Shown: one piece after another, positions 1 to 40,275 of the stretch
Position numbering within the stretch: the stretch's first letter is position 1
How the letters are laid out: each line of letters begins with the position of its first letter
Assembly (NCBI GenBank): GCA_946628005.1
Contig: CAMOWA010000012.1
Location: 1 to 40,275 of the forward strand
DNA from: an uncultured Caryophanales bacterium
GTDB taxonomy: Bacteria > Bacillota_I > Bacilli_A > RF39 > UBA660
DNA length: 40,275 nucleotides
Direction: 5' to 3'
Program-made: the position numbers and the translations under genes
The notes under the pieces: generated by a model
Told to the model about the DNA's origin: nothing
The model's database searches: none
What the model saw: only the letters and a program-made list of their open reading frames with translations

Positions 1-4
1 GGTT

Positions 5-38
5 AAATGCAACTTTTATAATTTTTAGGGTTGCATTT
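5..38. repeat. Inverted repeat near the left edge
   Basis: A 9-bp perfect inverted repeat (AAATGCAAC at 5-13, GTTGCATTT at 30-38) with a 16-nt AT-rich loop. No T-tract follows on the plus strand, so it is not a clear terminator. It may be the end of something that begins outside the window. The rest of 39-90 shows nothing. Confidence 0.35.
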
Positions 39-90
39 ACATTTACAAGTGAGTAATAATGAAAACTATAATAATGAAATAATTAAATTG

Positions 91-119
91 TTGCAAAAAG
101 ACATTTATTTTTATATAAT
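91..119 (+). promoter_or_regulatory. Sigma-A-type promoter of a short RNA
   Basis: TTGCAA at 91-96 and TATAAT at 114-119 with a 17-nt spacer. Transcription should start near 126 and would run into the intrinsic terminator at 178-205, giving an RNA of about 80 nt. Confidence 0.6.
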
Positions 120-125
120 GGAACT

Positions 126-205
126 ACAAAGAAGAACTTACCGTAAGCTAATGAAACACACGCTCCATTAGATAATTATACGAACATTTATGTTCGTATT
201 TTTTT
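126..205 (+). ncRNA. Candidate small structured RNA or terminating riboswitch
   Basis: A short transcription unit without an ORF. Three consecutive hairpins are visible: CTTA-CCG-TAAG (137-147), CTAATG/CATTAG (148-153 with 166-171, 12-nt loop containing ACACGCTC), and a terminator ATACGAACA/TGTTCGTAT (178-186 with 191-199) followed by Ts. Two small hairpins plus a terminator behind a strong promoter is typical of a trans-acting sRNA or a compact transcriptional riboswitch. The CCG loop paired with an ACACG loop made me consider the guanidine-IV (mepA) class, but I cannot confirm this from memory and no MATE transporter follows. The next gene (sortase, 465) has its own promoter. Confidence 0.45.
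178..205 (+). terminator. Intrinsic terminator of the short RNA
   Basis: 9-bp perfect stem (178-186/191-199) with loop TTTA and a seven-T tract. Confidence 0.8.
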
Positions 206-401
206 ATATAAAAACTATTTTAATTATTTAAAATACATTGAATGATAGTCGGTTATTTTATCATACTTATTATTTAGTAATTGAGAGTTTTGGCGGGCTT
301 AAATTATGAGTAATTTTTCATATATATGAAAGAATTTGCTAAAAATAGTTACTAATTTTGTATATTTAATGTTATTGATGTTTACAATTAAAATTAAAAA
401 A
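206..401. other. Gene-free AT-rich spacer
   Basis: About 200 bp between the short RNA and the sortase promoter. I see no ORF with a ribosome binding site and no strong hairpin. A slightly GC-richer patch lies at 281-300, without recognisable function. Confidence 0.5.
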
Positions 402-430
402 TTGTTCTTTTATAAAAAAAATGATATTCT
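402..430 (+). promoter_or_regulatory. Promoter of the sortase/matrix operon
   Basis: TTGTTC (402-407), 17-nt spacer, TATTCT (425-430). It lies 34 bp before the sortase start codon and is the best promoter upstream of that gene. Confidence 0.5.
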
Positions 431-464
431 ATAAATAAGATAGAATCTATACTTAGGAGAGAAT

Positions 465-1169
465 ATGAAAAAGAAAGAGAAAATCAGAATATTTTTTTTA
501 CTTTTCTTTGCTATATTATTTTTATTTTCTGCAATAAATCTAATAGCATGGCATAAAGAAAATAAAAAAGTCAAAAAAATTACAGAAGAGGAAAAAAAAA
601 GAATAAAAGTAAAAAATAGAGAAAAATATCTAGATACAAATATTTTAAAAGATAATGAGGATACCATAGGATGGATTATCGTTGATGGAACTAATATTAA
701 TTATCCTGTTGTTCAATCAGATGATAACGAATACTATTTAACTCATGATTTTAAAAAAAAAGAAAATAGTGCAGGGTGGATTTTTATGGATTATCAAAAT
801 AAATGGAGCGATCAAAACATTGTAATATATGGACATCATAGAAAAGATGGTTCAATGTTTGGATCAATAGATAAATTATTTGATAATAATACAAAAGATA
901 TTTCAATAACTTTTATAACAACAAAAACTTCAATAAAATATCAAGTATTTTCTATTTATAAAATATCAAGCAAAGATAATTATATAGAAAAAAATTTTAA
1001 TAATTTAGATAATATGATAAACAAATTTATAAAAAGAAGTGAAATAAATTTTCAACAAAACATATATCATACTGATCAAATAATAACATTATCAACCTGC
1101 CATAATAACAATATAGATAGAATTGTTGTGCATGGATATAAAAAAAATATTAAAAACCTTTCAAAATAA
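465..1169 (+). CDS. srtB: Class B sortase
   Basis: A 234-aa membrane-bound transpeptidase of the sortase B family, which cleaves a sorting signal in a secreted protein and joins it to the cell wall or to another subunit. One N-terminal membrane segment lies at residues 8-28, then a charged linker and the catalytic domain. The triad is visible: His124 in VIYGHHRKDGSMF, Cys212 in ITLSTC and Arg219 in DRIVVHGYK; the YGHH...DGSMF context is typical of class B. A TAGGAGAG ribosome binding site precedes the ATG. It is the first gene of the matrix operon, and the next gene ends in an NPKTW-like sorting motif that suits class B enzymes (NPxTx). Family call is firm; the substrate is inferred from the neighbour. 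Confidence 0.9.
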   Translation: MKKKEKIRIFFLLFFAILFLFSAINLIAWHKENKKVKKITEEEKKRIKVKNREKYLDTNILKDNEDTIGWIIVDGTNINYPVVQSDDNEYYLTHDFKKKENSAGWIFMDYQNKWSDQNIVIYGHHRKDGSMFGSIDKLFDNNTKDISITFITTKTSIKYQVFSIYKISSKDNYIEKNFNNLDNMINKFIKRSEINFQQNIYHTDQIITLSTCHNNNIDRIVVHGYKKNIKNLSK

Positions 1170-1247
1170 AAAAAAATATAGTATAATACAAATATACTAG
1201 GGTACTATGTTACAGAAGAGACTAGTAGATTCGGAGGTGGTTCATAT

Positions 1248-2378
1248 TTGACTAGTAAAAAGAAATTATTTTTACTAGGTAGTATATTATTATTAATAAT
1301 GAGTATCTCTGGTATTTATTCATTATCAGATGAGATTAATAAAGCGGAAAGCGGTTTGTCTACTAGTGCAGTTGATATAAGTATGCAGGAATACAACCAA
1401 AATAATGAAATTTTTCTTGAAAATGGTAAAAGAGTTATGCCTGGAGATGAAATGACACTTATACCTAGAATAAAGAATATAGGTATAGATTGTTATTTAA
1501 GAGCAAAGATAACATATACGATTGACCAAGAAACAATAATTACTTCAGATTACATTGAAGGAAATTATACTTCATGGACGAAGAAAGATGATTATTACTA
1601 TTATGATTCAATACTAGAAAAAGGAAAGTCTATTGATTTATTTAACAAAATTAAAGTTCCGAATATGGAATCAACTTTTCAGGAAAAAACAATTTTTATT
1701 CATATAGTAGTTGAAGCTGTTCAAGCAAAAAACTTTGATAATAATTGGGATAATGTAGTTATAAAAGATAGTGTAGAAAGAACATTTGACATAGATTATA
1801 AAGGTTCAGCATCGGTAATCTATGAAGATGATGTAAATCGCTATGTCAATATTGATAATCACTTTTTTGATAATCTTGGTAACTTATTACCAGGAGACTC
1901 AATGAAAGAAGAAGTCATAATAAGGAATGATAATAGAAGTAAAAAAGAATTCTTCTTCGAAGTGGACTTTGATGAGTTAAACGATTTAGAAAAATCTTTA
2001 CTACAAAAGATATCTTTCGTAATAAAAGATGAACAAGGAAATATTTTAGTAGAGACAAAACTTGCTGATAAAAAGAAATATAGTTTAGGAGTGTTTTCAA
2101 ATAATAACAGTAAAAAGTTAATCATAGAATTATCTCTGCCAACAGAAATTGATAATGATTATAGTAAAATATTCACAAAAGTTATTTGGAGATTTTCTTA
2201 TAAAACAATATCACAAAAGAGTTCTCTTATTAATCCAAAAACATGGGATTTAAATTTTGATCTATCTATAACAGTATTTGTTCTTTCCGCAATAGGATTT
2301 ATAGTTGTCTTATTTCTTGGAAAAAAGGATACAGATAATATAGAAAATAAAAAAAAGAAAAGAGGTAAAAAAATATGA
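1248..2378 (+). CDS. Membrane/wall-anchored TasA-like (BsaA-type) matrix protein with NPKTW motif
   Basis: A 376-aa exported protein starting at TTG, with GGAGGTGG seven nt upstream; no in-frame ATG has a comparable site. Residues 6-26 form a signal segment. Two tandem regions (about 40-180 and 183-320) each carry an MPGD/LPGD motif followed by short beta-strand sequences, as in TasA/camelysin-like and SipW-dependent BsaA proteins. The C-terminus is NPKTW at 329-333, a hydrophobic segment (about 339-357) and a basic tail, the layout of a sortase signal. Class B sortases use NPxTN/NPxTG; here the fifth residue is Trp. Its stop overlaps the next start (ATGA). I infer that it anchors the fibre protein encoded next. 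Confidence 0.75.
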   Translation: MTSKKKLFLLGSILLLIMSISGIYSLSDEINKAESGLSTSAVDISMQEYNQNNEIFLENGKRVMPGDEMTLIPRIKNIGIDCYLRAKITYTIDQETIITSDYIEGNYTSWTKKDDYYYYDSILEKGKSIDLFNKIKVPNMESTFQEKTIFIHIVVEAVQAKNFDNNWDNVVIKDSVERTFDIDYKGSASVIYEDDVNRYVNIDNHFFDNLGNLLPGDSMKEEVIIRNDNRSKKEFFFEVDFDELNDLEKSLLQKISFVIKDEQGNILVETKLADKKKYSLGVFSNNNSKKLIIELSLPTEIDNDYSKIFTKVIWRFSYKTISQKSSLINPKTWDLNFDLSITVFVLSAIGFIVVLFLGKKDTDNIENKKKKRGKKI

Positions 2379-3013
2379 AAAAGAAAAAAACAATTACAGC
2401 AGCTATTGTATTATTATTAGTATTTTTAGTAGGGGGAGCAATTGCATATTTCACTGATACTGATAATGCAACAAATACATTTACAATTGGTAATGTAGAC
2501 ATTACATTAACAGAGCCAAACTGGAGTACAACAGATGAGGATAACAATGGTGTACCAGATGCATCACAAGATTTAATGCCTGGACAAACGGTTGCAAAAG
2601 ACCCAACAATCAATAACGTTTCAACTACAAACCCAGCATATGTATTTGCAAAAGTAGAAGTACCTTGTACAACAGCTGCATCTCCTGCAACACCAGTTGA
2701 ATTCTTTAATTACACTGTAAATTCAGGATGGACTGAATTACCATCAGCTGCAGTAGCATGTACAAGTGGTGGAACAGCTACTCATGTTTATTATTATGGA
2801 ACAGGAGGAAGTTTAACCGCATTAGCAAAAGCAACTTCTGCAAGTACACCAACATCAACACCAGCAGTATTTAATAATGTAACATTATTAAACAATTTAA
2901 CTGGTAATGAAGGATTAACTGGTAATAAAAACATTGTAGTTACTGGTTATGGAATTCAAACTCAAGGATTAGCAAGCACAACACCAACAGATGTTTGGGC
3001 AAACTTCAGCTAA
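2375..3013 (+). CDS. TasA/camelysin-like fibre protein with SipW-type signal peptide
   Basis: A 212-aa secreted protein. The N-terminus has a Lys-rich n-region, a hydrophobic core and GGAIAYFTDTDNATNTFTIG, the typical SipW-dependent signal followed by the start of a TasA/CotN fold (TIGNVDITL). An LMPGQTVAKDPTINNVS segment matches the conserved PG...KDP.V.N region of TasA-like matrix proteins. It has no C-terminal anchor and is rich in Thr, Ser, Ala and Asn, unlike the Lys/Ile-rich neighbours. Base composition is also higher in GC than its surroundings, probably from protein composition or high expression. It is translationally coupled to the upstream gene (ATGA) and followed by sipW, the arrangement known for biofilm fibre proteins. 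Confidence 0.8.
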   Translation: MKKKKTITAAIVLLLVFLVGGAIAYFTDTDNATNTFTIGNVDITLTEPNWSTTDEDNNGVPDASQDLMPGQTVAKDPTINNVSTTNPAYVFAKVEVPCTTAASPATPVEFFNYTVNSGWTELPSAAVACTSGGTATHVYYYGTGGSLTALAKATSASTPTSTPAVFNNVTLLNNLTGNEGLTGNKNIVVTGYGIQTQGLASTTPTDVWANFS

Positions 3014-3020
3014 TTAAAAT

Positions 3021-3497
3021 ATGAGAATAATAAAGATAATAATTAACGTCTTAACGACGTTAATTATTGTACTTGGAGGAGTATTCTTAATACTATATGT
3101 TTGTGGATTTATTCCATATGTAGTATTATCAGGTTCAATGGAACCAACAATAAAAACAGGAAGTCTATGTTTTATTAATAAAAATGCTAAAATTAAAAGT
3201 ATAAAAGAAAATGACATTATAGCATTCAAATTAAATAATGGGACATTAGTAACGCATAGAGCAATAAAAATTGACAAAAAAGGAATTATTACAAAAGGAG
3301 ATAGAAATAAAGAACCAGATGGAACTTTGGTCGTTAATAATAATTATGTAGGAAAAAACATCCTATGGATTCCAAAGATTGGATACATAGTAATGGCCTT
3401 TCAAACTACAAAAGGAAAAATAATTATAATAGTAACCATACTTATATTATTTATAAGTGGATTATTATTTGGAGATAATAAAAAAATAGAAAAATAA
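3021..3497 (+). CDS. sipW: SipW-type (ER-type) signal peptidase I
   Basis: A 158-aa signal peptidase of the Ser/His type. It has an N-terminal membrane segment (about 8-30), the nucleophile Ser39 in LSGSMEPTI, His79 in LVTHRA in place of the bacterial Lys, GDRNKEPDG at 93-101, and a C-terminal membrane segment (about 133-150). These features define the SipW/archaeal/ER group, which processes TasA-like precursors. No good Shine-Dalgarno precedes the ATG, which lies seven nt after the stop of the fibre gene, so translation may depend on coupling. A perfect 13-bp inverted repeat sits in codons 6-16. The likely role is maturation of the fibre protein and possibly of the other exported proteins in this operon. 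Confidence 0.88.
   Translation: MRIIKIIINVLTTLIIVLGGVFLILYVCGFIPYVVLSGSMEPTIKTGSLCFINKNAKIKSIKENDIIAFKLNNGTLVTHRAIKIDKKGIITKGDRNKEPDGTLVVNNNYVGKNILWIPKIGYIVMAFQTTKGKIIIIVTILILFISGLLFGDNKKIEK
3038..3068 (+). repeat. 13-bp perfect inverted repeat inside the start of sipW
   Basis: Arms at 3038-3050 and 3056-3068 (AATAATTAACGTC and its exact complement) with loop TTAAC. It would form a strong RNA hairpin 25 nt after the TasA-like stop codon and inside codons 6-16 of sipW. No T-tract follows, so it is not an ordinary terminator. It could stabilise the upstream mRNA end or limit sipW expression. Confidence 0.7.
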
Positions 3498-3518
3498 TCA
3501 AAAAAAGAGGTGATAAAA

Positions 3519-5840
3519 ATGAAGAAAATAAGAAAAATATTTTTCTTATTACTATTTTTTATCATCTCTATTTTATTTGCAAAAAAAATAGTTGGATATT
3601 TTAAAATAATTACGAATCTTGCAATAAATGAGTTTTCTATACAACAAAAAAGTGGATACATTGTAAGACATGAAACAATGAATTTAGATGGAATAACATA
3701 TTCTGTATATCAAGAAAAATCATATAATGATATTCAGATTGGAACTGTTATAACTCCACCTGTTTTAGAAATACAAGGATTTACTTCTCCACCAACCCAA
3801 ACAATTACTATAGACTCAACCGAAAGACCAATAGTAACATACCGATATACAAGAAATCAGTATACATTAACAATTAATAATAGTAATTATGTAACAACAT
3901 CGACGCCTAGTGGAACTTATTATTACGGAACTGAAATTCATTTAGTGGCAGATAATACCAATATCGATGGAAATTCTTTTGTAAAATGGACGGATGAAAC
4001 ATATAATAATGACTATACATTTATACTTACAAATAATACAACAATTGGACCAATTTATGCAGAACCATATATCGTAACATTTGAACCAAATAATGGTAAT
4101 TCTCAGACAACAAAATTGGTCATAAAAGGAGAATCTATAGGGACTATACCTGATATAAGATATGATGATTGTGTAGGATCAACAGGAGATTATTTGACAA
4201 GACAATGTACATATTTCTATCAATTTGAAGGATGGTATAAAGAACCAACTTTTGAAAATGAAGTAAATGAAGCATTTGTACCAACAGAAGACATAACATT
4301 ATACGCAAAATGGAGTAAAATATTCTATGCATATTATGGACAAAAAGAATTTGATGGAACAAATTATATAGATACTGGAATAAAATTAATCAATCAAGAA
4401 AATGCAGAAAAAGATTTTATTATAACTTTTACTGTTGATACAAATAATGGATACTCAACTGCAAATGGTGGAGATAGAGGTACAATATTTACTGATATGA
4501 ATGAAAAATCAGATCCATATCCTGGGATTCATTTTTTTACACAAGGTAGTAATAAATATACAATGAATATTAATGTTTCAGGACATAAAGTAAAAGATAG
4601 TAATACAGGCTATACTACAGGAGAAAAGATAATTATCAAGAAAGAAAATGGTATTGTATATTATAGTTATGATAATGGACCATTTATTCAAATTAATGAT
4701 TTTTCTTCATTTACAGATTATTATGATAGAGCGGCTACATTTGGAGCAGGAATAAATGCGAATGGAGTTGCATATCGTTTCTTTAAAGGGACATTATCAG
4801 ATATGAGCGTAGAATTGATTGATTTACCATCTTATAAGATACATTTTGATGCAAATGGTGGAACAGGAATGATGATAGATCAACAAATTAAAGTAGGTCA
4901 AACTATAGCACTAAAGGATAACTCATTCGAATATGAAGAAAAAGTATTTAATGGTTGGAATACACAACCAGATGGAACTGGAATAAGTTATAGTAACAAA
5001 CAATTAGTTACAGATATTGGAAGTACTGGAGATATTATTACATTATATGCACAATGGAAAGATAACTTCCACTATTATATACATTTTGATGCAAATAGCG
5101 GAACAGGAACCATGGAAAATCAAGAGTTTACATATAATGCTGCAGCAAAAAAATTAAGTAAAAATACATTCAGCAAAGATGAATATATATTTACAGGTTG
5201 GAATACAAATGCAGATGGAAGTGGTAACTATTATAATGATGAAGAAAAAGTAAGAAATTTAACAGATGTAGAAAATGAAACAATCACATTATATGCACAA
5301 TACTTAAAAATAAAATATAATAATAGTGGAGATACAATATTCGATGGTACTTCAAACACATTTATAGATTCAGGAATCAATTTGTATAGTCAAGAAAATA
5401 TTGATAAAGATTTTGAAATAAGATTAACAGTAAAATCAGTTTCAAGTGGCAATTCAACCCTTTCAACAATTATAAATTGTAAAGATGAATCTAACGAATT
5501 ATGGCCTGGATTTAATATTCGTATGAGCAATTCAACAACAATTGTTACTTTATACAAATGGAAAGGAACATCAGGTACATCAGATGTTCTAGCAACAATA
5601 GCATCATCAAAAGCACCAATAGATTTTATCATTCGTAGAAGAGATGGAGTAGTTGAAGTATCTTATAGTTTCGAAGGACATGATAGTAGCTTTCAAAAGA
5701 TATATGATCAAGCAGATTGGTCACTAAATCAATATTTTGCAGATAATGTATCATTTGGTGGTATTTATAATAATCTTCATATGCCAGATAGATTTTTTAA
5801 AGGAATATTATCAGATATTATTATTTCAATAGATGAATAG
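3519..5840 (+). CDS. Large secreted B-repeat/LamG-like surface protein
   Basis: A 773-aa protein. I place the start at the ATG at 3519, six nt after AGAGGTG, rather than at the GTG nine nt earlier that lies inside that site. Order: N-terminal membrane/signal segment (about 8-28); a MucBP-like region (about 45-115); three Listeria-Bacteroides (InlB B) repeats ending in ITLYAKW/ITLYAQW/ITLYAQY (about 185-266, 440-514, 520-596); and two related LamG-like modules (about 274-437 and 604-773), each starting with FDGT...IDxGIxL...QEN..KDF. Two Cys lie in the first B-repeat. There is no C-terminal sorting signal. It closes the matrix operon and probably works as an adhesin or matrix component held by its N-terminal segment. 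Confidence 0.7.
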   Translation: MKKIRKIFFLLLFFIISILFAKKIVGYFKIITNLAINEFSIQQKSGYIVRHETMNLDGITYSVYQEKSYNDIQIGTVITPPVLEIQGFTSPPTQTITIDSTERPIVTYRYTRNQYTLTINNSNYVTTSTPSGTYYYGTEIHLVADNTNIDGNSFVKWTDETYNNDYTFILTNNTTIGPIYAEPYIVTFEPNNGNSQTTKLVIKGESIGTIPDIRYDDCVGSTGDYLTRQCTYFYQFEGWYKEPTFENEVNEAFVPTEDITLYAKWSKIFYAYYGQKEFDGTNYIDTGIKLINQENAEKDFIITFTVDTNNGYSTANGGDRGTIFTDMNEKSDPYPGIHFFTQGSNKYTMNINVSGHKVKDSNTGYTTGEKIIIKKENGIVYYSYDNGPFIQINDFSSFTDYYDRAATFGAGINANGVAYRFFKGTLSDMSVELIDLPSYKIHFDANGGTGMMIDQQIKVGQTIALKDNSFEYEEKVFNGWNTQPDGTGISYSNKQLVTDIGSTGDIITLYAQWKDNFHYYIHFDANSGTGTMENQEFTYNAAAKKLSKNTFSKDEYIFTGWNTNADGSGNYYNDEEKVRNLTDVENETITLYAQYLKIKYNNSGDTIFDGTSNTFIDSGINLYSQENIDKDFEIRLTVKSVSSGNSTLSTIINCKDESNELWPGFNIRMSNSTTIVTLYKWKGTSGTSDVLATIASSKAPIDFIIRRRDGVVEVSYSFEGHDSSFQKIYDQADWSLNQYFADNVSFGGIYNNLHMPDRFFKGILSDIIISIDE

Positions 5841-5875
5841 TTATTAAGAATAAAAGGTTCTTAATAACTTTTTTT
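5840..5875 (+). terminator. Terminator of the matrix operon
   Basis: GTTATTAAGAA (5840-5850) pairs with TTCTTAATAAC (5858-5868), followed by a T-tract. Confidence 0.85.
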
Positions 5876-5892
5876 AGTTGGTGTCATTATGT

Positions 5893-6015
5893 TTAAGGTA
5901 GACATTTTAAATTACAAGCACCACCTAATTGAACATCCAAAATAGGCAAATTATTACTAGATTGACTAATTAAGTTTTTGACTTGTTTTTTCTCCCATGG
6001 CTTGTATTGTATCAT
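5893..6015 (-). pseudogene. Truncated radical SAM protein (N-terminal remnant)
   Basis: Minus-strand reading from ATG at 6015 gives a 40-residue peptide that contains LDVQLGGACNLKC, the start of a radical SAM CxxxCxxC cluster. It then runs CLP and stops (TAA at 5895-5893) just where the third cysteine is expected. The start overlaps the stop of the methyltransferase gene (ATGA), so the two were once an operon. Radical SAM enzymes of this type run to several hundred residues; the rest is missing, and the terminator of the converging matrix operon lies just beyond. I infer a deletion junction near 5890. Confidence 0.6.
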
Positions 6016-6695
6016 TTATAAAAAACTCTCTTTCTTATTTTATTTTTTTTAACTAATCTATATGAAGTAACAGTATTATTACTATTAACTGCTTCATCAA
6101 TTGTTTCTATTTTTTCTTTTTTAAAAATTTCAATATATTTAGAAATATCTAAATAAGAATCAATATTGTTATCAGTTTGATAACTAACATATAGAGCATT
6201 CTTCCCTTTCTCATCTAAATAAGGCTCATCAACAAAATCTTCTCCAAAGCCTATTTGATAACTAAACAAAAACACTCCACTTACTTTTAGAACATCATAA
6301 ATATCACTTAATAATTTTTTTAAATCTTCATCCGGTAAATGATATAATGAATAAACAGCAAATACAGCATCTACTGAATTATTTTTAAAATATTTTTTAA
6401 TATTAATCATATCATCTAGAATATATGGAAATTTACCATGAATTTTAAAAGCTAAATCTCGCATTTTAGTTGAAAAATCTAATCCAATATAGTTGTATTC
6501 CTTTTTACTATAATAAGAATATGTTCTTCCTGTTCATGCTCCTAAATCTAGAATTGTAGCGCCCTCTATTAACTCTTTTTCAAATTCTTCATAAATATCT
6601 AAATCTTCAATATATGTACCAAAGTCCTTAGCATATTGTTTTGCTATTAAATCATAATTCCTTTTAACGTTATTTCTTTTATCTAAATTATTCAA
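6012..6695 (-). pseudogene. Class I SAM-dependent methyltransferase interrupted by one stop codon
   Basis: Minus-strand reading frame of 227 codons from TTG at 6695, with GAGGTGA six nt upstream. The frame is open except for TGA at codon 54 (6536-6534). That codon falls in motif I: the text reads ILDLGA-stop-TGRT where the family has LDLGAGTGR, so a glycine GGA has become TGA. Motif I, LGLDFS (motif II region), the VYSLYHLPDEDLKKLLSDIYDVLKV segment and the C-terminal strands are all still present. The rest could restart at an internal ATG (6464), but that product lacks the SAM-binding loop. Either a recent nonsense mutation or a sequencing error would explain it. Confidence 0.75.
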
Positions 6696-7054
6696 AATAA
6701 TTCACCTCGAACATATTATACATACCTTTTTAATATGAAAAAAGCTATTTTAGACTGAATATAAATTAACATAGTTTTACATTATTAATAACATTACAAT
6801 AAATAATATTATAGAAACTATCTTAGAAATCTAAGAGTTATATTATGATTAATTATTTATATATAAAAATATTTTTTTAAACTTCATTTAATGTTTATCT
6901 AATATTATTAACTTGTGAAAAGAAATTTCACAGTTAATACTAAAAAAATAAATAGTAAACTATTAAAAAAGGAGGTTTTATATAGAAACAATAAATATAA
7001 AAAATAATATATAATAAAGAAACATAATAATTATTTTAGAAAGGAGACATAATA
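6696..7054. other. AT-rich intergenic region with small hairpins
   Basis: About 360 bp between divergent units. On the minus strand a TATAAT-like box lies just upstream of the methyltransferase. Plus-strand hairpins are CTTAG-AAAT-CTAAG (6822-6835), TGTGAAA/TTTCACA (6914-6920 with 6926-6932) and AATAGT-AA-ACTATT (around 6951-6964). A full AAGGAGG at 6970-6976 has no ATG, GTG or TTG at usable distance. A TATAAT at 7010-7015 may be the -10 box for the gene at 7055. No convincing ORF is present. Confidence 0.45.
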
Positions 7055-7348
7055 ATGAAAGAAAAAATAATAATTTTTATAATAGGAGTATTATCAGGTG
7101 CTATTATTTCTACAGGAGCTTTTTATCTATATACAAGTACAACAAATAATTGTGATTGTAGTAATCAAAATACAAAAATAAATAGTGGACAACCACCAGA
7201 AATGCCAAATGGAGAAAAACCAGATGGAGAACCGCCGGAAAAACCTAATGGTGAAAGTGGACAAGAACCTCCTGAAAAGCCTAGTGATGATACCAACCAA
7301 AAAGAAAGTTCTAAAAATGCTACTAGTGATACGAATGAAAATGATTAA
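7055..7348 (+). CDS. Small Pro/Glu-rich membrane-anchored surface peptide
   Basis: A 97-aa protein with one N-terminal membrane segment (about 4-26), a CDC motif (33-35) and a low-complexity exterior built from repeats such as QPPEMPNGEKPDGEPPEKPN. An AGAAAGGAGA ribosome binding site precedes the ATG. Pro/Glu/Gly-rich spacers of this kind are common in cell-surface proteins of gut Firmicutes, often beside or fused to beta-helix or carbohydrate-binding domains. The next gene, 17 nt on, encodes such a beta-helix protein. I do not recognise a defined family; a stalk or accessory role for the neighbour is inference. Confidence 0.65.
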   Translation: MKEKIIIFIIGVLSGAIISTGAFYLYTSTTNNCDCSNQNTKINSGQPPEMPNGEKPDGEPPEKPNGESGQEPPEKPSDDTNQKESSKNATSDTNEND

Positions 7349-7365
7349 AATGAAAGGAAATGAAG

Positions 7366-8694
7366 ATGGAGAAAAAGAAAATCATTATATATACAGGAAT
7401 TATTACAATTTTAATAGTAATACTAGCAGTATTATGGATTTTAATAATTGAAAATAATAAAGCATCTAATAATAAAGATACTAACACCCATGAATCTAAT
7501 TCAGCATCATCAATTTCATATTCATCATCTAAAGAAATAACAGAAGATGAAGATATTACAGAAGGAAATTATACTTCATCAAGTGCTAATGAAAACGCAA
7601 TATTAGCATCAGGAAAAATTAAATCTAATTTGACTAATATCACCGTAGATAAGACAGGAGATTCAGATGGTGGAGATAGTACAAGTTTTTATGGAACAAA
7701 TTCAGCTATTTTAGCAAAAGATGGGGCAGAAGTTAATATTAAAAATGCGACAATTAATACAAATGCAACAGGAGCTAATGGTGTATTCAGTTATGGAGGA
7801 AGTGCCAAAACTAATAATTCTAATAGCGATGGAACAACAATTAATATTAGCAACTCCACCATCACTACTTTAAAAGGCAATTCAGGAGGAATTATGACAA
7901 CTGGTGGTGGGATAACCAATGCAAAAAACTTAACTGTTACTACAAACGGTCAATCAAGTGCAGCTATTAGATCAGATAGAGGAGGAGGAACAGTTAATGT
8001 TGATGGTGGGACTTATACATCAAATGGTATTGGTTCCCCTGCAATATATTCTACTGCTGATATAAATGTAAAAAATGCTAAACTAATATCTACTACAAGT
8101 GAAGGAGTGATTATTGAAGGAAAAAATTCAATAACACTTGAAAATGTTGAATTAACAGATACAAATATGAAAAATGTAAAATCTAAAACATATAAAAATA
8201 TTTTTATATACCAGTCAATGAGTGGAGATGCTGCAGAAGGAGTTGCTACATTTACTGCAAAGGATAGCACTATAACAACCAATAATGGAGATTCTATATA
8301 TGTTTCAAATACAAGTGCCGTAATCAATTTAGAAAACAACAAGTTTATTAACAACGATTCAAATGGTTATTTCTTTAGAGCACAAAAAGATTCTTGGGGT
8401 AAAGAAGGAAGTAATGGTGGAATAGCAACATTAAACTTGACTAACCAAGAAGTAAACGGAAATATTGGAGTAGATGAAATATCATCACTTACAATGAATA
8501 TGAAATCATCAAGTTATAGAGGAATGATAGATGCTAAGAATGGTGAAGTTAAAATAACACTTGATAAGTCAAGTGAAATTACACTAACTGGTGATAGTTA
8601 CATAACAAGTTTAGAAAATGCAGACTCATCAAATAGTAATATAAATTTAAATGGATATAAGTTATATGTTAATGGAGTATTATTTACTAAGTAA
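7366..8694 (+). CDS. Membrane-anchored right-handed beta-helix surface protein
   Basis: A 442-aa protein. I choose ATG at 7366, seven nt after AAAGGA, instead of the ATG at 7360 that abuts that site. An N-terminal membrane segment (about 5-27) is followed by a Ser/Asn-rich linker (to about 60). The remaining roughly 380 residues are short parallel strands of the kind VNIKNATI, INISNSTI, LTVTTNG, VNVDGGTY, INVKNAKL and ITLENVEL. This is the pattern of a pectate-lyase-like beta-helix, as in adhesins and carbohydrate-binding proteins of gut Firmicutes. No wall-sorting signal ends the protein. It forms a two-gene unit with the Pro-rich peptide, closed by a terminator. An adhesin or glycan-binding role is likely; ligand unknown. 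Confidence 0.7.
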   Translation: MEKKKIIIYTGIITILIVILAVLWILIIENNKASNNKDTNTHESNSASSISYSSSKEITEDEDITEGNYTSSSANENAILASGKIKSNLTNITVDKTGDSDGGDSTSFYGTNSAILAKDGAEVNIKNATINTNATGANGVFSYGGSAKTNNSNSDGTTINISNSTITTLKGNSGGIMTTGGGITNAKNLTVTTNGQSSAAIRSDRGGGTVNVDGGTYTSNGIGSPAIYSTADINVKNAKLISTTSEGVIIEGKNSITLENVELTDTNMKNVKSKTYKNIFIYQSMSGDAAEGVATFTAKDSTITTNNGDSIYVSNTSAVINLENNKFINNDSNGYFFRAQKDSWGKEGSNGGIATLNLTNQEVNGNIGVDEISSLTMNMKSSSYRGMIDAKNGEVKITLDKSSEITLTGDSYITSLENADSSNSNINLNGYKLYVNGVLFTK

Positions 8695-8753
8695 TTAACA
8701 ATTATAAAAATAATACTAGACGAAAATAGAATAAACAATTAACTAAAATATAT

Positions 8754-8796
8754 AGATGATATCTTATAACTTCAAATTTTAAGATATCATCTTTTT
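8754..8796 (+). terminator. Terminator after the beta-helix gene
   Basis: 13-bp stem AGATGATATCTTA (8754-8766) with TAAGATATCATCT (8779-8791), followed by TTTT. Confidence 0.85.
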
Positions 8797-8876
8797 ATAT
8801 TATCATAAAATTTACCCAACAATAAAATAGGTAAAAAATAATATATAATACTAATTTAAAAAAAATTAAAAAAGTG

Positions 8877-8905
8877 TTGACAAATTAATTTGATATTAAT
8901 ATAAT
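8877..8905 (+). promoter_or_regulatory. Consensus promoter of the NAD operon
   Basis: TTGACA (8877-8882), 17-nt spacer, TATAAT (8900-8905). The -10 box lies inside an imperfect dyad TATTAA (8894-8899)/TTAATA (8907-8912), a plausible operator. The sequence from 8868 on (AAAAAAGTGTTGA) recurs at the promoter of the LysR gene (15023). Confidence 0.85.
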
Positions 8906-8951
8906 GTTAATAACAAGTCCAAAAAAACTTGTAAAATTTAACTAATAGATA

Positions 8952-8966
8952 TTAACAAAATGTTAA
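8952..8966 (+). promoter_or_regulatory. Palindrome TTAACA-N3-TGTTAA in the leader
   Basis: Perfect 15-bp palindrome between the promoter and the first ribosome binding site. A variant (TTAACG-N3-TATTAA) occurs at 10508-10522 in the same position before another gene of the operon. It could be an operator for a NAD-responsive repressor or a copied leader; not assigned. Confidence 0.45.
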
Positions 8967-8985
8967 AAAGAAAGGAGGCGTTAAT

Positions 8986-9396
8986 ATGAATGTTAAACTT
9001 AACAAAGAAAAAGTAAGGAATCTCATTAATCAATATTATAGAGAAGTATATGAAATTGAAGGAAAGACAATTATTAATGTGTATAAGGATTATGTTGGTT
9101 ATGGTATGGATGAACATAAAGATTGTGTTGTAAATATAATTTACAAAGGAAAGACAAAAATACTAGGAGAAGAGACTCCAATTTCTATAGATATTTCTGA
9201 TAATGATTTAAAAACAATAATTAAATATTATCTTGAACAAGATGACTACTCAGTAACTAACATTACGATAGATAAAGGACTTGACTATAAAACTGAAGGA
9301 TATGGACTAGGAGAACATACAGAATCTTATCCATATTTTAGAGGAGTAGAGATTAATATTTATGGTAAAGAAAAAAAGATAGGAGAAAGAAAATGA
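8986..9396 (+). CDS. Unknown protein, first gene of the NAD operon
   Basis: A 136-aa protein with a strong AAAGGAGG site. I recognise no family. It seems built from two related halves: NVYKDYVGYGMDEHKDCVVNII...KTKILGE (about 26-61) and DYKTEGYGLGEHTE...VEINIYGKEKKIGER (about 100-135), sharing YG.xEH and a GK-K-GE ending. No signal peptide or membrane segment, so probably cytoplasmic. Its last 22 residues reappear at the end of the next gene, the footprint of a tandem duplication. A decayed relative of residues around DDYSV may exist at 14898-14981. It overlaps the next start by ATGA. Its position suggests a link to NAD metabolism; this is inference only. Confidence 0.6.
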   Translation: MNVKLNKEKVRNLINQYYREVYEIEGKTIINVYKDYVGYGMDEHKDCVVNIIYKGKTKILGEETPISIDISDNDLKTIIKYYLEQDDYSVTNITIDKGLDYKTEGYGLGEHTESYPYFRGVEINIYGKEKKIGERK

Positions 9397-10197
9397 AAGA
9401 TGTAAAGAATTTAAAATTTAATAAAGAATGTCTAATTACAATAGATATGGTAAATGAATTTGATAGAGAAGAGGCATATGAAAGAATAAAAGAAATTCTT
9501 AGGTCAGTCAAATTAATTAAACAAGCAATGTTAGAAGAAAAATCAGATAATTTTATTAAAGAAGACCAAGATGAAAATGCTATTGAGTTTGAAAGATTTG
9601 GTGGAAGTCATTGTGTTAGAGGAACAAAAGAAGCAGAACTAGTAGATGAATTGAAACAATATGAAGATAAATACGCAAATGAAAAGAATTTTACAAGCTT
9701 TATGGAAACGCCTATTTTTAGAAAATTTATTGAAAATTTTCCAGAAGTAGTTGAGTATACGGAATTTTATCCATATTTTAGAGAAATTGAAGTAAATAAT
9801 ACAGGAAAAGAAAAAAAGATAGGAGAAAGAAAATGAAAAATGTAAAAAATTTAAAATTTTATAAAGGATGTCTAATTGTTGTCGACATGGTAAATGGATT
9901 TGTTAGAGAAGGAGCACTTCATGACGAAGAAATTGCTAAAGTAATTCCTAGACAAATCGAATTAATAAAGGAAGCAAAAAAAGCTGGAAAAGCGATTATC
10001 TTTATTAAAGATACACATGATAAAGATGCTGTAGAGTTTGATAGATTTGGAGGAAGTCATTGTGTTAGAGGAACAAAAGAAGCAGAACTAGTAGATGAAT
10101 TGAAACCATTTGAAAATGATGAAGATACATTTATTATTGAAAAGAATTCTACAAGCTTTATGGAAGCACCTGATTTTAGAAAATTAATTGAAGATCA
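9326..10197 (+). repeat. Tandem duplication, 440-bp period
   Basis: Copy 1 covers about 9326-9757 and copy 2 about 9766-10197. Each begins with the 3' end of the unknown gene (text around TTATCCATATTTTAGAG at 9327 and 9767), crosses the same ATGA overlap (9393 and 9833) and continues into the 5' part of a pncA gene. The copies have diverged but share long near-identical blocks. The result is unknown gene / chimeric gene / full pncA. Confidence 0.85.
9393..9836 (+). CDS. Chimeric pncA-like protein without catalytic Cys
   Basis: A 147-aa open reading frame created by the tandem duplication. Residues 1-122 match the nicotinamidase encoded downstream (CLITIDMVNEF, FERFGGSHCVRGTKEAELVDEL, NEKNFTSFMETPIFRKFIE). 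Residues 126-147 match the tail of the gene upstream (YPYFR.IE...GKEKKIGERK). Compared with the downstream enzyme it keeps Asp18 and the Lys of EKNFTSF, but the metal-ligand region DTHD has become EDQD (His lost), and the whole C-terminal half with the catalytic Cys is absent. It cannot be an active nicotinamidase. It has stayed open over 147 codons and is coupled on both sides by ATGA, so it may be a retained pseudoenzyme, a subunit partner, or simply a young relic. Confidence 0.8.
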   Translation: MKDVKNLKFNKECLITIDMVNEFDREEAYERIKEILRSVKLIKQAMLEEKSDNFIKEDQDENAIEFERFGGSHCVRGTKEAELVDELKQYEDKYANEKNFTSFMETPIFRKFIENFPEVVEYTEFYPYFREIEVNNTGKEKKIGERK

Positions 10198-10426
10198 TCC
10201 AGAAATGTTTGAATTTGATATTGTTGGTTGCTGTACAGATATTTGTGATTTTAATGGGGCAATGGGGCTTGCTAACTACTTAGATCAATGGAATAGAAGA
10301 CATATAATTAGAGTACATGAAGATGCTATTGCAACTTATGCAGAGGATGCAAGACAAGAATATGTTTTTGCTGCAAAACTACTAATGGAACAACAAGGTA
10401 TTCAACTTGTAAAAAAAGCAAGCTAA
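9833..10426 (+). CDS. pncA: Nicotinamidase (isochorismatase family)
   Basis: A 197-aa cytoplasmic hydrolase that turns nicotinamide into nicotinate, the first step of the pyridine salvage route continued by pncB and nadE in this operon. Isochorismatase-fold residues are in place: Asp18 (CLIVVDMVNGF), Lys104 (EKNSTSF) and Cys138 (GCCTDIC) as the catalytic triad, and Asp60, His62 (KDTHD) and His76 (GSHCVRGT) as metal ligands. Length fits the family. It overlaps the chimeric gene by ATGA; the shared AAAGATAGGAGAAAG supplies the ribosome binding site. About 110 nt separate it from the next gene. Confidence 0.92.
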   Translation: MKNVKNLKFYKGCLIVVDMVNGFVREGALHDEEIAKVIPRQIELIKEAKKAGKAIIFIKDTHDKDAVEFDRFGGSHCVRGTKEAELVDELKPFENDEDTFIIEKNSTSFMEAPDFRKLIEDHPEMFEFDIVGCCTDICDFNGAMGLANYLDQWNRRHIIRVHEDAIATYAEDARQEYVFAAKLLMEQQGIQLVKKAS

Positions 10427-10507
10427 TAACCAAAACTAACTAATCATAAGAATATAAAATGAAAAAGTATTGAAAAAAAGAAATATATATTTTTTTTAAA
10501 ACAGATA

Positions 10508-10522
10508 TTAACGAAATATTAA
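10508..10522 (+). promoter_or_regulatory. Second copy of the leader palindrome
   Basis: TTAACG-AAA-TATTAA within GATATTAAC...TTAAAAAG, closely resembling 8948-8970. It sits just before the ribosome binding site of the gene at 10538, as the first copy does before 8986. I see no matching promoter here. Confidence 0.4.
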
Positions 10523-10537
10523 AAAGAGGTGATAAAA

Positions 10538-10924
10538 ATGAATAATAAACAAACGCTTGAAGAAAAAATAAAATTTGATTTTGGAATTGATACATTTACT
10601 CAAATACAAGAAATGTGTTCATTACTAAGTAGTCAAGAATTTCAAGAATTTATAGAGAGCTTACAAGAACAAGTAGTTATTCTGCCACAAATTAGTCTTG
10701 ATAATTATAAAACAATAGCTGACATAGAGGAGATTATAAACACAGGTATTGGAGACAATATGGCACCTAATTATATGGATGATGATCAAATTAGATATAG
10801 AGTCAATCTATTAAAAAGATTAGAAGAAAATTTAGAGAATAGTATCTCTAACAATGAAAAAGAAAAACCAAAAGAACATACAAAATCAATTTTTGATTTT
10901 GGGGCAAGAAGATATAGACAATAA
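10538..10924 (+). CDS. Unknown small acidic protein in the NAD operon
   Basis: A 128-aa protein without signal or membrane segments. I use ATG at 10538, six nt after AGAGGTG, and not the GTG inside that site. The sequence is acidic and helical in the first two thirds (EKIKFDFGIDTFTQIQEM, SSQEFQEFIESLQEQ), then has a charged linker (EKEKPKEH) and ends in FDFGARRYRQ. I do not recognise the family. It lies between pncA and pncB in the same direction, preceded by a copy of the operon leader (palindrome at 10508-10522), so it may have moved here with that leader. A regulatory or scaffolding role in NAD salvage is only a guess. Confidence 0.6.
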   Translation: MNNKQTLEEKIKFDFGIDTFTQIQEMCSLLSSQEFQEFIESLQEQVVILPQISLDNYKTIADIEEIINTGIGDNMAPNYMDDDQIRYRVNLLKRLEENLENSISNNEKEKPKEHTKSIFDFGARRYRQ

Positions 10925-10950
10925 TAAAAAATAAGAAAGAAGGAGATAAA

Positions 10951-12405
10951 ATGAATAATAAAACATTAATGACAGATTTTTATGAATTAACGATGGCACA
11001 AACATATTTTAATGGAGGTAAAAAAGATCAACAATCTTATTTTGATATATTTTTCCGTAAAAATCCATTTGCTGGAGGATATACAATGAGTGCAGGTTTA
11101 GAGGAAACAATAAATTATATTAATAATTTTAGATTTGGTGAAAGGGAAATAGATTATTTAAAATCACTTGGAACTTTTAATAAGGAATTCTTAGAGTATT
11201 TAAGATATTTAAAATTTATGGGAGACCTTTATGCCGTACCAGATGGAACTGCAGTCTTTCCAAATGAACCTGTTTTAACAGTAAAAGCTGATATTATAAC
11301 AGCTCAAATCCTAGAAACAGCCTTATTAGCAAATTTTAACCATGGTGCATTAGTTACTACAGCTGCTAAAAGAATTACAAACGAAGCAAAAGGAATTCCA
11401 GTAATGGAGTTTGGGGCGAGACGATCAAGAGGAATTGATTCTGCGATAGAAGCTAGTAAGCATGCTTACATTGGAGGTTGCTGTGGAACAAGTAATACAT
11501 ACGCAGGTATGAAATATGGTATTCCAGTACTTGGAACAATGGCACATTCACTTGTAACAGATAGTGAAAATGAGTATGAGGCTTTTTTAGAATATGCAAA
11601 ATCTAATCCATATAACTGTGTATTCTTAGTTGATACATATGATACATTAAGAAGTGGTATTCCTAATGCGATAAGAGTTGCCAATGACTATTTAATACCA
11701 AATGGATACCCATTTAAAGGAATTAGAATTGATAGTGGAGACTTAGCTTATTTATCTAAAGAAGCAAGAAAGATGCTTGATAAGGCAGGCTTTCCAGATG
11801 CAAAAATTTGCTTAAGTAATGGACTTAATGAATACTCAATTAGAGAACTTAGAAAACAAGGAGCCGTAATTGATTCAATTGGAGCAGGGGATAATATAGC
11901 AGCTCCTAATGATAGAGTAGGAGGAGTTTATAAACTTGTTGCAGTAAATCAAGGTGAAAAAACAATTCCCAAAATAAAAGTAAGTAACGATACAATAAAA
12001 ACAATTAATCCTGGATATAAAAAAGTATATAGATTTTATGATAAAGAAACAGGGTATGCCTTAGGAGATGTTTTATCATTAGCAAACGAAACAATTCCAA
12101 ACGATAATTATACTTTGGTTCATCCAACTGAAACATGGAAAACTAAAAATATCGATAACTATTTAAAAAGAGAATTACTAGTACCAATTTATAAGAATGG
12201 AGACTTAGTATATGAAATGCCTACATTAAATGAGAGACAGAAATATTGTGAAGAAGAATTTAATACACTGTATCCAGAAGTAACTCGTATAACAGAACCT
12301 CATGAATATTATGTAGATTTAACAGATAAATTAAGAGAGTTAAAGAAAGAATTAATTGAAATGCATAAAGTAAATCCAGAAAAGCCAAAACAATTAGTTA
12401 GGTAG
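10951..12405 (+). CDS. pncB: Nicotinate phosphoribosyltransferase
   Basis: A 484-aa enzyme that joins nicotinate and PRPP to form nicotinate mononucleotide, the committed salvage step. Start supported by GAAGGAGA. Recognisable family segments: MTDFYELTMAQ at the N-terminus, a TALLANFNH segment near 130, EFGARRSRGIDSAIEAS (about 155-170), GTMAHSLV (about 195-202), GIRIDSGDLAYL (about 255-266) and GAGDNIA with the GGVYKLV region after it. Length is normal for the bacterial pncB2-like group. It sits between the unknown 10538 gene and a Nudix gene, and feeds nadE downstream; nadD, which must act in between, is not in the window. Confidence 0.95.
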   Translation: MNNKTLMTDFYELTMAQTYFNGGKKDQQSYFDIFFRKNPFAGGYTMSAGLEETINYINNFRFGEREIDYLKSLGTFNKEFLEYLRYLKFMGDLYAVPDGTAVFPNEPVLTVKADIITAQILETALLANFNHGALVTTAAKRITNEAKGIPVMEFGARRSRGIDSAIEASKHAYIGGCCGTSNTYAGMKYGIPVLGTMAHSLVTDSENEYEAFLEYAKSNPYNCVFLVDTYDTLRSGIPNAIRVANDYLIPNGYPFKGIRIDSGDLAYLSKEARKMLDKAGFPDAKICLSNGLNEYSIRELRKQGAVIDSIGAGDNIAAPNDRVGGVYKLVAVNQGEKTIPKIKVSNDTIKTINPGYKKVYRFYDKETGYALGDVLSLANETIPNDNYTLVHPTETWKTKNIDNYLKRELLVPIYKNGDLVYEMPTLNERQKYCEEEFNTLYPEVTRITEPHEYYVDLTDKLRELKKELIEMHKVNPEKPKQLVR

Positions 12406-12410
12406 TAATC

Positions 12411-13007
12411 ATGAGAAAAGAAAAAATAAATGAATTAAATTCTTATATTGAAGAATTTAAAACTAAGAAACTAGAATTGCTAGATAAAGAAAGTGGATTT
12501 TTAAAAATAAAAACATATAAAAGTTACTTAGAAGATGGAAGAGAACTTATAAGAGATAAACTTATAAAAGGGAATAGTGATGGTAATGCCTCCATCATTC
12601 TTCCTATCACTACAGATAATGAAGTGATTTTAACTGTCCAACCAAGAATATTTACAAAATCAACTGTAGGGATAGCCCTTCCGGCAGGATATGTAGAAGA
12701 GAATGAAACACATATTGATAGTGCAAGAAGAGAATTATTAGAAGAAACAGGTTATCAATCTGATGAATTAATTGAGGTATGTGAATTGTATCAAGATGAA
12801 GGCTGTGGAGGAGCCTCCAATAAAGGATATCTTGCTTTAAACTGTAAGAAAATAGGCAAACAAAAATTAGATAAAGATGAATATATTAAATATTTTAAAT
12901 GTAGTATTGATGAATTATATGAATTAGTAGAAAAAAAATACATACTTGATGTTGGAAGTCTATTAACAATAGAAAAAGCCAAAAAATATTTAGAAGAAAG
13001 AAGGTAA
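12411..13007 (+). CDS. Nudix hydrolase, ADP-ribose pyrophosphatase-like
   Basis: A 198-aa Nudix protein with a complete box in AGYVEENETHIDSARRELLEETGY (about residues 83-106), fitting Gx5Ex7REUxEExGU. The N-terminal extension and the arrangement around ALPAGYVEENE resemble the NudF/ADP-ribose pyrophosphatase group, which hydrolyses ADP-ribose to AMP and ribose 5-phosphate. It lies five nt after pncB and five nt before nadE, so it belongs to the operon. Recycling ADP-ribose or another NAD breakdown product suits that context, for example after a sirtuin like the one at 26480. It has no C-terminal winged helix, so it is not an NrtR regulator. Confidence 0.82.
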   Translation: MRKEKINELNSYIEEFKTKKLELLDKESGFLKIKTYKSYLEDGRELIRDKLIKGNSDGNASIILPITTDNEVILTVQPRIFTKSTVGIALPAGYVEENETHIDSARRELLEETGYQSDELIEVCELYQDEGCGGASNKGYLALNCKKIGKQKLDKDEYIKYFKCSIDELYELVEKKYILDVGSLLTIEKAKKYLEERR

Positions 13008-13012
13008 ATAAT

Positions 13013-13771
13013 ATGTTTAATGCAGAAAAAGAAAAAAATAAAATCGTTCAATTTATAAGAGATTATTATAAAGAAAATAATCTAGGAGGAGTAGTTATTG
13101 GGATAAGCGGAGGAAAAGACTCAGGCGTAGTAGCAGGACTTTTTACTGAAGCTTTAGGAAAAGAAAATGTCTTAGGAGTTACTCTTCCATGTCATTCAAG
13201 AAAAGAAGACAGAGAAGATGCAAAATTAGTAGCCGACTATTTTGGATTTAATCTAATTAACGTTGATTTAACAGAAGTTTATGATACATTTAAAAATGAA
13301 ATTAATAAATTAGGGAATTTTACAGAAGAAGAATTAAAAGATAGTGATATTAATGTAAAACCTAGATTAAGAATGGCAACATTTTATTATTTAGCAGCTC
13401 TTTACTCAATGATAAAAAAGAAAAGATATATAGTTGCTGGAACAGGAAATAAATGTGAGATTTATGTAGGATACTTTACAAAAGGTGGAGACTCTGTATC
13501 AGATATTATTACTATTGGTGACTTAACAGTAGATGAAGTTATTAAAGTAGGGGAAGCATTAAACGTACCAAAAAAAGTATTATATAAAACTCCAGATGAT
13601 GGTCTAAGCGGTATGTCTGATGAAGAAAAAATAGGCGTAAAATATAGTGATATTGCTAAAGTAATTAATGGTGAAGAAGTAGACGAAGAAATAAAAGACA
13701 AAGTACTAAAAAAACATAAAGCTAATCAACATAAATTTAATATTCCTACATATAAAAAAGATAATGAATAA
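13013..13771 (+). CDS. nadE: NH3-dependent NAD+ synthetase
   Basis: A 252-aa ATP pyrophosphatase-type enzyme that amidates nicotinate adenine dinucleotide to NAD+. The PP-loop motif GISGGKDSGVVAG lies at about residues 29-41, and GTGNKCEIYVGYFTKGGD (about 143-160), DLTVDEV and KTPDDGLSGMSDEEKIG (about 193-210) match the family. It has no glutaminase domain, so it uses ammonia directly. The start is five nt after the Nudix gene, with AGAAGG upstream. It completes the PncA-PncB-(NadD)-NadE salvage route; nadD must be elsewhere. Confidence 0.95.
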   Translation: MFNAEKEKNKIVQFIRDYYKENNLGGVVIGISGGKDSGVVAGLFTEALGKENVLGVTLPCHSRKEDREDAKLVADYFGFNLINVDLTEVYDTFKNEINKLGNFTEEELKDSDINVKPRLRMATFYYLAALYSMIKKKRYIVAGTGNKCEIYVGYFTKGGDSVSDIITIGDLTVDEVIKVGEALNVPKKVLYKTPDDGLSGMSDEEKIGVKYSDIAKVINGEEVDEEIKDKVLKKHKANQHKFNIPTYKKDNE

Positions 13772-13800
13772 AAAAATAGAAAATATGAGAGAAATGAAAT

Positions 13801-14775
13801 ATGATAAAAACAGTTACAAATAAAAAGGAATATATTAAAAAATGTGATGTAGAAGACTTTGTTATTTCAAAAGACTATTATAATAAAAAAGTACAATTAT
13901 TTGGAAAAGATGTATATTTAAATAGCGATCCATGGTTATGGCATTTACATTTAAAATGTACTGATAAATGTAATGGTAAGTGTGATTTTTGTGTAGAACA
14001 AGGATGCCATATTAATGAAAATGCTAATGACTTTTTAGAAAGTACTGATAGAATGTTATATGAAATGTATAAAGCAGAGTGCTTAAACTCTGTATCAGTT
14101 ACTGGAGGAGAACCATTACTATTTTCAAAATTAGATGATTTAGTTCATATATTAAAAAATTATCCAATACAATTTTTAACTATGAATACAAATGGAACTT
14201 ATTTAAAAGACAATTTAGATTTAATAGATAAAACATTTGATTTTGTAGACATAAGTAGGCATGCTATTGATGATAAAGATAATGAACAAATATTTAAAAC
14301 AAGAGTTCCATCTAGAGAAGAATTACAATATATTAAAAAACAACTACAAAAAACTAAAATGAGAATACAATGTGTTATGTATAAAGTAAAAAATATAGAA
14401 GAAATGAATAGATTCATTAAAGCTTTTAATTTTGCTGATGATTTATCTTTTAGAAGATTAATGAAATTATCTGATGAGTATGGAGTTAATTACAAGATTG
14501 GTGAAGATGATTATGATAAGGTTTTAGATTATGCTTACAATAATTTTGATTTCATAGAACAAACAGTTCAAGATTATTATGTTTATGAAATATGGAAAGC
14601 GTTCGGAGTAAATATTACATATAGTTACTCAAACATGAGTATGCTAAGAGATGAAGAAAAAAAAGAAAGTGAAGATGTATTTAGAGAATTTATTGTTCAT
14701 CCAGATGGTTTAGTTAGTGGTAGCTGGAAAAAAGATAATAAGATATTAAGAAATATTAAAAGAACAAACTATTAA
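13801..14775 (+). CDS. Radical SAM protein of unknown function
   Basis: A 324-aa protein with the [4Fe-4S]-SAM motif CNGKCDFC preceded by Cys53 (C53-x3-C57-x3-C61-x2-C64, inside LKCTDKCNGKCDFCVEQGC). It also has VTGGEPLLF, the usual SAM-binding strand, near 100. MTAMNTNG-like text (LTMNTNGTY) and the DISRHAIDD strand fit a MoaA-type TIM barrel. No C-terminal SPASM-like cysteine cluster is visible. It lies 29 nt after nadE and ends the operon at the terminator near 14835. A nucleotide or cofactor-modifying role would fit the NAD context, but the substrate is unknown. A different, truncated radical SAM gene is at 5893. Confidence 0.8.
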   Translation: MIKTVTNKKEYIKKCDVEDFVISKDYYNKKVQLFGKDVYLNSDPWLWHLHLKCTDKCNGKCDFCVEQGCHINENANDFLESTDRMLYEMYKAECLNSVSVTGGEPLLFSKLDDLVHILKNYPIQFLTMNTNGTYLKDNLDLIDKTFDFVDISRHAIDDKDNEQIFKTRVPSREELQYIKKQLQKTKMRIQCVMYKVKNIEEMNRFIKAFNFADDLSFRRLMKLSDEYGVNYKIGEDDYDKVLDYAYNNFDFIEQTVQDYYVYEIWKAFGVNITYSYSNMSMLRDEEKKESEDVFREFIVHPDGLVSGSWKKDNKILRNIKRTNY

Positions 14776-14834
14776 TTTCTAAAAAATTATATGGTAATAA
14801 ATACGAAAAAAAGGACTATGGAAGAATTAAAAAC

Positions 14835-14866
14835 AGAAGATGATATTTTTTCATCTTTCTTTTTTG
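14835..14866 (+). terminator. Probable terminator of the NAD operon
   Basis: GATGA/TCATC stem (with flanking AGAA/TTCT pairing) around 14838-14858, then a T-rich tract to 14865. Confidence 0.6.
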
Positions 14867-14897
14867 TATGCTAAAGTATAATTAGGAGATAAAATAA

Positions 14898-14981
14898 ATG
14901 AAGGAAAATGATGACTATTCAGTACCTATAGAAATAAATGCAAATCTGAAAGATTATAAAGTTAATCGGATAATCAAATAA
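14898..14981 (+). pseudogene. 27-codon ORF, probable remnant of a relative of the 8986 gene
   Basis: ATG with TAGGAGAT upstream reads 27 codons to TAA. Its peptide NDDYSVPIEINANLKDYK resembles QDDYSVTNITIDKGLDYK in the protein encoded at 8986. The DNA shows the same likeness (GATGACTA.TCAGTA in both). I take it as a leftover fragment; a real micro-protein cannot be excluded. Confidence 0.4.
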
Positions 14982-15031
14982 CTAATATAATATGTCAGTT
15001 ATCTGTTATGATTTATTATTCTAAAAAAGTG

Positions 15032-15061
15032 TTGATAAGTAAATGATATCAATGATATAAT
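15032..15061 (+). promoter_or_regulatory. Promoter of the LysR gene, similar to the NAD-operon promoter
   Basis: TTGATA (15032-15037), 18-nt spacer, TATAAT (15056-15061). The -10 box lies between the arms of an inverted repeat TATCAAT (15047-15053)/ATTGATA (15062-15068). Upstream AAAAAAGTGTTGA (15023-15035) is identical to 8868-8880. Confidence 0.7.
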
Positions 15062-15081
15062 ATTGATAAGAGGTGATTATA

Positions 15082-15972
15082 GTGAATATTGATTTAGAAT
15101 TATATAGAGTTTTTTATATGGTTGCTAAAAATAAACATATGACAAAAGCCAGTGAAGAGTTACATATTTCTCAACCAGCTATTTCTCAATCAATAAAAAA
15201 GTTAGAAGAACAATTAGGTGGGGCACTATTTTTAAGAAGTAATAAAGGTATGGAATTAACAAAAGAGGGGGAAATGTTTTATGAATATGTAAAAGGAGCT
15301 TTAGAGTTAATTCATAATGCTGAAAACGAGTTTACATCTTTTAAAGATTTATCAAAAGGTGAAATAAAAATTGGATGTTCAACTACACTAACAAAACTAA
15401 TATTAATGGATACATTAAAAGAATTTCATCAAGACTATCCAAATATTAGTATTAATATTAGTAATGATTTAACCAATAATTTAATAAATGATTTAAAAGT
15501 TGGAAAACTAGACTTTGTCATTTTTAATGAAAGTTATATTAAAGAAATAAATTTAAATTTGGAAAAATTAAAAGACATAAAACAAGGATTTATATATAAT
15601 CCAGAATTTTATAATGATACTATTAATACATTTGAAGATTTAAATAATGTTCCTCTAATTTTACAAAAAGAAGAATCAAATAGTAGAAAACTACTAGATT
15701 ATATTGCACTTCAAAATAATGTTAAATTAATTCCTAAAATGGAAGTTGCAAGCCAAGAATTAATTACAGAATTTACAAATATTGGTTTAGGAATAGGTTT
15801 TTCTATTATTGATCTTGCTAAAAGAAAATTTAATAATTTAAAAGAATTAAATATTAATAAAACAATTCCTAAAATAACTATTTCTATAGCAACAAACAAA
15901 TCAGTATCTTTAACATATGCTAGTAAAATGTTTATTAAGTATTTAAAAAACAACAACAATATAGATTTTTAA
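15082..15972 (+). CDS. LysR-family transcriptional regulator
   Basis: A 296-aa regulator. I place the start at GTG 15082, seven nt after AGAGGT; the GTG nine nt earlier lies within that site. The N-terminal winged helix is clear: LELYRVFYMVAKNKHMTKA and SQPAISQSIKKLEEQLGG (residues 2-45), then a linker helix and a periplasmic-binding-like effector domain (from about 88, KGEIKIGCSTTLTK). It sits alone behind its own promoter, which overlaps an inverted repeat, so autoregulation is likely. The flavoprotein gene follows after 44 nt and may be its target. The shared promoter text suggests it also controls the NAD operon; the ligand is unknown. Confidence 0.88.
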   Translation: MNIDLELYRVFYMVAKNKHMTKASEELHISQPAISQSIKKLEEQLGGALFLRSNKGMELTKEGEMFYEYVKGALELIHNAENEFTSFKDLSKGEIKIGCSTTLTKLILMDTLKEFHQDYPNISINISNDLTNNLINDLKVGKLDFVIFNESYIKEINLNLEKLKDIKQGFIYNPEFYNDTINTFEDLNNVPLILQKEESNSRKLLDYIALQNNVKLIPKMEVASQELITEFTNIGLGIGFSIIDLAKRKFNNLKELNINKTIPKITISIATNKSVSLTYASKMFIKYLKNNNNIDF

Positions 15973-16016
15973 TTATATTTCTGCTAAAATAATAATAGAG
16001 TTAATGGAGGGTTAAT

Positions 16017-16646
16017 GTGAAAGTATTGTTAGTAAACGGAAGTCCAAATAAAAATGGATGTACGAATGAAGCATTAAAGGAAGTAGAAAAAGCATTACAA
16101 GAAAATGATATTGAAACAGAAATATTTTGGATAGGAAATAAACCAATAAGTGGATGTTTAGGTTGTAATAATTGTTTCAAAACAAAAAAATGTATTATAA
16201 ATGATAAAGTAAATGAATTTATAGAAAAAGCAGAGGACGTAGATGGCTTTATCTTTGGAACACCAGTTCATTATGCTGGTCCAAGTGGTGCAATAGTTAG
16301 TTTTATGGACAGAGCATTTTATGGAAAATCGAATCTATTTAAAGGAAAACCAGCAGCAACCGTAACTAGTTGTAGAAGAGCAGGTGGCCTTCCAGCATTT
16401 GATTGTTTAAATAAGTACTATTCATATTCTTGCATGCCAATTGTATCAAGTAATTATTGGAATGGAGTATTTGGAAGTACAAAAGAAGAAGTTCAAAAAG
16501 ATGAAGAAGGGCTTCAAACAATGAGAACCTTAGGAAATAATATGGCCTGGTTACTAAAATGTATTAATTGTGGAAAAAAAGAAGGAATAGAATTTCCAGA
16601 AATGGAAAAAAAGATATTTACAAGTTTTTGGAAAGAGGAAAATTAG
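16017..16646 (+). CDS. NAD(P)H-dependent FMN reductase-like flavoprotein
   Basis: A 209-aa flavodoxin-fold protein starting at GTG with GGAGGG upstream. The N-terminus LLVNGSPNKNGCTNEAL binds FMN phosphate, and GCLGCNNCFKTKKCIINDK (about 47-65) is the Cys-rich segment typical of iron-sulfur flavoprotein/NADPH-dependent FMN reductases of anaerobes. FGTPVHYAGPSGAIVSFMDRAFY (about 81-103) is the second FMN loop. Two more Cys lie at LKCINCGKK near the C-terminus. It follows the LysR gene and is followed at one nt by a pilin-like gene. Likely role: reduction of quinones, nitro compounds or Fe-S partners; substrate unknown. Confidence 0.8.
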   Translation: MKVLLVNGSPNKNGCTNEALKEVEKALQENDIETEIFWIGNKPISGCLGCNNCFKTKKCIINDKVNEFIEKAEDVDGFIFGTPVHYAGPSGAIVSFMDRAFYGKSNLFKGKPAATVTSCRRAGGLPAFDCLNKYYSYSCMPIVSSNYWNGVFGSTKEEVQKDEEGLQTMRTLGNNMAWLLKCINCGKKEGIEFPEMEKKIFTSFWKEEN

Positions 16647-16647
16647 T

Positions 16648-17016
16648 ATGAATAATAAAAAAGGTTTTACTTTAGTAGAACTTCTAGCTGTAATAACTAT
16701 TTTAGGAATATTATCATTAGGTACAATTGGATATGTAAATCAAATGATTGATAAGTCAAAAAGAGAAAAATTATCACAACAAGAAAAAACCGTAAAAATG
16801 GCAGCACAAAGTTATTTTCAAGCAAATAGATCAGAATTACCAAAAGCAATTGGTGAAGAAAAAACAATAGCGTTACAAAAACTTATTACTTCAAGATTTT
16901 TAAAAGATAGTGTAAAAAACGGAAATGGAGTAGACTGTACAGCTCATTCCACAGTAACTGTGAAAAAACAATCTAAAACAAAATATGAATATACAGTACT
17001 ATTAAATTGTGAATAA
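16648..17016 (+). CDS. Orphan type IV pilin/pseudopilin-like protein
   Basis: A 122-aa protein with a class III signal: NNKKGFTLVELLAVITILGIL, a short basic leader, Gly before the cleavage point, Phe1 and Glu5 of the mature form, then a hydrophobic helix. The rest is a small soluble domain ending with a possible disulfide pair (Cys near 99 and Cys at 121). Such proteins are cut by a prepilin peptidase and assembled by a PilB/ComGA ATPase, none of which is in the window. It starts one nt after the flavoprotein gene with an AGAGG site inside that gene, and ends at a terminator. Function alone is unclear: a competence-type pseudopilin or a stray minor pilin. Confidence 0.8.
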   Translation: MNNKKGFTLVELLAVITILGILSLGTIGYVNQMIDKSKREKLSQQEKTVKMAAQSYFQANRSELPKAIGEEKTIALQKLITSRFLKDSVKNGNGVDCTAHSTVTVKKQSKTKYEYTVLLNCE

Positions 17017-17017
17017 G

Positions 17018-17041
17018 AAATATCGAGAGATATTTTTTTTT
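17018..17041 (+). terminator. Terminator after the pilin-like gene
   Basis: AAATATC-GAGA-GATATTT stem-loop (17018-17035) followed by seven or more Ts. Confidence 0.8.
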
Positions 17042-17049
17042 AAAGATAG

Positions 17050-17076
17050 TTAGCACTCTCACTTGACAAGTGCTAA
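17050..17076 (+). promoter_or_regulatory. CIRCE operator (HrcA binding site)
   Basis: TTAGCACTC (17050-17058), nine-nt spacer, AAGTGCTAA (17068-17076). This is the CIRCE consensus TTAGCACTC-N9-GAGTGCTAA with a single mismatch. It overlaps the -35 box of the clpB promoter, so heat-shock control by HrcA is expected. Confidence 0.93.
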
Positions 17077-17090
17077 AAAAAGAGTATAAT
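17063..17090 (+). promoter_or_regulatory. clpB promoter inside CIRCE
   Basis: TTGACA (17063-17068), 16-nt spacer, TATAAT (17085-17090). Transcription should begin near 17097, which removes the upstream in-frame ATG at 17096 as a start codon. Confidence 0.85.
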
Positions 17091-17113
17091 AATGTATGAA
17101 AGGGGAGGATAAT

Positions 17114-19216
17114 ATGTATGGAAATCAACCAGAAAAAGAAGAAAATGTCCTTGAAAAATATGGTAGAGATATTCTTGCTGATGCCAAATCAGGAAAAATA
17201 GATCCTGTAATAGGTCGAGATGAAGAAATCAGAAGTATTACTAGAGTTTTATCAAGAAAAACAAAAAATAATCCAGTATTAATTGGAGAACCAGGAGTAG
17301 GAAAAACAGCAATTGTAGAAGGCTTAGCCCTAAGAATTTTAAAAGGAGATGTTCCAAGTAGTTTAAAAAATAAAACAATTTGGGAATTAGATATGGCTGC
17401 CTTAGTAGCTGGAGCAAAATATCGTGGTGAATTTGAAGAAAGATTAAAGAATGTATTAAATGAGGTAAAAAAGAGTGAAGGAAATATTATCATGTTTATT
17501 GATGAAATACATATGATAGTAGGAACTGGTGCCTCAGAAGGTGCAATGGACACCTCAAACATTTTAAAACCCATGTTAGCAAGAGGAGAAATACACGTAA
17601 TTGGAGCAACAACCTTAAATGAATATAGAAAATATATTGAAAAAGATGGGGCACTTGAAAGAAGATTTCAAAAAATAAAAGTGGAAGAACCAACTGTAGA
17701 AGATACAATAACGATTCTAAGAGGATTAAAAGATAGATTTGAAATTCATCATGGTGTTTCTATAACGGATAAAGCACTAATTGAAGCAGCAACTCTATCA
17801 AATCGTTATATAACAGATAGATATTTACCAGATAAAGCAATTGACTTAATAGACGAAGCTTGCGCAACAATAAGAGTTCAGATGGATTCTGTACCATTTG
17901 AGTTAGATAATTTAACTCATAGAATTATGCGTTTAGAAATAGAAAGACAAGCAATCAAAAAAGAAAAAGATGAATTGTCAGAAAAAAGACGTCATGATAT
18001 CGACCGTGAACTTGAATCTATGAAACAAAAAGAAAGTGAGTTAACAGAAGCCTGGAATCGTGAAAAATCAATAAATGAAGATATTAAGAAAAAGAAAAAA
18101 GAATTAGAAAAACTACGTTTTGAACTAGATCAAGCGGAAAATAAGTATGATCTTGAGCGAGCAGCAATTCTAAGACATGGAGAAATACCAAAAGCAGAAA
18201 AAGAACTAGAAGCTCTTAATAAAGTGGAAAAAAACAAACTTTTAAGTGATACAGTAACAGAAAATGATATATGCAAAATTATAGCTAAATGGACCAATAT
18301 CCCTGTTACAAAATTATTAGAAAGTGAAAAAGAAAAACTATTAAGTCTAGAAGAAGATATGAAAAAAAGAGTAATGGGACAAGATGAAGCTTTAAAAATA
18401 GTAAGTGATGCTATTATAAAATCAAGAAGTGGAATTAAAGACCCAAATAGACCGATAGCAAGTTTTATGTTTCTAGGACCAACTGGAGTAGGAAAAACCG
18501 AAATAGCAAGAACCCTAGCCTATGAGTTATTTGATGATGAGAGACATATGGTTAGAATTGACATGTCAGAATATATGGAAAAGTTTAGTGTATCAAGATT
18601 AATTGGTTCTCCTCCTGGATATGTAGGATATGAAGAAGGTGGACAATTAACAGAAGCAGTAAGAAGAAATCCATATAGTATAGTCTTATTTGATGAAATA
18701 GAAAAAGCCCATCCAGAAGTATTAAATCTATTATTACAAATTTTAGATGATGGTAGAGTAACAGATTCAAATGGTAGAACAGTAGATTTTAAAAATACAA
18801 TAATAATTATGACATCCAATCTAGGAAGTGAATATGTACTAGATAATCAAAAAGATTTAGTAATGAAAGAAGTAAAAAATCATTTTAGACCTGAATTTAT
18901 AAATAGAATAGATGAAATAATTATATTTAATACTTTATCTAAAGAAGCAATTAATAAAATATTAGATAAAATAATAAAAGAAATAGAGACTCGTCTAAAA
19001 GATATTGATTTACATATTGAATTAACTGATATTGCAAGAGAAAAATTTATAGAAGAAGGTTATGATGTTACTTTTGGAGCAAGACCATTAAAAAGATTAG
19101 TAGGAAAAACACTAGAAGTAGATTTATCAAAAATGCTAATAGAAGGAAAAATAAAAGAACACGATACAGTAATAATTAATTATGTAAATAATCATTTTGT
19201 AATAGGAAAAAGATAG
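17114..19216 (+). CDS. clpB: ClpB-type disaggregase lacking the N-terminal domain
   Basis: A 700-aa AAA+ chaperone. Start at ATG 17114, five nt after GGGGAGG; the in-frame ATG at 17096 lies at or before the predicted transcription start. D1 has Walker A GEPGVGKT (59-66), Walker [10 protein letters not shown] and the pore motif [13 protein letters not shown] coiled-coil M-domain rich in Lys/Glu spans about 285-410. D2 has Walker A GPTGVGKT (about 455-462), pore motif [13 protein letters not shown], and Walker [12 protein letters not shown]. The M-domain marks it as ClpB rather than ClpC/ClpE. The roughly 140-residue N-domain is absent, as in ClpB of some Mollicutes. It should dissolve aggregates together with DnaK, under HrcA/CIRCE control. 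Confidence 0.93.
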
Positions 19217-19233
19217 AATCTATCTTTTTTTTT
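19211..19233 (+). terminator. clpB terminator
   Basis: AGATAG (19211-19216) pairs with CTATCT (19220-19225), loop AAT, followed by eight Ts. The stem includes the stop codon. Confidence 0.75.
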
Positions 19234-19261
19234 GATATAATATAAAGAAGGAGGATATACT

Positions 19262-20104
19262 ATGAAATGGTTTAAAAAAATTATCTTAGTATTATTATTT
19301 TTACTATTAGTAAGTTTAATATTTATATTTAGTATTTCTATAAACTTAAAAAAAGTATTAGTAGATGGAGTTATTAAAGAAACAGTTAAAACTCAAATTA
19401 TAAAAAAAAGTTTTTATGAAAGTAATATTACAAAAGAAATTATTACAGAAGAAAATATAAATACTATTACAGATGATGAAAGAATAAAAGAAATATTAAA
19501 AAGTAAAGAAGTAGAAGAATTAATAGACAAGTACTTAGATATAACAATTAATAGTATGATTGATGAAGATAATCTAGATGAAGTTAATATAGAAAAAGAT
19601 ATATTAGAATATCTAAAAGATAATAAAGAGACTATTTCAGAAATAGTTGGAGAAGATGTAACAGAAGAGATGATTGAAAAAGCATTAAAAGAAAATCAAT
19701 CTAAGGAATTAACTCACTATTATAAAGAAACAATAAAAAATACAAAAAATAATTTAACTACTACAGAAAAAACTGTACTAAAAGGATATAAATTATTTAT
19801 ATCAAAAACATTTCAAATACTTTTACTAATAGGTATTTTAATAGACTTGATTTTTACAGCGATTATTCAAAAATCTTTTTATAAATGGATTAAAACTTTA
19901 GCAAAAGCATCTATTATAAGTTCTATAATGATTATTATAAGTAGTTTAATTGTAAAAATATTGGTAACTTCAATCTCAGGAGTAGAAACATTTCATACAA
20001 GATCATTACTAACAACAGGAATAGTTTTATTAATTAGTGGAGTAATAATGATAATTATATATAAAATAACCATAAAAGAGGAGAAAAAAAATGAATTATC
20101 CTAA
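19262..20104 (+). CDS. Membrane protein of unknown function
   Basis: A 280-aa protein with AAGGAGG upstream. An N-terminal membrane segment (about 7-28) is followed by a long acidic, helical extracytoplasmic region (about 30-175, rich in Glu/Lys/Asp/Ile) with EEMIEKALKEN-type helices. Three more membrane segments lie at about 183-203, 215-240 and 250-270. I do not recognise the family by name. Its 3' end overlaps the next gene by 14 nt, so the pair is co-transcribed with the S66 peptidase, which acts on peptidoglycan peptides or peptide toxins. A TATAAT at 19236-19241 may drive it. Confidence 0.7.
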   Translation: MKWFKKIILVLLFLLLVSLIFIFSISINLKKVLVDGVIKETVKTQIIKKSFYESNITKEIITEENINTITDDERIKEILKSKEVEELIDKYLDITINSMIDEDNLDEVNIEKDILEYLKDNKETISEIVGEDVTEEMIEKALKENQSKELTHYYKETIKNTKNNLTTTEKTVLKGYKLFISKTFQILLLIGILIDLIFTAIIQKSFYKWIKTLAKASIISSIMIIISSLIVKILVTSISGVETFHTRSLLTTGIVLLISGVIMIIIYKITIKEEKKNELS

Positions 20105-21104
20105 GTTTATAACTAAAAACTCAACAATAGGAGTACCAAATCCTACATCTGAAAAAATAGATGAAAAAAGAAAGAATAAATATAAAAATGCTAAAAAGAA
20201 TTTAACTAATTATGGGTTTAATCTTAATATATCTAAGAATATATTTATTAGTAATAAAGGACGGAGTGCTTCAAAAGAAGATAGAGCAAAAGAATTAATG
20301 AAAATGATAAAAGACAAAGAAAATGACATAATTTTATTTGCCTCAGGAGGAGATTTTTTTATAGAAATATTACCATACTTAGATTTTGAAGAAATTAAAA
20401 AGTATAAAAAATGGTTTATTGGTTTTTCAGATCCATCATCTTTTTTATACATATTAACATCTAAATATGACTTAGCAACTATTTATGGTTCAAATTACTC
20501 ATCATTTGGAGCATATAAGTTTTATAATAATCATAATGACTTATTAGAAATAATACAAGGAGAAAAAAACGTTATAACAAGTTATGATAAGTATGAAGAA
20601 ACCTATCAAGAATCAGTAACAGGATTAGAAGGATATAACCTAGATACAAAAGTAGTATGGAAAACTTTAGATAAGAAAGACATAACAGTTGAAGGAAGAC
20701 TATTAGGCGGATGCTTTGACTGTATAGCTGATATTGCTGGAACAAAGTATGATGGAATAACTTCTTTTAATGAAAAATACAAGGAAGATGGAATTATTTG
20801 GTTCTTTGATAATTGCGAAAAATCTATGGAAGAAGTAATTAGAATATTATGGAGATTTAATTGCTTAGGATATTTTGATTATACTAAAGCAGTAATCTTT
20901 GGCAGATTTGGCAATCCTCATTCTTATTATGACTACTCAATAGAAGAGTGTTTTAATGATAGTATTTTAAAAGAAAGAAATATACCAATAATATATGATG
21001 CAGATATTTCTCATAAAGCTCTAAGTATGCCTATAATAAATGGAGCATATGCTAAAGTAGAATGTATCAATAACAAAGGAAAAATAGAGTATAAATATAT
21101 TTAA
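20091..21104 (+). CDS. LD-carboxypeptidase, peptidase family S66
   Basis: A 337-aa serine peptidase of the LdcA/MccF family. Family landmarks: TIGVPNPTS near the N-terminus, FASGGDFFIEILPYLDFEEIKK (about 83-104), the nucleophile elbow GFSDPSS with Ser113, LLGGCFDCIADI (about 204-215), the Glu in WFFDNCEKS, and the His in DADISHKALSMPIINGA. LdcA enzymes cut the L,D bond of recycled murein tetrapeptides; MccF relatives inactivate peptide-nucleotide toxins such as microcin C. No signal peptide, so cytoplasmic. Sequence alone does not separate the two roles. It overlaps the preceding membrane gene and is followed by a terminator. Confidence 0.85.
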   Translation: MNYPKFITKNSTIGVPNPTSEKIDEKRKNKYKNAKKNLTNYGFNLNISKNIFISNKGRSASKEDRAKELMKMIKDKENDIILFASGGDFFIEILPYLDFEEIKKYKKWFIGFSDPSSFLYILTSKYDLATIYGSNYSSFGAYKFYNNHNDLLEIIQGEKNVITSYDKYEETYQESVTGLEGYNLDTKVVWKTLDKKDITVEGRLLGGCFDCIADIAGTKYDGITSFNEKYKEDGIIWFFDNCEKSMEEVIRILWRFNCLGYFDYTKAVIFGRFGNPHSYYDYSIEECFNDSILKERNIPIIYDADISHKALSMPIINGAYAKVECINNKGKIEYKYI

Positions 21105-21187
21105 AAAGAAAGTAAATAAAATATAAGGAAAATTATAAAAAGTAATATATCAGAAAAAGTACATATAGAGTTTATTATTAATCATTA

Positions 21188-21220
21188 AAAAAACATTTAA
21201 AAATATATTAAATGTTTTTT
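21188..21220 (+). terminator. Terminator after the S66 peptidase
   Basis: AAAAAACATTTA pairs with TAAATGTTTTTT around a short AT loop; the 3' arm doubles as the T-tract. It may also work on the minus strand. Confidence 0.75.
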
Positions 21221-21256
21221 CATGAACAAAAAATATCGAAAAACAATAAAAAAATA

Positions 21257-21285
21257 TTGACAAACATAAATAGTAAGAATATACT
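21257..21285 (+). promoter_or_regulatory. Promoter of the DUF2975/Xre module
   Basis: TTGACA (21257-21262), 17-nt spacer, TATACT (21280-21285). A palindrome CTTCATGAAG (21288-21297) lies at the expected transcription start and could be an operator for the Xre protein of the same operon. Confidence 0.8.
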
Positions 21286-21310
21286 ATCTTCATGAAGGAG
21301 AGAAAATATA

Positions 21311-21772
21311 ATGAAAATAAATACAGAACAAGCAGGAAAAATACTAAAAAGAATCATAAAAATAGCTTTTTTAGTAGCGATACCAATTATTATAATTTTA
21401 CCATTTATTATAAAAGGAGAGAATAATATTATATTTTATATGAGTATCATTTATCCAAATAGTATTCTTATGTTAGGAATAATGTATCAATTTGTACGAT
21501 TATTTTCTTCACTAGAAAAGAATAATCCATTTACTATAGAAAATGTAAATATACTAAGCACTACAAGTAAAATATCTTATAGTATGAGTTTACTATGGAT
21601 AATTGATCTATTTATTTTATTATTTGGAATCAAAAACAATGATTTAAACTACCTAATAGTAATAATATTTTTATCAATATTATTCTTCGGAGTAGGAGTA
21701 GCATTATGGTTACTAAGTGTTTTATTTGAAAAAGCTACCAACTACAAAGAAGAAAATGAACTAACTATTTAA
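21311..21772 (+). CDS. DUF2975-type membrane protein
   Basis: A 153-aa protein with four predicted membrane segments (about 14-33, 41-61, 90-107 and 115-141). The segment LFSSLEKNNPFTIENVNIL between segments two and three is the feature I associate with DUF2975 proteins. These are nearly always paired with a small Xre regulator, and that is the case here: the next gene starts 11 nt on. The operon is led by a consensus promoter. Function of the family is unknown; a membrane sensor that acts through the Xre partner is a reasonable inference. Confidence 0.75.
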   Translation: MKINTEQAGKILKRIIKIAFLVAIPIIIILPFIIKGENNIIFYMSIIYPNSILMLGIMYQFVRLFSSLEKNNPFTIENVNILSTTSKISYSMSLLWIIDLFILLFGIKNNDLNYLIVIIFLSILFFGVGVALWLLSVLFEKATNYKEENELTI

Positions 21773-21783
21773 GGGGGAGTATT

Positions 21784-21993
21784 ATGATTATTGTAAATTT
21801 AGATGTTATGATGGCGAAAAGAAAAATATCATCAAATGAATTAGCAGAGAAAATAGGCATTACTCAAGCAAATCTATCTATACTAAAAACAAATAAAGGA
21901 AAAGCAATTCGTTTTTCTACACTAGAAAAAATCTGTGAAGTATTAGATTGCACTCCAGGAGATATCTTAGAATATAGAAAGGAAACTATATGA
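21784..21993 (+). CDS. Small Xre-family DNA-binding protein (YozG-like)
   Basis: A 69-aa helix-turn-helix protein consisting of little more than the DNA-binding domain: LDVMMAKRKISSNELAEKIG, then ITQANLSILKTNKGKAIRFS as recognition region, and LEKICEVLDCTPGDILEYR at the end. This is the YozG/Cro-C1 type commonly encoded directly after DUF2975 genes. GGGGGAG precedes the ATG. It overlaps the next gene by four nt (ATGA). The palindrome at 21288-21297 in front of the operon is a candidate binding site, so it may regulate its own operon. Confidence 0.88.
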   Translation: MIIVNLDVMMAKRKISSNELAEKIGITQANLSILKTNKGKAIRFSTLEKICEVLDCTPGDILEYRKETI

Positions 21994-23378
21994 AAAATAA
22001 AAACATATATTTAATTGCTCTAGCAATATTATATAACTTATTATTTTATAATTTAAAACTAGGAATAAACGTAATACTTTTTAATATACCATTTCTAATA
22101 TTTTTAATATATTATTTATTAAAAAATGACTTAGTAAAAAATAAAAATGGTTTACTATTCCTTATTCCAATTATAATTTTATCTATGAATTATTTTATAT
22201 TTAATAATTTTTACTCTAGAATAAATAAATTTATAATACCATTATTTTATATAATAATGATTATTTATACAGTAAATCCTCCCAAAACAATTACTAATTT
22301 TATTACTAAAATGTTTTCTGAAATAATTAAACCATTTGATTATATAGAAGAAGTCCAAAAAGAATTAAAAGAGTATGAAAACAAATTATCAAAAGAAAGT
22401 AAAACAATTATACAAATAATAAAATCAACTATAATTATCTTACCAATAGTAATACTTGTCTTATTACTATTAACAAGTGCAGATAGTCTCTTTGATAGTA
22501 TTTTAGGAGAAACTTTATCACTAATATTTAAAATGTTACGTCCATCATTTATAATGAGAATACTTTCTATTTTATTTTTCTTTTTCTATGTATCATTATC
22601 GTTAATTTATATAAAAAAAGATCTTATAATAGAAGAAGATGAAGAAAAAGAAGAAAATAAAAGTAATATTACAGTAAAATTATTACTAACAGTACTTAAT
22701 ATAATTTATATTATATTTGATTTAATCCAAATTCACTCATTATTTCTTCATAATATAAATTCAAGTTTTAATTATGCAGATTATGCAAGAAGAGGATTCT
22801 TCCAATTAATGATTATATCTTTTATTAATTTCTCTATAATTGTATTTTCAAAAAGCAAAAAAGATTCTTATATAAAGATAATGAGTATAGTAATGCTTAT
22901 TCTAACAGGTATAATTATATGTTCCTCTTTTTATAGAATGTTCTTATATGAACAAGCATATGGTTATACAATACTAAGATTAGGAGTATACGTTATATTA
23001 GTAACAGAAATGATACTTATTATACCAACTATCTTATATGTACTAAAAGAAAATATTAATATATTAAATTACTATGTAATAATTATTACAGGAGTATATA
23101 CTATTATAAATTTATTCTCAGTAGATAATATCATTACAAATAATAATATAAAAAGATATTATAAAATTAATAAGATTGATATAGATTACCTAGAAAATAA
23201 TAATTATGATAATATACCACTACTAATAAGTTTAAAGAAACAATGTAGTGATAATTATCTAAAAGATGAAATAGATTTTTACTTAAAAGAAAGATATCAA
23301 GAAATAAAAAAAGAAAAAATAGTAGAAAAAAGCTTATCTTCAAATTATGCAGAAAGTCTTCTAAAACAAAAAAAGTAA
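21990..23378 (+). CDS. Multi-spanning membrane protein, DUF4173-like
   Basis: A 462-aa protein with about ten hydrophobic segments between residues 5 and 375 and a charged cytoplasmic C-terminus with several Lys/Glu-rich helices. The segment YADYARRGFFQLMIISFINF (about 258-277) is the signature I recall for DUF4173 proteins. It starts inside the end of the Xre gene (ATGA), so the three genes form one tightly coupled operon: sensor-like membrane protein, regulator and large membrane protein. No transport or enzymatic motif is visible. Function unknown. Confidence 0.7.
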   Translation: MKNKNIYLIALAILYNLLFYNLKLGINVILFNIPFLIFLIYYLLKNDLVKNKNGLLFLIPIIILSMNYFIFNNFYSRINKFIIPLFYIIMIIYTVNPPKTITNFITKMFSEIIKPFDYIEEVQKELKEYENKLSKESKTIIQIIKSTIIILPIVILVLLLLTSADSLFDSILGETLSLIFKMLRPSFIMRILSILFFFFYVSLSLIYIKKDLIIEEDEEKEENKSNITVKLLLTVLNIIYIIFDLIQIHSLFLHNINSSFNYADYARRGFFQLMIISFINFSIIVFSKSKKDSYIKIMSIVMLILTGIIICSSFYRMFLYEQAYGYTILRLGVYVILVTEMILIIPTILYVLKENINILNYYVIIITGVYTIINLFSVDNIITNNNIKRYYKINKIDIDYLENNNYDNIPLLISLKKQCSDNYLKDEIDFYLKERYQEIKKEKIVEKSLSSNYAESLLKQKK

Positions 23379-23386
23379 TGATAAAT

Positions 23387-23415
23387 TTGTATAAAAATAA
23401 AAAATATGTTATAAT
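23387..23415 (+). promoter_or_regulatory. Promoter of the ABC exporter leader
   Basis: TTGTAT (23387-23392), 17-nt spacer, TATAAT (23410-23415). Transcripts would start near 23422 and carry a leader of about 195 nt before the ABC gene. Confidence 0.75.
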
Positions 23416-23421
23416 CTACCC

Positions 23422-23484
23422 GTAGTAATTCAATTAGACCATTCGCGTTTTACTACCGTATAAACAATAATGTTTAAAGGAATA
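23422..23484 (+). promoter_or_regulatory. Structured leader, possible pseudoknot
   Basis: GTAGTAA (23422-23428) pairs with TTACTAC (23450-23456). Within that loop, CCATTC (23439-23444) is complementary to GAATGG (23511-23516) downstream, which would make a pseudoknot. A second hairpin TAAACA-ATAA-TGTTTA (23461-23476) abuts the AAAGGA site of the small ORF at 23485. The design looks regulatory, but I do not match it to a known riboswitch. Confidence 0.45.
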
Positions 23485-23613
23485 ATGATGAGTCTTAAGA
23501 ATCTCTTCATGAATGGCAAATTACACACACTAATAATTGTGATGTTTTTGCTATTTAGGAAAGGAGGTTCTTTTTATTTTATATCACAATATATGTGCAG
23601 AAAGGGGATATAA
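23485..23613 (+). CDS. 42-codon upstream ORF / leader peptide
   Basis: ATG-ATG start four nt after AAAGGA, reading MMSLKNLFMNGKLHTL and then a hydrophobic stretch (IIVMFLLF) and an aromatic tail, to TAA at 23611-23613. It ends two nt before the ABC exporter ATG and spans that gene's ribosome binding site, so translation of the two should be coupled. Part of its coding text (GAATGG) can pair with the upstream loop. A leader peptide that senses ribosome stalling by a drug, or a small membrane partner of the exporter, are both possible. I do not recognise the peptide. Confidence 0.45.
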   Translation: MMSLKNLFMNGKLHTLIIVMFLLFRKGGSFYFISQYMCRKGI

Positions 23614-23615
23614 CT

Positions 23616-25301
23616 ATGAAATTATTTAAAGAAGTAATAAAGAATAATTTAAAAATGATAATATTTTATGTATTAATAGGTATTATCATTAACTTTTTAG
23701 ATTTATATAGTGTTACATATTATCAAAAAATATTGGATGCCTTTCAATTCCGTAATCTTACACTTTTTCCACTAATAGCATATGGAATCTTATTATTAAT
23801 ATCTACAATATTAGGATATATTGAAAACTATCCAGAACAGCAAGTAAAAAATAAATTATATTTAGATTTTAAATTACAATCATTAAAGAAAATGAAAACA
23901 ATAGATTATTTAGAATATCAAAAAATTGGTACCGGAAGACTTACTCAAAAGGTTGAAGATGGTGCAACTTCATCAAGAGACATAATGATTGATTTTTGGT
24001 TAAAATTATTTAGAAATTTACTACCAACCGCTATAATAAGTTTAATTTTTATTTTTAGAGTAAAAAAAGAATATGTTTTATTTGTATTTTTAGGTTATAT
24101 AATAGTAATTATAATTTCAAATTTAATTCTTAAAAAACTTTATAAATTAAAAGAAAGTATTCTATTAAATCAAGAATTTCTAAACAAACATCTAGTTAGA
24201 GGTTTTATGGAATTAGTTATATTTAGAACAAATAAAAAGTATGATACAGAAATAAATATAACAAAAGAAGGGATAAAAAACATAGTTGATAGTAAGACTA
24301 AAATTAAATTAGTACATGAGATATTTTTTACAGTTTTTGCTTTAATAGTTAATATTTTAAAAGTAATAGTTTTAGGTTATGCTGTTATGAATTCTGATCT
24401 TTCTGTAGGTGCAGTTGTAACAGTAATATCGTTACTTGGAAAAGCCTATGAACCAATAGCAATTTTTAATGTTGAATACGTTGATTATAAACTAAACAAA
24501 GTAACAGTTAATAAATATATTGAATTATTAGATAAAAAAGATGATGAAGGCTTAAACAAAGGATTAAAAATTAGAAAAATAGATGGCGATATAGAGTTTA
24601 AAAATGTTACTTATTCTTATAATAAAGATAAAAATATTATCAATAACATAACATTTAAAATAAATAAGAATTCATCCGTAGCATTAGTTGGAGAATCTGG
24701 ATCTGGTAAATCAACAATAATAAAACTTATTATGGGATTAATAAAATATAATAAGGGGAATATATTAATTGACAATAATGAATTATCTAAATTAAATTTA
24801 AATTACTATTATGATAATGTTACTTATGTCTCACAAGAAGCTCCTATATTTGATGGAACATTAAGAGAAAATTTGATATTTGATAAAAAAATAAATGATG
24901 ATAAAATAATAAAAGTATTGAAATTGGTTTGTCTAGATAAGTTTTATGAAAAGTTAGAAGATGGCTTAGACACTGAATTAGGAGAAAAAGGTGTAAGAAT
25001 GTCAGGGGGAGAAAGACAAAGAGTTGCTCTTGCAAGATTATTCTTTGATGATTCTAAAATTATTATTTTAGATGAAGCAACATCTGCAATGGATAACATT
25101 ACTGAAAGACAAGTTATGGAAAATATTATAAAACAATTAGACAAGAAAACTTTAATAATAATTGCCCATAGATTAGAAACAATTAAAGAAGTAGATAAAA
25201 TATATGTATTATATGATGGCATTATTCAAGAAGAAGGTAAATATTTTGAATTAATCAATAAAAATGGATATTTTACAAAACTATATAAATCAGAAAAGTA
25301 A
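23616..25301 (+). CDS. ABC exporter (fused permease and ATPase)
   Basis: A 562-aa half-transporter of the ABC-B/multidrug type. Start at ATG 23616, eight nt after AAAGGGG; the upstream in-frame GTG at 23595 has no such site. The membrane domain (about 1-310) has six hydrophobic segments. The ATPase domain has Walker A GESGSGKST (about 362-370), Q-loop VSQEAPIF, signature MSGGERQR (about 460-467), Walker B IIILDEATSAMD, and H-loop IAHR. It should work as a homodimer. The substrate may be a drug, peptide or lipid; the long leader with an upstream ORF hints at inducible expression. It has a second unit behind it with its own promoter. Confidence 0.9.
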   Translation: MKLFKEVIKNNLKMIIFYVLIGIIINFLDLYSVTYYQKILDAFQFRNLTLFPLIAYGILLLISTILGYIENYPEQQVKNKLYLDFKLQSLKKMKTIDYLEYQKIGTGRLTQKVEDGATSSRDIMIDFWLKLFRNLLPTAIISLIFIFRVKKEYVLFVFLGYIIVIIISNLILKKLYKLKESILLNQEFLNKHLVRGFMELVIFRTNKKYDTEINITKEGIKNIVDSKTKIKLVHEIFFTVFALIVNILKVIVLGYAVMNSDLSVGAVVTVISLLGKAYEPIAIFNVEYVDYKLNKVTVNKYIELLDKKDDEGLNKGLKIRKIDGDIEFKNVTYSYNKDKNIINNITFKINKNSSVALVGESGSGKSTIIKLIMGLIKYNKGNILIDNNELSKLNLNYYYDNVTYVSQEAPIFDGTLRENLIFDKKINDDKIIKVLKLVCLDKFYEKLEDGLDTELGEKGVRMSGGERQRVALARLFFDDSKIIILDEATSAMDNITERQVMENIIKQLDKKTLIIIAHRLETIKEVDKIYVLYDGIIQEEGKYFELINKNGYFTKLYKSEK

Positions 25302-25309
25302 AAATTAAA

Positions 25310-25338
25310 TTTACAATTTATTAAAACTATGTTATAAT
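25310..25338 (+). promoter_or_regulatory. Promoter of the manganese riboswitch
   Basis: TTTACA (25310-25315), 17-nt spacer, TATAAT (25333-25338), directly before the aptamer. Confidence 0.75.
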
Positions 25339-25342
25339 TAAC

Positions 25343-25446
25343 AAGACAAGGGAGTAGTTTTCACTATTATGTAGTGATTATATGGCGTCAATACGATTTT
25401 TAATCCGCTATATAAGAATACTTTGTATTTTAACGAGACTTGATCC
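25343..25446 (+). promoter_or_regulatory. yybP-ykoY (manganese) riboswitch aptamer
   Basis: The two conserved internal loops are present: GGGAGTAG (25350-25357) on the 5' side and ATACTTTGTA (25419-25428) on the 3' side, joined by two hairpins. P1 can form between CAAG (25347-25350) and CTTG (25439-25442). The 3' side of P1 overlaps the 5' arm of the terminator at 25432-25470, so Mn2+ binding should prevent termination, an ON switch, as known for this class. Confidence 0.88.
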
Positions 25447-25470
25447 GAGAGGATTAATCTCGTTTTTTTT
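25432..25470 (+). terminator. Riboswitch-controlled terminator
   Basis: AACGAGA..TGATCC-GAGA-GGATTAA.TCTCGTT with eight Ts. It shares sequence with riboswitch P1, giving mutually exclusive folds. Confidence 0.88.
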
Positions 25471-25481
25471 GGGAGGAAATT

Positions 25482-26432
25482 ATGTTATTAAATATTATTG
25501 TTTTAGTTATTGGTTTTATAATTCTAATAAAAGGTGCAGATTTATTTGTCGATGGAGCTAGTGGGATAGCTGGAAACTTTAAAGTATCAAAAATATTAAT
25601 AGGATTAACAATAGTAGCATTTGGAACTAGTGCTCCAGAATTTGCAGTAAGTGTAAAATCTTTACTTATAAATAGTGGTGATATGGTATTAGGAAATGTC
25701 ATAGGAAGTAATATATTAAATATTTTATTAATTTTAGGACTTTCAGCATTAGTACATCCTTTAAATGTTAAAAATAATACAGTAAAAAAAGAATTACCAA
25801 TTACATTAATGATTACATGCGCTTTTGCAGTATTATTATCCGATAATTTATTTGCAGGCAATATTGTTAACTCATTTCCAAGAGGGGATGGATTAGTATT
25901 AATATTATTCTTTGGAGTATTTATGTACTATTTAATAAGTATGATGAGAAATAAAATTGAGGATGAAGAAGATACCAATTTACCTTCATTAAAAAAATCT
26001 ATTGTATTAACTCTACTAGGCCTTATAGGAATAGTATTAGGTAGCAATTTTGTAGTTGATAGTGCTAGTGGATTAGCTAAGATAATCGGAATAAGTGAAA
26101 GAATGATTTCTCTTACCATAGTAGCATTAGGTACATCACTTCCAGAACTTGTTACAAGCGTTACAGCAACCAAAAAAGGAGAATATGATATTGCGATAGG
26201 AAATGTTGTGGGAAGTAATATATTTAATGTAGGAGTAGTAATTGGCATTCCGATTGCTTTACTAGGAGGTATAAATAATATTAATTTTAGTTATATTGAT
26301 ATTACTATAATGATTATTTCTGCATTACTTCTATTTCTATTTTCATTCAATGATCATAAAATATCTAAAAAAGAAGGAATTATATTCTTAATAACATTTG
26401 TTATTTATTATAGTTATGTTATTATTGGATAA
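25482..26432 (+). CDS. CaCA-family cation antiporter (YrbG-like)
   Basis: A 316-aa membrane exchanger of the Ca2+/cation antiporter superfamily, with about ten membrane segments in two inverted halves. The two alpha-repeats are clear: GLTIVAFGTSAPEFAVSV...GNVIGSNILNILLILG (about 42-88) and SLTIVALGTSLPELVTSV...GNVVGSNIFNVGVVIG (about 208-255). The GTSxPE glutamates bind the cation. GGGAGG precedes the ATG. It is the only gene behind a manganese-sensing riboswitch, so it probably exports Mn2+ (or Ca2+ and Mn2+) against Na+ or H+ when manganese is high. Substrate by context, not by motif. Confidence 0.9.
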   Translation: MLLNIIVLVIGFIILIKGADLFVDGASGIAGNFKVSKILIGLTIVAFGTSAPEFAVSVKSLLINSGDMVLGNVIGSNILNILLILGLSALVHPLNVKNNTVKKELPITLMITCAFAVLLSDNLFAGNIVNSFPRGDGLVLILFFGVFMYYLISMMRNKIEDEEDTNLPSLKKSIVLTLLGLIGIVLGSNFVVDSASGLAKIIGISERMISLTIVALGTSLPELVTSVTATKKGEYDIAIGNVVGSNIFNVGVVIGIPIALLGGINNINFSYIDITIMIISALLLFLFSFNDHKISKKEGIIFLITFVIYYSYVIIG

Positions 26433-26468
26433 TTATTCTAATAATATTGAACACTTTATTAATAAATA

Positions 26469-26497
26469 AAAAAAGAAGTTTAAAATACTTCTTTTTC
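26469..26497. terminator. Bidirectional terminator between converging genes
   Basis: AAAAAGAAGT pairs with ACTTCTTTTT around TTAAAAT. It serves the antiporter on the plus strand and overlaps the 3' end of the minus-strand sirtuin gene. Confidence 0.8.
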
Positions 26498-27208
26498 TAT
26501 TACTTGAAAAATCTTTCCTAAGGACTCATGAAATACTAAATCACAATGATGATCATATGTAGTTACATCTCTATTAATTAAGACTAAATGTTTACCACGA
26601 AAATAGTTTAAAAATCCAGCAGCTGGATAAACATTTAGACTAGTTCCTCCAATAATTAATAAGTCAGCTTCACTTATTTCCTTTAAGGCTTCTTCAACAA
26701 CATCATCATCTAATCCCTCTTCATATAAAACAACATCTGGTTTAATAATACCGCCACAACTACATTTTGGAATATGACTAGAAGAAAATACAATCTGATC
26801 ATCATAAAATTTATGACAATCCATACAATAGTTTCTTTTTACAGAACCATGTAGTTCTAGAACTTTTTTACTACCAGCATCTTGATGAAAGCCATCAATA
26901 TTTTGTGTAATTATACTAGAAAGCTTTCCAATTGATTCAAGTTTTGCTAAAACATTATGACAAATATTAGGTTTATAATTATGTGGATTCAGTTTATCTC
27001 GATAAAATTTATAAAAATCTTCTGTATGATTTAAGAAAAAAGAATGAGATAAAATTTCTTCGGGAGGATAATCATATTTTTCATTATATAATCCATCTTG
27101 ACTACGAAAATCTTTTAACCCTGACTCAGTAGATACACCTGCACCACCAAAAAAAACAGTTTTTTTAGATTCTTGAATCCATTGTATTAAAGTATCAATA
27201 TTATCCAT
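26480..27208 (-). CDS. cobB: Sirtuin, NAD-dependent protein deacylase
   Basis: A 242-aa Sir2-family enzyme that removes acyl groups from lysines while consuming NAD+ and releasing nicotinamide and O-acyl-ADP-ribose. I use ATG at 27208; the GTG codons 9 and 12 nt upstream lie in the ribosome binding region. NAD-binding GAGVSTESGLKDFRS (about 23-37), TQNIDGFH (about 100-107), catalytic His in LELHGS, the zinc site CMDC...CSC, IKPDVVLYEE and IGGTSLNVYPA all match. Its products, nicotinamide and acyl-ADP-ribose, can be recycled by the pncA-pncB-Nudix-nadE route 13 kb away. It stands alone on the minus strand. Confidence 0.93.
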   Translation of the reverse strand: MDNIDTLIQWIQESKKTVFFGGAGVSTESGLKDFRSQDGLYNEKYDYPPEEILSHSFFLNHTEDFYKFYRDKLNPHNYKPNICHNVLAKLESIGKLSSIITQNIDGFHQDAGSKKVLELHGSVKRNYCMDCHKFYDDQIVFSSSHIPKCSCGGIIKPDVVLYEEGLDDDVVEEALKEISEADLLIIGGTSLNVYPAAGFLNYFRGKHLVLINRDVTTYDHHCDLVFHESLGKIFQVIEKEVF

Positions 27209-27258
27209 TAAAATCACCACTTATATTATATAAGAGGGTAATTTGAAATTCAACAAAT

Positions 27259-27287
27259 TTGACAAAAAACATAAGATAGAGTAAAAT
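27259..27287 (+). promoter_or_regulatory. Promoter of the wall hydrolase gene
   Basis: TTGACA (27259-27264), 17-nt spacer, TAAAAT (27282-27287), 33 bp before the TTG start. Confidence 0.75.
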
Positions 27288-27320
27288 ATAAGCATCAATT
27301 GCACATAGAGGTGAAAGAAA

Positions 27321-27998
27321 TTGAGAGAAGCTAAAAAAGTTAGTTATATCATATTAATGTTAGGAATATTAATGATTTCTACTGGTATGATGATTAATAA
27401 AAATAGTAAAGATAATTATTTGAATCTAAGTCAAATTGAAGAAATTGATATAAAAAATTTATCTGCAAATACAAAAGCTATTTTCAAAGAAGAAACAAAT
27501 AATAAAAGTGAGAGTAATGATAACTTATTGTTAGAATCGATAGAGATGGAAACGGCTCCAGCTTCCGTAATAATTCCACCTAGAATAGAAGTATATGGAG
27601 GAATGACTTTAGAAGAAGTTGCTGCTCAAATAAATAAAAGTCTAAAAAACGATATAACCAATAAGGGAATGGTAATAGCATCAAAGTGTATTGAATTAGG
27701 AGTAGATCCATTTATTGCAAGTGCTATTATTTTACATGAAACAGGATGTGGGCAAAATCAATGCAGTAATATAGCAAGAAACTGTTATAACTTCGGAGGA
27801 CAAAAAGGTTCCGGATGTGGAGCTTACCAAAGATATAACTCAGTAGATGAAGGACTAGTTGGAATGATTAGCAACTTATATAGAAACTACTATGCTAGAG
27901 GATTAACTACAGTTGAGACAATTGGACCAAGATATGCTGAAAGCAATACTTGGGTAAGTAAAATTAACTGGTATGTAAATAAATTGAAAAATGCATAA
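27321..27998 (+). CDS. Secreted glucosaminidase-like (GH73) peptidoglycan hydrolase
   Basis: A 225-aa exported protein. It starts at TTG with GAGGTGA eight nt upstream. Residues 7-25 form a signal/membrane segment; a polar linker runs to about 95; the catalytic domain occupies about 105-225. In it, ASAIILHETGCGQNQCSNIARNCYNFGG holds the likely catalytic Glu (HETG) and the N.YNFGG strand seen in GH73/lysozyme-like enzymes. YNSVDEGLVGMISNLYRNYY and RYAESNTWVSKINWYVNKL complete the domain. Several Cys near the active site may form disulfides. It has its own promoter and stands upstream of the large RNA. Expected role: cutting glycan strands during growth or separation. Confidence 0.8.
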   Translation: MREAKKVSYIILMLGILMISTGMMINKNSKDNYLNLSQIEEIDIKNLSANTKAIFKEETNNKSESNDNLLLESIEMETAPASVIIPPRIEVYGGMTLEEVAAQINKSLKNDITNKGMVIASKCIELGVDPFIASAIILHETGCGQNQCSNIARNCYNFGGQKGSGCGAYQRYNSVDEGLVGMISNLYRNYYARGLTTVETIGPRYAESNTWVSKINWYVNKLKNA

Positions 27999-28045
27999 AA
28001 ATAAGAAAAACTAATATAATATAAGGGTATTAGAATTTCAAAAAA

Positions 28046-28074
28046 TTGACAAAATCATAAAAAAATGATATAAT
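28046..28074 (+). promoter_or_regulatory. Consensus promoter of the large non-coding RNA
   Basis: TTGACA (28046-28051), exactly 17 nt, TATAAT (28069-28074): a perfect sigma-A promoter, predicting a start at about 28081 and high expression. Confidence 0.9.
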
Positions 28075-28080
28075 GATAAC

Positions 28081-28709
28081 GATTGATGGCACACTATTCT
28101 AGTCAATCTCTTTATTAGGAAGACGAGCTTAAAAATTCGTTAAAGGGCACATCGATGAAACCTTTGGTGTTTGCTTCTTACGCCCAGTTTGGGGTGGATG
28201 CTGAAGATGAAGAATATTGGGCAATCCATAATGGCATATGGAATCTGTTCCAATATTTGTGGAGACCAACTCTTGTGGTAAATCTATACGGACTACTACT
28301 GATGATTTATTACGAAGTTGGATAAAACCTGTATTGTGGCGAAAGCTATGTGCAGTGTAGCCTGTCTTGAGTGAAAATTTTGGGATAGATGATCTTTTTT
28401 ACTTATTTGCGGCCACAAATAAATAAGAACTGCATCTTGAAATGATTTTTGCAAAAAAGAACTAATAATAAAGACTTGTTGAGGAAATCTCCTAGAGTGT
28501 ATTTCAATATAGGATTGCAGTGGGCACTAAGTGGTAATCAAGTCGTATGTTTCGGAGACGACATATTGATTTTTTTAAAGGGGAACCGCAAATTTGGTAA
28601 CGAGTTTGTAAAAATCAGGGAAATCCTACTTGACCTAAGACTCAAAGTTAATTATATTGAATGCCAAACAATTAAAATAGACTGAAAGTAGATTAACTAC
28701 TTTTTTTTT
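28081..28709 (+). ncRNA. ole: OLE RNA (ornate, large, extremophilic RNA)
   Basis: A stretch of about 630 nt with no credible gene, bounded by a perfect promoter and an intrinsic terminator. It is visibly richer in G and C and in complementary segments than its surroundings. The size (OLE RNAs are about 600 nt) and, above all, the gene directly downstream, which I recognise as oapA, the OLE-associated membrane protein, identify it. In known OLE complexes the RNA binds OapA at the membrane along with OapB and others, and helps cells cope with ethanol, cold and Mg2+ stress. I identify it from context and layout; I have not aligned it to the OLE covariance model. A ROOL- or GOLLD-type RNA would be the alternative. 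Confidence 0.78.
28685..28709 (+). terminator. Terminator of the large RNA
   Basis: AAAGTAG-ATTAA-CTACTTT (28685-28703) followed by Ts to 28709. Read-through would express oapA, 19 nt further on. Confidence 0.85.
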
Positions 28710-28727
28710 GAAATAATAGGTGAAAAA

Positions 28728-29318
28728 ATGAAAAAACAAAAAAGTGAATTTAAAAATTTAGTAGAGCAAACAAAAAAACGTGAAAAGATAAAAAAAGAAC
28801 AAGTCGATAAAAAATGGATATTAACGATAGTTGTTATATCATTTTCTATATCCTTTATCTTATCTTTTATAGCTAATCTAACAATACCCAACTTTAACAT
28901 TATTATTGGAGTAATCATTACACTATTTTTTATAGGATTAGGAATACTATTTGATATTGTAGGAGTTGCGGTAACAGCAGCTGATGAAAAAGTATTTCAT
29001 TCCATGGCAGCAAGAAAAGTAAAAGGGGCAAATGTTGCAGTAAAATTCAAAAAAAATGCTGATAAAGTATCAAGTTTTTGTTGTGATGTAATAGGAGATA
29101 TATGTGGAATTATTTCTGGAGCAGCCGGAACAACTATATGTGCAATTATAGTAACAAAGTTTCATACAGACCTATTAATAACAGGATTAATGATTACTGC
29201 AATTGTTTCGTCATTAACAATAGGTGGAAAAGCAATAGGAAAAAGTTTTGCAATGAATAAAAGCAATATCATACTATACGAATTTGCTAGAGTAATCTAC
29301 AATTTTTATAAAAAATAG
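28728..29318 (+). CDS. oapA: OLE RNA-associated membrane protein OapA
   Basis: A 196-aa membrane protein. After a basic, RNA-binding-like N-terminus (residues 1-28, rich in Lys and Glu) come membrane segments at about 30-50, 55-80, 123-145 and 148-168. Between them is the conserved block I associate with OapA: DIVGVAVTAADEKVFHSMAA, VKGANVAVKF, NADKVSSFCCDVIGDICGIISGAAG (about 78-128). OapA resembles the membrane part of CorB/CNNM-type Mg2+ proteins and is required to bring OLE RNA to the membrane. Its position directly after a roughly 630-nt RNA gene is the classical ole-oapA order. TAGGTGA precedes the ATG. No separate promoter is obvious, so it may depend on read-through from the RNA. Confidence 0.85.
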   Translation: MKKQKSEFKNLVEQTKKREKIKKEQVDKKWILTIVVISFSISFILSFIANLTIPNFNIIIGVIITLFFIGLGILFDIVGVAVTAADEKVFHSMAARKVKGANVAVKFKKNADKVSSFCCDVIGDICGIISGAAGTTICAIIVTKFHTDLLITGLMITAIVSSLTIGGKAIGKSFAMNKSNIILYEFARVIYNFYKK

Positions 29319-29366
29319 AAAGAATAATAAAAATATGATATAGTAGAAAAACAAGGAGAAAATCAT

Positions 29367-30077
29367 ATGAAATATCAAATAAATAATGAATTTATAACCC
29401 CTGATATTATAAGAAAATTAAAATTAATTAAAAGTGGAAAAACAGGAAAAGTATATAAATGGAAAAACAATCAAATGCTTAAAATATTTACTATAAATCA
29501 ATCTAAAGATGATATCCAAATGGATTTAGAAACAGCAGAGATTCTTTCAAAAATAAATACAAAATCCAGATATATTATTTTACCAATTGATTTAGTTTTT
29601 AATAAAAATGATTATAAAAAGAATAATTTAAAAGGATATACTAGTTTATATATTAAGAGAAAAGGAAATAGTAATATTACTAAAATACCTAAAGGAAAAT
29701 TGTTAGAAAACATTCAAGGAATAGAAGAAGATATAGAATTATTGAGTTCAAAGAATATACTATTAGATGGTCTAAATATGCAAAATACTATTTTTAATGA
29801 TAAATTATATATATCAGATCCAGTAAGATATATTAAAATGGAAGAAGAATCAGTAAGAAATATCAATATGAAGTTATTCCAACAATTATTAATAGATTTA
29901 ACAACGAGAGATTTAAAAATGATGAGAGTATCAAAACAAAAAATAGAGAGAATAGCTGAATTGCTTTGGCTAAAAGATGATGAAGTATTAAATAGTATTT
30001 ATCTAAAAGATTTATTAGATACTCCTATATATACTAATGATATAGATAATATTTTAACACTAACAAAAAAATTATAA
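29367..30077 (+). CDS. Small protein kinase-fold protein, probably inactive or atypical
   Basis: A 236-aa protein. KSGKTGKVYKWKNNQMLKIF (about 21-40) resembles a glycine-rich loop followed by the ATP-anchoring Lys. LSSKNILLDGLNMQNTIFND and LYISDPVRYI (about 130-155) sit where the catalytic loop and DFG motif should be: the Asn of xxxN and an Asp (DP for DF) are present, but the HRD aspartate is not evident. AGGAGA precedes the ATG. It lies 48 nt after oapA and 14 nt before the ABC-F gene, so it belongs to that run of genes. Role unknown; a small-molecule kinase or pseudokinase are both possible. Confidence 0.55.
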   Translation: MKYQINNEFITPDIIRKLKLIKSGKTGKVYKWKNNQMLKIFTINQSKDDIQMDLETAEILSKINTKSRYIILPIDLVFNKNDYKKNNLKGYTSLYIKRKGNSNITKIPKGKLLENIQGIEEDIELLSSKNILLDGLNMQNTIFNDKLYISDPVRYIKMEEESVRNINMKLFQQLLIDLTTRDLKMMRVSKQKIERIAELLWLKDDEVLNSIYLKDLLDTPIYTNDIDNILTLTKKL

Positions 30078-30091
30078 GAGGAGAGATTATA

Positions 30092-31681
30092 ATGATACAA
30101 GTTAATAATGTAAGTTTAAAATTTGGAAAAAGAGTCTTATTTGAAGATGTTAATATAAAATTCACAAATGGTAATTGTTATGGATTAATTGGAGCAAATG
30201 GTTCTGGGAAATCGACCTTTTTAAAATTATTAAGTGGAGAGTTGGAAACAACAACAGGAGAAATTACTATATCTAAAGGAGAAAGAATCTCAATATTAAA
30301 ACAAGATCACTATCAATATGATGATAAAAGAGTAATGGATGTTGTTATAATGGGAAACTCTAAGTTATATGAAATTATGGAAGAAAAAGAAAAAATGTAT
30401 GCTCAAACGGAATTTACAGAAGAAGATGGAATGCGTCTTGCAAATTTAGAAGCAGAATTCATGGACTTAGATGGTTGGAATGCAGAGCCTGATGCTGCAC
30501 AATTATTGAACAATCTAGGAATAAAAGAAGAATACCATTACATGCAAATGAAAGAATTACCCGTAAAATTAAGAGTAAAAGTCTTACTTGCTCAAAGCTT
30601 ATTTGGAAATCCAGATATATTATTATTAGATGAACCTACAAACTCTCTAGACTTAGAAGCAATTAGATGGTTAGAAGAATTTTTAATAAATTTTAATAAT
30701 ACCGTAATTATTGTATCCCATGATAGACACTTTTTAAATAAAGTTTGTACCCATATAGCAGATATAGATTATTCAAAAATAAAGTTATATGTTGGTAATT
30801 ACGATTTTTGGTATGAATCATCAGAACTATTACAGAAACAGATGAAAGAATCAAATAAAAAGAAAGAAGAAAAAATTAAAGAACTTCAAGCATTTATTGC
30901 CAGATTCTCCGCAAATGCATCAAAGTCTAAACAAGCAACATCTAGAAAGAAAATGTTAGAAAAAATCACCTTAGATGAAATAATTCCATCATCTAGAAAA
31001 TATCCATTTATAGAATTTAAAATTGAAAAACCAGCAGGTAAGGAAATATTAAAAGTAGAAAACTTAACAAAAATAGTAGATGGTAAAAAAATATTAGATA
31101 AAGTATCATTTACAGTCCTAAAAGGGGATAAAATTTGCTTACTTGCTAACGATGATATGGCAAAAACTATTTTATTTAATATCTTAAGTGGAAAAGAAAA
31201 ATATGATAAAGGAAAAATAGAGTGGGGAAAAACAATTATACCATCCTATCTTCCTCAAGATAACAATGAATTCTTCAATACTGATAAAAATATTATAGAA
31301 TGGATTGGACAATACTATGATATAAAAGATGAAACGATTCTTAGAGGATTTTTAGGAAGAATGCTTTTTTCAAAAGAAGATGTTTTTAAAAAAGTAAATG
31401 TTTTATCCGGTGGAGAAAAGGCAAGATGCATGTTATCAAAAATGATGTTAGAGCAACCAAATTTTCTTTTATTAGATGAACCTACCAATCACTTAGATTT
31501 AGAAAGTATTACATCTCTAAATAAAGGTTTATGTAATTTTGATGGAGAAATAATATTTACATCAAGAGACTATGAATTAAATAGTACAGTAGCAAATAGA
31601 GTAATTGAAATAAAAGAAGATGGAACAATAATAGATAGAGAAATACCATATGAAGAATATATAGAGAAGAAAGAAAAGTAA
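30092..31681 (+). CDS. ABC-F ATPase of the YkpA/YbiT group
   Basis: A 529-aa soluble twin-ATPase protein that acts on ribosomes. It lines up well with B. subtilis YkpA: NCYGLIGANGSGKSTFLKLLSG (Walker A of domain 1, about 28-49), LLLDEPTNSLDLEAIRWLEEFL (Walker B), a Lys/Glu-rich linker with KKKEEKIKELQAFIARFSA, and domain 2 with LSGGEKARCMLSKMM and LLLDEPTNHLD. The Walker A of domain 2 is degenerate (LLANDDMAKTIL), a feature of this subfamily. Unusual here is domain 1: the signature expected between MKEL and LLAQSLFG reads PVKLRVK, so LSGG is lost. GAGGAGAG precedes the ATG. Role: resolving stalled or mis-set ribosomes; antibiotic protection is not implied. Confidence 0.9.
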   Translation: MIQVNNVSLKFGKRVLFEDVNIKFTNGNCYGLIGANGSGKSTFLKLLSGELETTTGEITISKGERISILKQDHYQYDDKRVMDVVIMGNSKLYEIMEEKEKMYAQTEFTEEDGMRLANLEAEFMDLDGWNAEPDAAQLLNNLGIKEEYHYMQMKELPVKLRVKVLLAQSLFGNPDILLLDEPTNSLDLEAIRWLEEFLINFNNTVIIVSHDRHFLNKVCTHIADIDYSKIKLYVGNYDFWYESSELLQKQMKESNKKKEEKIKELQAFIARFSANASKSKQATSRKKMLEKITLDEIIPSSRKYPFIEFKIEKPAGKEILKVENLTKIVDGKKILDKVSFTVLKGDKICLLANDDMAKTILFNILSGKEKYDKGKIEWGKTIIPSYLPQDNNEFFNTDKNIIEWIGQYYDIKDETILRGFLGRMLFSKEDVFKKVNVLSGGEKARCMLSKMMLEQPNFLLLDEPTNHLDLESITSLNKGLCNFDGEIIFTSRDYELNSTVANRVIEIKEDGTIIDREIPYEEYIEKKEK

Positions 31682-31694
31682 TCTTTCTTTTTTC
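31668..31694 (+). terminator. Terminator of the ABC-F gene
   Basis: AGAAAGA (31668-31674) pairs with TCTTTCT (31682-31688), followed by Ts; the stop codon lies in the loop. Confidence 0.7.
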
Positions 31695-31777
31695 ATATAT
31701 TGAAAGGTCTTGCATTTTATTATTAGTTTGAGTAAAATAAAAGTAGAATATAATTCTAATACGAGGAGTGATAATCT

Positions 31778-32221
31778 ATGGAATCAGTATATAAGAGAGT
31801 ACTAAAGTTTCAAAATAAGTATCCAAATACGGTTGGATGGAGAATGAAGGAACATTGTAGTGTTGTTCAAAGACATTTAAATCCTGGGGAAAATATAATA
31901 TATGCTTTTATTGCTCAAAAAAATGATAATCCATTTAATATAATTGAAACAGCAGTAGTTGCTTTAACAGATCATAGAATTCTTATAGGAAGAAAAAGAT
32001 TATTATATGGTTATTTTCTAACATCAATTACACCTGATATGTTTAATGATTTAGATATTGCCGCAGGCCTAATATGGGGTAAAGTACATATTGATACAAT
32101 AAAAGAATTAGTTACATTATCAAATATTGATAAAAGAGCATTAACAGAAATAGAAACAGAAATATCTTCTTTTATGATGGAAGCAAAAAAATTATACAAA
32201 GAAAGAAAAACAGAAGAGTAA
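31778..32221 (+). CDS. Bacterial PH-domain (YokE-like) protein
   Basis: A 147-aa cytoplasmic protein with CGAGGAGTGA upstream. The region ERHLNPGENIIYAFIAQKN-like text (actual: QRHLNPGENIIYAFIAQKND, about 31-50), then ALTDHRILIGRKRLLYGYFLTSITPDMFNDL (about 66-96) and GKVHIDTIKELVTLSNIDK, fits the bacterial PH-like (YokE) fold, whose hallmark is a short 'LTDxRilig' strand. A helical, charged C-terminus follows (EIETEISSFMMEAKKLYKER). Such domains bind lipids or peptides, but the biological role is unknown. It stands alone between two terminators. Confidence 0.65.
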   Translation: MESVYKRVLKFQNKYPNTVGWRMKEHCSVVQRHLNPGENIIYAFIAQKNDNPFNIIETAVVALTDHRILIGRKRLLYGYFLTSITPDMFNDLDIAAGLIWGKVHIDTIKELVTLSNIDKRALTEIETEISSFMMEAKKLYKERKTEE

Positions 32222-32237
32222 ATTTCTTCTTTTTCTT
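32212..32237 (+). terminator. Probable terminator of the PH-domain gene
   Basis: AGAAGA (32212-32217) pairs with TCTTCT (32225-32230), then TTTTCTT. Short stem, moderate confidence. Confidence 0.55.
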
Positions 32238-32257
32238 ATGAATTTGGAGTATGATTA

Positions 32258-33427
32258 ATGAAAAATAAAATTAAATTATTCTTAGGACTAATTATAATAA
32301 TAATACTAATCTGTACAATAAAAAAGATAAGATTAAAAAAATATATACTAGAGTATAAAATAAACAATTATAATATTAAAGAAGAATATACACTAATAAA
32401 TAAAAAACATTATTATGATATAACAATAAATAATAAAAAGAGTAATTATATCTTTACAGTAAATAAAAACATACATAAATCAAAAAAAATAATAAAAGAA
32501 ATTAAAACATATAAAAAAAATAACTTAGTATGTATATTACCACTCTATAATAAAAAAATAGATAACTATTTATATTGTAATTTAGATAATAAACAAATAT
32601 CAATAGATTATTTATTAAAAAATAATAATAATGATTTTAATAGTATTAAAGAAAAAATAAAAAAATATCATATTAATTATCCAACTACTTCTGACTTATT
32701 TAAAGAAAAAAATAAAATTAAAGTATATAATAAAAATATTCAATCTAATGAAAAATATATTATATGGAACTATAAAGGAATATATATATTTTCTAATAAT
32801 AATACTAAGTATAAAAAAATAGTAAAAAAAGATATTTATGATAATGTTATGAGTTGTGTTGTAGAGAATTATTATGTTTTATTTGATAATACTTCTCATG
32901 AAGGAATAAAGACAGCATATTATTATAATTTAAATAGTAATAAATTAAAAACATTAAAAATAAAAAAATATATATCAAAAGATTCTTATATTAATGGAGT
33001 AATTGGAAGTAATATATATATAACAGATAATTCTAATAAGAAACAATTTATAATTAATATAAAAAAGAAAAAAGTACAAACAATAAATACAGGTACAACA
33101 AGCTATGTTTTTTATAACAATGAAAGAAAACAAGAATTATCAAAAAGTGATTTTTTTCAAGAAAAACAATTGTTTAAGAATAATAGAATTAGAAATATTT
33201 CTATTATAGAAGACAGTAACAAAGTAATAAAAGAATCTAATAAAAATACTGAACTATTATTTGAATTAGATAATATAAAAGAGTGGAATATTGTAAATAA
33301 TAATATTTATATTTTAACCAATGATACTATCTATTCTTATAATGAAGAAAACGGATTAAATAAAATAATTGAATATAATGAATTAAATTATAATTATAAA
33401 AATATATATAAAGTATGGAGTAATTAG
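32258..33427 (+). CDS. Unknown exported or membrane-anchored protein
   Basis: A 389-aa protein with a single N-terminal hydrophobic segment (about 6-22, containing Cys19) and no other membrane span. The extracytoplasmic part is extremely rich in Asn, Lys, Ile and Tyr, the result of the highest local AT content in the window. Short beta-strand units such as KYIIWNYKGIYIFSNNN, NYYVLFDN, NGVIGSNIYITDNS and NNNIYILTNDTIYSYNEENG recur, which suggests a beta-propeller-like fold. I do not recognise a family. GGAG precedes the ATG. The Cys is not in a good lipobox. It is flanked by terminators and so is a single-gene unit. Confidence 0.6.
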   Translation: MKNKIKLFLGLIIIIILICTIKKIRLKKYILEYKINNYNIKEEYTLINKKHYYDITINNKKSNYIFTVNKNIHKSKKIIKEIKTYKKNNLVCILPLYNKKIDNYLYCNLDNKQISIDYLLKNNNNDFNSIKEKIKKYHINYPTTSDLFKEKNKIKVYNKNIQSNEKYIIWNYKGIYIFSNNNTKYKKIVKKDIYDNVMSCVVENYYVLFDNTSHEGIKTAYYYNLNSNKLKTLKIKKYISKDSYINGVIGSNIYITDNSNKKQFIINIKKKKVQTINTGTTSYVFYNNERKQELSKSDFFQEKQLFKNNRIRNISIIEDSNKVIKESNKNTELLFELDNIKEWNIVNNNIYILTNDTIYSYNEENGLNKIIEYNELNYNYKNIYKVWSN

Positions 33428-33439
33428 TCTCCATACTTT
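33410..33439 (+). terminator. Strong hairpin at the end of the unknown gene
   Basis: AAAGTATGGAG (33410-33420) pairs perfectly with CTCCATACTTT (33429-33439). The T-tract after it is weak (AATTATG), so termination efficiency is uncertain. Confidence 0.6.
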
Positions 33440-33468
33440 AATTATGTAAAAAAAATAAAAGAATATTA

Positions 33469-33497
33469 TTGAAATAAAATCGTTTATTTGATATAAT
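33469..33497 (+). promoter_or_regulatory. tRNA-Cys promoter
   Basis: TTGAAA (33469-33474), 17-nt spacer, TATAAT (33492-33497), 13 bp before the tRNA 5' end. Confidence 0.8.
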
Positions 33498-33510
33498 ACA
33501 TTCATGCGAT

Positions 33511-33584
33511 GGGGCTTTAGCCAAGTGGTAAGGCGTGGGTCTGCAACACCCTGATCACCGGTTCAAATCCGGTAGGCCCCTCCA
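33511..33584 (+). tRNA. trnC: tRNA-Cys (GCA)
   Basis: A 74-nt cloverleaf: acceptor GGGGCTT with AGGCCCC (one G-T pair), D-arm AGCCAAGTGGTAAGGC, anticodon stem GGGTC/ACACCC region with anticodon GCA, T-arm CCGGTTCAAATCCGG, discriminator T, and an encoded CCA. It is the only tRNA in the window and has its own promoter and terminator. Confidence 0.96.
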
Positions 33585-33593
33585 TTTGATGAT

Positions 33594-33628
33594 AACTTAC
33601 AAACATTTAAGTTTGTAAGTTTTTTTTC
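33594..33628 (+). terminator. tRNA-Cys terminator
   Basis: AACTTACAAAC (33594-33604) pairs with GTTTGTAAGTT (33611-33621), followed by Ts. Confidence 0.88.
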
Positions 33629-33757
33629 GTAATGAGACTGGTACTCCCAAACATAATGATATTGTTATCTATTCCCAAAAAGAAGGTCATTATATATAAA
33701 TTTGAAATTATTTAATCAAATCAACAATATTTTATATTTGGAATAAAAAATATGAAA

Positions 33758-33790
33758 AAGATGATTACAAAATTGGCATGCAATCATCTT
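33758..33790 (-). terminator. Terminator of the minus-strand MBL hydrolase gene
   Basis: AAGATGATT/AATCATCTT stem with a 15-nt loop. On the minus strand it is followed by TTTTTC, 10 bp past the stop codon of the MBL gene. The stretch 33629-33757 before it holds no gene that I can support. Confidence 0.65.
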
Positions 33791-33799
33791 TCTTAATTA

Positions 33800-34540
33800 T
33801 TATAAGCGTTTACTAGTAGAAATTTCTTTTGTAGTACTAACTACATTAAAACCTAAATCCTTTGCTAGTTCTATACAACTATCATTGTTTAAATGCATAC
33901 AGTAAACTTTACTTTTTAATTCTTCAGGAATTGTTTCTTGTAGAAAGCCAATATATAAATGTACATTACCAGGATAATTAGCAGTTGTAGTATCTATATA
34001 TAATTTATCAATTGGCTGACCACTATCAATTAATGCTTTAACTGTATTTATTTCTCTTGTATCACCAGAATAATACACAATACCATTTTCTGTATTAAAT
34101 AATAGTCCATAACAATCTAACTCATCACAATGACTTGTTTCCACATATCTAATATTTTTAAAAGTATTGTGTTTGTCATCAAAAGTTTTTTCATCAATAT
34201 AATTATACATTTCTTCAGTACAACCAAAACCACTTAATATTTTTTCAATATTAGGTAAATGTTTTGCATTTTCAGGTAAAATAATATTTAATGGTTTATG
34301 TAGTGTAAAAAAAGAATACATTGCTAAAGTTCCTAAACTACCAACATGATCAGAATGAGTATGTGTTATCATTATATTAATTGATTCAACACTTTCCAAT
34401 AGCCCACTTTCAACAAGTCTTTCAAATATGCTTTCTCCACAATCAATTAAAAACAATTGATTATTTTCAACAAAATATGCTGAATTATTACCTTCTTTAG
34501 GGTTAAATGCAGCACCACGTCCTAAAAAATTTAATTCCAC
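33800..34540 (-). CDS. MBL-fold metallohydrolase
   Basis: A 246-aa protein starting at GTG (34540-34538) with AAGGAGG upstream on the minus strand. It has the metallo-beta-lactamase zinc motif THTHSDHVG (about 59-67), an earlier Asp in FLIDCGES (about 31-38), VETSHCDE (about 133-140), YYSGDTRE (about 155-162) and a final metal His in VYCMHLNND (about 217-225). These suit a phosphodiesterase/RNase Z-like MBL enzyme. It lacks the flexible exosite arm of tRNase Z, and the substrate is unknown. The MFS gene upstream on the same strand ends 56 nt before it, so the two may be co-transcribed. Confidence 0.8.
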   Translation of the reverse strand: MELNFLGRGAAFNPKEGNNSAYFVENNQLFLIDCGESIFERLVESGLLESVESINIMITHTHSDHVGSLGTLAMYSFFTLHKPLNIILPENAKHLPNIEKILSGFGCTEEMYNYIDEKTFDDKHNTFKNIRYVETSHCDELDCYGLLFNTENGIVYYSGDTREINTVKALIDSGQPIDKLYIDTTTANYPGNVHLYIGFLQETIPEELKSKVYCMHLNNDSCIELAKDLGFNVVSTTKEISTSKRL

Positions 34541-34596
34541 AATAAACCTCCTTGAAATTTAAATCATTCCTTATTATACCACTATAATTCAACTTT

Positions 34597-35757
34597 TTAA
34601 ATAGTTTTTTTTAGTTTATGGGACTTTTTTAAATATATAAAAAATATAATTAATAAAATAGGAATAGAAATAGTTCCAAGTATTATATAAGAAGTCCCCA
34701 TTTCAAATTTCTTAAATAGAAGTGATGTAATTGTACATATAACCATTTGAAATGTAGAAATAATAAAAGTAAATATTGCTAAAACAGTTTGTCTACAATG
34801 TTCTACACATTCATTTTGAATAATTGTATTATATATATTATTGGTTACTGAATAGAAACATTGAAATAATATTATAAATAGAATACTAAAATAGTTATTA
34901 ATAAATCCAATAAAGATTAGACTAATTAAATATAAAAAAGAAAAAACAAAAAAATTATTCATTTGATTTTTTTGAATACTAGCAATTTTATTTCCAACAA
35001 TAGCAAATAAACACATAACAGCAGTATATATACCAATTAGTATAGTAGAAGCTCCCATATTAGCTAGATATTCTGGATGACTTTCTGAAAGAATTTCACC
35101 AAGAGGAACAATAATTATTTCTGAAAGTATTAATATTTTTAGTAATTTACTATTCTTTATAAGTTTATAAGAATCTTTAAGTAATAATTTAGAACTATTA
35201 TTATCTTTAAACTTTTCAAAATTATCATTAAAAAGAAATAATATAATAAAATTAATTAATATTGGAATAAGACTAATATAATACATTAAAACAAGACTAT
35301 ACTTTGCAACAAATCCACCTAGTACCATAGAAATTAAATACCCAGAAAAATAATAAATAGACCATTTATAATACATTTTAGAGTATTCATTTTTATCACT
35401 AGTAAAGGAATGTAATATAGAAACAGCTATTCCTTGAGATAATAAATTAGAAATAGAAGACATAATAATACCAATTCCCATAAAAAAAGCTGTATTAGAA
35501 TAAATATAGAATAAAACAGAAACAAGTAAAAATAAATTACTAATTATTAAAATTATTTTTCGATTATACTTATCTTTTATAATTCCAAATGGAATTAAAA
35601 ATATAATAGTAATTAAACTACCAATAGTTAAATAATTAATATATTGACTATTCGATATTCCCTTAGATAAATAATATAAAACATCACAAGAACGATATAA
35701 TAAAAAACTATTAAAAAAGGAATATAGAAGAATAATCATAGTATTACGTTTTTCCAT
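34597..35757 (-). CDS. Major facilitator superfamily transporter
   Basis: A 386-aa membrane protein with about 12 hydrophobic segments across the whole length. The loop between segments two and three, GIIKDKYNRKIILIIS (about 57-72), is the MFS motif A (GxxxDRxGRK) in slightly altered form. A positively charged central loop (about 188-205) divides the two halves. The short distance to the MBL gene suggests a joint unit. The ribosome binding site is weak (GGTG). The substrate cannot be told from the sequence; drug efflux is common for this size and type, but that is not evidence. Its promoter lies in the region shared with the divergent gene at 35852. Confidence 0.82.
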   Translation of the reverse strand: MEKRNTMIILLYSFFNSFLLYRSCDVLYYLSKGISNSQYINYLTIGSLITIIFLIPFGIIKDKYNRKIILIISNLFLLVSVLFYIYSNTAFFMGIGIIMSSISNLLSQGIAVSILHSFTSDKNEYSKMYYKWSIYYFSGYLISMVLGGFVAKYSLVLMYYISLIPILINFIILFLFNDNFEKFKDNNSSKLLLKDSYKLIKNSKLLKILILSEIIIVPLGEILSESHPEYLANMGASTILIGIYTAVMCLFAIVGNKIASIQKNQMNNFFVFSFLYLISLIFIGFINNYFSILFIILFQCFYSVTNNIYNTIIQNECVEHCRQTVLAIFTFIISTFQMVICTITSLLFKKFEMGTSYIILGTISIPILLIIFFIYLKKSHKLKKTI

Positions 35758-35801
35758 TTAAACACCAACTTTTATTTAATTATATCATTTATTTATAATA
35801 A

Positions 35802-35830
35802 TTGAAAAGAAATATAGATTATGATATTAT
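35802..35830 (+). promoter_or_regulatory. Promoter of the coiled-coil membrane protein gene
   Basis: TTGAAA (35802-35807), 17-nt spacer, TATTAT (35825-35830). The divergent MFS gene has AT-rich boxes in the same 94-bp region. Confidence 0.65.
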
Positions 35831-35851
35831 ATCCACCAAAAGGAGGCAATT

Positions 35852-36997
35852 ATGATTCAAGAACAATTTGATGAAATAATGAGCGAATTAGAAAAAGAAA
35901 AATCTAGATATAATAAAGAAATAATAATAAATAATAGGAAAAAATATTTATTAAAGAACAATCAAGTAGATACAAAAATTATGGAAACAATTGCTTTGTC
36001 ATTTACATCCATGATGATTATATTCCTAGGAATATTATTAATAAATCAAATAGGATTATTACCGACACTACCAATATTGGTACCTGTAGAAGGTATATCC
36101 TTAATAATTTCGGGAACATCTATTGTGATTGGAACAATACTTCAAAACAAACTGAAATCAAAAAGACAAACAAATGAAAGAATAAAAGAATTTTCAAATG
36201 CAAATACACAATCCGAATTATTACAAGAAGAAATAGAGTATACAATAGAAGAGGAAAAAAATAAAAATAAAAAGCTAATCGTTCAAAAAGTAATGAACTC
36301 TATAAATGATAAACAAAACAAGATTGATTCTTTATCAGAGGAATATACTATTAGTAAAAAAGAATCAAATCAGACGATAGAAGATACAGAAAAAAATATA
36401 GATAATTTAAATGATGCTATAGAAGAAAAGTATAATGAGTTAGACTATTTAACTTCTTATAAATTAATATATTCTAATTTTGAAAAAAAAGATAATAAAA
36501 AGTTAAACATAGAAAATATAATATATAGTGTTTTTGGAGGAGCTTTTTCTATCCCAACATGTCTTTCTACATTGCCTGTATTTGAAAAGATATTTCTAAA
36601 TAATCCACATGTAAATAGTATTATAGCGCTATTTATTCCATTTACATTAGGTACAGTAGGAACCTATACGTATTTGAAAAAAAAAGAAGATTGTCATAGA
36701 GAAGTATTTAAAAACTTAAAAAGTGAATTAGAAGAAAATGCTTTATCAAGTGATATAGAAAAAAAATATAATAATGGAACAAGTATTAATAAATCAATAA
36801 ACAAAATAATAACAGAAATAAGTAGACTAAGAATCAAATTAGAAGAAGAAAAACTATTATTAAATTCATTTGATAATGAAGATGAAATAGAACCATCAAA
36901 ATCTAATGATAAAGAAAATATTTTACCAATAGATATACAATCAGAAGAAAATAACACTATAGAAAAAGGACCAACATTAGTTAAAAAATACCACTAA
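35852..36997 (+). CDS. Membrane protein with coiled coils, unknown
   Basis: A 381-aa protein with AAAGGAGG upstream. Order: a helical charged N-terminus (1-42), two membrane segments (about 48-66 and 74-97), a long coiled coil (about 100-205, dense in Glu/Lys/Asn), two more membrane segments (about 228-246 and 254-275), a second coiled coil (about 280-342) and a polar Glu/Asn-rich tail. The two halves have similar layout, which could reflect an internal duplication. No enzymatic motif is seen. Single-gene unit between its promoter and a bidirectional terminator. Function unknown. Confidence 0.6.
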   Translation: MIQEQFDEIMSELEKEKSRYNKEIIINNRKKYLLKNNQVDTKIMETIALSFTSMMIIFLGILLINQIGLLPTLPILVPVEGISLIISGTSIVIGTILQNKLKSKRQTNERIKEFSNANTQSELLQEEIEYTIEEEKNKNKKLIVQKVMNSINDKQNKIDSLSEEYTISKKESNQTIEDTEKNIDNLNDAIEEKYNELDYLTSYKLIYSNFEKKDNKKLNIENIIYSVFGGAFSIPTCLSTLPVFEKIFLNNPHVNSIIALFIPFTLGTVGTYTYLKKKEDCHREVFKNLKSELEENALSSDIEKKYNNGTSINKSINKIITEISRLRIKLEEEKLLLNSFDNEDEIEPSKSNDKENILPIDIQSEENNTIEKGPTLVKKYH

Positions 36998-37025
36998 AAA
37001 AGTAGATAATTAGTCTACTTTTTTA
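36996..37025. terminator. Bidirectional terminator
   Basis: AAAAAAGTAGA pairs with TCTACTTTTTT around TAATTAG. It serves the plus-strand coiled-coil gene and the minus-strand pseudogene. Confidence 0.8.
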
Positions 37026-37448
37026 CTTATAAACAAGATGTTTTATCTTCCAATTCTCAAATTCTTGTTTTTCTTCTAAAGACTCAATCTCTTCATGATA
37101 ATAGTGTTTAGTAAACTCTCCACAAGAACTTCCAACTTCTTTTCCTGTAGGAGAGTAGGTTTTAATTCTAAAATCAAGTATACAATGAGATAATTCTTTT
37201 ATCCAATCTTCTTCAGATGTACTCACTATTAAATCATGAATAGGATTAAATTTAATAAACTTAATAGGAATTCTATATTTAGATAATAATTTACATTAAG
37301 TATTTAATTCTTTTTCTAATTTCTTAATAGACTTACTAATAGCCGGTTGAGAAGTAAAAGTATACTCTGATGTTTAAAAAAAACTACCATACTTTGCTAC
37401 ATCATAAAAAGTTTTATATAAATTTAAATTAATATTTGACTGAAACAT
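37023..37448 (-). pseudogene. Decayed LysR-type gene joined to an unrelated tail
   Basis: From ATG at 37448 (GGAG upstream on the minus strand) the frame reads YKTFYDVAKYGSFF-stop-TSEYTFTSQPAISKSIKKLEKELNT-stop, clearly a LysR winged helix with stops at codons 25 (37376-37374) and 51 (37298-37296). The same frame then continues open to 37023, encoding about 90 residues (from YRIPIKFIKFNPIHDLIV to KHLVYK) that do not look like a LysR effector domain. I read this as a LysR remnant fused by deletion to the end of another gene. The tail alone could start at GTG 37226, but has no ribosome binding site that I can see. Its family is unknown to me. Confidence 0.7.
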
Positions 37449-37515
37449 ATAATCCACTCCAATAATTAATTATTATTACGAAATAGTTATGATTATTCAA
37501 AACATTTTTACAATC

Positions 37516-37544
37516 TTGCACAAAAAAAATAGAAGTAATATAAT
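37516..37544 (+). promoter_or_regulatory. Promoter of the Nudix-hydrolase fusion gene
   Basis: TTGCAC (37516-37521), 17-nt spacer, TATAAT (37539-37544), 25 bp before the ATG. Confidence 0.8.
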
Positions 37545-37569
37545 AAAGACAATTAGGAAGTGAAAGAAT

Positions 37570-39009
37570 ATGGCAAAGCATTATGAATCTTATCAAGAAA
37601 AAGATAAAATGTTAATTAAAGTTTTAGATGAAAATGGTAATATAACAAATACTGAAATGACCAAAAAAGAAGTTCATGAGAAACATTTATGGCATCAAGA
37701 AGTTGCTATATTTATTATAAATAAAGAAGGTAAAATATTATTACAAAAAAGAAGTAATAATGTAAATTATAATAAAGGAAAATGGGGTATGGTAGCAAAC
37801 CATGTAGGATTAAATCAAAGTTTAGTTGATGCCTTAATAGAAAAAGCTCATGAAGAAATAGGCTATGATATAAATCCTAATGATATAAGATACTTAACAA
37901 TGTTAAAAAGAAACGAAGAAAGAGAACAACGTTTTACATATTTTTACTATATAAAGACTGATATTAAAGATGAAGACATAAATTTAAATAATTATCTAGC
38001 TATAGATAAAAAATGGTTTGATTTTCAAGAATTACAAGAATTGATGCTTAATAATAGTAATGAAGTAGTCTTTAAAAACACACCAGAATATATTAATATA
38101 TTTGGAGAATTATCTAAAATAATAAAAAGACAAAATACTACCTTTCAAAATAAAGAAAAAGAATTTATTATTATTCATACTGATGACAATTGTTTCTTGC
38201 CAGGAGTTATACAACATAGTAAGAAAAAAACAAATTCAATAATAATATTTATTCACGGAAGCGGTGGAAATTTTTTCAAAGAAAACTATTATGAAGACAT
38301 GTTTGAAGAATTTAATTATAATGGCTATGATTTTATGATATGTAACAATAGAGGATCAGAACAATTTTTCCGCCTACATCGAAAAAATAATGGTATAAAT
38401 GAGACAATTAAAGCAGGAAACATTTATGAAAACTTTGATGAATCTATATATGATGTTTCAGCTGCAGTTAATTATGCCAAAGAAAGAGAATATAAAGATA
38501 TTATTTTAGTAGGGCAAAGTCTAGGAACATTAAAAGTTGCTAATTATTGTGAAGAAATAGGTGATGTTAATAAAATTATTTTATTAAGTCCAGTAGACAT
38601 GATAAATAGATTTCGTTCTAGAGTAAAAGACGAGTATGATAATTATATAAAAAAGAGTAAAGAGTTAGTTAAGAATCAAAAACCATATGAAATGGTAACA
38701 GATGAATTTTCAGCAATAAAGATTGCCACAACTATGTCAATAGGATCAAAAGCAGATTTATTTAAACTAGAAGAAAACAGAAATAGAGACAAACCATTAA
38801 ATTATAAAGGATATATTTCTATTATTGTTGGAACAAATGAACATGTATATAAAAATTGGGATATTAGTTATGTAGAAAATGTATTTAAAGAAAGGTATAA
38901 AAATGCAAAATTTCAATTTTATGTTGTCCCAAACTCTACTCATAATTATAAAGAACATGAAAAACAAATATCTAAATTAATAATAGATAGTATAAAAAAG
39001 ATGAAATAA
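37570..39009 (+). CDS. Fusion of a Nudix domain and an alpha/beta hydrolase
   Basis: A 479-aa cytoplasmic protein. Residues 1-190 resemble IPP-isomerase-like Nudix proteins: EKHLWHQEVAIFIINKEGKILLQKRS and GKWGMVANHVG (about 72-82). The Nudix box keeps EEIGY but has EK where RE is expected (IEKAHEEIGY), so catalysis is doubtful. Residues about 200-479 form an alpha/beta hydrolase: oxyanion text FIHGSGGNFF (about 226-235), NRGSEQFF, nucleophile elbow GQSLG with Ser at about 317, a likely acid in IIVGTNEH, and the His in PNSTHNYKEH near the end, similar to DUF1749-type hydrolases. SD is AGGAAGTG. The combination is unusual; role unknown. Confidence 0.75.
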   Translation: MAKHYESYQEKDKMLIKVLDENGNITNTEMTKKEVHEKHLWHQEVAIFIINKEGKILLQKRSNNVNYNKGKWGMVANHVGLNQSLVDALIEKAHEEIGYDINPNDIRYLTMLKRNEEREQRFTYFYYIKTDIKDEDINLNNYLAIDKKWFDFQELQELMLNNSNEVVFKNTPEYINIFGELSKIIKRQNTTFQNKEKEFIIIHTDDNCFLPGVIQHSKKKTNSIIIFIHGSGGNFFKENYYEDMFEEFNYNGYDFMICNNRGSEQFFRLHRKNNGINETIKAGNIYENFDESIYDVSAAVNYAKEREYKDIILVGQSLGTLKVANYCEEIGDVNKIILLSPVDMINRFRSRVKDEYDNYIKKSKELVKNQKPYEMVTDEFSAIKIATTMSIGSKADLFKLEENRNRDKPLNYKGYISIIVGTNEHVYKNWDISYVENVFKERYKNAKFQFYVVPNSTHNYKEHEKQISKLIIDSIKKMK

Positions 39010-39047
39010 TAATTCACAAATTATGTGGAAAAAAATAGGAGTTAATT

Positions 39048-39431
39048 ATGGAAATAGTAATTGAATTTGTAGTTAAAGATATATTTAAATCAGCTGAATT
39101 TTATACCAAATATTTAGATTTTGAAATAGAATATACAGAATATGAACCTATCTCATGGATGCAACTAAAAAAAGATAATACAATAATTATGCTTGTTACC
39201 TATGAGTATGCAAAAAAAGATATTCCTAATTTTAAAGAATATCAAGAATCGACTAATTTATATAAATTTAGATATGATTCCCTAGATAAAATAAAAGAAA
39301 TAGAGAAAAAACTAAAAAAAGATAACAAAGAAATATTTTTAGATTTAAGAAAATCAGATTATAGATATGAATTAGGTGTTTATGATGAAGATAAAAATAT
39401 GTTATTAATTACAAAACCAACAGACAATTAA
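39048..39431 (+). CDS. VOC/glyoxalase-like protein
   Basis: A 127-aa protein with TAGGAGTT upstream. VIEFVVKDIFKSAEFYTKYLDFEIEY (about 3-28) is the typical first beta-alpha-beta unit of the vicinal oxygen chelate fold, followed by WMQLKKDNTIIMLVTY. The second half (FRYDSLDKIKEIEKKLKKDN...YELGVYDEDKNMLLITKP) gives the matching second unit, with the late Glu-containing strand ending in DEDKNMLLI. Proteins of this size include antibiotic-binding and metal-dependent enzymes; no ligand can be named. It lies 38 nt after the fusion gene and 63 nt before the YbaK-like gene. Confidence 0.7.
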   Translation: MEIVIEFVVKDIFKSAEFYTKYLDFEIEYTEYEPISWMQLKKDNTIIMLVTYEYAKKDIPNFKEYQESTNLYKFRYDSLDKIKEIEKKLKKDNKEIFLDLRKSDYRYELGVYDEDKNMLLITKPTDN

Positions 39432-39494
39432 TAAAAAAAAGAAGTATTTAAAGATTTTGAATTATTAAAAAGAGTTAAAAAATATGGAGTATAT

Positions 39495-40040
39495 ATGAAA
39501 ATAGGAAATTTAGAATTTAAACCAATTATAAAAAATCAAAATATGGTTCCAAAATGTATTTATGATTTTGTAAAAGATTGGGATAATAAAGAAGAAAAAG
39601 AAGAGTTTATGGTTGCTGAAATAAACCCGGATTATAAAGATGGAAATATGCTTTGTGAAGAATACAAAATAGATAAAAAAATAGGTTTTAACTGTTTAAT
39701 AGTAGAATGCAAAAGAAATGAAATAAAAAAATACTGTGCTTTAATAGTACCTATTGGATATAAATATAATATGGGAAGTGTAGTTAGAAAATATACTAAC
39801 TCTAGAGTTGTATCAGTAGCAGATCTAGATTACGTTTTAGAAAAAACACAAATGGAATATGGAAGTATTACTCCAATTGCCCTTCCAAAAGATTGGATGA
39901 TACTAGTTGATCCATTAATAAAAGAACAAGATCAAATAATAATAGGCGGAGGATTAGCTAAATCAAAAATATCTTTACCTACAAAATTGTTTTTAAAAAT
40001 ACCAAATGTTGAAATAGTAGAGGGTATTGCTAAAATATAA
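39495..40040 (+). CDS. YbaK/EbsC-type aminoacyl-tRNA deacylase-like protein
   Basis: A 181-aa protein. It starts at ATG 39495, six nt after GGAG. The region FNCLIVECKRNEIKKYCALIVPIG (about 64-87), SVADLDYVLEKTQMEYGSITPIALPKDWMILVDP (about 111-145) and IIGGGLAKSKISLPTKLFLKI (about 153-173) matches the YbaK/ProX/EbsC fold. These enzymes remove wrongly attached amino acids from tRNA (Cys-tRNA-Pro or Ala-tRNA-Pro type editing). The 60-residue N-terminal extension is longer than in small YbaK proteins. The frame stays open upstream to a TAA at about 39432, but no better start is present there. Free-standing; substrate tRNA unknown. Confidence 0.8.
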   Translation: MKIGNLEFKPIIKNQNMVPKCIYDFVKDWDNKEEKEEFMVAEINPDYKDGNMLCEEYKIDKKIGFNCLIVECKRNEIKKYCALIVPIGYKYNMGSVVRKYTNSRVVSVADLDYVLEKTQMEYGSITPIALPKDWMILVDPLIKEQDQIIIGGGLAKSKISLPTKLFLKIPNVEIVEGIAKI

Positions 40041-40131
40041 TTTTCTAACATAATTAGAATTATTAAATAAAACCATTTTTCATTTAATTAAAATTTGTTA
40101 TAATAAATATATAAATAAGGAGGAATATAGT

Positions 40132-40146
40132 ATGGATGGTAATTAG
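40132..40146 (+). other. Four-codon micro-ORF with a perfect ribosome binding site
   Basis: AAGGAGG at 40117-40123 is followed by ATG GAT GGT AAT TAG. The next real start (40188) has its own AAGGAGG. The first site is either a relic or a start-stop regulatory element. Confidence 0.35.
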
Positions 40147-40187
40147 TATTTACAATAATAACTACATAAGTAAGGAGGAAATATAAA

Positions 40188-40275
40188 ATGGGTGATGAAA
40201 AACTAAGAGAAATGATGGCGCCACCAGCAGCAGATATAAACTCAGCTAGACAAGCTGCAGAAGCACCAATGCCAA
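40188..40275 (+). CDS. Unknown protein, 5' end only (runs off the window)
   Basis: ATG with TAAGGAGGAA seven to eight nt upstream; 29 codons are visible. The N-terminus begins MGDEKLREMMAPPAADINSA and is Ala/Pro-rich, with no signal peptide. Base composition (GCACCA, GCAGCA codons) is richer in GC than nearby genes. A TATAAT at 40099-40104 could be the -10 box. Too little is present to assign a family. Confidence 0.6.
   Translation, partial: MGDEKLREMMAPPAADINSARQAAEAPMP

Follow-up and report, generated by a model that had tools for sequence, protein, structure and literature searches.

An OLE RNA with its oapA gene in an uncultured RF39 bacterium, and the forms of OLE across a family in which no OapC-family protein was found

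What occupies the long gene-free block upstream of a membrane protein gene in an uncultured Caryophanales bacterium, and with which partners would it work? The DNA analyzed (the window) comprises 40,275 nt, namely positions 1-40,275 of the forward strand of contig CAMOWA010000012.1 in assembly GCA_946628005.1, and its host is placed by GTDB in the lineage Bacteria; Bacillota_I; Bacilli_A; RF39; UBA660. An initial annotation had proposed that the block encodes OLE RNA, which in other bacteria is located at the cell membrane and, to our knowledge, ranks with the largest conserved bacterial RNAs that lack an assigned biochemical job, and that the next gene is oapA. The window was considered together with a survey of 145 genomes of its taxonomic family, in which the counts of OLE and of L7Ae proteins stem from the same draw, as judged by genome handles; OLE searches across more than 40 genomes were run under stricter filters, with which weak copies can be missed.

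The proposed identity of the RNA is borne out by the Rfam model RF01071, which in a cmscan search of the window matches 28070-28683 on the plus strand over model positions 1-616 at 415.2 bits (E 9.6e-119), where the gathering score is 50. Of the 4227 Rfam families, two alone exceed their thresholds in the window, OLE and a tRNA (33511-33581), so that neither ROOL nor GOLLD, which had been suggested as controls, does so, and the reading of the block as one of these other large RNA classes or as an untranslated leader can be set aside as having virtually no probability. The covariance model finds a single OLE in the host genome, the window copy, and none in 14 control genomes, and the fold energy of the OLE strand lies below that of shuffled sequences (z -3.3, 20 shuffles). 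The block also proved to be non-coding, as had been claimed, with no gene-like open reading frame in 27998-28728; the one listed frame of at least 60 aa inside the RNA (78 aa, TTG start, 28449-28685) was rejected as a gene on account of its overlap with conserved OLE structure.

No large gap interrupts the model alignment from P4 through P9 and the 3' domain, which shows neither the shortened P7-P9 nor the lost P7 and P8 that mark OLE variants 1 and 2; the window RNA is thus assigned to the full-length form, with P7 and P8 present, rather than to the published variants. Alignment to the Rfam structure places, all on the plus strand, the P4 hairpin with its A-rich loop (28122-28141), which published cryo-EM structures show as a contact of the RNA dimer, the 5' strand of the J4a/5 k-turn (28151-28158; model U84 C85 ... 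G89 A90), overlapped by the palindrome CAUCGAUG (28150-28157), the P5.1 loop GCCCA (28182-28186, also supported by the motif count), which is the kissing partner of the P6.1 loop, and the GGCC palindrome of the P9 apical loop (28411-28414), a loop-loop dimer contact. All of the dimer loops (P4 A-rich, P5.1, P6.1, and the P9 palindrome) are accordingly present. The P12.2/P13 region (approximate bounds 28576-28613), which is the OapB-binding site in H. halodurans, is likewise kept, although a search of the host genome for OapB found none.

Signals for transcription flank the RNA. A sigma-A-type promoter, TTGACA-N17-TATAAT, lies at 28046-28074 on the plus strand and agrees with the consensus at 12 of 12 positions, exactly as the initial annotation had it, with a TG preceding the -10 box; within the 2.3 kb scanned, no other site reaches 12/12, and sites with at least 9 matches (16) are not above the shuffle mean of 16.5. 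For 96 family OLE loci, the upstream sequence was long enough to score promoter-like sites around the RNA start: the best one has 12 matches in 33, 11 in 35, 10 in 16, and 9 or fewer in 12, and a site with 11-12 matches near the OLE start is therefore found in 68 of 96 loci versus 7 of 880 control stretches, which were taken 200-1300 nt further upstream and are mostly coding. The terminator, described earlier as clean, depends on the rule applied: a looser scan recovers an A+U-rich intrinsic terminator between OLE and oapA (AAAGTAG-ATTAA-CTACTTT followed by T's, 28685-28709, plus strand), whereas a stricter scan that demands at least three G-C pairs reports none, because the stem contains only two. 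Under the looser rule, terminator-like sites turn up after OLE in 32 of 91 family loci and, for comparison, in 19 of 450 control stretches, which leaves the majority of family loci without one. Taken at the level of sequence, the window OLE looks like its own transcription unit.

Directly downstream lies oapA (28728-29318, plus strand), whose product, as judged from the reading frame, Pfam, hydrophobicity, and predicted fold, is a 196-aa CNNM-fold membrane protein with a basic N-terminus. The oapA-like motifs and the four spans noted earlier are both recovered, the latter as four hydrophobic stretches, and the position after OLE, the similarity to CNNM, and the predicted CNNM fold furnish indirect evidence for the name. 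Lysine and arginine account for 12 of residues 1-29, and residues 88-116 hold eight of them against one acidic residue (D/E). The window protein itself scores 20 bits against CNNM, under the Pfam cut-off of 28.4, and 23 of 34 aligned proteins match this family at E <=0.01 (best 1.9e-8); the predicted model, compared among Foldseek's top 515 chains, adopts the CNNM fold, with CBS and CorC domains absent. Across the family, oapA adjoins OLE in 91 of 99 loci. Among the 80 OapA relatives used to survey the surroundings of oapA, seven have no OLE match within 900 nt upstream, and the idea of an oapA without OLE was rejected for five of these, in which OLE lies further upstream past inserted genes. 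Such insertions on the same contig are seen in L082, L079, L114, L123, and L137; in L082 and L123, the contig breaks off within OLE. In the other two, L099 and L135, the locus sequence examined contains no OLE match, and OLE may sit elsewhere in the genome or have been lost.

With RNA and gene in place, the question becomes which of the remaining partners accompany them. No member of the L7Ae (OapC) family was found in the host genome or, at E 0.001, in any of the 145 family genomes, 98 of which carry OLE; of 14 known genomes searched as the corresponding control, 7 gave matches, that of B. subtilis among them. The usual neighbor of oapC is rpsL, for which the host assembly gives no match either, and the absence of OapC consequently rests on the family-wide count of 0/145. 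KOW matches in the host genome, a single incomplete one, are confined to L24, NusG, and one weak match (E 0.32) in a 568-aa frame, and the adk-rpsM interval, where oapB presumably lies in relatives, holds on its coding strand infA- and rpmJ-like frames only. The search for oapB and oapC that had been recommended at the outset hence located neither in this assembly. Ribosomal protein bS21 was found. As oapA is the sole CNNM match of the host genome, no MpfA was found, and OapA is thereby the only CNNM-type protein found in the assembly. Elsewhere in the family, OLE (by profile) and oapA of locus L100 (1703-9319) sit between rpoC and rpsL-rpsG (by Pfam), with one 532-aa gene preceding rpsL; since oapC/ybxF is located between rpoC and rpsL-rpsG in Bacillus, the pair occupies the place of the missing partner. 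The oapA of L135 is also near rpsL. Partner-poor OLE in such lineages is already known, RF39 and TANB77 having been described as largely devoid of OapB and OapC (PMC11332333).

How the RNA itself fares under these circumstances was followed in 99 OLEs, one from each of the 98 positive genomes plus that of genome G314. By size, they fall into 70 full (543-618 nt), 25 short (470-541 nt), and 3 mini (378-381 nt) forms, with one further RNA cut by a contig end and excluded from motif counts. A second OLE copy in genome G025 (L144:3456-3924), left out of this set, lies where a contig ends and is degenerate in its 5' part and P4; decay of the copy or contamination during binning may account for it. 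The 5' strand pattern of the k-turn is found in 64 of 70 full OLEs, in 1 of 25 short ones, and in none of the 3 minis. Most full-length copies thus retain the strand that OapC binds in a family whose genomes yielded no OapC relative, and this retention may serve the RNA fold itself. The k-turn and nucleotides 84-85 and 144 have been addressed previously (PMC9723947), and for the pair 84-145 no covariation is claimed here, since several C84 sequences seem, by eye, to face A145. Of the contact motifs, the P4 loop core TAAA (69/70 full, 25/25 short, 3/3 mini) extends to all size classes, as does ACUAAGUGG (68/70, 23/25, and 3/3, respectively), while P5.1 GCCC (70/70, 25/25, 0/3) and P6.1 UGGC (60/70, 22/25, 0/3) are confined to the full and short forms. 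The OapB-site core UUAAAGGGRAA occurs in 41/70 full and 4/25 short OLEs and in none of the three minis, and the J4a/5 palindrome AUCGAU (ATCGAT in DNA), which on the basis of its sequence and position is taken to be the published P4a OapA site (PMC12265935), in 10 of 70, 0 of 25, and 0 of 3, respectively. Switching of the P9 palindrome is already published (PMC12286853), and this element therefore serves as support only.

The three mini-OLEs (L145:3669-4046 in G106, L146:3663-4043 in G035, and L219:1501-1878, minus strand, in G314) lie outside the window, and each is the sole OLE match of its genome. Model alignment of the first two, to which the third was aligned, indicates that the 5' block, P4, a shortened P9 with the loop UGAUCA, and the 3' domain are kept and that P5-P8 are absent, together with the contact regions of the OapC k-turn, bS21, and P5.1/P6.1. 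An oapA of 172-174 aa directly follows each of them. In the OapA tree, whose bootstrap had not settled, the three mini loci form one clade (100/100) nested in a clade of 21 short and 3 mini forms (100/96), and the tree places another two short forms among those of full length. Given that the mini-OLEs are approximately 95% alike and share one OapA clade, they are regarded as one lineage in two genera rather than as three origins.

The genes around the pair raise the further question of whether any of them belongs to the complex. Upstream lies a glucosaminidase-like gene (27321-27998, plus strand; PF01832 at 28 bits, cut-off 30.2), and downstream lie a gene for a protein with a predicted kinase fold (29367-30077, plus strand) and an ABC-F ATPase gene (30092-31681, plus strand; profile match). 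These had been put forward as new context for OLE, a claim that stands in part: the order glucosaminidase-like, OLE, oapA, kinase-fold, ABC-F recurs within a subclade but not across OLE loci generally. Within 3.2 kb of oapA in the 80 relatives, a glucosaminidase-like gene is found in 25, ABC-F in 24, and the kinase-fold gene in 16, and the first gene after oapA in the 69 relatives with more than 900 nt of downstream sequence is the kinase-fold gene in 14 and ABC-F in 8. The ABC-F and glucosaminidase-like genes are probably mere neighbors. Further off, at 33800-34540 on the minus strand, the window encodes a metallo-beta-lactamase-fold protein whose RNase Z-like and Apyc1-like matches are weak and stay under the curated cut-offs.

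The predicted model of the kinase-fold protein (mean pLDDT 91.1) has 1237 PDB matches at E <=0.001, the 50 listed of which are all kinases (TM-score ~0.46-0.59, Foldseek probability 1.00); by profile, the protein comes closest to Bud32-type proteins over their catalytic-loop stretch (E 0.0033), and no Pfam kinase match at E <=1 was obtained for 20 members of the family. When these 20 are aligned, 11 carry the catalytic Asp, and 9, namely the window protein and 8 of its 19 relatives, have Gly in its place; because of this Gly, the window protein is predicted to be a pseudokinase.

As an addition to the best explanation of the locus, it is likely that the neighbors reflect inherited gene order with no functional meaning for OLE. 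The gene downstream of oapA varies freely outside the subclade, and the glucosaminidase, SIR2, and ABC-F genes stay together in part of the loci, as would be expected of a young synteny block; against this, the kinase-fold gene stays beside oapA in six genera, yet the aligned proteins are only 20-42% identical to that of the window. The competing addition, namely that the kinase-fold protein belongs to the OLE complex as a subunit or regulator specific to the lineage, such as a pseudokinase sensor acting on OapA or the RNA, is rather unlikely. Besides the fold itself, it draws on the placement of the gene: a kinase-fold profile gives 82 matches in 55 of 145 genomes, and 8 of these lie directly after oapA (G000, G013, G017, G025, G082, G095, and two in G132; seven genomes in six genera) versus ~0.15 expected from two slots and an assumed ~1100 genes per genome; the 14 of 69 relatives mentioned above and a decayed kinase-fold piece ~340 nt after oapA in an eighth genome, G056, point the same way. 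Kinase-like genes found by the catalytic-loop motif only also adjoin oapA, as a 242-aa frame ~0.57-1.3 kb after the mini-OLE of G106 (L145) and as a 206-aa frame immediately before oapA in L135, although the former is unmatched by the profile. On the other side, 73 of 82 profile matches are neither among the eight nor the G056 piece, ABC-F directly follows oapA in some close relatives, and the seven genomes all belong to a single clade (98/76) that comprises 17 OapA rows, 10 of them unmarked for the gene beside oapA. Common inheritance is thus enough to explain them, and the placement beside oapA may be one inherited order with losses. The host genome also holds a second homologue, interrupted by a stop codon (G000:C18:9002-9655). 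A kinase adjoining OLE did not appear in the literature listings searched, though supplements or a 2023 review may hold one.

Drawing on the RNA, its architecture, the promoter and terminator, the predicted OapA fold, and the partner search, all of them direct observations, the locus as a whole is, with high confidence, best explained as an OLE-OapA locus. Its complex would work without OapC and, to the extent that the assembly reveals it, also in the absence of OapB and MpfA. Transcription, dimerization, membrane docking, and a role in stress and Mg2+ balance are inferred for the window OLE by homology. The strong promoter would yield an OLE RNA of ~610 nt ending at its own terminator, with oapA probably expressed by read-through or from a weak promoter; the RNA would pair with a second copy via the P4, P5.1/P6.1, and P9 loops, and the dimer would dock on CNNM-fold OapA in the membrane to form a ribonucleoprotein. 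In H. halodurans, the OLE complex is tied to cold, alcohol, and Mg2+ stress (PMC11332333; PMC12265935). A bolder synthesis, in which an OapC-free OLE-OapA core keeps the k-turn strand for another ligand, dispenses with the P4a site, has the pseudokinase as regulatory subunit in the subclade, and exists as a natural minimal particle in the ~380-nt mini-OLEs, is improbable.

The window locus is one more example of an already known system, and the family-level observations are more useful than the locus itself. The family seems to offer a natural deletion series, from full-length OLEs through those of 470-541 nt to those of ~380 nt that lack P5-P8, and since oapA is kept beside the RNA in 91/99 loci of this series, the smallest working core can be guessed from nature. 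The family also separates RNA elements from their known ligands: OapA remains although the P4a-like palindrome is largely gone, and the OapC-binding k-turn strand mostly persists in the full-length OLEs of a family without a detected OapC family, which is the new detail.

Set against known systems, the window locus has in common with H. halodurans OLE/OapA (RF01071) the full-length architecture, the k-turn strand, the P13 region, and a CNNM-like OapA encoded directly downstream. It differs in that no OapC family was found in the 145 family genomes, OapB was not seen in the host genome, the neighboring genes are others, and the RNA has an apparent promoter and terminator of its own, whereas the H. 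halodurans OLE cluster is transcribed as one polycistronic RNA (PMC12265935). As far as the available parts of the literature go (in addition to the above, PMC12054373, PMC9723947, and PMC12286853), OLE variant 1 is mostly from TANB77 and variant 2 commonly from RF39, both uncultured, reduced-genome lineages, and variant 2 lacks P7 and P8 (PMC11332333). The window RNA departs from both in keeping P7, P8, and P9; the 470-541-nt OLEs, likened by length and motif spacing, resemble variant 2 and probably lack P7/P8; and the mini-OLEs are also devoid of P5 and P6, a form for which the accessible text of PMC11332333, PMC12265935, and related work gave no description, though supplements or the 2023 review may hold one. 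With the Mg2+ transporters MpfA, CorB, and CNNM, OapA shares the transmembrane fold in its predicted model, and it differs from them in its 196-aa length without CBS and CorC domains and in its link to an RNA. Finally, the kinase-fold protein has, like protein kinases, the predicted fold and what we take to be the glycine-rich loop, Lys, loop Asn, and metal-binding Asp, and unlike active kinases it carries Gly in place of the catalytic-loop Asp.
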